Source of the DNA: an uncultured Ignavibacteria bacterium
GTDB taxonomy: Bacteria; Bacteroidota; Ignavibacteria; Tepidaquicellales; Tepidaquicellaceae
DNA length: 47,388 bases
Assembly: GCA_937872315.1 (NCBI GenBank)
Contig: CALMST010000247.1
Span: forward strand, 1-47,388
Direction: 5' to 3'
Shown here: positions 1 to 47,388 of the stretch, piece after piece
How positions within the stretch are numbered: the first letter of the stretch is position 1
Layout: every line of letters starts with the position of its first letter
The notes under the pieces: generated by a model
The model's input: only the letters and a program-made list of their open reading frames with translations
Database searches by the model: none
What the model was told of the DNA's origin: nothing
Translations under genes and position numbers: made by a program

Positions 1-24
1 TTTTTAATAACCAGTAATTCATTT

Positions 25-52
25 AGTATTAAGTATTAAGTATTAAGTATTA
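25..52. repeat. 7-bp tandem repeat, four copies
   Basis: Four perfect head-to-tail copies of AGTATTA fill this stretch, followed by a further partial AG. The last copy overlaps the helicase stop codon, which is the reverse complement of TTA at 50-52. Copy-number change by slippage would alter only downstream sequence, because the stop codon is kept in every register that begins the array. Confidence 0.9.
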
Positions 53-2290
53 AGTTTCTATGCTCATTTTTGCATATTTCAAAATGATTTTTTTTATGCC
101 TATATCATCAAAATAAATTTCCGCTTTTTTATCGAGACCTTTTCCAGTAATTGATAAAACTGTTCCCTTGCCAAAAGTATTATGAAACACTACAACGCCT
201 TTCTGTACATCCGGAAATTTATCTGTTAACGGATCGTCTATTTCACCATTACTATTGCTTTTCTTTTTGTATGGTTCATATTTTACCGATGAACCAAAAA
301 GTGATGGCTTTGCTGTCTTCCTACTTTCATTATTTCTTATACCAGAAAATTTTTTTATTCCCTCAAAAAAAATATTATTTTTTGTCACCTCCTCAGGAAT
401 TTCTTTTATAAATCTTGATTTCATCTGATATGACTGGGTTCCGAATTTATATCTCTGGTTCGCATAAGATAAATATAGCTTTTCCATAGCTCTGGTAATT
501 GCAACATAAAATAATCTTCTCTCTTCTTCAAGCTCCTCTTCATACATCATAGCCCCGCTGACAGGGAAAAGACCTTCTTCAAGTCCTGTTACAAAAACCA
601 CAGGAAACTCTAACCCTTTTGAGGAATGGATTGTCATTAATGTTACAGCATTTTTCTGGTTATCAATACTGTCTATATCCGCAACCAGGGAAACCTGCTG
701 CAAAAAATTTTCAAGTGTAGCATCGTCACTGGTATCGGCATATTCTGAAATAGCAGATATCAATTCCTGTATATTATTAATTCTTTCCTCTGCTTCTATT
801 GTATTCTCAAGTCTTAAAGTCCTTAAAATTCCCATTTCATCAAGCACTCCACCTGCCAGTTCTGATAAAGACATCTCCTCTTTTAAATATTGATACTTTA
901 GTATGTAATTTAAAATTTCAGATAAGAATGTTTTTACTCTCGTACTGAATTCTGAAGTTTCATTAATTTTCTTTAGCACATCAAAAATCTGTATATTTTC
1001 ACTTTCAGCAATTGCTGCAATTTTTTCTATTGTAGTTTTTCCGATTCCCTGCTTTAGATTTAATACTCTTATAAGCGATTCATTGTCCTGCGGATTTATT
1101 ATGATCTTCAGATAAGAGAGTATATCTTTTATTTCTTTTCTCTGATAAAATCGTGTTCCGCCTATAATCATATAAGGAATATTGTTCTGCCTTAATCCAT
1201 CTTCCAGAGTTCTTGACTGAGCATTGGTTCGGTATAAGATCACAAAATCCCTGAAATTAAGTTTTTTCTTTTGCATTTCATCAAATATGTATCTGCATAT
1301 TGTGACTGATTCATCTCTGTCTGTCATCGTTTCTATCATGTGCACTTTCTCTCCTTCAGAATTCTCCGTCCAGAGATTTTTTTCTATCTGCCTCTTGTTA
1401 TTTTTAATAACCGTACCGGCAAGAGTAAGTATATTCTGAGTTGATCTGTAATTCTGCTCAAGCTTGAATACTTTACAGTCCTTGTAATCTTCCTGGAAAT
1501 CAAAAATGTTCTGGATTTCCGCTCCGCGCCATTTATATATCGACTGAGCATCATCCCCTACAATTGAAATATTCTTGTATTTATCAGAAAGCATTTTAAC
1601 GATCATATACTGCGCTTTATTAGTATCCTGATATTCATCAACCAATATAAATTTAAACCTTTCCTGATATTTTTCAAGTATCTCAGGATATCTTTTAAAC
1701 AGCTCAATTGGCTTTATAAGCAGATCGTCAAAATCCATAGCATTATTCTTCAATAAAGTCTTCTGATACTGCTCGTATATTATCTCAACTTTTCTGTCAA
1801 ATGTTGTCTTTGCCATACCGGAAAACTCCAAAGGCAGAATTAACTTATTTTTTAAATTACTTATAAAACCCTGAATACTTTTGGGAGTGGGGTTGTCTAT
1901 GGGAATTGAGTTGCTTACCATCAATTGCTTTACCTGGTTTACGGATTCATCGGAATCGTAAATTGAATAATTTCCGGTGAATCCAATATATTCAGCTTCT
2001 ATTCTGAGTAATCTGGAAAAAACTGAATGAAAAGTTCCCATCCAGATCTTTTCCAATCCTCCTTCTGAAAGTTTGGTAATTCTTTCCTTCATCTCTTTAG
2101 CAGCCTTGTTGGTAAATGTCAAAGCCAGAATTTCGAAAGGATTTATTCCTGATTCAATCAGGTGGGCGATCTTGTATGTGAGAACCCGGGTTTTTCCGCT
2201 GCCTGCTCCGGCTATTATTATACTCGGACCTTCTATCTCTTCTACAGCTCTTTTCTGTTCAGGGTTTAATGTATTTAAATCTAATGCCAT
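50..2290 (-). CDS. pcrA: ATP-dependent DNA helicase UvrD/PcrA (superfamily 1)
   Basis: This is a 3'-to-5' DNA helicase of the UvrD/PcrA/Rep type, acting in nucleotide-excision and mismatch repair and in clearing replication obstacles. All SF1A motifs are visible in order: Walker A GAGSGKT at residues 28-34, the Walker B/DExx box in ILVDEYQDT, motif III GDDAQSIYKWRGA, motif IV LEQNYRST, motif V TIHSSKGLEFPVVF and motif VI RRLFYVAITRA. The C-terminal 45 residues (GVVVFHNTFGKGTVLSI onward) match the Tudor-like tail typical of PcrA/UvrD. At 746 residues the length is normal. It starts at an ATG. The gene ends inside a 7-bp tandem repeat. UvrD and PcrA names are interchangeable here; the assignment to this subfamily is secure. 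Confidence 0.95.
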   Translation of the reverse strand: MALDLNTLNPEQKRAVEEIEGPSIIIAGAGSGKTRVLTYKIAHLIESGINPFEILALTFTNKAAKEMKERITKLSEGGLEKIWMGTFHSVFSRLLRIEAEYIGFTGNYSIYDSDESVNQVKQLMVSNSIPIDNPTPKSIQGFISNLKNKLILPLEFSGMAKTTFDRKVEIIYEQYQKTLLKNNAMDFDDLLIKPIELFKRYPEILEKYQERFKFILVDEYQDTNKAQYMIVKMLSDKYKNISIVGDDAQSIYKWRGAEIQNIFDFQEDYKDCKVFKLEQNYRSTQNILTLAGTVIKNNKRQIEKNLWTENSEGEKVHMIETMTDRDESVTICRYIFDEMQKKKLNFRDFVILYRTNAQSRTLEDGLRQNNIPYMIIGGTRFYQRKEIKDILSYLKIIINPQDNESLIRVLNLKQGIGKTTIEKIAAIAESENIQIFDVLKKINETSEFSTRVKTFLSEILNYILKYQYLKEEMSLSELAGGVLDEMGILRTLRLENTIEAEERINNIQELISAISEYADTSDDATLENFLQQVSLVADIDSIDNQKNAVTLMTIHSSKGLEFPVVFVTGLEEGLFPVSGAMMYEEELEEERRLFYVAITRAMEKLYLSYANQRYKFGTQSYQMKSRFIKEIPEEVTKNNIFFEGIKKFSGIRNNESRKTAKPSLFGSSVKYEPYKKKSNSNGEIDDPLTDKFPDVQKGVVVFHNTFGKGTVLSITGKGLDKKAEIYFDDIGIKKIILKYAKMSIET

Positions 2291-2512
2291 CTGCTTTTAT
2301 ATTTGGGAGAATAAAATAATTAATTTACCTGTTATTGTAAATTTAATAATTTTATAAAAATCTGATTCAGGATAATAGTGCCGACAAGTAACTTATATGA
2401 TTTTTTTATCCGTTAGAAAATGTTTAATGAAAAATATCAAATCTCATTTTCACAAACATGAAAAAATCTAATTTTATCTGAAAATTATTTTAACTAATAT
2501 CCGGTAAAAAAA

Positions 2513-3136
2513 ATGATTATAAAACCATTTTACCGAAGAAATCTTCCTCATTTTCAAAGTGAAAACTCATATTACTTTGTAACTTATCGTTTATATAATT
2601 CTTTAAGCAAAAAGATAATAGTAGAACTTAAAAATTATTATCTTCAAAAAAAGAATTTTCTTTTAAAGATCAATGATCCGCGGATCAGATCTGAAAAAAT
2701 ATATGAACTTCAAAAAAGTTATTTTGGAAAATTTGACTATTATCTGGATACAAATAAAGAATGCATAAATTATCTATCCCATCCGGAAATAGCAGGTATA
2801 TGCGCAGGGTCAATGAAATTCCTGGACAAGAAAGATTATGAACTTATTTGCTATAGCATAATGCCAAATCATGTGCATATGCTGGTTTATGTAGAACGGT
2901 TTTTAAAACCGTTCTACAAGACCATGCAGTCAATAAAGAGATTTTCTTCAAGAGAATCAAATAAAATTATCAACAGGCAGGGAGTTTTCTGGCATGAAGA
3001 GAATTATGACCATATAGTCAGAGATCGGGAAGAATTAAACAAAATTATTAAATATATAATGAATAACCCGGTAAAAGCAGGTTTAGTTAATAATGCTGAT
3101 GACTGGAAATGGCGCTTTCTGAAAGAAGGCTGGTAA
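2513..3136 (+). CDS. REP-associated tyrosine transposase (RAYT, Y1/IS200-like)
   Basis: This is a 207-residue single-strand DNA transposase of the HUH/Y1 class. The metal-binding HUH motif is H120-V-H122 in IMPNHVHML, and the likely nucleophile is Tyr165 in the ENYDHIVRD block. It ends with the family-typical YIMNNPVKAGLV. These proteins cleave and join hairpin REP sequences and are usually single-copy chromosomal genes rather than self-mobile insertion sequences. The reading frame is complete. Two perfect palindromes accompany it: one inside the gene (2891-2917) and one that contains its own stop codon (3134-3158). There are no IS-like partner orfB and no target-site duplications that I could see. 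Family assignment is firm; whether it is active is unknown. Confidence 0.9.
   Translation: MIIKPFYRRNLPHFQSENSYYFVTYRLYNSLSKKIIVELKNYYLQKKNFLLKINDPRIRSEKIYELQKSYFGKFDYYLDTNKECINYLSHPEIAGICAGSMKFLDKKDYELICYSIMPNHVHMLVYVERFLKPFYKTMQSIKRFSSRESNKIINRQGVFWHEENYDHIVRDREELNKIIKYIMNNPVKAGLVNNADDWKWRFLKEGW
2891..2917. repeat. Perfect 27-bp palindrome inside the transposase gene
   Basis: Two 13-bp arms (GTAGAACGGTTTT and its exact complement) flank a single central T. It lies within the transposase reading frame, just after the HUH motif, and encodes part of VERFLKPFYKT. A perfect palindrome this long inside coding sequence is not expected from protein constraint. Confidence 0.85.
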
Positions 3137-3158
3137 CACGGATTTTAAATCCGTGTTA
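3134..3158. repeat. REP-like palindrome spanning two convergent stop codons
   Basis: Two perfect 12-bp arms (TAACACGGATTT and its complement) surround one central T. The left TAA is the stop codon of the transposase, and the right TTA is the reverse-strand stop of the pepP gene. It could act as a hairpin in both transcripts, as a REP-type substrate of the neighbouring transposase, or both. There is no downstream T-run, so a classical intrinsic terminator is less likely. Confidence 0.85.
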
Positions 3159-4487
3159 CTTACTTCCCATTATCTCCTCAATCTCCCCGGTCTCTTTTTC
3201 CAATCCCTCTGTCAGATTCTCATACCCTCCCCGCTTCACAAGTATATCATCCTCAATTCTTACAGCTATACCCCAATATTTCTTTGCAATATCTTTCGAC
3301 CCCGATGGGAAATAAAGCCCCGGCTCGATTGTCAGTACATTCCCGGCTCGCAAAGTATCATTATCCTCATATACGGTCTTACCGTAACTGACCGCATCAT
3401 GAGTATCAAGACCTATATGATGACCTAAACCATGTAGTGAATATTTTCTGATTAATTTTTTATTCTTCAAAATTCCTGCTTTAAATAAGCCTTCCGCTAA
3501 AATTTTCTCACTCAGATCCCTTAAAGAAGAAAATCTTATTCCGGGTTTGATTTTCTTTATACATTCTTTATTGGCTTTAAGAACAATATCATAAATTTCT
3601 TTTTGTTCCTTTGAATATTTTCCGTTTACCGGATAAGTTCTTGTAATATCTGAACAATAATATTCAAACTCAGCTCCCGAATCAATTAAAAGAAGATCTC
3701 CGTTCTTTAATTTTTTATTATTTGAATCATAGTGAAGAATGCAGGCATTCTCACCACCTGCAACAATCGGGCTGTATGCATTATCACTGCTACCGTTTAC
3801 TTTATACTGATATTCAAGATTTGCCTGAACCTCATATTCATAAATTTCCGGTTTGATCTTTTTCATTGTGTCTTTATATGCATTGACAGAAATTTCACAG
3901 GCTTTTTTCATTTCATCAATTTCATATTTTGTCTTAACAGATCTCATTACACCAAGCAAAAACGAAGCATCAGCGATTTCTATATTTGGCGCAATTACAT
4001 TAAGTGAATTTAAAAAATCGGAAATTATCCTTTTAATTTCACTTCCTAGTGTAATCATTTCAGCAAAGTTTATATAAAGTCTTCTGAAATTATATATGTT
4101 TCTTGAACTGAGTATCTTTGAGAGTTCTTCATTCACAAAACCATGATCAATATCCAGAACACGTTTTACATTATTATAACCAAGTCTCTTTCCATCCCAT
4201 GTCTCCATTATCTGATCCTTTTTCTGAACAAAAAGTGCTTCATTGAACATCCTGGATACTTTACCGGAATTAATTTCAAAACCGGAAGGGGCAATTACCA
4301 GAGCTGAATTAGGTTCAGTAAAACCTGTAAGGTAATAAAAGTTTTTACTTTGTTTGAAATCATAGCTTCCGTCATGTGATTTATTTCTGGCAGTATTACC
4401 AAAGATTATGGAGAGAGAATCTTTCCCAAGCAATTCTGCATACCTGACTCTTCTTGATTTATGAAATTCTTTTTGTTCTTTAGTCAT
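3156..4487 (-). CDS. pepP: Xaa-Pro aminopeptidase (M24B)
   Basis: This cytoplasmic metallopeptidase removes N-terminal residues that precede proline. The N-terminal half is the creatinase-like domain (KNFYYLTGFTEPNSALVI). The C-terminal pita-bread domain carries all five metal ligands in family contexts: Asp in LLIDSGAEF, Asp in CSDITRTYP, His in LHGLGHHIGLDTHD, Glu in LTIEPGLYFPSG and Glu in VRIEDDILV. At 443 residues it has the usual PepP length. It starts at an ATG and lies 32 nt downstream of purF on the same strand, so the two are probably cotranscribed. Its stop codon sits inside the 3134-3158 palindrome shared with the convergent transposase. Confidence 0.93.
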   Translation of the reverse strand: MTKEQKEFHKSRRVRYAELLGKDSLSIIFGNTARNKSHDGSYDFKQSKNFYYLTGFTEPNSALVIAPSGFEINSGKVSRMFNEALFVQKKDQIMETWDGKRLGYNNVKRVLDIDHGFVNEELSKILSSRNIYNFRRLYINFAEMITLGSEIKRIISDFLNSLNVIAPNIEIADASFLLGVMRSVKTKYEIDEMKKACEISVNAYKDTMKKIKPEIYEYEVQANLEYQYKVNGSSDNAYSPIVAGGENACILHYDSNNKKLKNGDLLLIDSGAEFEYYCSDITRTYPVNGKYSKEQKEIYDIVLKANKECIKKIKPGIRFSSLRDLSEKILAEGLFKAGILKNKKLIRKYSLHGLGHHIGLDTHDAVSYGKTVYEDNDTLRAGNVLTIEPGLYFPSGSKDIAKKYWGIAVRIEDDILVKRGGYENLTEGLEKETGEIEEIMGSK

Positions 4488-4519
4488 ATATATTTTAAGT
4501 TAATTTTATGTTTTTGTTT

Positions 4520-6046
4520 TTAATCATCAAATTCATTTTTATTCATATCATCCAGACCTTCAATGGATATGGGATAATTTTTTGTAAAACAGGCTGTACA
4601 GTAATCTGTTTTCTCATGTTTATATGGTACTGATTCCATCAACTTTTCTTTGCTTAAATAAGCAAGTGATGTAACTCCAAGATGTTTACCTATTTCATCT
4701 GTATTCTGATCATTCTGATTTGCTATCAGTTCATTTGCCGTTGGAAAATCCATTCCATAATAACACGGTGATATTACTGGTGGTGATGAAATTTTCAGAT
4801 GAACTTCTTTGGGTTCGGCTTTTTGTATTAGTTCTACAAGTAATTTTGAAGTAGTGCCACGTACTATAGAATCATCCACTATCACAACCTTCCTGCCTTC
4901 AAGTACACCTTTCACCGTATTGAATTTCGTCTTAACCTTCATTTTTCTTTTATCCTGTCCGGGTTGAATGAATGTTCTTCCTACATAATGACTTCTTATC
5001 AGACCTATCTCATGTCTGGCATCTTTGTTTGTTTTTACGATTTCATTGAAATATCCCAGGGTAGCTGTGTTTGATGAGTCCGGAACATTTATTACAACGG
5101 TCTTCTTATCTTCCGGTGTATCCTTACCCGGTGCCGGACTTTCTATTGCTAGATTCTTTCCGATCTTCCTTCTTACTTTATCTACTTTTTCTTCAAAAAC
5201 TGAACTGTCAGGTCTGGAAAAATATATGTATTCAAAAATACAGTGTTTGTATTTTTCGGCTGTCCCTATGATATAACTTTTCTCAGCACCGGTCCTGATT
5301 GATTCTCTGTCAATAACAATCATTTCACCCGGCATTACATCTCTTATATATTCAGCATTAATTATATCAAATGCGCAGGTCTCAGATGCAAATACAAAAC
5401 TATCATTTAATTTTCCGAAAGCCAGGGGTCTGACCCCGTATGGATCTCTGATCGCAAACAATTTATCATCAGTAAGAATACAAATTGAAAAAGCACCTAT
5501 TACCTGAGAAAATGCCTCAATCAACTTATCTTCCAATTTAGATTCTTTACTTTTAGCAATAAGATGTAATATTAATTCACTGTCTGTAGATGTCTGGAAA
5601 AGAGTTCCTTCGTTCTGAAGTTTCTCTCTTAAATATTTTGTGTTGGTTAAGTTTCCGTTATGTGATAACGCAAGATTCCCGTCTTTAAAATTTACTTTGA
5701 ACGGTTGAATATTATTTCTCTTATCACCCGATCCGGTGGTAGAATATCTTGTATGTCCGATCGCAGAATTTCCTTTTAAAACATTAGTAAGGATCTTATC
5801 ATCCGAGAATACACTCAGTACAAGACCATGATCTTTGTGAATGTTGAATTTATATTTATCATTTTTTTTATCGTATTCGGAAGTAACAATACCTGCTGCT
5901 TCCTGACCCCTGTGCTGTAGTGCATGCAGACCGTAATATGTTAAAATTGATGCATCAGGATGATTGTAAATTCCGAAGACACCGCAATTGGAGTGAATTG
6001 ATTTATGCCGGTTTAATTCTGCCGGTTTGAGTTTGATTTTATTCAA
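4520..6046 (-). CDS. purF: Amidophosphoribosyltransferase
   Basis: This enzyme transfers the amide of glutamine to PRPP, the first committed step of purine synthesis. The N-terminal Ntn glutaminase nucleophile is Cys21 (SNCGVFGIYNHPDAS), so about 20 residues must be removed as a propeptide. The PRPP loop is VVIVDDSIVRGTTSK. Four cysteines in the Bacillus-type pattern (KHCIFEY, SPCYYGMDF and the CTAC pair near the end) suggest the oxygen-sensitive [4Fe-4S] cluster. The only in-frame start before the catalytic cysteine is TTG at 6046. No other pur genes are in the window. Confidence 0.94.
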   Translation of the reverse strand: MNKIKLKPAELNRHKSIHSNCGVFGIYNHPDASILTYYGLHALQHRGQEAAGIVTSEYDKKNDKYKFNIHKDHGLVLSVFSDDKILTNVLKGNSAIGHTRYSTTGSGDKRNNIQPFKVNFKDGNLALSHNGNLTNTKYLREKLQNEGTLFQTSTDSELILHLIAKSKESKLEDKLIEAFSQVIGAFSICILTDDKLFAIRDPYGVRPLAFGKLNDSFVFASETCAFDIINAEYIRDVMPGEMIVIDRESIRTGAEKSYIIGTAEKYKHCIFEYIYFSRPDSSVFEEKVDKVRRKIGKNLAIESPAPGKDTPEDKKTVVINVPDSSNTATLGYFNEIVKTNKDARHEIGLIRSHYVGRTFIQPGQDKRKMKVKTKFNTVKGVLEGRKVVIVDDSIVRGTTSKLLVELIQKAEPKEVHLKISSPPVISPCYYGMDFPTANELIANQNDQNTDEIGKHLGVTSLAYLSKEKLMESVPYKHEKTDYCTACFTKNYPISIEGLDDMNKNEFDD

Positions 6047-6229
6047 ATTAATGTTTGAGGTTAAAATTAATTTATTGAACTTAAAGAATAAAGGTAAACA
6101 TTCTTTATGTTGACATTTTTAAAAAAATATCAGAAAAAAGTTAAATGAAACATGAATTATGCATTTAATCAAATTTATGATTAATGTAAATTGATTATTA
6201 ATCGATATATAAAAATTTACACAAATAAT

Positions 6230-9200
6230 ATGAATTTTATAGATCCGAAATCCGGATATGAATTTAAAGATCTGTTCGATCCTGAAAAATTAAAAATTCT
6301 TACAGAAGATTTTTTTGAGCATTTTTTAAGAAAAGATGAAAAAAATTATAAGGATTTTATAAATTACCGGGATACCAAAGGTGCCGGGCTTTCTGAAAGT
6401 CAGATTTCGGAAATACTTATAAATGCTTCGGTTATTCTTAACGATTTTATAATTGAATTATTTCAGCTTGAAGAATACAGAAATAAATTTATTGAAGAAG
6501 CTGAGAATGAGAAAAAAGTACTTGAACTAAAAAATTATTTTCAGAAAAAGATCAATAAAAAATTCAAAAATGAAACAATAACTTCGGATGAATGGGAAAG
6601 TCTGAATAATTTTACAGAAAAGATCAAACCGGTAAAAGTATCTGAAGATCCTACATATGATGAGGAAGCATTAACAGCAGAATTCATTATGGAATTGGTT
6701 GAAACAGAAAAAAATTACCGCTGGTTTTATGATGGAGATAAATTCGCTCCGGATAATTTTGTCATCCCGGATGAGATAAAATCTAAATCTGCTAATTTAC
6801 TTAATAAAATAAATTCAGACGGATTAAGATCTCATATTACCGATAAAACAGATGTTTCTGATTCTGATCTTTTAAAAATTATACTAGCAAAAACTGAAAA
6901 GTGGCTTTTCGGAAAAAAGATATATGACAGAAAAACTGACGGATGGATCATTTATTCCGAACCTGAGAAACTGGATTTTTCATATTTGGTAAAAAATGAG
7001 AAACCGGATAAAGATATGCCCGAACTCATGAAAGCTCCGGATAAAGGTATTCACCACCGGGATGGATTTAAACTGACCGACAGACGGATGAATAAAAGAC
7101 AGATTCAGAATGAAGTTGATTATTGTATTTATTGTCACGGCAGGGAAAAGGATTCCTGCTCTAAAGGGCTTTATGACAAAAACGGAGATGTTAAATTAAA
7201 TCCGCTGAATATTGAACTGAGCGGTTGTCCTCTGAACGAGAAGATCTCTGAAATGCACTACGTTCGAAAACTCGGATTACCAATCGCTTCTCTTGCTTTG
7301 GTTGTTATTGATAATCCGAATCTTCCCGGGACTGGACACAGGATCTGCAATGACTGCATGAAAAGCTGTATCTATCAGACACAGGAGCCTGTTAACATAC
7401 CGGAAATAGAAACAAGTGTTCTGACAGATGTATTTAAACTCCCTTACGGATACGAGATCTATTCACTTCTTACAAGATGGAATCCGTTAAACATAAAACG
7501 ACCGTATTCTCTCCCTTATAATGGTAAAAATATACTCGTTGTGGGAATGGGACCCGCAGGTTATACATTGTCCCATTATCTTCTCAATGAAGGATTTTCG
7601 GTTACAGGAATAGACGCCCTTAAAATTGAAAAAGTAAACCCGGAATATACAGGCTCGAAAGACAGCAAGGGTTTCATTGAGTTTCCAAAACCTGTTAAAT
7701 ATTTTAACAGGGAAATTCAGAAAGAACTTGACGAAAGAGTATTACAGGGTTTCGGTGGTGTATCAGAATACGGCATAACTGTCAGATGGGATAAAAATTT
7801 TCTTACGGCTATATACATAAATCTTGCAAGACGTGAATATTTCAGTCTCTATGACGGTGTAAGATTCGGTGGTACTATTACCATTGAAGAAGCCTGGGAT
7901 CTTGGATTTGATCATATTGCTATCGCGACCGGTGCAGGTAAACCTACGGTCATTAATATTAAAAATAATCTCATTACCGGAATCAAAAAAGCATCAGATT
8001 TTCTGATGAGCCTTCAGCTAACCGGCGCAGCTAAAAAAGATAACCCCGCAAATCTTCAGATACAACTGCCGGCAATAGTAATAGGAGGCGGTCTTACAGC
8101 TATCGACACTGCCACTGAATTACTTGCCTATTATCCGATACAGGTTATGAAAGTTCTTGATAAATATGAAAAACTAAGCGCTGAACATGGAGAGGATAAA
8201 TTCTTTGAACCCTTTAATGACAGAGAAAAAGAGATAATGAAAACTTTCATAGAACACGGTAAACTGATCCGGGAAGAATATGAAAATGCGGAAAAGGAAA
8301 ACCGGCAACCTGATATTCTTTCACTTGAAAATCAATGGGGCGGAGTTACTATTGCATACAGAAAAAAACTTACCGATTCTCCTGCTTACAGATTGAATCA
8401 TGAAGAAGTGATAAAAGCACTTGACGAAGGAATTAAATTTGCCGAGAATATGAATCCGGTAGAGGCAATCGGCGATGAGTTCGGTGCTGTCAAAGAATTG
8501 GTTTTCAAAAGAAAAGATAATCCTGACCTTCTTACTCTTGAAGCAAAGACTGTAATGGTGGCTGCAGGTACATCACCGAATATTATTTATGAAAAAGAAT
8601 TCCCGGGAACTTTCAAACTTGATGAAAACGGATACTTCTTTAAACCATTCAGGTTTTCCGGAAATGAACTGATACCTGCAGCAAAAGACGAAAAAGGATT
8701 TTTTACATCCTATAACAAAAACGGGAAATACATTTCATTTTACGGAGACAATCACCCTGACTATGCGGGAAATGTGGTAAAAGCCATGGCTTCAGCAAAA
8801 GACGGTTATGAAAAAATTAAAGATATATTCAAAAAAGATATTTCTGAATTAAAATCAGATCCGGAATCCTTATCAGAGCGCAGAGCGAATTTTGAAAAGA
8901 TGACCGCTAATATGGATGATGGTTTTATGGCAACCGTAAAAAAAGTGATACGACTGACACCTACAATTGTGGAGGTAATAGTAAAAGCTCCTTTTGCCGT
9001 AAGAAAATTCAAACCCGGACAGTTTTACAGAATGCAGAACTATGAGGTATTTTCGGAAAAAATAAATGATACGGTACTTACCATGGAAGGGCTCGCAATG
9101 ACAGGCTCTCTTACAGATATAGAAAAAGGTTTATTGTCCATGATTGTTCTTGAGATGGGTGTATCCTCAAGACTGGTTGCCACATTGAAGGAAGGTGAAA

Positions 9201-9916
9201 GAATAGTTGTCATGGGACCAACCGGGACGCCTACCCATATTCCAAAAAATGAAAATGTACTTCTTGCCGGTGGTGGACTTGGTAATGCAGTACTTTTCTC
9301 CATAGCACATGCTTTAAAGGAAAATAATAACAGGGTAATTTATTTTGCTGGTTATAAAAATTCAGAAGACATTTATAAAAAAAGAGAAATTGAAAAATAT
9401 GCTGACCAGGTTGTATGGAGCAATGATTTCGGAGATAAGATACTCCCTGAAAGAGATCAGGATCTCTGGCTTGAAGGAAATATAGTGGAATCAATGATCA
9501 ATTACTGTAACCTTGATGAAAAAAAATTATTTGATTTTAAAACTATCAACAGGATCATAGCCATAGGAAGCGACCGTATGATGAAAGCAGTAAAGGATTC
9601 ACGATATACTGTCCTTAAAGAAATGTTTGGAGAGCACATTGCCATCGGAAGCATAAATTCTCCTATGCAGTGTATGATGAAAGAAATTTGCGCTCAGTGT
9701 CTGCAGAAACATATTGATCCCGAAACAGGTGAAGAATCGTTCGTGTTTTCCTGTTTCAATCAGGATCAGCTTCTGGATTACGTGGATTTTGTAAATCTGA
9801 ATCAAAGACTCATGGCGAACTCTGTCCTTGAAAAATTGAGTAATATGTATCTTACATATCTGTTTTCACAAAAAGAAAAAACGGCTTCATTACCGTCAGA
9901 TTTATATTCAACATAA
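6230..9916 (+). CDS. Large fused NfnB/GltD-like and NfnA/PyrK-like flavin/iron-sulfur oxidoreductase
   Basis: This 1228-residue cytoplasmic protein has three parts. Residues 1 to about 290 are helical and I do not recognise them. Residues about 296-880 resemble the small subunit of glutamate synthase and NfnB. A cysteine-rich segment (C299, C302, C310, C333, C373, C376, C380) fits one or two [4Fe-4S] clusters, followed by a Rossmann FAD motif (VVGMGPAG, about 435-442) and a second nucleotide site (AIVIGGGLTAIDTATELL). Residues about 895-1228 resemble PyrK/NfnA: an FAD-binding barrel (FKPGQFYRMQNY), an NAD domain (AGGGLGNAV) and C1148, C1154, C1157 and C1175 for a [2Fe-2S] cluster. The role is probably electron transfer between NAD(P)H and another carrier; substrate unknown. 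I chose ATG 6230 over the in-frame TTG at 6191. It stands alone on its strand. Confidence 0.7.
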   Translation: MNFIDPKSGYEFKDLFDPEKLKILTEDFFEHFLRKDEKNYKDFINYRDTKGAGLSESQISEILINASVILNDFIIELFQLEEYRNKFIEEAENEKKVLELKNYFQKKINKKFKNETITSDEWESLNNFTEKIKPVKVSEDPTYDEEALTAEFIMELVETEKNYRWFYDGDKFAPDNFVIPDEIKSKSANLLNKINSDGLRSHITDKTDVSDSDLLKIILAKTEKWLFGKKIYDRKTDGWIIYSEPEKLDFSYLVKNEKPDKDMPELMKAPDKGIHHRDGFKLTDRRMNKRQIQNEVDYCIYCHGREKDSCSKGLYDKNGDVKLNPLNIELSGCPLNEKISEMHYVRKLGLPIASLALVVIDNPNLPGTGHRICNDCMKSCIYQTQEPVNIPEIETSVLTDVFKLPYGYEIYSLLTRWNPLNIKRPYSLPYNGKNILVVGMGPAGYTLSHYLLNEGFSVTGIDALKIEKVNPEYTGSKDSKGFIEFPKPVKYFNREIQKELDERVLQGFGGVSEYGITVRWDKNFLTAIYINLARREYFSLYDGVRFGGTITIEEAWDLGFDHIAIATGAGKPTVINIKNNLITGIKKASDFLMSLQLTGAAKKDNPANLQIQLPAIVIGGGLTAIDTATELLAYYPIQVMKVLDKYEKLSAEHGEDKFFEPFNDREKEIMKTFIEHGKLIREEYENAEKENRQPDILSLENQWGGVTIAYRKKLTDSPAYRLNHEEVIKALDEGIKFAENMNPVEAIGDEFGAVKELVFKRKDNPDLLTLEAKTVMVAAGTSPNIIYEKEFPGTFKLDENGYFFKPFRFSGNELIPAAKDEKGFFTSYNKNGKYISFYGDNHPDYAGNVVKAMASAKDGYEKIKDIFKKDISELKSDPESLSERRANFEKMTANMDDGFMATVKKVIRLTPTIVEVIVKAPFAVRKFKPGQFYRMQNYEVFSEKINDTVLTMEGLAMTGSLTDIEKGLLSMIVLEMGVSSRLVATLKEGERIVVMGPTGTPTHIPKNENVLLAGGGLGNAVLFSIAHALKENNNRVIYFAGYKNSEDIYKKREIEKYADQVVWSNDFGDKILPERDQDLWLEGNIVESMINYCNLDEKKLFDFKTINRIIAIGSDRMMKAVKDSRYTVLKEMFGEHIAIGSINSPMQCMMKEICAQCLQKHIDPETGEESFVFSCFNQDQLLDYVDFVNLNQRLMANSVLEKLSNMYLTYLFSQKEKTASLPSDLYST

Positions 9917-9939
9917 TAGATTCAGACAGTTTCAAAATA

Positions 9940-10137
9940 TTACAACTGAAAACCATCATCATTTTTTAAAACTATGTTTATGATTCCTTCATGATCAAAA
10001 CTGACCTGTATCTCAATTGGTCTGCAGCAAACTTCACAATCATTAATGAATTCTTGTGACCTTCCTTCAGCGATATATACATCCGCATAATTTAACTCTC
10101 CGCAATAAGGACAATTAAATTCAATTTCATTTTCCAT
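9940..10137 (-). CDS. Small CPxCG-motif cysteine-rich protein
   Basis: This 65-residue protein has two zinc-knuckle-like cysteine pairs, CPYCG near the N-terminus and CEVCC in the middle, followed by RPIEIQVSFD. This pattern matches the uncharacterised CPXCG family of small bacterial proteins that probably bind one metal ion. It is the last gene of a minus-strand set with rhomboid and pyrD, each about 18 nt apart. Function is unknown. Confidence 0.8.
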   Translation of the reverse strand: MENEIEFNCPYCGELNYADVYIAEGRSQEFINDCEVCCRPIEIQVSFDHEGIINIVLKNDDGFQL

Positions 10138-10155
10138 AACGTAAAAAACATTGCT

Positions 10156-10797
10156 TTAATTAATTCCGAAATGACTCAGTAAAATTCCCAATGAGCCGTT
10201 TATCAATATTAAAGTGGAGATTACGCCCCCTATTGCTCCGCCGAGATGAGCTTCATGACCAATATTCCCTAATTTACTTCTCATACCGTAAACAGAAAAT
10301 GCGATCCACAGAAATGCAAACAAATATGCAGGCATTGGGATAAAGAAAACATACAGCATGCTTTCAGGAAAAAAAATAATATATGAAAAGACTATTCCCG
10401 ATACCGCGCCTGATGCTCCGACTGCTACGTATTGCGGATTACTGTAATGAAATATAACCGTAAGTACAGATCCGGACATTAAACTTATGAAATAGATCAG
10501 AAAAAAATAAAGACTGCCTTCAAAACTTCCGAAATTATTTATAAAAAATCTTTCAAGAAAACTTCCGAAAGTGAACAATGCAAACATATTGAAAAAAAGA
10601 TGCATAAAGTTTGCGTGAAGAAAAGCTGATGTAAGCATCTGATAATATTTTTTTTCGTGTACGATCTCATAAGGCCATTCAGAAAATTTACGCATATATA
10701 AAGGATCTCCATACATTGCCCATAGAGAAATGGAAATGTTGGCAAACAGCAATGTCATGGTTACCGGCGAATCTGTAAGTGTATTTAAAAATTCCAA
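10156..10797 (-). CDS. Rhomboid-family intramembrane serine protease
   Basis: This 213-residue integral membrane protein has about six hydrophobic segments. The catalytic serine lies in GASGAVSG and the catalytic histidine in GHEAHLGGAIGG. The HANFMHLFFNMFALFTFG segment carries the conserved HxxxN of the oxyanion region. Rhomboids cut transmembrane helices of other membrane proteins; the substrate cannot be guessed from here. It starts at an ATG, 18 nt after pyrD, and is followed after 18 nt by the CPxCG protein, which implies one transcript. The pairing with pyrD looks incidental rather than functional. Confidence 0.9.
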   Translation of the reverse strand: MEFLNTLTDSPVTMTLLFANISISLWAMYGDPLYMRKFSEWPYEIVHEKKYYQMLTSAFLHANFMHLFFNMFALFTFGSFLERFFINNFGSFEGSLYFFLIYFISLMSGSVLTVIFHYSNPQYVAVGASGAVSGIVFSYIIFFPESMLYVFFIPMPAYLFAFLWIAFSVYGMRSKLGNIGHEAHLGGAIGGVISTLILINGSLGILLSHFGIN

Positions 10798-10815
10798 ATA
10801 TAAATTTTTGTTTGA

Positions 10816-11847
10816 TTAATTCAATATTTTTTTTAAAACAGAGGGTCCTTCATATATAAAACCGGTATAGATCTGCACAAGCGATGCTCCGTTATTCAGT
10901 TTATTCTGAAAATCATTTTTATCAAAAACTCCACCGACTGCTATTAAAAATACCGGATCTACAGAATTTTCTTTATTAATTTCATTTAAATTTCTTAACA
11001 CTTTATCTGACATCTGCTTTAAAGGTTTTCCGCTTAAGCCTCCCTGCTCATTTATACGGGATTTTAAATTTACTCTCTCTACAGTTGTATTTGTTGCTAT
11101 TATCCCGGAGAGTTTGTTTTTAGTTACCAATTTATAGATCAGTCCTGTCATTTCCGGTGACAGATCCGGAGCAATTTTCAGGAAGACGGGCTTCAGTTGT
11201 TCTCCATTGGAACCGGAAAGCAATTCATTAAGACCATTTATCTCTGATAAAAGTTCATCAAGATATTTCTCTTCCTGAAGCAGACGTAACCCCTCTGTAT
11301 TTGGTGAAGAAACATTAATTGTAAAATAATCCGCAGCATCATATAATATTTCAAAACATTTTTTATAATCAGTTACCGCATCTTTAACTGGTGTATTTTT
11401 ATTTTTACCAATATTCACTCCTATGATAAAATCCTTATCTGTTGATTTTCTTGCTTCAAGAATATTTCTCCTGACCTCATCTGCTCCTTTATTATTAAAA
11501 CCCAACCGGTTAATTATGGCTTCATCTTCTTTTAATCTGAATATTCTGGGTTTCGGATTTCCGGGTTGCGGCAGCGGTGTGACAGTACCGACTTCAAGAT
11601 GAGAAAATCCAATGGTTTCCCAGAATCTGATGGCGATACCATTTTTATCAAATCCTGCTGCAAGGCCAAGCCTGTTCTTAAATTTCAATCCTTTGATTTT
11701 TATAACCGGATCTGCTTCCGGACTGAACATTAATTTCAGGATCGGATATAGAAAAGTAACTTTGGAAAAAATTTTTAATGTGAAATTATGAATTGTTTCG
11801 GCATCGAAAAGGAAAAGAATTTTTCTTATGAATTTTTTATATAACAA
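10816..11847 (-). CDS. pyrD: Dihydroorotate dehydrogenase, class 2 (quinone-linked)
   Basis: This enzyme oxidises dihydroorotate to orotate in pyrimidine synthesis and passes electrons to membrane quinone through FMN. Class 2 features are the N-terminal membrane-associating helical extension (residues about 1-45), the GLAAGFDKNG segment and the catalytic serine in FTINVSSPNTEGLR. The FMN-phosphate region is IIATNTT followed by GGLSGKPL and IAVGGV. At 343 residues the length is typical. It is first in a three-gene operon. A PyrK-like domain is encoded nearby at 6230-9916, but a class 2 enzyme does not need PyrK, so I see no direct link. Confidence 0.94.
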   Translation of the reverse strand: MLYKKFIRKILFLFDAETIHNFTLKIFSKVTFLYPILKLMFSPEADPVIKIKGLKFKNRLGLAAGFDKNGIAIRFWETIGFSHLEVGTVTPLPQPGNPKPRIFRLKEDEAIINRLGFNNKGADEVRRNILEARKSTDKDFIIGVNIGKNKNTPVKDAVTDYKKCFEILYDAADYFTINVSSPNTEGLRLLQEEKYLDELLSEINGLNELLSGSNGEQLKPVFLKIAPDLSPEMTGLIYKLVTKNKLSGIIATNTTVERVNLKSRINEQGGLSGKPLKQMSDKVLRNLNEINKENSVDPVFLIAVGGVFDKNDFQNKLNNGASLVQIYTGFIYEGPSVLKKILN

Positions 11848-11946
11848 TTTAAATCTGATCTGAGATTAAATGAAATTAAAATTTTACCAAATTATTTAAA
11901 AGCAAAAAATAACCAAATTGTATCCGGAATCAGAATCCGGTTAAAA

Positions 11947-11980
11947 AAAAAGTCCTCAGATTCAACTCCAAGGACCTTTT
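11947..11980 (-). terminator. Intrinsic terminator of tRNA-Pro
   Basis: Read on the minus strand, a 10-bp stem (AAAAGGTCCT pairing with AGGACTTTTT, one G-U pair) encloses a 14-nt loop and runs into a long T-tract. It lies about 35 nt beyond the 3' end of the tRNA gene, which makes it the natural end of that transcript. Confidence 0.85.
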
Positions 11981-12012
11981 CAATAATGAAATATACACAT
12001 TCAATTTTTGTG

Positions 12013-12086
12013 TCGGAACGGCTGGATTCGAACCAGCGACCTCCAGTTCCCAAAACTGGCGCGATACCGGGCTACGCTACGCTCCG
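12013..12086 (-). tRNA. tRNA-Pro (anticodon UGG)
   Basis: The minus strand folds into a complete cloverleaf. The acceptor arms are CGGAGCG and CGTTCCG (one G-U pair), the anticodon arm is CCAGT-TTTGGGA-ACTGG giving anticodon UGG, and the T arm is GCTGG-TTCGAAT-CCAGC. The first pair is C1-G72, as in bacterial tRNA-Pro, and the discriminator base is A. The 3' CCA is not encoded (CAC follows), so it must be added after transcription. Confidence 0.96.
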
Positions 12087-12099
12087 TTTTTCAAGTTGT

Positions 12100-12130
12100 C
12101 AAGATACTCATTTAACCGCTCTTTTTCAAA
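12100..12130 (-). promoter_or_regulatory. Predicted promoter of tRNA-Pro (Bacteroidota-like)
   Basis: On the minus strand TTTG (12130-12127) and TATCTTG (12106-12100) are separated by 20 nt, close to the -33 TTTG and -7 TAnnTTTG pattern used by the main sigma factor of Bacteroidota. The -7 element ends 13 nt before the mature tRNA 5' end, a sensible distance for a short leader. This is a pattern match only. Confidence 0.4.
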
Positions 12131-12184
12131 CCATTTTTTAAAAATCCGGGAAAACCAATTTAAAACAGCTTTATATGTTATCAT

Positions 12185-12240
12185 TTAACCATAACAAAGA
12201 GATAAAAGACTGTATACAAATTTACAAGCTTTATGGTTAA
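12185..12240. repeat. Spaced 10-bp inverted repeat upstream of the thioredoxin-fold gene
   Basis: TTAACCATAA at 12185-12194 is the exact inverse of TTATGGTTAA at 12231-12240, with 36 bp between. The right arm ends 26 nt before the ATG at 12267. It could be a pair of regulator half-sites or a leader hairpin. Confidence 0.6.
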
Positions 12241-12266
12241 TTTTATAAAACTAAATTATATAACAG

Positions 12267-12896
12267 ATGAAAAGTATAATAACACAGCAAATACTGGATA
12301 ATGCAATATCATATGAAGAATATAAAAACCTTGTTATGAATTTAATCAGTAAAAATGATTGCACGGGAGACAATAAATCTGAATCAAATATTTATTTTAC
12401 TAAATTAAATGCGGAACGGGCAAAAAGAATTGAAAAGACAACTGCCATAGATGAGGATTTTAAAAAAGAAGTCGAAAAGATAAATTATCCTTTGGTCTTT
12501 TTTGTAATTGCAGAATCATGGTGCGGAGATGTTGCTCAGAATCTGCCTGTAATTAACAGAATTGCCGAACTAAATCCGAATATAAAACTTCGGATTATTC
12601 TGAGAGATGAGAATGAGAATATTATGAACGAATTTCTTACAAACGGAACGAGGTCAATTCCCGTATGTGTTCTTCTCGATGGTGAAACTTTTGAAGTACA
12701 GGGAAAATGGGGTCCGAGACCGGGAACGGCTATGTCCCTTATGAGAGAATATAAAAACAATCCGGATGTTTCACATGCTGAAGCAAACAAAAACATTCAG
12801 CTATGGTATGCTAAAGACCATACAAAAAATATTCAAAGTGAATTCCTTGAAATGATAAGTAAAATTAACAGGAAAAAGCAGCCTCTGACTTCTTAA
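12267..12896 (+). CDS. Thioredoxin-fold protein with a WCGDV active-site variant
   Basis: This 209-residue protein without a signal peptide belongs to the thioredoxin-like group often annotated as thioredoxin family protein. The strand-helix segment LVFFVIAESWCGDVAQNLPVI matches the thioredoxin core, and RSIPVCVLLDG supplies the cis-proline. The usual CxxC is reduced to a single cysteine (WCGDV, with Val in place of the second Cys), so a standard dithiol mechanism is unlikely; a monothiol or binding role is more plausible. A 10-bp inverted repeat lies just upstream. A hairpin at 12939-12973 probably ends the transcript. Confidence 0.8.
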   Translation: MKSIITQQILDNAISYEEYKNLVMNLISKNDCTGDNKSESNIYFTKLNAERAKRIEKTTAIDEDFKKEVEKINYPLVFFVIAESWCGDVAQNLPVINRIAELNPNIKLRIILRDENENIMNEFLTNGTRSIPVCVLLDGETFEVQGKWGPRPGTAMSLMREYKNNPDVSHAEANKNIQLWYAKDHTKNIQSEFLEMISKINRKKQPLTS

Positions 12897-12938
12897 TTTC
12901 ATTAAATATTGATCTTTCACGAAAAATTAAATATAAAC

Positions 12939-12973
12939 TAACCGCCTGCCGGTTCAAAACGGCTAAGCGGTTA
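12939..12973. terminator. Hairpin between convergent genes
   Basis: TAACCGC and GCGGTTA form a 7-bp outer stem, extended inside by CCGT-type pairing around a TCAAA loop with a small bulge. It sits between the convergent thioredoxin-fold and VOC genes. The T-tracts on either side are short, so terminator function is probable but not certain. Confidence 0.5.
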
Positions 12974-13000
12974 ATTTAACTGATTATAAATTCCCGGTGC

Positions 13001-13363
13001 TTATTTCGGAGAATGCAGTGCAACTCTGTTTCCTTCAGTATCAGCAAAGATCGCTATGTATCCGATCTCATCTGTCACTTTCATTTTCGGCTGAAGCACT
13101 TTTCCTCCTGCTTTTTCTATCCTGTTCATTACATCCGTAAGATCCTCTCCCGCTGCCAGATAGATTAGCGCACCGTCCATTGAAGGATTATGACCTTCAG
13201 ATTTAACAATAGCACCGCTGACTCCCCCGCCGGGAAAAAATCCCATTTGATGAGGTCCCATCATTTCTTCATGCATATCCGTTGCGAATATGTCACCGTA
13301 AAATTTCTTTGCTCTTGGGAAATCCGTTACCGGTATTTCAAACCAGTTTATTGCGTTTGCCAT
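13001..13363 (-). CDS. VOC-family (glyoxalase/bleomycin-resistance fold) protein
   Basis: This 120-residue protein has the paired beta-alpha-beta-beta-beta modules of the vicinal-oxygen-chelate fold: INWFEIPVTDFPRAKKFYGDIF at the start and IGYIAIFADTEGNRVALHSPK at the end, the latter with the usual metal-ligand Glu. The specific substrate is unknown. A strong Shine-Dalgarno sequence (AAGGAG) precedes the ATG, unlike many neighbours. An AraC-type regulator lies upstream on the same strand about 150 nt away and may control it, which is only an inference from position. Confidence 0.85.
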   Translation of the reverse strand: MANAINWFEIPVTDFPRAKKFYGDIFATDMHEEMMGPHQMGFFPGGGVSGAIVKSEGHNPSMDGALIYLAAGEDLTDVMNRIEKAGGKVLQPKMKVTDEIGYIAIFADTEGNRVALHSPK

Positions 13364-13509
13364 CTTTGTTTACTCCTTTCCTGCTTTTGCAGTTGTTATT
13401 TTTATTATGGTTAACTTCAAACTTTAACAAAAATAACTACAGTAATAATTATTCACTTCTTTATTATTGCTAATTTCAAAAAGAATATGGTATAAAAATT
13501 CTGACCGGA

Positions 13510-14415
13510 TCAGATCTTCACTTTCAATTTAGACATGTGATATCTGTACTGCTCTCTCGCTAAATCCGGAGAAAGCCCGAGCTTTTTTTTGAAAAGCCAG
13601 CTGAATGAACTGACACTTTCAAATCCTATGTCAAAACATATTTCCGTTATGCTTTTATCCGTTTGAAAAAGAAGGGAAAGAGCTTTCTCAATTCTTTTTT
13701 CAGTAAGATATTTATGAGGAGTTTTCTGATGAATGACCTTGAATAATCTCAGAAAATGAAACTGTGAAAGACATGCCTCTCTGGATATTTTTTCAAGTGT
13801 AATATTTTCAGTAAATGATGAATCCATATATTCCTTAGCCCTGCAGATTCTTTTATACAATTCCATTTTGGTTGAAAGCTTGACAGGAGGGAGCTTTTCG
13901 ATTTCTTTATAAAGATCCCGGTGAATCATTAGCAGTTTTTCGATCAGTTCGAAACAGGATTCCGTTATAAAATCTTCTTCATCGTGATTAACTTTGGAAG
14001 CAAGTCTTAATCTCATTAAAGAAGGTGATAATATATTATTGTGAGGATATAGCTTTTCCAAAAAATTTACATGCTGTATGCCGGGAATGTATGAATAATT
14101 GAGCAGCTTTTCGCTTGGAGATACAAGACTTCTTAATGAATCGTTTGCAAATTCAGATTCAAAATAAACTGAAAATGATTCAGCCGGATTTTCAATTCTG
14201 CTCTCACATTTCTGACCGCTGTTAATTAGTAAATACTGCCCCGGAGTTACTTCATAATTTCCTTCAGATGTCCTGTGCAATTCCTTTCCTTTCATAGAAC
14301 ACTTTATAGACAAAGGACTTAAATGCTTTGCCATTTGCTTATCAGAATCAGTAAAATGAACAATAAAGTTCTTTCTGATCTCTGAAACCGATTCCGGATA
14401 ATTGCGGAGTATCAT
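13510..14415 (-). CDS. AraC-family transcriptional regulator
   Basis: This 301-residue cytoplasmic DNA-binding protein has a cupin-like sensor region in the first half (YEVTPGQYLLINSG resembles an AraC N-terminal arm). Two helix-turn-helix units follow at about residues 195-295: ITLEKISREACLSQFHFLRLFKVIHQKTPHKYL and then SITEICFDIGFESVSSFSWLFKKKLGLSP, the classic AraC signature. The effector is unknown. The nearest same-strand gene downstream is the VOC protein. The HEAT/cyclophilin gene ends 112 nt upstream on the same strand. Confidence 0.92.
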   Translation of the reverse strand: MILRNYPESVSEIRKNFIVHFTDSDKQMAKHLSPLSIKCSMKGKELHRTSEGNYEVTPGQYLLINSGQKCESRIENPAESFSVYFESEFANDSLRSLVSPSEKLLNYSYIPGIQHVNFLEKLYPHNNILSPSLMRLRLASKVNHDEEDFITESCFELIEKLLMIHRDLYKEIEKLPPVKLSTKMELYKRICRAKEYMDSSFTENITLEKISREACLSQFHFLRLFKVIHQKTPHKYLTEKRIEKALSLLFQTDKSITEICFDIGFESVSSFSWLFKKKLGLSPDLAREQYRYHMSKLKVKI

Positions 14416-14526
14416 TTTTTTAAATTTATATCTTAATAATTTTGAGATGATTTTTAAAAAATATCATGCAATCTCAATATTTATTTCCTCTGTCTCTATC
14501 AGCTATGTATATCCTTTTTTCAATTA

Positions 14527-16701
14527 TTAATTGATTACAACATCTTCAATATTATCACCCACCAATATCTTATCCACTACATCCATCCCTTCGGTCACTT
14601 TTCCGAAGATCGTATATCTGCCGTCTAGATGAGGTGTTGCGGAATGTGTAATAAAAAACTGACTTCCTTCGGTATCTTTTCCGCTCGAAGCCATGCCTAC
14701 CATACCTTCCTCATAAGTCAACGGTGAATACTCGCCTCTGATAGAATATCCGGGACCGCCGTAACCCGTGCCGGTCGGATCTCCGCCCTGTATTACAAAA
14801 TTAGGAACAACCCTGTGAAAGATCGTTCCGTCATAGTAATTCTTTTCCGATAATTTTAAAAAGTTCATGACAGTAAATGGCGCAACATCCGGAAGAAGTT
14901 CTATTTTAATATTACCTTTATTCGTTATTATAGTGACTGAAGTTTTATTCTTCAAACCTTCAAGATATTCCCAGTCAAAATCATATCTTGGTTCTGCCTC
15001 AAACATATACTTGGTTCCGGTACTTTTCTCAAGAGCATCAGCTGATGCTTTGACAAGTTCATAATTATCTGATTTTAAGATCTCTTTTAAAATTTTATCC
15101 GTCTCTGCATTATGGAGTTCACTCATCGCATCTAAATACATTTGCTTTATAAGATCATCTCTGGGAGATTCAAGTTCATTATAATCAAAAATAAGTACTG
15201 AAATAGTTTCGTCTCTGTATTTCATATAAAGGGAATCTCTCAAACCATTAAGGCAAACATCAGTTATTACCGGATCCTTCGATCCGGCAAACTCAGTAAA
15301 AATAAGCCTTATTGTGTTCTGATCATCTGCTCCCACTTTCTCATCAAGATTTAAAAGCATCTCAACAAAGCCGCGGTAGAGCTCCGCAAGTTCTTCACTT
15401 CCTATCATCATGCCCTCAATATTCGGATTTTTTTTATTGTAATTCTGAACATCATTACTGATAAGTTCTCTGACTTCTTTGTATATCTCCCCGTTCTCAA
15501 AATTGCCAAATGCTCTCACAATGCCGGCTTTGAATTTATAATCATCCGTATTCTCATAAGCTCTGAATAGCACGTCCTTGCTTTCATCCCTGAATATAAG
15601 TGACATCGAATTTGCAAGAGCTTCCTTACGTCTCCATGAAAGCAGATCTTTTGGTCTGAGAGAGTCAAAAGAATATATAAATTCTTCTGACATTCTCTTT
15701 GATAACGATCTTAATTTTTCATTACCGGATTTGTTTATATCTCTGAAAAAATTTCCCAGCACGTTCAGTCCCGTCAGACTGATAAGTTCATTTTCATCTC
15801 CAAGTCCATCCACGATAACGGTATAAACCTGATTTACCATATCACCGATTGAATCTTTGTCATAATTCAGAATAAAATTCAGCATGTTCACTTTCACTCT
15901 CCAGTCCTGTTCCGAACCATAAGATTCAAGTGTATACATCAGAAGTTGCTTATCCTGAAGTTTCCCCATTGCATTGAATGCCCACATTCTGGTCTGTGTG
16001 TCATTTGATTCTGCTAAATTATATATCTCCTGCTTTGCCTGTTCGAGTAGATCCCTGTCACCCGTTCTCCATAAAGCAAAAGCAACATTCCTCTGAGTAA
16101 TTGTATCCTCTGTGTATGCAAGTTTTTTTAAAGCATCTACGGAGTTTTCATTTTTTATTTTTCTTAATGCAAATCCTGCAATGGACATTGCAAGAGCATT
16201 GTTCACTGCAGAAGAATCAGTAAAATCACCTGAAAAAAATTTTTTAATCAAATTGTTAAGATTTGTCTCATCACCTGTCCTCCCGGCAGATTTTATAATA
16301 TCGGGATATGAAGGTATAAGATAAATTTCAGGACTGTCGATCATCCCGTTCAGATATTCATTACTCTCTGCGCAGGCTGTCTGACTTAAATAAAAAGCAT
16401 ATTCATTTAACAGATCATAGTCTGGATCTCCGTCTATAAGCTCAGCGACAAAAGGCAGCGTCCTGCTGACACTTCCTGTATCACTTATATTTGCCAAAGC
16501 ATACAATGTCATAAATCGTATGTCATTATTTTCTGAAGAATTCAGATATTTTAAAAGCTCTTCATTTTGACCTAAAGTTCTTTTATCCTGTAAAGTAAGG
16601 ATCTCTTTTTGTTTATCGGATAAAGTCTGGGAATAAGAAATTAATGGATTGGCTGAATAAATTGTTGTTAATATTAATATAAAGAGTAAAACAAATTTCA
16701 T
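14527..16701 (-). CDS. Secreted HEAT-repeat protein with C-terminal cyclophilin domain
   Basis: This 724-residue protein begins with a signal peptide (MKFVLLFILILTTIYSANP, cleavage likely near residue 25). Residues about 30-560 are alpha-helical HEAT-like repeats (for example RNVAFALWRTGDRDLLEQA, TRMWAFNAMGKLQDKQL). The last 150 residues form a cyclophilin-type peptidyl-prolyl isomerase: FTVMNFLKLSEKNYYDGTIFHRV, then NFVIQGGDPTGTGYGGPGY, GMVGMASSG and GSQFFITHSATPHLDG. The catalytic Arg (FHRV) and the FFIT segment are kept, so the enzyme should be active. It is probably a periplasmic folding helper whose HEAT array holds clients or partner proteins; that last point is inference. Confidence 0.9.
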   Translation of the reverse strand: MKFVLLFILILTTIYSANPLISYSQTLSDKQKEILTLQDKRTLGQNEELLKYLNSSENNDIRFMTLYALANISDTGSVSRTLPFVAELIDGDPDYDLLNEYAFYLSQTACAESNEYLNGMIDSPEIYLIPSYPDIIKSAGRTGDETNLNNLIKKFFSGDFTDSSAVNNALAMSIAGFALRKIKNENSVDALKKLAYTEDTITQRNVAFALWRTGDRDLLEQAKQEIYNLAESNDTQTRMWAFNAMGKLQDKQLLMYTLESYGSEQDWRVKVNMLNFILNYDKDSIGDMVNQVYTVIVDGLGDENELISLTGLNVLGNFFRDINKSGNEKLRSLSKRMSEEFIYSFDSLRPKDLLSWRRKEALANSMSLIFRDESKDVLFRAYENTDDYKFKAGIVRAFGNFENGEIYKEVRELISNDVQNYNKKNPNIEGMMIGSEELAELYRGFVEMLLNLDEKVGADDQNTIRLIFTEFAGSKDPVITDVCLNGLRDSLYMKYRDETISVLIFDYNELESPRDDLIKQMYLDAMSELHNAETDKILKEILKSDNYELVKASADALEKSTGTKYMFEAEPRYDFDWEYLEGLKNKTSVTIITNKGNIKIELLPDVAPFTVMNFLKLSEKNYYDGTIFHRVVPNFVIQGGDPTGTGYGGPGYSIRGEYSPLTYEEGMVGMASSGKDTEGSQFFITHSATPHLDGRYTIFGKVTEGMDVVDKILVGDNIEDVVIN

Positions 16702-16871
16702 TGGATTTATAGATTAATTATTTTTATTTTTAAAACCGACCGTTATGATGCGAAGAATGTTTCAAATATAAAGAATTTAGTCATAAAATTAAAATCATAC
16801 CAATAATTTTAAGAAAGGTTTGCTTTATTTATATCCAATTCCGCACTCTCAGGATTATTAATTTCATTTCC

Positions 16872-16885
16872 TTGACTAAAGTCAA
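16872..16885. promoter_or_regulatory. CRP/FNR-family operator upstream of nrfH
   Basis: TTGAC-TAAA-GTCAA is a perfect palindrome of the FNR/DNR/HcpR type (TTGAY-N4-RTCAA). Its centre is 44 nt before the nrfH ATG. Together with the TAAATTTG element at 16908-16915 it would sit near -41 from the start of transcription, the standard class II activator position. Confidence 0.65.
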
Positions 16886-16907
16886 ATGAACTTCTGAGAA
16901 ATTTCCC

Positions 16908-16915
16908 TAAATTTG
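16908..16915 (+). promoter_or_regulatory. Predicted -7 element of the nrfHA promoter
   Basis: TAAATTTG matches the Bacteroidota -7 consensus TAnnTTTG exactly. Transcription would begin at about 16920, only a few nucleotides before the ATG at 16923, so the message would be nearly leaderless. An overlapping TATAAT at 16916-16921 would start inside the gene and is less likely. Confidence 0.45.
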
Positions 16916-16922
16916 TATAATA

Positions 16923-17492
16923 ATGTTAGATAAATTTATACAATATACGAGTCCCCCAAAGAACTGGAAAGTGCCTGTAATTCTAATCAGTGGAATTCTT
17001 ACAGGCGTGATCATTTTAGTACTGTATGTTGGAAATGCAACATCATATTTATCTGATGATCCGGAGACCTGTATAAACTGTCACGTAATGTATCCCCAAT
17101 ACGCTTCATGGAAAGCAAGCGCTCATTCAGAGAAAGTTACCTGTAATGATTGTCACGTTCCTCAGGATAATGTATTTCGAAAATATTTTTTTAAAGCATC
17201 TGACGGTCTGAGACATTCTACTATGTTCACCCTGAGATTAGAGCCCGAAGTAATCACCATTAAAAGCGCTGGCATTGATGTTGTACAGGAAAATTGCAAA
17301 AGATGTCATTCCCCGCTTATTGATCATGTATATTTAAAAAATGAAAAACCGGATGATGAAATAAAGTGCTGGTCATGTCATGAAGAAACACCTCACGGCA
17401 CTGTAAGCAGTCTGTCATCTTTTCCGAATGTAAACGTTCCGGGACCAAAGAGTCTGGTTCCCGACTGGATAAATAAAAATTTAAATAAATAA
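16923..17492 (+). CDS. nrfH: Cytochrome c nitrite reductase small subunit (NapC/NirT-type quinol dehydrogenase)
   Basis: This 189-residue membrane-anchored tetraheme cytochrome takes electrons from menaquinol and passes them to NrfA. A single transmembrane helix (residues about 18-37) is followed by four CxxCH heme motifs at C50, C74, C125 and C149 (CINCH, CNDCH, CKRCH, CWSCH). The segment CINCHVMYPQYASW is the typical NrfH first-heme region with its nearby Met ligand. It lies 11 nt upstream of nrfA. A CRP/FNR-type palindrome and a TAnnTTTG element lie immediately upstream. Confidence 0.95.
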   Translation: MLDKFIQYTSPPKNWKVPVILISGILTGVIILVLYVGNATSYLSDDPETCINCHVMYPQYASWKASAHSEKVTCNDCHVPQDNVFRKYFFKASDGLRHSTMFTLRLEPEVITIKSAGIDVVQENCKRCHSPLIDHVYLKNEKPDDEIKCWSCHEETPHGTVSSLSSFPNVNVPGPKSLVPDWINKNLNK

Positions 17493-17503
17493 ATAACAGC
17501 ATC

Positions 17504-18988
17504 ATGAAAAAAATTACGGAATTAGTTTCATCCAAACCCTGGCTGGGATGGGTTTTATATTTAGGATCTGTATTAATTGTCTTTCTGATTGGATTGCTTG
17601 GAAGTTCGATAATAGAAAGAAGAAACGAGGCAAATTTAATTATTCAGAAAGTTAAACCTATAGCAGACTGGGAACCGAGAAATGAAAAATGGGGAGAAAA
17701 TTATCCTCTGGAATATGAATCTTACATAAAGACACTCGATACAAATTTTGCCAGCAAACACGGAGGCTCCGCAAAGGTTGACATGCTCACGAGATATCCG
17801 GAGCTGGTTGTGATATGGGCAGGATACGCTTTTTCAAGAGATTACAATCAGGGAAGAGGACACTATTATGCCGTGAATGATTTAAGAAAAACACTAAGGA
17901 CAGATGTTCCTCAGCCAAGCACCTGTTATGCATGTAAGAGTACGGACGTTCCCAGAGTGATGAACAAAATGGGCATTGCAGAATTTTATAAAAAGCCGTT
18001 TAAGGAGATGGGAGGCGAAATAGTTAATGCAATAGGATGTCAGGACTGTCATGATCCGAAAACAATGAATCTGAGAATTACAAGACCGGCGCTGATCGAA
18101 GCATTTCAGAGACAGGGTAAAGATATAAATAATGCAACACATCAGGAAATGAGATCGCTTGTTTGCGCTCAGTGTCATGTTGAATATTACTTTAAAGGCA
18201 AAGAGGAAAAATATCTTACATTTCCATGGGATGACGGCACTACAGTAGAAGATATGGAAGTGTATTACGACAGTATCAATCATGTGGATTTTGTTAACTC
18301 CATAAGCAGGACACCTGTTTTAAAAGCCCAGCATCCTGACTATGAATTATTCAAGACTGGAATTCATTATGAAAGAGGAGTTTCATGCGCTGAATGCCAC
18401 ATGCCTTATAAGACTTCAGGCGGTGTAAAATTCACGGACCATCACATTCAGAGTCCGCTGAATAATGTTGCTAACTCATGTCAGGTTTGTCATCGCGAAC
18501 CTGAGATCAAACTAGTTAACAATGTTTATGACAGGCAGGATAAGGTCATTCAGCTATCCAGGATCGGTCTTCATTCTCTTACAAAGGCTCATATTGAAGC
18601 TAAAGCTGCCTGGGATGCGGGAGCATCGGATGAACAGATGAAACCAATACTTGCTTTAATAAGACAGGCCCAATGGAGATGGGATTTTGTTGCAGCAAGC
18701 CACGGCGGAAGTTTTCATGCTCCGCTTGAATGTGCGCGGATAATCGGAACTTCAATTGAAAAATCAGAACAGGCAAGAGTGTTACTTTCTGCTTTACTTA
18801 CAAATCTAAAAGTCGCGCTGCCTGTCCCGATGCCTGATCTTTCAACTAAAGAAAAAGCGCAGCAGTATATCGGACTTGATATTGACAAGATGCTCGAAAG
18901 CAAGAAAGTCTTTCTTGAAACTGTAGTTCCGGTATGGGATAAAGAAGCTGAAGAAAGACACGACAAGATGGATCAGGATTACAAGTAA
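17504..18988 (+). CDS. nrfA: Ammonia-forming cytochrome c nitrite reductase catalytic subunit
   Basis: This periplasmic pentaheme enzyme reduces nitrite to ammonium with six electrons. An N-terminal hydrophobic segment (residues about 15-35) exports it. The diagnostic catalytic heme motif CxxCK is C141-Y-A-C144-K145; four CxxCH motifs follow at C179, C221, C295 and C326. The 494-residue length and the HHIQSPL region near the Ca/active site fit NrfA. With NrfH it forms a complete quinol-nitrite reductase. The gene ends 4 nt from the convergent YciI-like gene with no evident terminator between them. Confidence 0.96.
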   Translation: MKKITELVSSKPWLGWVLYLGSVLIVFLIGLLGSSIIERRNEANLIIQKVKPIADWEPRNEKWGENYPLEYESYIKTLDTNFASKHGGSAKVDMLTRYPELVVIWAGYAFSRDYNQGRGHYYAVNDLRKTLRTDVPQPSTCYACKSTDVPRVMNKMGIAEFYKKPFKEMGGEIVNAIGCQDCHDPKTMNLRITRPALIEAFQRQGKDINNATHQEMRSLVCAQCHVEYYFKGKEEKYLTFPWDDGTTVEDMEVYYDSINHVDFVNSISRTPVLKAQHPDYELFKTGIHYERGVSCAECHMPYKTSGGVKFTDHHIQSPLNNVANSCQVCHREPEIKLVNNVYDRQDKVIQLSRIGLHSLTKAHIEAKAAWDAGASDEQMKPILALIRQAQWRWDFVAASHGGSFHAPLECARIIGTSIEKSEQARVLLSALLTNLKVALPVPMPDLSTKEKAQQYIGLDIDKMLESKKVFLETVVPVWDKEAEERHDKMDQDYK

Positions 18989-18992
18989 TAAT

Positions 18993-19517
18993 TTACTGTC
19001 CGGTTATACTGATCTTTTGTATCTTTTTGTGAATATCATTTAATTCCAAAAGTGCAGCAGATCCGTACCAGGGTATTAATTCCATCTCAAGCACTCCTGC
19101 CTGAATTGCCGGGTCCGTCTCAGTGAGTTTTTTTGCTTCTTCCACAGTTTTGACATCAAATATATATATTCCGCGGATGTCCTGATCACTGTCCATAAAT
19201 GGCCCCGCCAGCACCAGTACGCCTTCTCCGGCAAGTCTGATAATATTATTCAGATGCGCCATCTGAAGTCTCTGGGATTCTTCTTTATCCTTAGAAGAAA
19301 CTTTCCCTGATCTCAGAAAAGCCATTACATAAGTCTTCATGCCGTAATCATCAGCTCCCAGTTTTTCCGCATATACTGAATCATATAATGATCCTGTTTG
19401 GTTACCGTCTGTCTGGGAAAAAATATGTTTTCCGGTTAAAGTAATTAGAACAATAAAAAAAATGATTGATTTAATGAACATAAACATTGAGTTAAATAAT
19501 AAATTATTTTTAAACAT
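18993..19517 (-). CDS. Secreted YciI-like protein
   Basis: This 174-residue protein has an N-terminal signal segment (about residues 10-35, ending GKHIFSQ). A YCII-type ferredoxin-like domain follows: YVMAFLRSGK, then HLNNIIRLAGEGVLVLAGPFMDSDQDIRGIYIFDV and the acidic stretch ETDPAIQAG with the conserved DP. YCII proteins are usually cytoplasmic and their chemistry is mostly unknown, so the exported location is somewhat unusual. It converges on nrfA, 4 nt apart. Confidence 0.82.
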   Translation of the reverse strand: MFKNNLLFNSMFMFIKSIIFFIVLITLTGKHIFSQTDGNQTGSLYDSVYAEKLGADDYGMKTYVMAFLRSGKVSSKDKEESQRLQMAHLNNIIRLAGEGVLVLAGPFMDSDQDIRGIYIFDVKTVEEAKKLTETDPAIQAGVLEMELIPWYGSAALLELNDIHKKIQKISITGQ

Positions 19518-19877
19518 AATATAAAAACTATTTCCAGATATTCCAAACCGATAAATTTATATGATCCTGTGTTTTCACTTTTTATTTTTTATCTGTGAAT
19601 TCTCCCAAACACATTTCAAATGCTGAACATCCTGCAATCATCAGCAATTTATTGTATACAAAATGTTTCTTTAAGTTCTGAAAATAAAATTGAATTTACA
19701 AATATTTTTGTTTAGATTTTTTAAAATTTTATTTGAATGCCCGCCGATTAACTTATGTTTAGATAAAAGATTAATAAAATAATTATAAGAATATATCTTT
19801 TAACTCAATTTCGGTCATCCTCCCCGTCTTACTGACCGGATTAATTTATTAACATAATAAACATAAAGGAGATTTAA
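19518..19877. other. Intergenic region with one hairpin
   Basis: This 360-nt AT-rich gap lies between divergently transcribed genes and I see no coding in it. CGGTCA (19812-19817) and TGACCG (19833-19838) can form a stem with a C-rich loop. A strong AAAGGAG ribosome site lies about 10 nt before the ATG at 19878. The hairpin may be part of the leader of the secreted-protein gene. Confidence 0.5.
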
Positions 19878-21077
19878 ATGAAAACATTTGTTACTGCAAT
19901 ACTTGTTATTTTAACAAGTTTTCCCATCCCTGATTTTCACATCAATGTTCTTGAAGCTCAGGTAGTACCTCCTGCTTATGAAAACACTGCAGGTACAACT
20001 TCTTTTCTCGGACCTTATGCAAATTCTGCGAGAACTTATCAGCTTCTGATTAAGAGTACAATGCTTTCAGGTCTTGAAGGTCAGAATCTGACTTCCTTAA
20101 GTTTCCGACTTCCTGCAAGCGCATCGGCTGACTGGCCGCTTACCGGTTACACAATTAATAATTACAGAATATATCTTAGTAAAAGTGTCGATCCTTCTGC
20201 CAGGAGTCTTTTATTCTTTTCCGATAATGCCGCTGGTCCTCAGATCCAGGTAAGATCGGGTCCGCTTAACATAGATTCAGCATCTTTTAAATCCGGAAGT
20301 TCACCTAATTTGTTTGGTCCGGATATATTTTTTGATATACCTTATTTATATACTGGCGGGAATCTGCTTGTGGAGATCCGCCAGTCAGGTTTCTCCGGAA
20401 CTTCGAGATCCATGGATGCTATAGGTACTTCTATTTCAGGTTACGGAACAGATTTCAGTGCATGCTGGAAAAGCACTGATACAGCCACATTCAGTGCCTT
20501 GCAGGGAAATTTTTGTGTTGTAAAGCTAAACGGTACACCGGCTCTTAACCTCGGTCTTACCGCGCTTATTGAAGCCCGATATGATGGTGTGACTGATTTA
20601 ATGGTAAGTGACACAACTTTGGTTTATCTCAGATCAGATTTCTCACCATATAGTATAATAGATTCTGCTACTTCTGTATTGGATCAGAATGGTAATGGTA
20701 CTTTTTATTTCGGAAATGCCGTAAACGGAACTTCTTATTATGTTGTAGTAAATCACCGGAATTCAATTGAGACCTGGAGCGCTTCAACTCATAGCTTTAC
20801 AGGTGATACTTTAAGTTATGATTTTACGACCGGTGCTTCCGCAGCTTATGGGAATAATCAGGAACCTGTAGGTTCACGCTGGACTATTTTTTCAGGAGAT
20901 ATAAATAAAGACGGTTCTGTAGATCTGTCGGATCTTTCACTTGTTTATAATGACGCGGCTTCTTTTGTTTCAGGTTACGTTTTAACGGACGTAAACGGTG
21001 ACCTTTTAACTGACCTCAATGATCTTCTTGATGTTTATGAAAATGCTTCAAAATTTGTTGCTGTAATACAGCCGTAA
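19878..21077 (+). CDS. Secreted protein with C-terminal dockerin-like calcium-binding repeats
   Basis: This 399-residue protein has a signal peptide (about 1-20, MKTFVTAILVILTSFPIPD). The central part is Ser/Thr/Gly-rich beta sequence with no family I can name. The last about 55 residues hold two EF-hand-like loops, DINKDGSVDLSDL and DVNGDLLTDLNDL, the pattern of dockerin type I repeats. The preceding region (residues about 230-310) reads like a surface-protein repeat (TTLVYLRSDFSPYS, NGTSYYVVVNHRNSIETWSA). No cohesin is visible in the window, so it need not be a cellulosome part. Translation is marked by a strong AAAGGAG, and an efficient terminator follows. Confidence 0.75.
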   Translation: MKTFVTAILVILTSFPIPDFHINVLEAQVVPPAYENTAGTTSFLGPYANSARTYQLLIKSTMLSGLEGQNLTSLSFRLPASASADWPLTGYTINNYRIYLSKSVDPSARSLLFFSDNAAGPQIQVRSGPLNIDSASFKSGSSPNLFGPDIFFDIPYLYTGGNLLVEIRQSGFSGTSRSMDAIGTSISGYGTDFSACWKSTDTATFSALQGNFCVVKLNGTPALNLGLTALIEARYDGVTDLMVSDTTLVYLRSDFSPYSIIDSATSVLDQNGNGTFYFGNAVNGTSYYVVVNHRNSIETWSASTHSFTGDTLSYDFTTGASAAYGNNQEPVGSRWTIFSGDINKDGSVDLSDLSLVYNDAASFVSGYVLTDVNGDLLTDLNDLLDVYENASKFVAVIQP

Positions 21078-21136
21078 ATTTCAGATCCAAATTAAATGCT
21101 GCAGCAGAAGCAATAGAAGAATTAATTCAATAAAAA

Positions 21137-21167
21137 AAGAGCAGAAGTTTAAATAACTTCTGCTCTT
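21137..21167. terminator. Bidirectional intrinsic terminator
   Basis: A perfect 13-bp stem (AAGAGCAGAAGTT and its complement) has a 5-nt loop (TAAAT). T-rich sequence follows on the plus strand and A-rich sequence precedes it, so it can serve both the secreted-protein gene and the convergent E1 gene. Confidence 0.9.
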
Positions 21168-21189
21168 GGTTTTTACAAACACTTTTAAA

Positions 21190-23208
21190 TTAATAACCGT
21201 AAAGCTCTTTTAATTTTCTTTCAAATACATCTTTCTGAAAGAAATTATCTTCCAGTGTATTTGCAAAAGGAACAGGTGTATCGAGACTTGCGCTTCTCAT
21301 GACCGGTGCATCAAGATAGCTGAAACAATGTTCGGAAATATATGCTGCTATCTCTGCTCCAATTCCGCCCGTAAGCGTGTCTTCATGAAGTATGATAAGC
21401 TTGCCGGTCTTCTTTACACTTTCTTCAATTGTTTTTTTATCCCAGGGAAGAAGGATCCTCATGTCAATCAATTCGGCTGAAATCTCCGGATTCTTCTGAA
21501 GAGCTTTTTGAGCCCAGTGAACTCCCATGCCGTATGTTACGATCGTAAGATCATCTCCTTCTGTAACCAGCTTTGCTTTTGTTGTATCAACTGTATAATA
21601 ATCATCAGGTACCTCATCCGATATGCTTCTGTATAAAGCTTTATGCTCAAAGAATAAAACCGGATTAGGATCTTCTATAGCCGCCGAGATCATTCCCTTT
21701 GCATCATAAGGATTCGACGGGTAAAATATTTTTAGTCCGGGTGTATGGAAAAACCATGCTTCATTCGACTGTGAATGAAATGGTCCCGCACCGACTCCAG
21801 CTCCGCAGGGCATTCTGATCACAACATCCGCATTCTGTCCCCATCTGTAATGGATCTTTGCAAGATTATTAACAACCTGATTAAAACCGCTGGTAACAAA
21901 ATCAGCAAACTGCATTTCAACTACAGACTTGATCCCTTTTATTGACAAACCTAGCGCAGCTCCTATTATTGCGGATTCACAAAGAGGAGTGTTTCTTATC
22001 CTGTCTTTTCCGAATTCCTTATAAAAATTTTCCGTGATCTTGAATACACCTCCGTATTCGGCTACATCCTGACCCATGATTATCAGATCATCATATCTTT
22101 CGAGTGACTGGCGAAGTCCGTCTGATACTGCATCAATAAGCCTCTTCTTTGTTTTTTTATCTGTCAAAGGGTGAATGATCATTTGATCAAACGGAGCATA
22201 AACAGAATTTATTTCTTTACTGCTGTCAGGTATTATTTCATTTTCCTGATATGCAATTTCAAGGGCATCATCAATCTTCTTTTTAAAATCTCCTCTGATC
22301 GTATCTTTGAGCTCTTCACTTAATATTCCTTCTTCGATCAGATAATTTTCAAAATTTGATATAGGGTCTTTCTTAGCCCATTCTTCTATAAGTTCTTTGG
22401 GTACATATTTGACACCCGAAGCTTCCTCGTGTCCACGCATTCTGAATGTCATACATTCGAGCATGACCGGATGAGGATCGACTCTCATATTCTCTGACAG
22501 GGTTTTGATTGTATCATAAACAGTTAAGATATTATTCCCGTCTATCTGCATGGCTTCCATACCATAACCGATGCCTTTTTCTATTAAGTCACTGCATTTG
22601 TACTGCTCGCTGACAGGTGTTGAAAGTCCGTAAGCATTATTTTCAATTATAAATATAACAGGTAAATTCCAGACTGCAGCTACATTCAAAGCTTCATGAA
22701 AATCACCTTCGCTCGTTCCGCCATCACCTGAAAAAACCGCGGTTACTTTATTTTCTTTTTTCAATAAGCTCGCAAGTCCGATTCCGTCCGCTATTCCCAG
22801 TTGAGGACCAAGATGGGAGATCATGCCGACAATGTGATACTCATTCGTTCCGAAATGAAATGAACGCTCCCTGCCGTTTGAAAAGCCGTTTAACTTGCCC
22901 TGTAATTGTTTGAAAAGTTTATCAAGCGGCAAACCTTTTGTAGTAAACACCCCGAGATTTCTATGCATCGGAAGGACATACTCATCATCCTCAAGCGCTG
23001 ATGTTACACCCACAGAGATCGCTTCCTGCCCTATTCCTGAAAACCATTTTGAGATCTTTCCTTTTCTCAGAAGCAAAAGCATTTTTTCTTCGATCAGGCG
23101 CGGGAGAAGAATTGCTTTATACAGATCGGTAAGTGTTTCGTCAGTGTAATCTTTTCTGTCGTAATTCATTACTCTTCTCTTTGTATCTGAAACCAGATGT
23201 GATTCCAT
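21190..23208 (-). CDS. Fused alpha/beta E1 component of a 2-oxoacid dehydrogenase
   Basis: This 672-residue thiamine-diphosphate enzyme carries out decarboxylation in a 2-oxoacid dehydrogenase complex. The first half is the alpha subunit with the ThDP site GDGGTSEGDFHEALN...ENNAYGLSTP, and a phosphorylation-loop-like region around MRGHEEASG. The second half, from about residue 340, is the beta (transketolase-like) subunit: IMGQDVAEYGGVFK, AADFVTSGFNQ-type core and KTGKLIILHEDTLTGGIGAEIAAY. Fusion in one chain is known in the branched-chain and acetoin/pyruvate E1 groups, and the substrate cannot be fixed from sequence alone. E2 and E3 genes are not in the window. An in-frame Met at residue 14 could be the real start. 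Confidence 0.9.
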   Translation of the reverse strand: MESHLVSDTKRRVMNYDRKDYTDETLTDLYKAILLPRLIEEKMLLLLRKGKISKWFSGIGQEAISVGVTSALEDDEYVLPMHRNLGVFTTKGLPLDKLFKQLQGKLNGFSNGRERSFHFGTNEYHIVGMISHLGPQLGIADGIGLASLLKKENKVTAVFSGDGGTSEGDFHEALNVAAVWNLPVIFIIENNAYGLSTPVSEQYKCSDLIEKGIGYGMEAMQIDGNNILTVYDTIKTLSENMRVDPHPVMLECMTFRMRGHEEASGVKYVPKELIEEWAKKDPISNFENYLIEEGILSEELKDTIRGDFKKKIDDALEIAYQENEIIPDSSKEINSVYAPFDQMIIHPLTDKKTKKRLIDAVSDGLRQSLERYDDLIIMGQDVAEYGGVFKITENFYKEFGKDRIRNTPLCESAIIGAALGLSIKGIKSVVEMQFADFVTSGFNQVVNNLAKIHYRWGQNADVVIRMPCGAGVGAGPFHSQSNEAWFFHTPGLKIFYPSNPYDAKGMISAAIEDPNPVLFFEHKALYRSISDEVPDDYYTVDTTKAKLVTEGDDLTIVTYGMGVHWAQKALQKNPEISAELIDMRILLPWDKKTIEESVKKTGKLIILHEDTLTGGIGAEIAAYISEHCFSYLDAPVMRSASLDTPVPFANTLEDNFFQKDVFERKLKELYGY

Positions 23209-23281
23209 AAAAATTAATTCTGTTTAATTTTGGGTGAATTGCTGAAAATAAAAAAACCTTTAATTGATTTTGCGGTCTGAT

Positions 23282-23785
23282 TTATTTTCCGGGCTGATAG
23301 GATCTTGCAAGCAGCTGACTGTCCAGCGTTAATAATCCTAAACCTTCTCCTTTTATTAATTTAAGCTTTGCAAGAAGTTTTGAGATCGTAGCTTCTTCCT
23401 CTACCTGCTCATCTATATACCACTGAAGAAAACTCTTGACCGAGTGGTCATTCTCCGATATAGCCGTATCCATTAATTCATTTATACTTTTTGTCACATA
23501 CTTTTCATGTTTTAATGATTCTTCTATTACATCCACTACTGAAGAATATTTTGACTTTGGCTCTTTAAGAGATTTCAGTATCACTCTTCCGCCTTTGTCA
23601 TGGACAAAGTTAAACATCTTCATTGCATGAAAATGTTCTTCCTGCGCCTGTACATTAAAGTAATTGGCAAATCCTTCCATTTCGATTGATTCAAGATAAG
23701 CGGACATTGAAAGGTATAAGTATTCGGCAAAAAACTCTCTGTTAATCTGATCGTTTAAAGCGTCCTGAAGTTTTTTTGTTAGCAT
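23282..23785 (-). CDS. ftnA: Non-heme ferritin
   Basis: This 167-residue four-helix iron-storage protein carries the bacterial ferritin ferroxidase glutamates and histidine: Glu in NREFFAEYLYLSM, the E-E-H set in NVQAQEEHFHAMKMF and the glutamates in YIDEQVEEEATISKLLAKL. It forms 24-subunit cages that oxidise and store iron. A clear AAGGAG ribosome site precedes the ATG. It lies between the E1 and methyltransferase genes on the same strand but is separated by about 70-110 nt on each side, so it is probably transcribed separately. Confidence 0.94.
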   Translation of the reverse strand: MLTKKLQDALNDQINREFFAEYLYLSMSAYLESIEMEGFANYFNVQAQEEHFHAMKMFNFVHDKGGRVILKSLKEPKSKYSSVVDVIEESLKHEKYVTKSINELMDTAISENDHSVKSFLQWYIDEQVEEEATISKLLAKLKLIKGEGLGLLTLDSQLLARSYQPGK

Positions 23786-23893
23786 TTTTATATCTCCTTT
23801 TTTAGTTTTTCCAAAATAACTATTTGAATTATCAGATTAAATGTGTTAATGCATAAAATCTGTTTAAACCCGTTTCAGTAAAAATTTTATTTT

Positions 23894-25066
23894 TTAATTT
23901 CTCTGATTAATCCCGGCATCGAGATAAAAATCCTCTATTCCAAACTCTTTTTTTATCCGGTTGATTTTTTCCATGATAAAGTCAGAGTCCTTATCCCTGC
24001 TTTTAACGGCAGTGATCATCGTATTCCTCGCAGTATGTTCGGTTGAAATAAATTCAAATATCTTAGTATCATAACCGGAATGCTCAAGATACATAGCTCT
24101 TAAACTGTCCGTAAGCGTCACTGCAAATCTCTCCTCAAGTATTCCGTCTCTGTAAACTTCTTTTAATAATTCCGGAAACACAATTTTTTTTCTTAAATAT
24201 TTCTGGCAGCATGGAGCAAGAATGATTATTTCCGCTCCGGACTTTACCGCATATATGATCGCATCGTCAGTAGCCGTGTCGCATGCGTGCAGGGCTACTG
24301 CTATATCGGATCTCTCATCTTTAAACTGTTCGATGGCTTTGGACTCAAATCTCAATCCGCTGAAATCACATTCACCGGCAATGTTGTTTGATAATTTTAC
24401 AAGTTCATCCCTCTGCTCAACTCCGCGGATACTGACTTTCTTTTTCAGTTCATTTGTAAAATAATCATACAGAGCAAAGGTCATATAGCTCTTACCGGAA
24501 CCCATGTCTGTGATCTTCAGTTCATCCTTATCCTTCAGATCAGATGATCTGTAAAGTGAATCAACAATTTCAATAAACTTATCCACCTGTCTGAATTTGT
24601 CATATCTGTCAGCCTTGACCTTTCCCTCTTTATCAGTTATGCCAAGACGATAGAAATAAGCAGCTTCCGGATCAATAAACCTTGATTTTGTCCTGTTATG
24701 CTGTGCAGGATCGGCGGTCTTGTAAGTTGATTTTTTTGTGTGAAGTTTCGGTATTCTCTTTTTGGAATAATCGAGAGTGAAATCATTTCCGGATGTGAAT
24801 AAAGTAGCGCTGAGAAAATCCTTTCCGAGCACTTCCTGAGCTAATTTGATCCCGGCTTCAGTATCAAAATTTTTTACAATATCCTTTGTCCTGTATCTGA
24901 ATTTGAATGATATTTTTTCTTCGCCTTTGACAATTATTCTGGTCACAAAAATATTCTGAAATTCTTTATCATCACCGCGGTACTTTCCAAACGTGATCTT
25001 TACAAAAGATTTATCATCAAGACTGTTTCTTAATAACTCAATAAATCTGTCCTTTTCACTATCCAT
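23894..25066 (-). CDS. SAM-dependent methyltransferase (Methyltransf_32-like)
   Basis: This 390-residue protein has a Rossmann methyltransferase core in its second half: motif I ITDMGSGKSYMTFALYDYF, an acidic strand in VSIRGVEQRDELV, VALHACDTATDDAIIYA and the conserved LAPCCQKYLR. This HACDTA/PCC combination is the hallmark of the Methyltransf_32 family (related to glutathione S-transferase C-terminal-domain methyltransferases). The substrate is unknown. The N-terminal half is not recognised. It starts at an ATG, 4 nt after the peptidase S51 fusion gene, so the two are one operon. Confidence 0.85.
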   Translation of the reverse strand: MDSEKDRFIELLRNSLDDKSFVKITFGKYRGDDKEFQNIFVTRIIVKGEEKISFKFRYRTKDIVKNFDTEAGIKLAQEVLGKDFLSATLFTSGNDFTLDYSKKRIPKLHTKKSTYKTADPAQHNRTKSRFIDPEAAYFYRLGITDKEGKVKADRYDKFRQVDKFIEIVDSLYRSSDLKDKDELKITDMGSGKSYMTFALYDYFTNELKKKVSIRGVEQRDELVKLSNNIAGECDFSGLRFESKAIEQFKDERSDIAVALHACDTATDDAIIYAVKSGAEIIILAPCCQKYLRKKIVFPELLKEVYRDGILEERFAVTLTDSLRAMYLEHSGYDTKIFEFISTEHTARNTMITAVKSRDKDSDFIMEKINRIKKEFGIEDFYLDAGINQRN

Positions 25067-25070
25067 ATTT

Positions 25071-26273
25071 TTAATCCCTCAGAGAATGTAAGAACTTTAC
25101 TTTCTCTTTTATCATGCTCTTCATTCCGTTGCTCTTTATAATATCCCTTACAACTTCATTATCAGCATAGACCTGCCATTCCGTTATGAGATTGTCCTTT
25201 ACCTTTGCCCTCCATGCAGCCGGTATCTCAAACATATCCGATTTACTCACTTCATCCGTATCGAAGGTCCCTTTTGCAGTCCCGAATATTGCGACTGAGT
25301 CATCAGTCAGTAATGTATGCTTTATAGAAATTTCATAATCAGGAAACCATTTAAAATATAATTTCCATGCATTTTTCATTTCCTTTTTCCCGTTAACTAT
25401 TATCCCCATTGAATCTGTGAATTTATGATCATCGGTTAATAGCTGTACTATCCCGTTGATATCCTGATCATTTATTTTTTCAATAAAATTAAGAACCGTA
25501 GTGAGTATATCTATCTGTTTCGAAATCTCATTCTTTTCTTTGTTAATGGATTCTATGTCCGATTCCCTTCCGAGATAATATGAATCAAGCTTTGTTTCCG
25601 TAATTTTATTCTTTACTTTTTTTACACTGAAAGCAGTTACTCCCGGACGGGAGGTTACAACTCTTATCGGTTCACTGCCTACAAAATGTATCGCAGCGCC
25701 GTCTTCTACTCCGTAGCCTTCGCCAATTGTGCCTTCCAGTATTAATTTATGAAAAGCGGATTTCAATTCGGCTCTGTCATCATAATGCGGACAAAAACTT
25801 CCCTTCAATAATCCGAGACACGGAAGTCTCGTAAGAACACCCTTTGACGGATTTGTTATTCCGTCATTGAACCAGCATATAGCTCCAGCGCTCATTCCCG
25901 TTAGTATCACTCCTCTGGCCCAGGCTTTTCTCATTATTTTATCAACACCCGTTTCCTTCCATTTATCCATTATAAGTTTTGTGTTTCCGCCGCCCACATG
26001 TATAATGTCTTTGTCCATTATAAAAGCTTCTATATCATCTGGAGGATCGAGAAAGGATAAATGTGAAGGCTCGCATTGCTGTTTGCTGAAGAATTCATAG
26101 AACATATCCCTGTATTCCTTGCCATCACTGCTCGCTGTTCCCATGAAACAGATCCTGGGTTTCTTTTTCGGTACCAGATCCAGTATATACTTATCGAGCA
26201 AACCATTGTGCGGCTCCATGGAAAACATTCCGCCGCCTAAAGCGATTATCTGACGCAGAGGTCTTCTTATCAT
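25071..26273 (-). CDS. Peptidase S51 (dipeptidase E-like) fused to a SnoaL/NTF2-like domain
   Basis: Residues 1 to about 235 form the peptidase S51 fold: IIALGGGMFSME, IHVGGGNTKLIMDKW and the catalytic nucleophile in the elbow ILTGMSAGAICWF. These enzymes cleave aspartyl dipeptides or act on cyanophycin. Residues about 255-385 form a second, unrelated alpha/beta cone domain of the SnoaL/NTF2-like kind (FIEKINDQDINGIVQLLTDDHKF, GKKEMKNAWKLYFKWFPDYEISI, FGTAKGTF, AAWRAKVKDNLITEWQVYAD). A fusion of the two is unusual; the extra domain may supply substrate binding. It starts at an ATG and overlaps no neighbour. The downstream methyltransferase follows after 4 nt. Confidence 0.85.
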   Translation of the reverse strand: MIRRPLRQIIALGGGMFSMEPHNGLLDKYILDLVPKKKPRICFMGTASSDGKEYRDMFYEFFSKQQCEPSHLSFLDPPDDIEAFIMDKDIIHVGGGNTKLIMDKWKETGVDKIMRKAWARGVILTGMSAGAICWFNDGITNPSKGVLTRLPCLGLLKGSFCPHYDDRAELKSAFHKLILEGTIGEGYGVEDGAAIHFVGSEPIRVVTSRPGVTAFSVKKVKNKITETKLDSYYLGRESDIESINKEKNEISKQIDILTTVLNFIEKINDQDINGIVQLLTDDHKFTDSMGIIVNGKKEMKNAWKLYFKWFPDYEISIKHTLLTDDSVAIFGTAKGTFDTDEVSKSDMFEIPAAWRAKVKDNLITEWQVYADNEVVRDIIKSNGMKSMIKEKVKFLHSLRD

Positions 26274-26491
26274 TTTAATTATTTGAGTTTTGTTGAATTT
26301 ACATTTTGATAAGATACTAAGGATGGTTTTGAATTTCAGTGGAAAAGTTAGGGCGGGATTTCTTTGCCTCTATGTCTCTGAGACTCAAAGAACTGGATAT
26401 TTCATCAAGCTTTCCGCATTTTTTATAAATATTAACTCATTGATTATTTTTCAAAATCTTTAAATCTAACTTTAAGAACCTTTGGTCCGGA

Positions 26492-26809
26492 TTAAATATT
26501 GTAAGTTAGATTCTTCCTTTTCAGTTTTTTAGGATTTCTCATAAAATGAAAACAAACAAATACAATAATTTTATTTTTGTCAATTATATAATCTATTCCA
26601 TAAGGAAACTTTTTTATAAATGCTCTTCGAATTATTCTATAAATCTTAGTATAAGATTTTGGATTCTCTATAACTTGTGCTAATGAAATTTTTAATTCCT
26701 GCAAAAAAGAATCTCCCAATCCAATCTGTTGTTCTTCATACCATCTATATATTTCACTTATATCTAACTCAGATTAATTTCTTATTATAATCTTTACATC
26801 ATTTTCCAT
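26492..26809 (-). pseudogene. ParE/RelE-type toxin, interrupted by an in-frame stop
   Basis: The frame begins at ATG 26809, overlapping the antitoxin stop by 11 nt, and reads as a ParE/RelE toxin: VKIIIRN, then a TAA at codon 12 (26774-26776), then SELDISEIYRWYEEQQIGLG and onward through FPYGIDYIIDKNKIIV and HFMRNPKKLKRK to the normal C-terminus. The rest of the frame is intact over 93 further codons, so a single base change (for example Gln or Glu codon to TAA) explains the break. A TTG at codon 31 could start only a truncated protein lacking the N-terminal helix. I treat it as a pseudogene or recently silenced toxin. Confidence 0.8.
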
Positions 26810-27020
26810 TTTTAAGCTTTCCTACAAGTTCATCCCAACTTATTCCCTGTTCAGGGTTTTCATTATAATCATTTAATCTTTCGTCCAGTTCAATTTTCTG
26901 ATTTTCTGTTAATTCAAATTTCTCAGAAGAATCTGCTAAACTATCCCAGATAATTTTTACCAGATTAATCCGGTCTTTGATATCCAGTTTTAAAATTTCA
27001 TTTATTTGAGATATATTCAT
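26799..27020 (-). CDS. Addiction-module antitoxin (RelB/StbD-like)
   Basis: This 73-residue protein matches the addiction-module component family that pairs with ParE/RelE toxins: ILKLDIKDRINLVKIIWDSLAD, then LTENQKIELDERLNDYNENPEQGISWDELVGKLKNGK. The N-terminal part is helical and the C-terminal tail would wrap the toxin. The toxin gene starts inside its last codons, the usual coupled arrangement. The toxin frame carries a stop codon, so this antitoxin now appears to have no full-length partner. Confidence 0.85.
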   Translation of the reverse strand: MNISQINEILKLDIKDRINLVKIIWDSLADSSEKFELTENQKIELDERLNDYNENPEQGISWDELVGKLKNGK

Positions 27021-27231
27021 AATTTACACAGAATTATTTCTCATCAATATACTAAGGATAATTATTTTTTCACTATGAATTTAGAACTTTGATCTTAATA
27101 AAATCTACGGAAATGGATTAAAATATTTGTCAGGCAATCACCACTTATAAATTTTTGTTAAGTCTTTGAATTTCATTTAAAATTTTCAAACATAGTTTTG
27201 AAAAGCGCAGGTTCAGATTAAATATATTGTA

Positions 27232-27320
27232 GCAACAGATTTTAATCCGTTGCGGCGTTTAATCTATTGCGGAATTCAATCCATTGTAATAATCATTCCA
27301 TTGAAATGACCATTGCAAAA
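27232..27320. repeat. Degenerate 17-bp tandem repeat with a preceding palindrome
   Basis: From 27241 four degenerate 17-bp units follow (starting 27241, 27258, 27275 and 27292), built around TTTAATCCGTTGC-like words, with a partial fifth after 27309. Units 1 and 2 agree at about 13 of 17 positions. The first unit is also the right half of a near-palindrome at 27232-27253 (GCAACAGATT / AATCCGTTGC). The whole gap from 27021 to 27435 otherwise holds no gene. Confidence 0.7.
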
Positions 27321-27435
27321 CAGATTAAAAAAATCTCTTAGTGGCTTTGTGGCTGGGTGGTAAGTTATGTTTGTTGAAATGTATGAGTGTAATAATTTGT
27401 ATTTCTTTCCAGAATCATCTTATCTAATTTTGTTT

Positions 27436-28281
27436 ATGTCACTCGAAACAACTTCCATGATCGTAATCGTAGTCGCGGCAATTCTGATGATTGTCCTTGA
27501 GAAACTCTTTCCTTATAACAAAGGTCAGAAGATCTTCCGCGAAGGTTTCTTTAACGATATTATTCTTTATTCAATAGTTCAGAGTTATGTGCTTGGACTG
27601 ATAATTTTCGGATTACTTAACTGGATCAAATTCAACACAAACCTGTATCAGTACAGTCTGATCGGTGAATGGCCGGTCTGGACACAGGTTCTTTTCTTTG
27701 TTGTGACTCACGACTTTTATATATACTGGTTTCACAGATGGCAGCATAAGAATAAAATTCTGTGGCGGACACACGAAGCTCATCATTCTCCAAGGACTGT
27801 TGACTGGCTCTCAGGAGCACGTTCACATTCCCTTGAAATACTCATTAACCAGTCAGTTGAATTCGCCCCGATAATTCTTCTCGGCGCATCGCCGGAAGTT
27901 GCAATATACAAAGGCATGATAAGCGCAGTCTGGGGAATGTTCATTCATTCCAATATTGATGTGCGACTCGGTAAACTTCAGTATTTTATTAACGGTCCGG
28001 AGCTCCACCGCTGGCACCATTCCGACGACGGCGGAAGGGAATTTGAGAATAACTACGGTACAAAATTAGCCGTTTGGGACTGGATCTTCGGAACGGCTTT
28101 CTTCCCGGATCCAAACGTTCGCAAACCCGAAAAATTTGGGTTGAGTGATACTCCGGACTATCCGTTGTCTGTAGATGAGATAAAGCCGGATAAGAAAATT
28201 CAATCTGTTTTTGTGATCATTTATTATGACATTGTCAGCTATATAAAACAGCATGTTTACGCATTCAGAAAATTCAAGTGA
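27436..28281 (+). CDS. Sterol desaturase/fatty acid hydroxylase superfamily protein
   Basis: This 281-residue membrane enzyme has four or so transmembrane segments and the di-iron histidine clusters of the superfamily: HDFYIYWFHRWQHK, LWRTHEAHHSPRTVDW, then HSNIDV and LHRWHHSDDGGREFENNYG. The C-terminus WDWIFGTAF is also typical. It probably hydroxylates or desaturates a lipid; substrate unknown. I chose the ATG at 27436, just before the first membrane helix. An upstream in-frame ATG at 27367 would add 23 residues. A second, shorter member of the superfamily is at 37909-38556. Confidence 0.88.
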   Translation: MSLETTSMIVIVVAAILMIVLEKLFPYNKGQKIFREGFFNDIILYSIVQSYVLGLIIFGLLNWIKFNTNLYQYSLIGEWPVWTQVLFFVVTHDFYIYWFHRWQHKNKILWRTHEAHHSPRTVDWLSGARSHSLEILINQSVEFAPIILLGASPEVAIYKGMISAVWGMFIHSNIDVRLGKLQYFINGPELHRWHHSDDGGREFENNYGTKLAVWDWIFGTAFFPDPNVRKPEKFGLSDTPDYPLSVDEIKPDKKIQSVFVIIYYDIVSYIKQHVYAFRKFK

Positions 28282-28750
28282 ATTTTTGGTTTTATCAATT
28301 CCGCAGTTTATTTTACTTCGCCTGTATTTGTTTTTCAGCACCGGCTCTTCTCCAGCAACAATGTACAGACGTTCACATTATTTAAAAATATACTCTGTGA
28401 ATGTCAGATATTATTTTTTGCTATTCCTCAAATGCATACTAAACACAGAAACTCCCTTGTGATATAGTCTTCCCTAAAAGTTTTATTCACACCGGATAGT
28501 TGCAGTCGCATACTTACGGGGATAATTCTGCTCTGTCTTCAGGAGATTCTGTTCTTTCAGAGGTGAAATTAAAAGAAGGGATATGATGAGTACAGTACTG
28601 CCCATAACATATTTTAAAAAAATATTTACTTTAAATCCAATTCAAATCAAACAATTCAGGTTGTGAAATGAAACAACAAGTATGTGATAAATTGCCGGAA
28701 AAAATTCAGAGCATTGGAGGAAAGCAAAAATTTTCTTAGTGTAAATTTAA
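28282..28750. other. Non-coding gap
   Basis: This 469-nt stretch lies between two convergent genes. I find no frame with family-like sequence. Short stretches read like weak coding sequence but are broken by stops in every frame. No strong hairpin is evident. It could hold the decayed remains of a gene. Confidence 0.4.
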
Positions 28751-30580
28751 TCAGCGAATTAATCTGTCAGAATCCAGATTAAGATTCTTAATATCGGTGT
28801 TTATCTTCATTTCCAAAAGTTCTTCAAGAGATACCGGTAATCTCATTGACCAGTTGTCCCCGCTTACAGTTCCGGGAGAATTGATCCTGAAATCCCCGCC
28901 ACTGTAATTTCTCAGAATATCTTTATCGAGATACAGATATTCCATTAAAAGCTGTATCGAAAATATGGAATCTGTTTCTGAAATTTTCTCAAGTGTTTTC
29001 TTTATAAAGGCTACAGTTATTTTATTCACCGGATTACTTTCATTCATACCGATAAATTTCAGGAAACTGTTTCTCTCGCTGAAACTGGAAAGATACAAAC
29101 TGACTATTTCCCGCGCCTGATCATAATCCATTTTCAAAGTCTCAAGTAAAACATAAACATTCCTTATCTCTTTCTTCCATGACAATCTGCCGTGTAAATT
29201 GCCTTCGAAAAGTCTTTCAAGCAGATAATTATAGTCACCATCCCGGATATTCAAACTTCCGCACACTTTGCTGAATGTAAATTCATCGATCGTGCCGGCT
29301 TCGTATTTCCACCAGGCGGGCAGTGAACTTGAGTCATGTGTCGAGACTGTAGCTGCTGAATTTACCCTGTATGATCCTGCAGATTTGAATTCCTGATTTA
29401 AATTTTTCTCCCATCTCATTACGTCAATTCCGGTTATCCCGAATTCTTTCAGCACTTTATCAGAGCATTCCGGAACTGTGCCGAGATCTTCCGCACAGGG
29501 AAGCATATCCGAACTGTCATTCATCTCTTCAAGAATCTTCCTTCCGTGACCTTCCCAGTAGTATTCTTCTTCAGGATCAAACTTGCCGTTATATCCCGCA
29601 TTTTCTACCGGCTCATTTTTAGAGATCGTCCATATTCTGAACAACCCGACAAAGTGGTCTATCCTGAACATGTCATAAAAATTCGAAGCATATTTTAATC
29701 TTTGTTTTATATAAACAAAATTCTGAGTTTCAATATTTTCCCAGTTGTAAGGAGGCATTCCCCATCTCTGTCCTTTTGAAAAATACATATCGGGCGGAGC
29801 TCCTGAAGACAAGTTCAGTTTGAAGTAATTCTTATAAGCCCATACATCAGCGCTGTTGCGTGAAACAAGAAACGGCAGATCGCCCATTATCAGGATTTCC
29901 TTTTTTGAAGCATATTTCTTAACGGATCTCAGCTGTTCATACAACTGCCACTGCAGCCAGAAATAAAAATTCCTCTCGTTCTCATTTTCCCTTAATATTT
30001 TTTCAGCCGTCATCGATGATATATAAGCGTATTTCAGTTCCCAGTCAGACCAGTCTTTTCCGTTGTGCATATCGGTTAATATCCTGAACAAAGAATAATA
30101 CTTCAGCCATTGTTTGTTTTTATTTACAAAAATTTCAAAATTTCTTATACCATTAAGATCAACGGTGCTGTATATTTTTTTTAATAAATTTAGTTTTTCC
30201 TTTTTTATTTCATAATTTACTTTCAATGTATCTTTTAGAAATTTATTCTTAAGCCCGCGGATATCTTTTCTGAATGGTCTCAGATCCGTTTTTCTGAGAT
30301 CATCAAAAGACAGATACATTGGTTCGAGAGCAAATGTACTGATCGCATTGTATGGGGAAAAATCAAATCCGACTTCATTAAGCGGGAGAAGCTGGATAAT
30401 GGATAAGCCTGTAATTGCGCACCAGTCAACCATTTTTTTTAGATCAGGGATCTCGCCAATTCCAGAGCTTTTTTTTGAATGAATTGAAAATAAAGGTAAA
30501 GCAACTCCTGCGCGTTTTTTTATTCCGATCCTTTTCCATTTCTCAGATGTCCGGGAAGTATAAAACAGGTTCTTATCCAA
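28751..30580 (-). CDS. malQ: 4-alpha-glucanotransferase (amylomaltase, GH77)
   Basis: This 609-residue enzyme moves maltodextrin segments between alpha-1,4-glucans. The GH77 core motifs are present: SIIQLLPLNEVGFDFSPY, GDLPFLVSRNSADVWA, the catalytic Asp region FDMFRIDHFVGLFRIW (nucleophile Asp), the acid/base Glu in CAEDLGTVPEC and STHDSSSLPAWW. It starts at TTG 30580 (MDKNLFYTSR); no better ATG exists upstream. It lies 36 nt downstream of the GH57 gene on the same strand, so the two act in one glucan-processing operon. The length is normal for the family. Confidence 0.94.
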   Translation of the reverse strand: MDKNLFYTSRTSEKWKRIGIKKRAGVALPLFSIHSKKSSGIGEIPDLKKMVDWCAITGLSIIQLLPLNEVGFDFSPYNAISTFALEPMYLSFDDLRKTDLRPFRKDIRGLKNKFLKDTLKVNYEIKKEKLNLLKKIYSTVDLNGIRNFEIFVNKNKQWLKYYSLFRILTDMHNGKDWSDWELKYAYISSMTAEKILRENENERNFYFWLQWQLYEQLRSVKKYASKKEILIMGDLPFLVSRNSADVWAYKNYFKLNLSSGAPPDMYFSKGQRWGMPPYNWENIETQNFVYIKQRLKYASNFYDMFRIDHFVGLFRIWTISKNEPVENAGYNGKFDPEEEYYWEGHGRKILEEMNDSSDMLPCAEDLGTVPECSDKVLKEFGITGIDVMRWEKNLNQEFKSAGSYRVNSAATVSTHDSSSLPAWWKYEAGTIDEFTFSKVCGSLNIRDGDYNYLLERLFEGNLHGRLSWKKEIRNVYVLLETLKMDYDQAREIVSLYLSSFSERNSFLKFIGMNESNPVNKITVAFIKKTLEKISETDSIFSIQLLMEYLYLDKDILRNYSGGDFRINSPGTVSGDNWSMRLPVSLEELLEMKINTDIKNLNLDSDRLIR

Positions 30581-30616
30581 ATGCTTTTAATATTTATATT
30601 ACTTAGTAATTTACTC

Positions 30617-32140
30617 TTATTTTTTATTTTTCTTCAATACTTCATTTTTATACATGATATCTCCATTAAACTCATTCCCTTTATTGCTCCTTGCCTCCGA
30701 AATTCTTTTTATAAATTCCTCTTCAAGAGATTCACCGTTTATTTCCTTTGCATATTCAATTGCCCTCGCTGCATACTGTAATATCTGCAGAGTCTCAATC
30801 CCTGAAATGTCAGAAAAGAACCAGCCGCAGCTTGTATACATCAGCATTGCATACTTCTGCATTTCCATAAGTTTAATGCAGATCATACATTCTTCATCTG
30901 TCAGAACTCTTTTACTGTTTGTATAAAAAAACTTCTGAAGATGTTCTTTATCATCATATAATATCACCTGTATATATTCATTACGCGCTTTCCAAATATC
31001 TTTCAGATATTTATTCCCTTCAGATTCAAAGATCAGAATAAGTTTATCTCTTAACCAGTCCAGACTCTCCCTGAGAGGTTTTCTCCATTCCTGACTCGGA
31101 TATTCGTCTGATCTTCCGCAGCCGCAGTTTTCCTTCCATCTCCCGACTCCGTGTACACAGCTCCATGAAGTTCCCTCACCGTTATGACCTTCCTTTAACT
31201 TTACTTCATAAACGGGTGAATGAAGAGAGAGATATTCTCCAAAATTAACTATCTTAAATTCCGATTCCGGGATCATTTCAGAAAATAGGTAGGACAAAGT
31301 TCTTTCAGTGTATTTTTTATGATGTCCGAATGTTTCTCCGTCAACTCCCACGCTTATCAGATCATTATTTTCATGGAAGTTCAGAGGAACCTGTCTCAGT
31401 CTGTTCATTAATCTTGATGATTCATATATATGATCATCAAATGCAATATTCTTTGAAAGCGGACCGTCATAAAAAAATATATTTATTGACTTTCCTGAAT
31501 ATATTTTTGAGAAATATAAATAAGGCTGGTTTGTATTAATATTGCCTGATGAGACATCCGTCCATTTTATATTACCTGTTTTTCTGATCTTATCTGCTTG
31601 TGAAGGATCAAGAATTATATACTTTATGTTTTCTTCAACGAGTATTTCAAGAGTATCCGTATTACAGGCAGTTTCGGGCAGCCATATTGCTTCGGGTTCT
31701 CTTCCGAAATGAAATTTAAAATCCCCGACTCCCCATCTTATCTGAGTGATCTTATCCTGCCTGCTGGCAAGCGGCATAATGAGATGATTGTAGATCATCG
31801 CAATTGCATTTCCGTGACCGCTATGCAGAGCAATGCTTGCCTTGTCCCCGTCTATTATCTTTGAATAGGTCTTGTGATGTTTCTTTCTGATCCAGCCGAG
31901 AAGTGACGGACCGAAATTAAAATTATAATATTCGTAATTATTTATCCTGTGGATGACATTGTCATGTTCATCTACTATTACCGCTTCAGAATTCGGTTTA
32001 TAGCATTCCTGTAGTATCCTTTCATTCCAGTCATGAAATGGCGCGGCTGAGGGCTGGGTCTCTATTTCATCTGTCCAGGCATTTTCCCTTGGCGGCTGGT
32101 AGAAATGCGTGTGTATGCAGAGTGATATTTTCTTATCCAA
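30617..32140 (-). CDS. Glycoside hydrolase family 57-like alpha-glucan enzyme
   Basis: This 507-residue protein has the GH57 (beta/alpha)7 barrel start LCIHTHFYQPPRENAW, the nucleophile region EAIWLPETACNTDTLEILVE and the later VGVDGETFGHHKKYTERTL, which holds the second catalytic acid. It also has the CVHGVGRWKENCGC segment common in the DUF3536-containing branch. Members are alpha-amylases, branching enzymes or 4-alpha-glucanotransferases; I cannot say which. It starts at TTG 32140 and has no signal peptide, so it works in the cytoplasm, next to malQ. The gap upstream to the divergent S9 peptidase gene is about 500 nt and holds a dispersed repeat. Confidence 0.9.
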   Translation of the reverse strand: MDKKISLCIHTHFYQPPRENAWTDEIETQPSAAPFHDWNERILQECYKPNSEAVIVDEHDNVIHRINNYEYYNFNFGPSLLGWIRKKHHKTYSKIIDGDKASIALHSGHGNAIAMIYNHLIMPLASRQDKITQIRWGVGDFKFHFGREPEAIWLPETACNTDTLEILVEENIKYIILDPSQADKIRKTGNIKWTDVSSGNINTNQPYLYFSKIYSGKSINIFFYDGPLSKNIAFDDHIYESSRLMNRLRQVPLNFHENNDLISVGVDGETFGHHKKYTERTLSYLFSEMIPESEFKIVNFGEYLSLHSPVYEVKLKEGHNGEGTSWSCVHGVGRWKENCGCGRSDEYPSQEWRKPLRESLDWLRDKLILIFESEGNKYLKDIWKARNEYIQVILYDDKEHLQKFFYTNSKRVLTDEECMICIKLMEMQKYAMLMYTSCGWFFSDISGIETLQILQYAARAIEYAKEINGESLEEEFIKRISEARSNKGNEFNGDIMYKNEVLKKNKK

Positions 32141-32365
32141 AATTTGTTTTTAAGCAAACTAAAAATAGTAATATAAAAATGTTAGTCTGAACGATATCAA
32201 TTCTGCCGAAAATGTTTTTAAAAAAACCAATAAACTTTTTTTGTTTTGCACAATAAATATAAAAATAAACATATATCAGAATTCATTGTGAAAGCAATTT
32301 TATATATATGAATATATTTTAAACGGTCAGCTTTAGTAAGTTTACTTAAGTTCACCGCTTATGAT

Positions 32366-32480
32366 CAACAGCAACTGATAATAATTTTTTTGCCACGGAT
32401 TAGCATAAATTATCACGAATTAAATTCTTACAAATAAAATTAATTTTACTTATCTGTGAAATCCTGGTTAATCTGTGGCT
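32366..32480. repeat. Dispersed palindromic repeat, copy A
   Basis: GCCACGGATTA (32392-32402) and TAATCTGTGGC (32469-32479) bracket a long imperfect inverted repeat. The block from 32366 is clearly related to 39154-39258: both have CAGCAA, then AATAATTTTTTTGCC, then AAATTAT, and both end in ATCTGT and GTTAATCTGTG. It is non-coding. Confidence 0.75.
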
Positions 32481-32481
32481 A

Positions 32482-32509
32482 ACCGGCAGTTTCGAAAGAA
32501 TCTGCCGGT
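32482..32509. repeat. 8-bp perfect hairpin
   Basis: ACCGGCAG (32482-32489) pairs exactly with CTGCCGGT (32502-32509) around a 12-nt loop. It follows repeat copy A and lies about 135 nt before the S9 peptidase gene. There is no T-tract. Confidence 0.6.
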
Positions 32510-32643
32510 AAACTTTGATGCTACATATAAATTGTTTTGAACAGATATGTGAAAATAAACTGAAATTTATACATTTAGACTAAAATAAAATTTATAAAAA
32601 GATTATCTTATCCATTATTTTTTATAATTAAAATGCACCCATT

Positions 32644-34467
32644 TTGAAAAACACAGAAAAAGTAAAACGATACCCTGTAGAAAAATTTTTCGCAGTAAGA
32701 ACAATTTCCGGATTTACAATATCACCAGATAATAAAAAAATATTTTACATCTCAAATACAACAGGTTCCCCGCAGATCTGGAGCATTCCCATCGACGGCG
32801 GATGGACTGATCAGGTCTCCACATGGAAAGAATCCATAAAAATGCTGCAACATTTTCCTAAATCAAATGAATTAATATTTCAAAGTGATGATAAAGGAAA
32901 TGAGAATATGCAGATATTCAGAATGCCCGACAGCGGTGTAGAGGTAGCGCACCTTACAAAAGGTTTTGAGGATTCACAGTGTTATTTCAGTACCTTTAAT
33001 AAATCCGGAACTCATTTTTTATTTTCCACAAATAAAAGACTTAAACATAATTTTGATGTTTATATTCAGGATCTCAAAACCGGCAAAAGCAAACTTATAA
33101 AAAAATTCGAAGATCATTACCCGACGCTTGCAGATACAATGAGCTCGGATGAAAGATATATTACATTCATTAAAGTTTATGGGAATATCAACAGTGATAT
33201 TCTTCTGCTTGACAGAAAAACAAATAAATTTACCAACATTACTGAGCACGATTTATCCGTAAATGTTTCTAATTCAGGTTCTGAATTTGACAAAAACAAT
33301 AAAGGTTTTTATTATATCTCTGATGAAGGGAGAGAATTCAAAGGCATAAAATATTTTGACATCGCCAGAAAAACTTCAACATGGATAATAAGAGAAAAAT
33401 GGGATGTCACCGGATTCAAGATCTCAAAAGATCACACTCAGTTGCTCTGGATAATAAACAAGAACGGCAGCAGTACTCCGAAAATAATGAATTTGAAAAC
33501 CGGAAAAGCCGGAAATCTTAAACTCCCGAAAGGTCATTACACTGATATTAAGTTTACTTCTGACAATAAAAAACTTGTAATATTAAGCGATAGTCCTCTG
33601 ACGCCTGGTGATCTCTTTGTATATGACATAAAGCTGAATAAACTTAAGCAAATAACAAATTCACTTGTCGGTGGTGTCTCCGAAAAAGGACTTACAAAAG
33701 CATCTGATGTATTCTATGAAAGTTTTGACGGATTGAAGATACATGCTCTGTTGTATATTCCCAAAGGGACCAGGAAGAATGGAAAAAATCCTGCTATAGT
33801 ATGGCCTCACGGCGGACCCGAACATCAGGAGATACATAATTTCAGCAAGTATATTCAGGTAATGACCAATGCAGGTTACATCGTAATCGCGCCTAATTTC
33901 AGGGGAAGCACCGGATACGGAAAAACTTTTCAGAAGAAAATATATAAAGACTGGGGCGGGGCTGAATTTAAAGACGTGCTCGGAAGCGTGGATTATCTGA
34001 AAAAGACCGGTTATGTTGATCCGAAAAAACTGGCTGTCGTAGGAGGCAGTTTCGGCGGATTTATGTGCATGACCTGCGTAACCAGGCGACCTGATATCTG
34101 GAAATGCGCCGTAGATGTTTTCGGTCCGGCAAATTTGTTTACCTTTATTAAATCTGTTCCCGAGCACTGGAAAAAAGGCGTCGATGAACTCGTCGGTAAC
34201 ATAGAAAAAGACAAAGCTATGCTGAAAGAAAGATCACCTATATTTTTCATAAAAAACATAAAATGTCCTTTGCTTGTAGTTCAGGGAAAACATGACCCGA
34301 GAGTTGTGGAGGCAGAATCTGTTCAGATCGTAAAAGAGATGAAGAGAAGAAAAAAACCTCATCAGTATATACTGCTCGAAGATGAAGGCCATGGATTCAG
34401 CAAAGTTTCAAATCAGATAATCGTATTTGAGAATATGATAAACTTTCTCGACAAATATTTAAGATAA
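32644..34467 (+). CDS. S9-family (prolyl oligopeptidase-like) peptidase
   Basis: This 607-residue protein has an N-terminal beta-propeller (about residues 10-350, WD40-like TolB/DPP-type repeats such as SPDNKKIFYISNTTGSPQIW). A C-terminal alpha/beta hydrolase follows. The nucleophile Ser is in VVGGSFGGFM, the acid Asp in VVQGKHDPRV and the His in LEDEGHGFSK, with the oxyanion strand WPHGGPEHQ. No signal peptide is seen, so it is cytoplasmic. It starts at TTG 32644; the only upstream ATG runs into a stop. The gene is followed after 6 nt by carA, so it is the first gene of a four-gene cluster that otherwise encodes nucleotide and one-carbon enzymes. Confidence 0.92.
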   Translation: MKNTEKVKRYPVEKFFAVRTISGFTISPDNKKIFYISNTTGSPQIWSIPIDGGWTDQVSTWKESIKMLQHFPKSNELIFQSDDKGNENMQIFRMPDSGVEVAHLTKGFEDSQCYFSTFNKSGTHFLFSTNKRLKHNFDVYIQDLKTGKSKLIKKFEDHYPTLADTMSSDERYITFIKVYGNINSDILLLDRKTNKFTNITEHDLSVNVSNSGSEFDKNNKGFYYISDEGREFKGIKYFDIARKTSTWIIREKWDVTGFKISKDHTQLLWIINKNGSSTPKIMNLKTGKAGNLKLPKGHYTDIKFTSDNKKLVILSDSPLTPGDLFVYDIKLNKLKQITNSLVGGVSEKGLTKASDVFYESFDGLKIHALLYIPKGTRKNGKNPAIVWPHGGPEHQEIHNFSKYIQVMTNAGYIVIAPNFRGSTGYGKTFQKKIYKDWGGAEFKDVLGSVDYLKKTGYVDPKKLAVVGGSFGGFMCMTCVTRRPDIWKCAVDVFGPANLFTFIKSVPEHWKKGVDELVGNIEKDKAMLKERSPIFFIKNIKCPLLVVQGKHDPRVVEAESVQIVKEMKRRKKPHQYILLEDEGHGFSKVSNQIIVFENMINFLDKYLR

Positions 34468-34473
34468 ATACAG

Positions 34474-35562
34474 TTGGAAAAGAAAAAAGGGAAATTAGTT
34501 TTAGAAAACGGAGTTGTGTTCGAAGGATCACTATTCGGATATGATGAGATATCCGTCGGCGAGGTAGTGTTTAATACTTCTCTGAGCGGTTATCAGGAAA
34601 TCATAACCGATCCGTCATATTACGGGCAGATCGTTATTATGACCTATCCTCTGATCGGAAATTACGGTACCAATGAAGCTGATATTGAATCTGAAAAAGT
34701 TCAGATAAAAGGACTTGTCGTGGGCAGTTATGAAAATGAATGGAGTAATTTTGATGGATTAAATTCTCTTGATGAATATTTAAAGATAAATAAAGCAACA
34801 GGAATATCAGGAATAGATACCCGCGCTTTGACTAAGATGATCAGAAGCGAAGGAGCGATGAAAGGAATTATAGCTGATGATCAGATAAATGAAAAAGAAT
34901 TGCTCGCGAAGCTCACTGAGGCACCTTCAATGTCAGGGCTTGATCTTGTTAAATTTGTTACTGCGAAAAAGAATTACGTTCTGAGATCAGCTGATCCAAA
35001 ATACAGAATAGCATTATATGATTTCGGGATCAAACAAAATATACTCCGGGAGTTTCTGAAGTTTAATGTAGAGATCAAAATATTCAATGCCGGTACTGAT
35101 CATACGGAATTGCTTGATTATAAACCTCACGGAATTTTCCTGTCAAACGGACCGGGAGATCCTGAAGCAGTAAAATACGGAATTGAAAATGCCAAGAACC
35201 TTATCGGCAGGAATATCCCTATTTTGGGTATCTGTCTCGGACATCAGTTAATTGCGCAGGCGCTCGGAGGGAAGACCTATAAACTTAAATTCGGTCATCG
35301 GGGCGGAAACCATCCTGTGAAAAATCATCTCACAAATAAAATTGAGATCACATCGCAGAATCATGGTTTTGCGGTGGATACTGAATCCCTTAACAGGGAT
35401 ATCATCGATATTACTCATACAAATCTATACGACGGGACCAATGAAGGGCTGCGTCATAAAAAACTGCCAGTAATGTCTGTTCAGTATCATCCCGAAGCTT
35501 CTCCCGGTCCGAATGACAGTAAATATTTGTTTGATGACTTCATGAAAATGGTAAGGAATTAG
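34474..35562 (+). CDS. carA: Carbamoyl-phosphate synthase small (glutaminase) subunit
   Basis: This 362-residue subunit hydrolyses glutamine and channels ammonia to CarB for arginine and pyrimidine synthesis. The N-terminal domain (LVLENGVVFEGSLFGYDE, FNTSLSGYQEIITDPSYYGQIV) and the class I glutamine amidotransferase domain are both present: GIFLSNGPGDPEAV, the nucleophile Cys in LGICLGHQLIAQALGG and the His-Glu pair in VQYHPEASPGPNDS. The start is TTG 34474, only 6 nt after the peptidase stop. carB is not in the window. Confidence 0.95.
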   Translation: MEKKKGKLVLENGVVFEGSLFGYDEISVGEVVFNTSLSGYQEIITDPSYYGQIVIMTYPLIGNYGTNEADIESEKVQIKGLVVGSYENEWSNFDGLNSLDEYLKINKATGISGIDTRALTKMIRSEGAMKGIIADDQINEKELLAKLTEAPSMSGLDLVKFVTAKKNYVLRSADPKYRIALYDFGIKQNILREFLKFNVEIKIFNAGTDHTELLDYKPHGIFLSNGPGDPEAVKYGIENAKNLIGRNIPILGICLGHQLIAQALGGKTYKLKFGHRGGNHPVKNHLTNKIEITSQNHGFAVDTESLNRDIIDITHTNLYDGTNEGLRHKKLPVMSVQYHPEASPGPNDSKYLFDDFMKMVRN

Positions 35563-35621
35563 TTCATTCATTATATGAATGATCCTCTTTTTTAAAAATA
35601 ATTTTCAGTAAAAATTAAAAT

Positions 35622-36506
35622 TTGGATATTTCAAAGATCATTGACGGAAAAGCTATCTCAATGCAGATCAGAGCAGAGATCAGATCAGAGACAGAGAAAC
35701 TTAAAACGGAAAAAGGCATCGTTCCGGGTCTTGCATTTATTTTAATAGGTGAAGATCCGGCTTCTAAAGTATATGTAAGAAGTAAAGGTAAAGCATGTGA
35801 AGAACTTGGTTTCCATTCAGTCACTGAAACTCTTCCCGAAAGTATTTCCGAAAACGCTTTACTGTATCTTATCAACAGATTTAATGCTGATGAAAAGATT
35901 CACGGCATTCTTGTGCAGCTTCCATTACCTTCCGCCATTGATCAGCAGAGTATAATTGAATCCATAGATCATAAAAAAGATGTGGATGGTTTTCATCCCC
36001 TGAATGTCGGTCGTCTGCAGATCGGTGAAAAATGTTTCATTCCCTGTACTCCTTTTGGCATTACGGAGCTTTTAAAAAGATCAGGAACTGTAACTGAAGG
36101 AAAAAATGCCGTTATACTCGGAAGAAGCAATATTGTAGGCAAACCTGTTGCAGGTCTCCTTTTGAAAAACGAATTCAATTCCACCGTCACCGTTTGTCAC
36201 AGTAAAACAAAAGATATCAGAGAAATCACCTCACAGGCGGATATTCTTATTGCGGCAATTGGTAAAGCAAATTTTGTGACAAAGGATTTTATTAAAGAGG
36301 GCTGTACTGTTATTGATGTTGGAATTAACAGGATTGAAGATAAGAATACAAAATCAGGATTCAAGATCACCGGAGATGTGAACTATGAGGATTGCTATGA
36401 TAAATGCGGAAAGATCACACCGGTTCCCGGAGGCGTAGGACCGATGACAATTGCTATGCTCATGAAAAACACACTGGATTCAGCGAAAGGAATTATTTAT
36501 GGCTGA
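35622..36506 (+). CDS. folD: Bifunctional methylene-THF dehydrogenase/methenyl-THF cyclohydrolase
   Basis: This 294-residue enzyme interconverts methylene-, methenyl- and 10-formyl-tetrahydrofolate with NADP. The FolD signatures are clear: the catalytic Lys in SKVYVRSKGKACEELG, GILVQLPLP, DVDGFHPLNVGRL, PCTPFGITELL, the Rossmann motif VILGRSNIVGKPVAGLL and the end PVPGGVGPMTIAML. It starts at TTG 35622; no ATG suits. The stop overlaps the prmA start by 8 nt, so the two are translationally coupled. 10-formyl-THF is used in purine synthesis, for which PurF is encoded elsewhere in the window. Confidence 0.95.
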   Translation: MDISKIIDGKAISMQIRAEIRSETEKLKTEKGIVPGLAFILIGEDPASKVYVRSKGKACEELGFHSVTETLPESISENALLYLINRFNADEKIHGILVQLPLPSAIDQQSIIESIDHKKDVDGFHPLNVGRLQIGEKCFIPCTPFGITELLKRSGTVTEGKNAVILGRSNIVGKPVAGLLLKNEFNSTVTVCHSKTKDIREITSQADILIAAIGKANFVTKDFIKEGCTVIDVGINRIEDKNTKSGFKITGDVNYEDCYDKCGKITPVPGGVGPMTIAMLMKNTLDSAKGIIYG

Positions 36507-37371
36507 TCACAAAAATAATTATATCGAAGTTCAGATCTCATTCAACAAAAACAATTATGAGAATATCTGCAGCGAATTATACCTGAACGGAATTGAGAAC
36601 ATACTTGAAGAAGAAGGCGCGTTGAAATTATATTTTTCTGAAAATGAAAAAGAAAAAATTGAATCCCTCAAGAAAATTCTTGTTAATAAGAAGATCATCG
36701 GAGAAGATGAATTTACCGCTGAAAATTATGAAGGGAAGAACTGGAACGAAGCATGGGAAGAATCGATTGAGCCCGTTTATATAAGTGATAAAATAGTAGT
36801 TTACCCGTCCTGGAAAAAGTCTGATGTAATTGCAAAAGCTGAAAATGGAAAGGATAGAATACTCATAGAGATCGATCCTAAAATGTCATTTGGCACTGGT
36901 CATAATGAAACCACTCAGTTAGTTCTTGAACTAATGGCAGATTATATAGAAGGCAATGAAGAAAAACTGCTGGATTTCGGAACAGGCACCGGTATTCTTT
37001 CTATAGCAGGCATTAAACTCGGAGTAAATTCTGCAACCGCCATAGATACTGATAATGATTCTATTGAAAATGCCGGAGAATATTTTGTGAAGAATAATGT
37101 TCATGAAAAGATAAATCTTTTGAATTCAGATATAACAGAGCTTGAAGAAGATTCATTTGACGTGATCTGCGCAAACATTATTAGAAGTGTTATCATTGAC
37201 AGAATTGAACACATTTCCGAAAAATTAAATATTAACGGTAAATTATTCATTTCAGGCGTTCTGCTTTCGGAGGATCAGGAAGTTCTCGAATATCTGACAC
37301 AGTTTGATTTTGAAATAATTGATATTTCAAGTAAAGCAGAATGGATCGGAATATACGCAGTTAAAAGATAA
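36499..37371 (+). CDS. prmA: Ribosomal protein L11 methyltransferase
   Basis: This 290-residue SAM-dependent enzyme trimethylates lysines and the N-terminus of ribosomal protein L11. It has an N-terminal substrate-recognition domain, then the linker EGKNWNEAWEESIEPVYISDKIVVYPSW. The catalytic core shows IEIDPKMSFGTGHNETTQLVL, motif I LLDFGTGTGILSIAGIKLG and the DVICANIIRSVI motif. The ATG at 36499 lies inside the end of folD. Confidence 0.93.
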   Translation: MADHKNNYIEVQISFNKNNYENICSELYLNGIENILEEEGALKLYFSENEKEKIESLKKILVNKKIIGEDEFTAENYEGKNWNEAWEESIEPVYISDKIVVYPSWKKSDVIAKAENGKDRILIEIDPKMSFGTGHNETTQLVLELMADYIEGNEEKLLDFGTGTGILSIAGIKLGVNSATAIDTDNDSIENAGEYFVKNNVHEKINLLNSDITELEEDSFDVICANIIRSVIIDRIEHISEKLNINGKLFISGVLLSEDQEVLEYLTQFDFEIIDISSKAEWIGIYAVKR

Positions 37372-37441
37372 ACAGATTATTGGTATGACAGTAAAATATC
37401 TATAATTCAAAATATTTATTTTTAAAAAAATAAAATTAATC

Positions 37442-37816
37442 ATGTTAAAAGAATTCAAGGAATTTATTTCAAAAGGCAATGCTCTTGATCTTGCTATCGG
37501 AGTAATAATCGGCGGCGCTTTTGGAGCCATAGTAACTTCAATAGTAAGCGACATTCTTATGCCTATCATTGGCGTGATAATGGGCGGAATTGATTTTACC
37601 GGACTTTCCGTTACTATCGGAAGCGCGGAAATATTATACGGGAAATTTATACAGGCAGCAATTAATTTTCTTATAATTGCTTTTGTATTGTTCATGATAA
37701 TCAGAACGATCAATAAATTCAGAACCAAGAAGGAAGAAGAGCCAGCTCCGGAAGAACCATCAAAAGAAGAAGTGTTGCTTACTGAAATAAGAGATCTTCT
37801 TAAATCCGGCAAATAA
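37442..37816 (+). CDS. mscL: Large-conductance mechanosensitive channel
   Basis: This 124-residue inner-membrane protein forms a pentameric channel that opens under membrane tension in hypo-osmotic shock. The N-terminal amphipathic helix ([20 protein letters not shown]), the pore helix TM1 ([24 protein letters not shown]) with its Gly/Ala packing and TM2 ([17 protein letters not shown]) are all present. The C-terminal cytoplasmic helix ends in an acidic stretch. Its length is typical. It has its own gap upstream (about 70 nt). Confidence 0.95.
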
Positions 37817-37867
37817 TCTTTTATTATAATATGCAATAATTGGCAAAAAATTTTCATTTTAAAGAAA

Positions 37868-37893
37868 TATGGTTTTAGTTAAATTCAACCATA
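37868..37893. repeat. Weak 7-bp hairpin downstream of mscL
   Basis: TATGGTT (37868-37874) and AACCATA (37887-37893) are exact inverses with 12 nt between. It lies between mscL and the hydroxylase gene. The arms recall the AACCATAA word of the inverted repeat at 12185-12240, which may be chance. Confidence 0.35.
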
Positions 37894-37908
37894 AAAAACA
37901 ATACAATA

Positions 37909-38556
37909 ATGGCTAAATTCGTATCAAATAAAAACGAGACAATTCGATTATTCGAGAATCCCGTATTGGAATATTTTTCTCATATTCATCCTGTGACTCC
38001 TGTCATAGTTTTTGTACCTGTATTACTTATACTTTCCTATTTCGGATATCAGCAAATCGGTATTATTAACGGAACATTATGCTTTGCGGCAGGAATTCTT
38101 CTATGGACGCTGATTGAATATGTGATCCACAGATGGGCATTCCATTATCATCCGAAATCTGAAGCAGGCAAGAGAATACATTTTCTTGTTCATGGAATTC
38201 ATCATGACTATCCGAGAGACGCAACAAGACTGGTGATGCCTCTTCTTGTCAGCATTCCTCTGGCAGTATTTTTCTATTTTCTCTTCAGTGCAATATTCGG
38301 GGTTTATAATCTGAATATCTTCGCAGGTTTTATTTTCGGTTATGTATCCTATGATTCTATTCATTATGCGACTCATCATTTCAAAATGGAAAAAGGACTG
38401 GGAAAATTTTTAAAAGTTTATCATCTTAAACACCACTACAATGACGAGCACACTGCCTACGGAGTAAGTAATCCTTTGTGGGATTTTATTTTCGGAACTG
38501 TTCCGCCGCAGCTTAAGGAAAAGAAAGAATCCGGTGATATGATCACAAATGAATAA
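37909..38556 (+). CDS. Fatty acid hydroxylase/sterol desaturase family protein
   Basis: This 215-residue membrane enzyme has four hydrophobic segments and the metal-binding histidines of the fatty acid 2-hydroxylase (FA2H/Scs7) branch: IEYVIHRWAFHYHP, HFLVHGIHHDYPRD, YDSIHYATHHF and VYHLKHHYNDEHTAYGVSNPLWDFIFGT. It probably hydroxylates the acyl chains of membrane lipids at the 2-position. That is the family role, not shown here. It starts at an ATG and is followed by a good terminator-like hairpin. It is only distantly similar to the protein at 27436. Confidence 0.88.
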   Translation: MAKFVSNKNETIRLFENPVLEYFSHIHPVTPVIVFVPVLLILSYFGYQQIGIINGTLCFAAGILLWTLIEYVIHRWAFHYHPKSEAGKRIHFLVHGIHHDYPRDATRLVMPLLVSIPLAVFFYFLFSAIFGVYNLNIFAGFIFGYVSYDSIHYATHHFKMEKGLGKFLKVYHLKHHYNDEHTAYGVSNPLWDFIFGTVPPQLKEKKESGDMITNE

Positions 38557-38603
38557 CGGCTAAGTAATTTCCGGATTATTTCTGATAGTTCACAATAATT
38601 TTT

Positions 38604-38646
38604 AAAGCGCAAAAGGAATAACTGGTTTAATTTCCTTTAGCGCTTT
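38604..38646 (+). terminator. Intrinsic terminator
   Basis: AAAGCGCAAAAGGAA and TTCCTTTAGCGCTTT form a 15-bp stem with a single mismatch and a 13-nt loop, followed by more T residues. It ends the hydroxylase transcript. It reaches into the in-frame TTG at 38647, which argues that the next gene starts at 38668. Confidence 0.85.
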
Positions 38647-38667
38647 TTGTTTACAATAAAAAATTTT

Positions 38668-39003
38668 ATGCATAAACTTAATCCAAACGAAGGTAATTTT
38701 TTTTCTATACCCAATGATCTGCCCGGCAATTTTGAGCTTTTCCAGCCGGTTATCTCCGATGAAAATGTCAGCATAGAGAGAATTATCTCTACAGGGCAAA
38801 AGACACCGGATGGTCAGTGGCTTGAACAGGATAAAAATGAATGGGTCATTCTTCTGCAGGGTCATGCTGAAATTTTGTTTGAAGACGGCGACAAACACAT
38901 TATTTTACCGGGACATTATTTTTTCATACCGGGAAATACAAAGCATAAAATTACAATGACAAGCTCTGATCCGCCCTGTATCTGGCTTGCCGTTCATTAT
39001 TAA
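38668..39003 (+). CDS. Cupin-domain protein
   Basis: This 111-residue single-domain cupin has KNEWVILLQGHAEILFEDGDKHIILPGHYFFIPGNTKHKI as its two conserved cupin motifs. The G(X)n-PG-HxF and H ligands suggest a metal site, although motif 1 lacks the full HxH (WVILLQGHAE). The small size matches metal-dependent phosphohydrolase-like cupins whose roles are unclear. I chose the ATG at 38668; the TTG at 38647 overlaps the upstream terminator. Confidence 0.8.
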   Translation: MHKLNPNEGNFFSIPNDLPGNFELFQPVISDENVSIERIISTGQKTPDGQWLEQDKNEWVILLQGHAEILFEDGDKHIILPGHYFFIPGNTKHKITMTSSDPPCIWLAVHY

Positions 39004-39047
39004 AATTTAGCTCAAATTTAAGCCTTCTAAAACTGAGTTATTGTTTC

Positions 39048-39126
39048 GCCACATACTACCAGAATTCACACTAATTATTTTCAGGATTAATTTTTTGAAT
39101 TCTTGTTAATTCGTGAAATTTTTGGC
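39048..39126. repeat. Dispersed palindromic repeat, copy B (degenerate)
   Basis: GCCAC at the left end and a related GGC-containing right end bracket AT-rich sequence with GAATTCACACTAATT facing AATTCGTGAAATT. It has the same layout as copies A and C but is more diverged. Confidence 0.45.
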
Positions 39127-39153
39127 AGCCTTAATTTCAATTTTGGAAGCTGT

Positions 39154-39258
39154 CAGCAGCAATTGAACAATAATTTTTTTGCCGCGAAACAGCACAAATT
39201 ATATATTCTTTAAATTTATTTTTTGTTGATCTGTTAAAATCCGTGTTAATCTGTGACC
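39154..39258. repeat. Dispersed palindromic repeat, copy C
   Basis: This non-coding block is clearly related to copy A: both have CAGCAA, AATAATTTTTTTGCC, CAAATTAT-like sequence and the end GTTAATCTGTG. It contains AAATCCGTGTTA, the right arm of the palindrome at 3134-3158. Copies B and C fill most of the 297-nt gap between the two cupin genes. Confidence 0.75.
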
Positions 39259-39300
39259 ATATGGCAAACAGACAGACAACTTCAGTAAATTAAAAATAAA

Positions 39301-39798
39301 ATGAAAAGTTCAGCATACTGGATAGAAAAATTTGGAATGGGTGATCATCCCGAAGGAGGATATTTTAAAGAATCCTACAGATCCGGTGAGATCATAAAGT
39401 CCGGACATTTACCGCAAAGGTATAATGGTGACAGGAATTTTTCCACATCAATTTATTATATGCTCAGGGGAGATCAGTACTCAAAACTGCACAGGATAAA
39501 ATCCGATGAGACGTGGCATTTTTATGACGGAAGCGGACTCGATATCTTTGAGATAGACATTGATGGAAATTTAACCGTTCATAAATTAGGTCTGGATCTG
39601 GAAGAAGGACAGACGCCGCAGGTATTGATAAAAGCGGGAAACTGGTTCGGTGCTGAAGTAAATAAACCGGATTCATTCTGTCTTGCCGGATGTACTGTTG
39701 CGCCCGGTTTTGATTTTGAGGATTTTGAATTAGGAAACAGGGACGATCTGATAAAGCAATTTCCTGAGCATAAAAAAATCATAGACCGGCTTACTTAA
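39301..39798 (+). CDS. Cupin-5 (DUF985) protein
   Basis: This 165-residue protein matches the DUF985/Cupin_5 family: MGDHPEGGYFKESYRS, STSIYYMLRGDQYSKLHRIKSDETWHFYDGSGLDIFEID and the C-terminal CLAGCTVAPGFDFEDFELG. It is a single jelly-roll domain with no established chemistry. It starts at an ATG. The deaminase gene follows after 18 nt, probably on the same transcript. Confidence 0.88.
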   Translation: MKSSAYWIEKFGMGDHPEGGYFKESYRSGEIIKSGHLPQRYNGDRNFSTSIYYMLRGDQYSKLHRIKSDETWHFYDGSGLDIFEIDIDGNLTVHKLGLDLEEGQTPQVLIKAGNWFGAEVNKPDSFCLAGCTVAPGFDFEDFELGNRDDLIKQFPEHKKIIDRLT

Positions 39799-39816
39799 AA
39801 TTTAAAATCTATACTT

Positions 39817-40251
39817 ATGGACAAATTCATGCAGGCTGCAATAGATGAAGCCAGAAAAGGATTATCCGAAGGCGGCATTCCGATCGGATCTGTACTGGTA
39901 AAAGACGGTAAGATAATCGGCAGGGGGCATAACAGAAGAGTGCAGGAAAATGATCCGGTAATTCATGCAGAGATAGACTGCCTGAGAAATGCCGGAAGGA
40001 TAGGAGTTTACAAAGACACAATACTTTATTCAACACTTATGCCCTGTTATCTGTGCGCCGGAGCATCAGTACAATTCGGCATAAAAAAAATAATAGCGGG
40101 TGAGCAGGAGACTTTTCGGGGAGCAGTTGAATTTATGGAATCACATGGTATAGAGGTCATTGATCTAGATCTTAAAGAATGCAAGGATCTGATGAATGAT
40201 TTCATTAAGAAAAATCCGGATCTCTGGTTTGAGGATATAGGTGAATTGTAA
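39817..40251 (+). CDS. Zinc cytosine deaminase of the yeast FCY1 type
   Basis: This 144-residue enzyme deaminates cytosine (or a related nucleobase) with a zinc-bound water. The zinc site and proton shuttle are HAEID and TLMPCYLCAGA. Unlike tRNA adenosine deaminases, the protein is similar to yeast Fcy1 along its whole length: GGIPIGSVLVKDG, GRGHNRR, VYKDTILYSTLMPC and especially the C-terminal end WFEDIGEL, which in yeast closes over the active site. It therefore probably salvages pyrimidines. It has no signal peptide and sits after the Cupin_5 gene, 18 nt away. Confidence 0.88.
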   Translation: MDKFMQAAIDEARKGLSEGGIPIGSVLVKDGKIIGRGHNRRVQENDPVIHAEIDCLRNAGRIGVYKDTILYSTLMPCYLCAGASVQFGIKKIIAGEQETFRGAVEFMESHGIEVIDLDLKECKDLMNDFIKKNPDLWFEDIGEL

Positions 40252-40491
40252 AAGCCGGTGCTATATACAGAAGCAATGATCGGATTTTAAAGCTGCCGGG
40301 TTTATTTAAAATGAAGTTTCCAATATTATATTTCTATTGATTTTAAGTATTAAAAATTTAATATTAGATGCAATTAATCTTTAAGCTAATCCTCATATTG
40401 ACAGATTTTATTTACCAAACCTTCAAAAAAGCTAAAATATATTACCGACTCTACTAAGATAATTTTCCAAAATTTAAATATTAAGATCATT

Positions 40492-42768
40492 ATGGCAAAA
40501 ATAAAATTTGTTATAATTTCCATTTTTTTAATACTAACAAATATTTCTACAGGACAGAATTCCAAATGGGAAAACTTTACCGATCTTAAGAATGTCACAT
40601 CTCTTTCGACAGATACTGTAACAAACAAAATATACTGCGCGTCCAATGGCGGTCTTTTTGTTGTAGATCTTTCTACCGGAAATGTACTCGGTAAATATAC
40701 AAATCTTAATGGTCTTATCAGCAATGAATTAACTTCCCTTCTGATAGATAATACTGAAAGACTATGGATCGGAGCTACTGACGGCTCTATTTCAATTCTG
40801 AATTTACAGACAGAGAAATGGAATTATATTTTTGATATTAAGAATTCTAACGAAGCAGATAAATCAATAAACTATCTGTATCAGACAGGTAATTTCATTT
40901 TTGTGGCTACCGGATACGGAATTCAAAAAATCTCAGTAAACAGCCTTAATTTTGTCGATGCTCCTTATTATAAACTCGGAAGTTTCCCAAACAATACACA
41001 GGTATATTCTTTGACTTCCCTCAACAATGTTCTTTATGCCGCCACTAAAACGGGTGTTGCCTATGCAAATTATGTTAATTCCAATTTAAATAATCCTTCT
41101 TCCTGGTCAAACTATAATTTAGGAAATTTATCTGCAGACGTCAGAACGATCGAAGCTTCAGTTGATAAGGTCTTTGCCGGATCATTGTCCGGTTTTAGTT
41201 ATCTAAGCTCTGGTGTGTGGCAAAATTATCCCGATCCTTCTGTTTCCGGTCAGAATACTAAATTCATTAAAGCAACGGGAGTGAATTTATATTTTATCTC
41301 AAACAATAATATAAATTATGCGCCTCTTTCAACACTTCCTGCAGTAAAACCCTTTATCTCTATATCAAACAGCTATAGTGTTATTTCCACAGATAAAAAT
41401 TCCAATCCGGTATTTGGCTTATCCGATAACGGTATAACGATCAGCATGTCAGGTTACAGTTCTTATATATTTCCAAACAGCCCTTATACAAACAGTTTTA
41501 ACGGAATAACAATTGATCAGGATAATAATATATGGGCAGCCGGCGGAACAGTGAATTCTGGTTTTTATAAATTCGACGGGACAAACTGGTCAAATTTTAC
41601 AACGGCAACTCACCCTGAGATTGGAAACAGTAACTGGTTTCAAAAGATAGTTTCCGGTAATGGAAATGTATGGGCTCTTGGTTTCGGCAGTGGTCCTACA
41701 AGGATAACAGGCAACAATATAACTAACTTTAATCCTTCAAATTCAAATATGCCGGGTATTTCCAATGACCCTAATTTCTGCGCTTCTTACGGCGGTTCTT
41801 ATGATAATTTTGGTGTGTTCTGGGCGACATTTTTTGCCACAAATACGGGAAGATCTTTGTATGCATACAATACAAACGGTGAATGGATTGGATACATAAA
41901 TCCTTCTATAATCAGTTCAGCAAGTTTGTCTGAAGTAGCTGTTGATTCATATAATACCAAATGGATAGTAACAAGCGGATCAAGATCAGGGCTTTACTTT
42001 TTTAATGAAAACGGAACCATTACAAATCCCTCCGATGATGTTTATGGATTCTATGACAATAATGATTTCGGCAGTGAAGTCACAAATGTCACAGATGTCA
42101 TAGTTGATAATAATAATGAAGTATGGGTCACAACAAACAACGGCGTGTTTATCATCAGCAATCCTTACGGGGCAATTTTAAATCCTTCATCCAAACCACG
42201 TCCCCAGAAGCTCGGGATCATTTCAGGAAATCTGAGAGTTCCATTTACTGAAAACTGTATTTCAATTGCTTCCGATATCATTAACGATAAATGGGTTGGT
42301 TCAGAATCCAACGGCGTTTTTCATTTTTCATCAGACGGTACGACCCTGATCGATCAGTTTAATACTGTAAGATCACCAATACTATCAGACAGGATCGGAT
42401 CAATAGCTGTCAGCAATATTTCAGGCAGGGCATTTTTCGGTACACGTAAAGGATTGTCATCTTATGCTACCAATGCAATCGAACCTGTGGCTGAGTTTGA
42501 TGAGATCATAGCATCACCTAATCCTTATCTTGTACCTAATGCGGTCAATATGAAAATAGATGGTCTGGTAGAAAACTCCACTATAAAGATCCTGACAATA
42601 AACGGTGAAGTAGTAAATGAATTTGACTCGCCCGGTGGAAGGATCGCATTCTGGAACGGTATGAACAGTAATAATCAGCCTGCAGCTACGGGTATATATA
42701 TTATTGTCGCATTCACAAGCGACGGAAGCCAGGTTGGCACGGGTAAAGTTGCTATTGTAAACAAATAA
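40492..42768 (+). CDS. Secreted beta-propeller protein, PorZ-like
   Basis: This 758-residue exported protein has a signal peptide (about residues 1-20, MAKIKFVIISIFLILTNIS). Two beta-propellers follow, made of the two-component-regulator type repeat (for example GNVLGKYTNLNGLISNELTSL and ERLWIGATDGSISILN; later IDQDNNIWAAGG, VDNNNEVWVTTNNG). The C-terminal about 85 residues form a FlgD-like or T9SS-type beta domain (PNPYLVPNAVNMKIDGL onward, GIYIIVAF). The size and layout resemble PorZ of the type IX secretion system, so a T9SS role is likely but not shown. A 240-nt gap precedes it. Confidence 0.75.
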   Translation: MAKIKFVIISIFLILTNISTGQNSKWENFTDLKNVTSLSTDTVTNKIYCASNGGLFVVDLSTGNVLGKYTNLNGLISNELTSLLIDNTERLWIGATDGSISILNLQTEKWNYIFDIKNSNEADKSINYLYQTGNFIFVATGYGIQKISVNSLNFVDAPYYKLGSFPNNTQVYSLTSLNNVLYAATKTGVAYANYVNSNLNNPSSWSNYNLGNLSADVRTIEASVDKVFAGSLSGFSYLSSGVWQNYPDPSVSGQNTKFIKATGVNLYFISNNNINYAPLSTLPAVKPFISISNSYSVISTDKNSNPVFGLSDNGITISMSGYSSYIFPNSPYTNSFNGITIDQDNNIWAAGGTVNSGFYKFDGTNWSNFTTATHPEIGNSNWFQKIVSGNGNVWALGFGSGPTRITGNNITNFNPSNSNMPGISNDPNFCASYGGSYDNFGVFWATFFATNTGRSLYAYNTNGEWIGYINPSIISSASLSEVAVDSYNTKWIVTSGSRSGLYFFNENGTITNPSDDVYGFYDNNDFGSEVTNVTDVIVDNNNEVWVTTNNGVFIISNPYGAILNPSSKPRPQKLGIISGNLRVPFTENCISIASDIINDKWVGSESNGVFHFSSDGTTLIDQFNTVRSPILSDRIGSIAVSNISGRAFFGTRKGLSSYATNAIEPVAEFDEIIASPNPYLVPNAVNMKIDGLVENSTIKILTINGEVVNEFDSPGGRIAFWNGMNSNNQPAATGIYIIVAFTSDGSQVGTGKVAIVNK

Positions 42769-42791
42769 TCTTTTTATTCAGATATTTCAAT

Positions 42792-43556
42792 ATGTTAATA
42801 ATTCCTGTCATAGATATAAAAGACGGTAAATGCGTCAGAACTGTGGAAGGTCTTTCGGATTCAGCTGAATTCTATTCCGAAAGCCCTATCAATATGGCTA
42901 TGCTGTTCAGGAAAGAAAACTTCAAGACACTTCACATTACTGATCTCGACGGAGCCATACACGGTAACATGAAAAATTTTGAACTGATCAAGGAGATCAC
43001 AAAAGCAGTCGATATACCGGTCCAGCTCGGAGGCGGTATCAGGGATTTTGAAACTGCAAAAAAGATCATTGAAGAACTGGGAGTTTACAGAATAGTCATC
43101 GGGACAGCAGCTCTGAATAATCCTGATTTTATTAAAAAAATTATTGATACATTTTCATCATCAAAACTTGTCGTTTGCATTGATGAAAAATTAAATAATG
43201 TTGTAACTGATGGCTGGATCAATTATGCAAATATAACTCCTCTCGAATTTGCAAAACAAATGGAAACTCTTGGTGTAAAAAGAATTATTTATCAGGATGT
43301 AACACGTGTAGGTAATCTTTGCGGTCCGCATATCGAAAGGCTGATAGAAATTGCAAAAAACACAAAATTAAAGATCACATCTGCGGGAGGTATTTGTAAT
43401 TACAAAGATCTTAAAAAATTAGCTGACATGAATTTTCCGGAAGTGGATTCCGTGATGATATCAAGAGCCTTATACGAAAATCAGTTCCCGTGTCAGAGAA
43501 TATGGAGAGAGCAGGAAATAAAAGATAAATCTCTTGATCTTCCTGAAGTAAATTAG
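42792..43556 (+). CDS. hisA: Phosphoribosylformimino-5-aminoimidazole carboxamide ribotide isomerase
   Basis: This 254-residue TIM-barrel isomerase works in histidine synthesis (ProFAR to PRFAR). The catalytic Asp8 is in IIPVIDIKDGKCVR and the second Asp is in VVCIDEKLNNVV. The phosphate-binding motifs are VQLGGGIRDF, YRIVIGTAA and TSAGGI. The overall pattern favours HisA over HisF. No other his genes are nearby. It converges with the sugar-dehydrogenase gene, 4 nt apart. Confidence 0.88.
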   Translation: MLIIPVIDIKDGKCVRTVEGLSDSAEFYSESPINMAMLFRKENFKTLHITDLDGAIHGNMKNFELIKEITKAVDIPVQLGGGIRDFETAKKIIEELGVYRIVIGTAALNNPDFIKKIIDTFSSSKLVVCIDEKLNNVVTDGWINYANITPLEFAKQMETLGVKRIIYQDVTRVGNLCGPHIERLIEIAKNTKLKITSAGGICNYKDLKKLADMNFPEVDSVMISRALYENQFPCQRIWREQEIKDKSLDLPEVN

Positions 43557-43560
43557 AAGA

Positions 43561-44766
43561 TCACTGTTTCTTAACTATTTTATATATCTTATCGTCATTT
43601 TCCCGAATTCTTCCACGCCCGTCCCTGTTGCTTGTTGAAAAATAAATTGACCCGTCCGGTCCCTGCATTACTTCCCTTATCCTTCCAAAATCAACATCCG
43701 GCATCATCTCCGCTGAAATTATCTTTTCAGGATCTGTTTCATCTAATACAACTCTCATAATTCCGCTTCCTCTGAGACATCCGAAAAAGAAATTATTTTT
43801 AAACTGCGGGATAGCATCCGAACTGTAAAACATTCCTGACGCAGGCGCAATTGCAGGTGTGAATTCGCTTAAAGGTGAAATCATTCCTTCCTTGCTTTCC
43901 TTGTGTGATACTTCCGGCCATCCGTAATTTCCTCCTTTTACAATCAGATTGACTTCATCACCGCCCCCGGGACCGTCAAATCCCGAAGGACCATGCTCTG
44001 TGGAAAAAAGTATCTCAGTCCCCGGATACCAGTCAATCCCCTGAGCATTCCTGTGACCGTAACTCCAGACAGGATTTCCGGGAAAGGGATTGTCTTCAGG
44101 AACAGTGCCGTCAGAATTTACTCTTAATATTTTACCGTAGAGATTGTTAATATCCTGCGCAAGCTTTCTCTTTCCGGCATCTCCGGTTGTAATATAAAGT
44201 TTTCCATCAGGACCGAACTTTAATCTGCAGCCAGCGTGATAACGCTCGGCGGGCAGATCATCCATTATAACTTTTTCATCTGATAAATTATCTCCGTTAT
44301 CTTTATATCTCACAACTTTTACTTTAAGATCACTTCCGTCATCATATGCATAACTTAAATAAATATATTTATTAGTCTTATATTCAGGATCAGCAGCCAG
44401 TCCCATTAATCCTTCCTCTCCTTCCGAAGAGACTTCAGCAAATTCTTTCAGCGGTTTATCGGAAAGTATTCCGTTTTCTATGACTCTTAACTTACCGTTC
44501 CGTTCAGTAAAAAGCATCCTGTCATCTCCCGTAAAAATTATGCTCCACACCACATAAAGATTTCCCGCAACTTCTTTTATTTCATACTCAGCTTCCGGGG
44601 TGTCTTCCGGGGTCTCTTCCGGTGTCTCTTCCGGTCTTACTTTTTCTGATCCGGAGCTTTTATTCTGATCTGCATATTCATCACGTGTGGACGATACTTT
44701 ACAGCTTGTAAAACTGATATTGTAAAAAAAGATTGTTAATATTAATAAGTTTTTCATTTGCTTCAA
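43561..44766 (-). CDS. PQQ-type soluble sugar dehydrogenase, predicted lipoprotein
   Basis: This 401-residue protein of the glucose/sorbosone dehydrogenase family is a six-bladed propeller that uses PQQ. The signal peptide ends in a lipobox-like SFTSC, so it is probably lipid-anchored outside the membrane. Family motifs are RLKFGPDGKLYITTGDAG, NPVWSYGHRNAQGIDWYP, STEHGPSGFDGPGGGDEVN and MQGPDGSIYFST. Many members lack proven dehydrogenase activity. A 12-bp tandem repeat encodes an acidic EETP linker after the lipobox. Its genomic partner hutI, 28 nt away, is unrelated. Confidence 0.87.
   Translation of the reverse strand: MKQMKNLLILTIFFYNISFTSCKVSSTRDEYADQNKSSGSEKVRPEETPEETPEDTPEAEYEIKEVAGNLYVVWSIIFTGDDRMLFTERNGKLRVIENGILSDKPLKEFAEVSSEGEEGLMGLAADPEYKTNKYIYLSYAYDDGSDLKVKVVRYKDNGDNLSDEKVIMDDLPAERYHAGCRLKFGPDGKLYITTGDAGKRKLAQDINNLYGKILRVNSDGTVPEDNPFPGNPVWSYGHRNAQGIDWYPGTEILFSTEHGPSGFDGPGGGDEVNLIVKGGNYGWPEVSHKESKEGMISPLSEFTPAIAPASGMFYSSDAIPQFKNNFFFGCLRGSGIMRVVLDETDPEKIISAEMMPDVDFGRIREVMQGPDGSIYFSTSNRDGRGRIRENDDKIYKIVKKQ
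44592..44636. repeat. 12-bp tandem repeat in the linker of the sugar dehydrogenase
   Basis: CTTCCGGGGTGT-type units start at 44592, 44604, 44616 and 44628 (nearly four copies). On the coding strand they read EETP or EDTP. In-frame expansion or loss would change only linker length. Confidence 0.8.
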
Positions 44767-44794
44767 TATTTTTTTCTGTCAGATCAATGAGAGA

Positions 44795-46084
44795 TCAAAC
44801 AGTTGAATATACTACTTTTCCTTTTTTAAATACTGTTTTAAGATTATTCACTCCGAAATTATAAAACAGATATTTATATGAAGGCATATCAAAGATCAGC
44901 AGATCCGCCTGTTTGCCGGCTTCAATACTGCCTACTTTGTCTTCCATCATTACAGCATAAGCTGCATTTGCTGTTACGGCATTTATAATTTCTTCCGCGG
45001 ACATTTTCAGCTTGAGAGATGCCAGTGACATTATCATCTGCATATTTTCCGTCATGCAGCTTCCCGGATTAAAATCAGTAGCCAGCGCGACTGGAATATT
45101 ATTTTTGATAAGCTTGCGCGCCGGAGCATAAGGAATATCAAGGAAATATGAAACTCCGGGAAGAACAGTTGCAATGATCTTCCTGTTTTCCCTGATCTTG
45201 CTGAATGCAACAAGCTTTTCAATATCTTCATCCGAAAGCACTTCAAGATGATCCACTGACACAGCTCCGTGTCTGATTGCCGCATCCGTACCGCCGACAG
45301 AATAAAACTGGTCAGTATGCAGCTTTGGAATCAGACCGAATCTTTTCCCCATGGTAAATATCAGATCAGCATCCTCTGTGTCAAAATAATTTTTTTCAAT
45401 GAATATATCTATAAATGTTGCAAGATTCTCTTTGGCAATTATTGGGATCATATTATGGCTTATCTCTCTCACATATTCGCTTTTCTTCTTACCGGGAGGA
45501 ACGGAATGAGCTCCGAGGAAAGTCGATACTATATCAAGTGAAAATCTGTTTTCTATATTTAATTCTTTCATGATCTCCAGCGTCTTGATCTCATTACCCA
45601 GATCGAGTCCGTAACCGGATTTACCTTCAAGAGTTGTTGTGCCGTATTTCACAAATTTTTCAAGACGGTCTTCCGCCTGTGCTTTAAGCGCATTTTTCGG
45701 GATTTCCCTTAAAGCTTTTACTGTCGAGATTATCCCCCCACCCGCTTTGGCAATCTGCTCATATGATTTTCCGGCAAGCCTCATTTCATATTCATTCTCC
45801 CGGGAACCGGCAAAGACAAAATGTGTATGTGAATCAACAAATCCCGGCATGATCACTTTATCCGAAGCATCCAAAATATCATATTTAGTATTTGTATTTG
45901 TTGATAAAAATTTTTTTAATCCGCTTTTGCTGCCGGCAAAAGATATCTTTCCCTTTTCAATAAATATATTACCGTTTTCAATAAGACCTATATCGGATTG
46001 TTTCTTACCCGCTCTCGGAATTCTTGATCTTCCCGCGCATGTGACAAGCTGCTTTATATTTTTTATCAAAAGACTCATTTGCAA
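44795..46084 (-). CDS. hutI: Imidazolonepropionase
   Basis: This 429-residue zinc amidohydrolase opens the ring of imidazolonepropionate in histidine degradation. The metal site is VDSHTHFVFAGSRENEYEMRL, with later histidines in FLGAHSVP and KLHTDQF and the Asp in ALATDFNPGS; the C-terminal VGSIEAGKQADLLIFD is typical. Its length is normal. No hutH, hutU or formiminoglutamase gene is in the window. It starts at an ATG and lies upstream of the sugar dehydrogenase, so the two could share a transcript. Confidence 0.93.
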   Translation of the reverse strand: MQMSLLIKNIKQLVTCAGRSRIPRAGKKQSDIGLIENGNIFIEKGKISFAGSKSGLKKFLSTNTNTKYDILDASDKVIMPGFVDSHTHFVFAGSRENEYEMRLAGKSYEQIAKAGGGIISTVKALREIPKNALKAQAEDRLEKFVKYGTTTLEGKSGYGLDLGNEIKTLEIMKELNIENRFSLDIVSTFLGAHSVPPGKKKSEYVREISHNMIPIIAKENLATFIDIFIEKNYFDTEDADLIFTMGKRFGLIPKLHTDQFYSVGGTDAAIRHGAVSVDHLEVLSDEDIEKLVAFSKIRENRKIIATVLPGVSYFLDIPYAPARKLIKNNIPVALATDFNPGSCMTENMQMIMSLASLKLKMSAEEIINAVTANAAYAVMMEDKVGSIEAGKQADLLIFDMPSYKYLFYNFGVNNLKTVFKKGKVVYSTV

Positions 46085-46164
46085 AAATTATGTTAATTAT
46101 AATAAAAATCCCTAAATCTCGGAAAATGAAATTCAGGGAAATTAAAAAACCGATATGAGTTTGT

Positions 46165-47172
46165 TTACACTACTGAAGCTAAAAGCTGTTCTTTGAATTT
46201 ATCAATTTCTCCCGTTCTCCAGCACGCGGCAATATGATTTTCCTCAACTTCAACCAGCGGCGGCTCTTCCTCCCAGCATTTCTCTATGGCAAATGTACAT
46301 CTTGTGCAGAAATGACAACCTTTGGGATAGTCCGTAGGAGGCGGAACATTCCCTTCAATTGTTGCAAGTCGCTTTATATGAGAATTTAATTTAGGAATAG
46401 AATTAAGGAGACCTACAGTATATGGATGTTTCGGATTATAAAATATCTGATCGACATTTCCATATTCTGCCACTTTGGATGCATACATTACCACTACTTT
46501 AGTGGATACTTCGGCTATAACTCCAAGATCATGAGTAATAATAATCACACCCATACCCAACTCAGTCTGAAGTTTCTTTACAAGCTCAAGGATCTGCGCC
46601 TGTACAGTCACATCCAGAGCTGTGGTAGGTTCGTCAGCGATAAGTATTTCCGGATTGCACGATAGTGCCATTGCTATCATAATTCTCTGTCTCATTCCTC
46701 CCGAGAGCTGATGAGGATATTCATTGTATCTCTGCTCTGGAGCCGGGATCCCCACAAGATTAAGCATTTCAATTGCTTTCTTTTTTGCGTCTTCTTTGGA
46801 AAGTTTCTGATGCAGAATTACGGCTTCTTCGATCTGATCACCGCATGTAAATACAGGATTCAGAGATGTCATCGGTTCCTGAAATATCATGCCAATATCA
46901 TTACCTCTCAGCTCCTGCATTTCCTTTTCCGTAAAGTTCAGTACATTCTTTCCTTTAAACAAAATCTCACCTCCTGCGATCTTTCCCGGAGGTTCCGGTA
47001 TGAGTCTCATAATGGACAATGCGGTCACACTTTTTCCGCATCCTGATTCACCAACGACACCAAGCGTTTCTCCTTTGTCCAGAGTAAAACTTACATCATC
47101 GACCGCTTTTGCTACTCCGTCATCCGTATAAAAATATGTTTTAAGATTTTTTACTTCTAAAAGTCTGGACAT
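46165..47172 (-). CDS. dppD: Oligopeptide/dipeptide ABC transporter ATPase (DppD/OppD-like)
   Basis: This 335-residue ATPase powers peptide or nickel import through partner permeases. Walker A is GESGCGKS, the Q-loop is FQEPMTSLNP, the signature is LSGGMRQR, Walker B is ILIADEPTTALD and the H-loop is IITHDLG. The C-terminal extension with CHFCTRC marks the oligopeptide branch. Permease and binding-protein genes are not in the window; they may lie further upstream on the minus strand, beyond the right edge. It starts at an ATG. Confidence 0.92.
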   Translation of the reverse strand: MSRLLEVKNLKTYFYTDDGVAKAVDDVSFTLDKGETLGVVGESGCGKSVTALSIMRLIPEPPGKIAGGEILFKGKNVLNFTEKEMQELRGNDIGMIFQEPMTSLNPVFTCGDQIEEAVILHQKLSKEDAKKKAIEMLNLVGIPAPEQRYNEYPHQLSGGMRQRIMIAMALSCNPEILIADEPTTALDVTVQAQILELVKKLQTELGMGVIIITHDLGVIAEVSTKVVVMYASKVAEYGNVDQIFYNPKHPYTVGLLNSIPKLNSHIKRLATIEGNVPPPTDYPKGCHFCTRCTFAIEKCWEEEPPLVEVEENHIAACWRTGEIDKFKEQLLASVV

Positions 47173-47388
47173 TGATTTGAATTTAAATTTATTGAGGTTT
47201 AAGAGGTTTAAATTAATTTAATTTACCTATTCTTTCAAGTATAATATTAAATTATCCCGTCTTTAATTAATCACCATGCCTGATCAGAAATGTAAGATCC
47301 TGAAAATTATTTTTATACCTGATGTGTAAATACTTTCTTCATGTTCAATTCAAATCAGACCCGCAAAAACGTTTTCATTTCAGTACTG

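Follow-up and report, generated by a model that had tools for sequence, protein, structure and literature searches.

Results

The window, by which we mean the whole 47,388-nucleotide stretch of DNA analyzed here, contains a plus-strand gene (positions 2513–3136) for a REP-associated tyrosine transposase (TnpA-REP, or RAYT) of 207 aa, with the HuH motif NHVH and the tyrosine motif YIMNNP. On one side lies a minus-strand gene for a UvrD/PcrA-type helicase (50–2290), an open reading frame that we named from its sequence. On the other side lies the convergent, minus-strand gene for the Xaa-Pro aminopeptidase pepP (3156–4487), with the domains PF00557 and PF05195; its best NCBIfam match was PRK10879, at 310.6 bits and under the model cut-off of 465. 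The RAYT passed NF047646, the NCBIfam equivalog model for REP-associated tyrosine transposases (82.2 bits against a cut-off of 80), and matched PF01797 at 34.9 bits. It scored 24 bits against the IS200 model, below that model's cut-off of 55. The protein has the Y---NP motif of the class 2 Y1 HuH core, and residues H120, H122, and Y181 are invariant. Its AlphaFold2 model had a mean pLDDT of 88.5, and the sole PDB match at E ≤ 0.001 was 4er8, a RAYT with a bound REP hairpin. Compared with the sister species, the gene had a dN/dS of 0.11 and is therefore under purifying selection.

At the junction of the RAYT and pepP lies a perfect inverted repeat (3133–3159, GTAACACGGATTTTAAATCCGTGTTAC), a double-foot REP-type palindrome of the form GTAACACGGATTT-T-AAATCCGTGTTAC. 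An earlier note on this DNA had described exact arms of 12 bp. The arms are indeed exact, but they measure 13 bp around a 1-nt center, as the outer G3133–C3159 pair had been omitted. The same note correctly placed the TAA of the transposase and the reverse-strand TAA of pepP at the ends of the palindrome: the RAYT stop (3134–3136, plus strand) falls within its GTAA foot, and the pepP stop (minus strand, read 3158–3156) falls within the opposite foot. The gap of 19 bp that it gave between the genes is also right, with the two stop codons separated by positions 3137–3155. Perfect hairpins of this kind are scarce in the window, where we found three (arms ≥10 bp, loops ≤5), compared with 0.73 per dinucleotide shuffle. 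Two of them are REP-type palindromes (3133–3159 and 2891–2917), and the third is terminator-like.

The second REP-type palindrome, absent from the earlier note, lies inside the RAYT gene (2891–2917, GTAGAACGGTTTTTAAAACCGTTCTAC), in frame and past the HuH motif. Like the first, it is double-footed (GTAGAACGGTTTT-T-AAAACCGTTCTAC), with 13-bp arms and a 1-base center. The two are identical in build and share 21 of their 27 bases; the remaining six make up three base pairs, each of them compensated. Each has a GTAG-like foot, which reads GTAG in the gene and GTAA at the junction. These downstream and in-gene copies are the only ones at the locus, with no hairpin of the same type upstream of the RAYT. 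The in-gene copy encodes VERFLKPFY (residues 127–135), which in the predicted structure is the loop between the HuH strand (120–127) and a helix (134–152). Three RAYT homologues from other phyla (L044–L046) carry an in-gene hairpin at the same position and in the same frame with a different core (GTAGAGCGAAG...), which in L045 encodes VERSGTSLY. Judged from these sequences, the structure of the in-gene hairpin is conserved while the protein sequence varies.

The earlier note held that many intergenic copies of the hairpin would support a REP family and that an absence of other copies would refute one. When we searched the whole genome for the junction palindrome with up to three mismatches, we found no second copy; the same search in the sister species returned one copy. 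Taken alone, this result would have suggested refutation. However, it was overturned by a search with a degenerate family consensus, GTANNACGG-N9-CCGTNNTAC, which returned exactly four exact copies at three loci in the 4.56-Mb genome (a draft of 386 contigs, with copies counted by pattern search). Other copies therefore do exist, though not “many.” An exact-copy search can evidently miss a REP family whose stems have been altered by compensated pairs.

Two of the four copies are those in the RAYT gene and at its end (2891–2917 and 3133–3159, the latter an exact match to the consensus). A third, at C340:11310, has the same sequence as the in-gene copy and ends an Fe2+-trafficking gene (PF04362) with its TAG. 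The fourth, at C252:90243, sits in frame within a non-ribosomal peptide synthetase (NRPS) gene, in the linker that joins the condensation domain to the AMP-binding domain. Three of the four have a TAA in front on one strand (GTAAGTAR, extended to AGTAAGTAR at 3133–3159). The arms of every exact consensus match were complementary even at the positions that the search pattern leaves as N, although the pair count included sequences picked as palindromes and the percentage paired is thus not independent. In the sister species, copies occupy the same four places, with one mismatch in the in-RAYT copy. By contrast, the end of the PF04362 gene carried no such hairpin in any of the 28 other relatives in which we read it, and copies have therefore arisen at new places. 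The family is dispersed in the genome as REP families are, but its four copies fall far short of the abundance of such families, which often exceed 100, and for this reason “repetitive” is a stretched term here.

Two explanations unrelated to the transposase were weighed against these data. That the palindrome arose by chance between two tightly packed genes is scarcely credible. Perfect palindromes do arise in AT-rich DNA (0.17 per shuffled window with arms of at least 12 bp), but chance does not lead us to expect three related copies with compensated stems elsewhere in the genome, or a sequence identical at 27 of 27 bases in the sister species despite a synonymous divergence of ~0.4. This conservation is itself only mildly striking because the adjacent uvrD-RAYT spacer is already 89% identical; for the 19 intergenic bases, p was ~0.11 by the spacer yardstick and ~2e-4 to 3e-5 by synonymous sites.

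The second explanation, a bidirectional transcription terminator or 3′-end RNA stabilizer serving the convergent genes, is better placed and still distinctly unlikely. The palindrome sits between convergent genes, the typical position of a terminator, and RNA from both strands folds well (−29.5 kcal/mol, z = −4.65, and −27.3 kcal/mol, z = −2.69). As single-stranded DNA, it also folds, at −12 kcal/mol (z = −8.4). However, a T-tract is absent after the palindrome on both strands, and a terminator scan did not detect 3133–3159. We rejected a standard intrinsic terminator, a GC-rich stem followed by a U-tract, for want of that T-tract. Termination also fails to account for the matching hairpins within the RAYT and NRPS genes. 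The remaining perfect hairpin of the window offers a direct contrast, as it has A- and T-tracts and was detected by the scan on both strands. This 13-bp hairpin (21137–21167), in a gap just past the end of a minus-strand gene, is a typical bidirectional terminator. Still, the junction palindrome may have a secondary role in guarding RNA ends.

We also followed the word CGGATTT/AAATCCG, which the earlier note had seen recurring in non-coding repeats elsewhere in the window. It occurs 26 times in the window compared with 10.4 expected, and the observation is literally true. Yet the repeats in question are a ~190-bp MITE-like element rather than copies of the hairpin, and it is this element that accounts for the word in non-coding DNA. 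We saw ~10 copies of it in this genome, including those in the window at ~32330–32520 and ~39120–39290 and others at loci L124–L126, L129–L132, L142, L150, and L151. Short inverted repeats (AAGTTKACCG / CGGTMAACTT) form the termini of the element, and a GCCACAGATTAACACGGATTTTCACAGAT stretch lies in its interior. A separate array (L153, G000:C277:347–716) consists of four units at 123-bp spacing with CACGGATT and a “GTCATCCCCGCATGCTCTTAGCGGGGATCC” stretch between units.

It is very improbable that the junction palindrome is a fragment of this MITE-like repeat, or that both descend from a common older repeat. The two share a 13-base word, TAACACGGATTTT, and the 12-mer TAACACGGATTT has seven exact genome copies outside the palindrome. 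However, the other three copies of the hairpin family (ACGGTTTT and ACGGAATT) lack the word TAACACGGATTTT, and the ~190-bp copies lack the inverted partner, the GTA-foot, and proximity to the RAYT while having terminal inverted repeats of their own. CGGATT-N-AATCCG sites besides 3133–3159 were rejected as mostly chance matches in which the foot is absent.

Relatives provided a wider view of the locus. In two of them (L172 and L173), uvrD adjoins pepP without a RAYT, which is the gene order of an empty site. In a genome from a more distant genus of the same family (G413), an orthologous RAYT, 50% identical, lies between the same neighbors. In G413, two CACGGATTTGTAATCCGTG hairpins in tandem separate the RAYT from pepP, one of them containing the pepP stop, and the consensus had 18 matches vs 4 for a control pattern, indicating a larger family. 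The REPs of G413 are often accompanied by another hairpin of a different type (AAACCACT...AGTGGTTT or AAACCGCTTAAGCGGTTT) in a composite, BIME-like pair, as at loci L211, L226, L232, L238, and L244.

Across RAYT homologues more broadly, 8 of 106 had a hairpin that overlapped the stop codon, compared with 9 of 585 other ORFs (Fisher p = 0.0017), and 6 of 104 had one after removal of this locus and that of the sister species (p = 0.016), both tests being uncorrected for kinship. Hairpin density within genes, likewise uncorrected for kinship, was about five times higher in RAYT homologues than in other ORFs (0.36 vs 0.067 per kb). A comparison of the hairpins inside and beside the gene at 13 RAYT loci gave a far better match within a locus (16.2) than between loci (9.4; 0/500 permutations), again uncorrected for kinship.

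Other hairpins were encountered near related genes. Two further Y1 transposases encoded in the same genome as the RAYT (L011 on G000:C316 and L012 on G000:C6) have a common downstream hairpin, CCGCAACC...GGTTGCGG, that differs from that of the RAYT and is apparently a second REP family. In a further relative (L247, G410:C11:144310–144896), three identical 27-nt double-foot palindromes, GTAGCACAGACTATCAGTCTGTGTTAC, lie within 600 bp with further CACAGACT hairpins near them, possibly another REP cluster.

Discussion

Taken together, these sequence comparisons lead us to conclude that the palindrome at 3133–3159 is very probably a low-copy, double-foot REP and the cognate hairpin of the adjacent RAYT, the pair making up a small REPtron of the kind seen in subclass 2.4. 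The earlier note had proposed that the palindrome might be the enzyme's own REP-type substrate. The hairpin inside the RAYT gene, the family of four with one member at another stop codon, and hairpins that match within loci and differ between them all argue for that proposal. Its core is well supported by the existence of a family and the within-locus match, while its suggested link to the non-coding CGGATTT repeats falls away.

How such a pair might work can be sketched from known RAYTs, which are our guide for recognition, cleavage, copying, and movement alike. The RAYT would recognize the GTA-foot together with the ACGG...CCGT stem on single-stranded DNA, most likely the lagging-strand template, and would cut beside the hairpin, where C3159–T3160 would suit the CT cut of known systems. 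Cutting would permit copying of the hairpin or its insertion at another site. The foot reads GTAA/GTAG on both strands, so that an in-frame copy at a gene end gives a TAA or TAG stop, and at the RAYT/pepP junction the palindrome provides both convergent genes with one. For the same reason, a REP that lands at a gene end can be harmless.

A different function for the hairpins is unlikely, though not negligibly so. They could serve mainly for control in cis, in which the RAYT would bind the copies that its own gene or mRNA carries internally and at the end, and so hold down the expression of both itself and pepP. The family, low in copy number, would then have been shaped for stop codons, with the TAA or TAG of the foot making insertion at gene ends harmless.

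If the pair is indeed a RAYT and its cognate REP, it offers a compact, testable REPtron in the Ignavibacteria, a poorly studied lineage. Since the family has only four copies, relatives can provide an empty site for comparison with each insertion.

Among described systems, the closest is TnpA-Y1 subclass 2.4 (Bertels group 4), for which Quentin et al. 2018 (PMC6006769) report double-foot REPs, REPs that interrupt tnpA between the HuH and Y motifs without disturbing the frame, and members in Bacteroidetes as well as other phyla. Like that subclass, our RAYT combines NHVH, YIxNNP, a length near 194 aa, and a double-foot REP, and its gene carries a REP (2891–2917) at that same position, again with the frame kept. 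Of the subclass motifs NH[IFV]H, WQ, and YIxNNP, it has NHVH and YIMNNP, but its W motif is FWH (WH rather than WQ). The in-gene copy is a strict match to the subclass foot GT[AG]G/C[TC]AC (GTAG/CTAC), and the copy at 3133 is a variant (GTAA/TTAC). Unlike in subclass 2.4, there are only four copies and the upstream REP is absent; the placement was made by motifs and anatomy rather than by a tree of labeled references.

Resemblance to the GTAG-tagged REPs of Di Nocera et al. 2013 (PMC3733652) is also close. Those REPs favor convergent and unidirectional gaps, and their termini often give the TAG stop of flanking ORFs. Ours are likewise short, RAYT-linked palindromes that prefer sites downstream of genes and whose termini often give stops. 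By contrast, here two convergent genes, one of them the transposase, are ended at once and by TAA, and the copy number is very low. Nunvar et al. 2010 described RAYT genes as always flanked by two inverted REPs, and in this respect our locus differs.

The E. coli TnpA-REP (4er8) is the closest solved structure, and its hairpin has a GTA-type foot as ours does, but the E. coli REPs are single-footed with a bulge in the stem, and the system belongs to a different subclass, 2.2. The E. coli RAYT cuts at CT next to the hairpin and GTAG is crucial there, while other RAYTs tolerate changes to the foot (PMC8266576). IS200/IS605 elements share the Y1/HuH core (PF01797) but differ in that our RAYT is a single-copy gene, has no tnpB seen adjacent, and falls below the IS200 model cut-off. 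The GTAA foot, the four copies, and the lack of an upstream REP are features of the present case's own. Still, because the RAYT, the in-gene hairpin, and the double foot match published descriptions, the case fits a known kind of element, of which it is a clear new example rather than a new kind.
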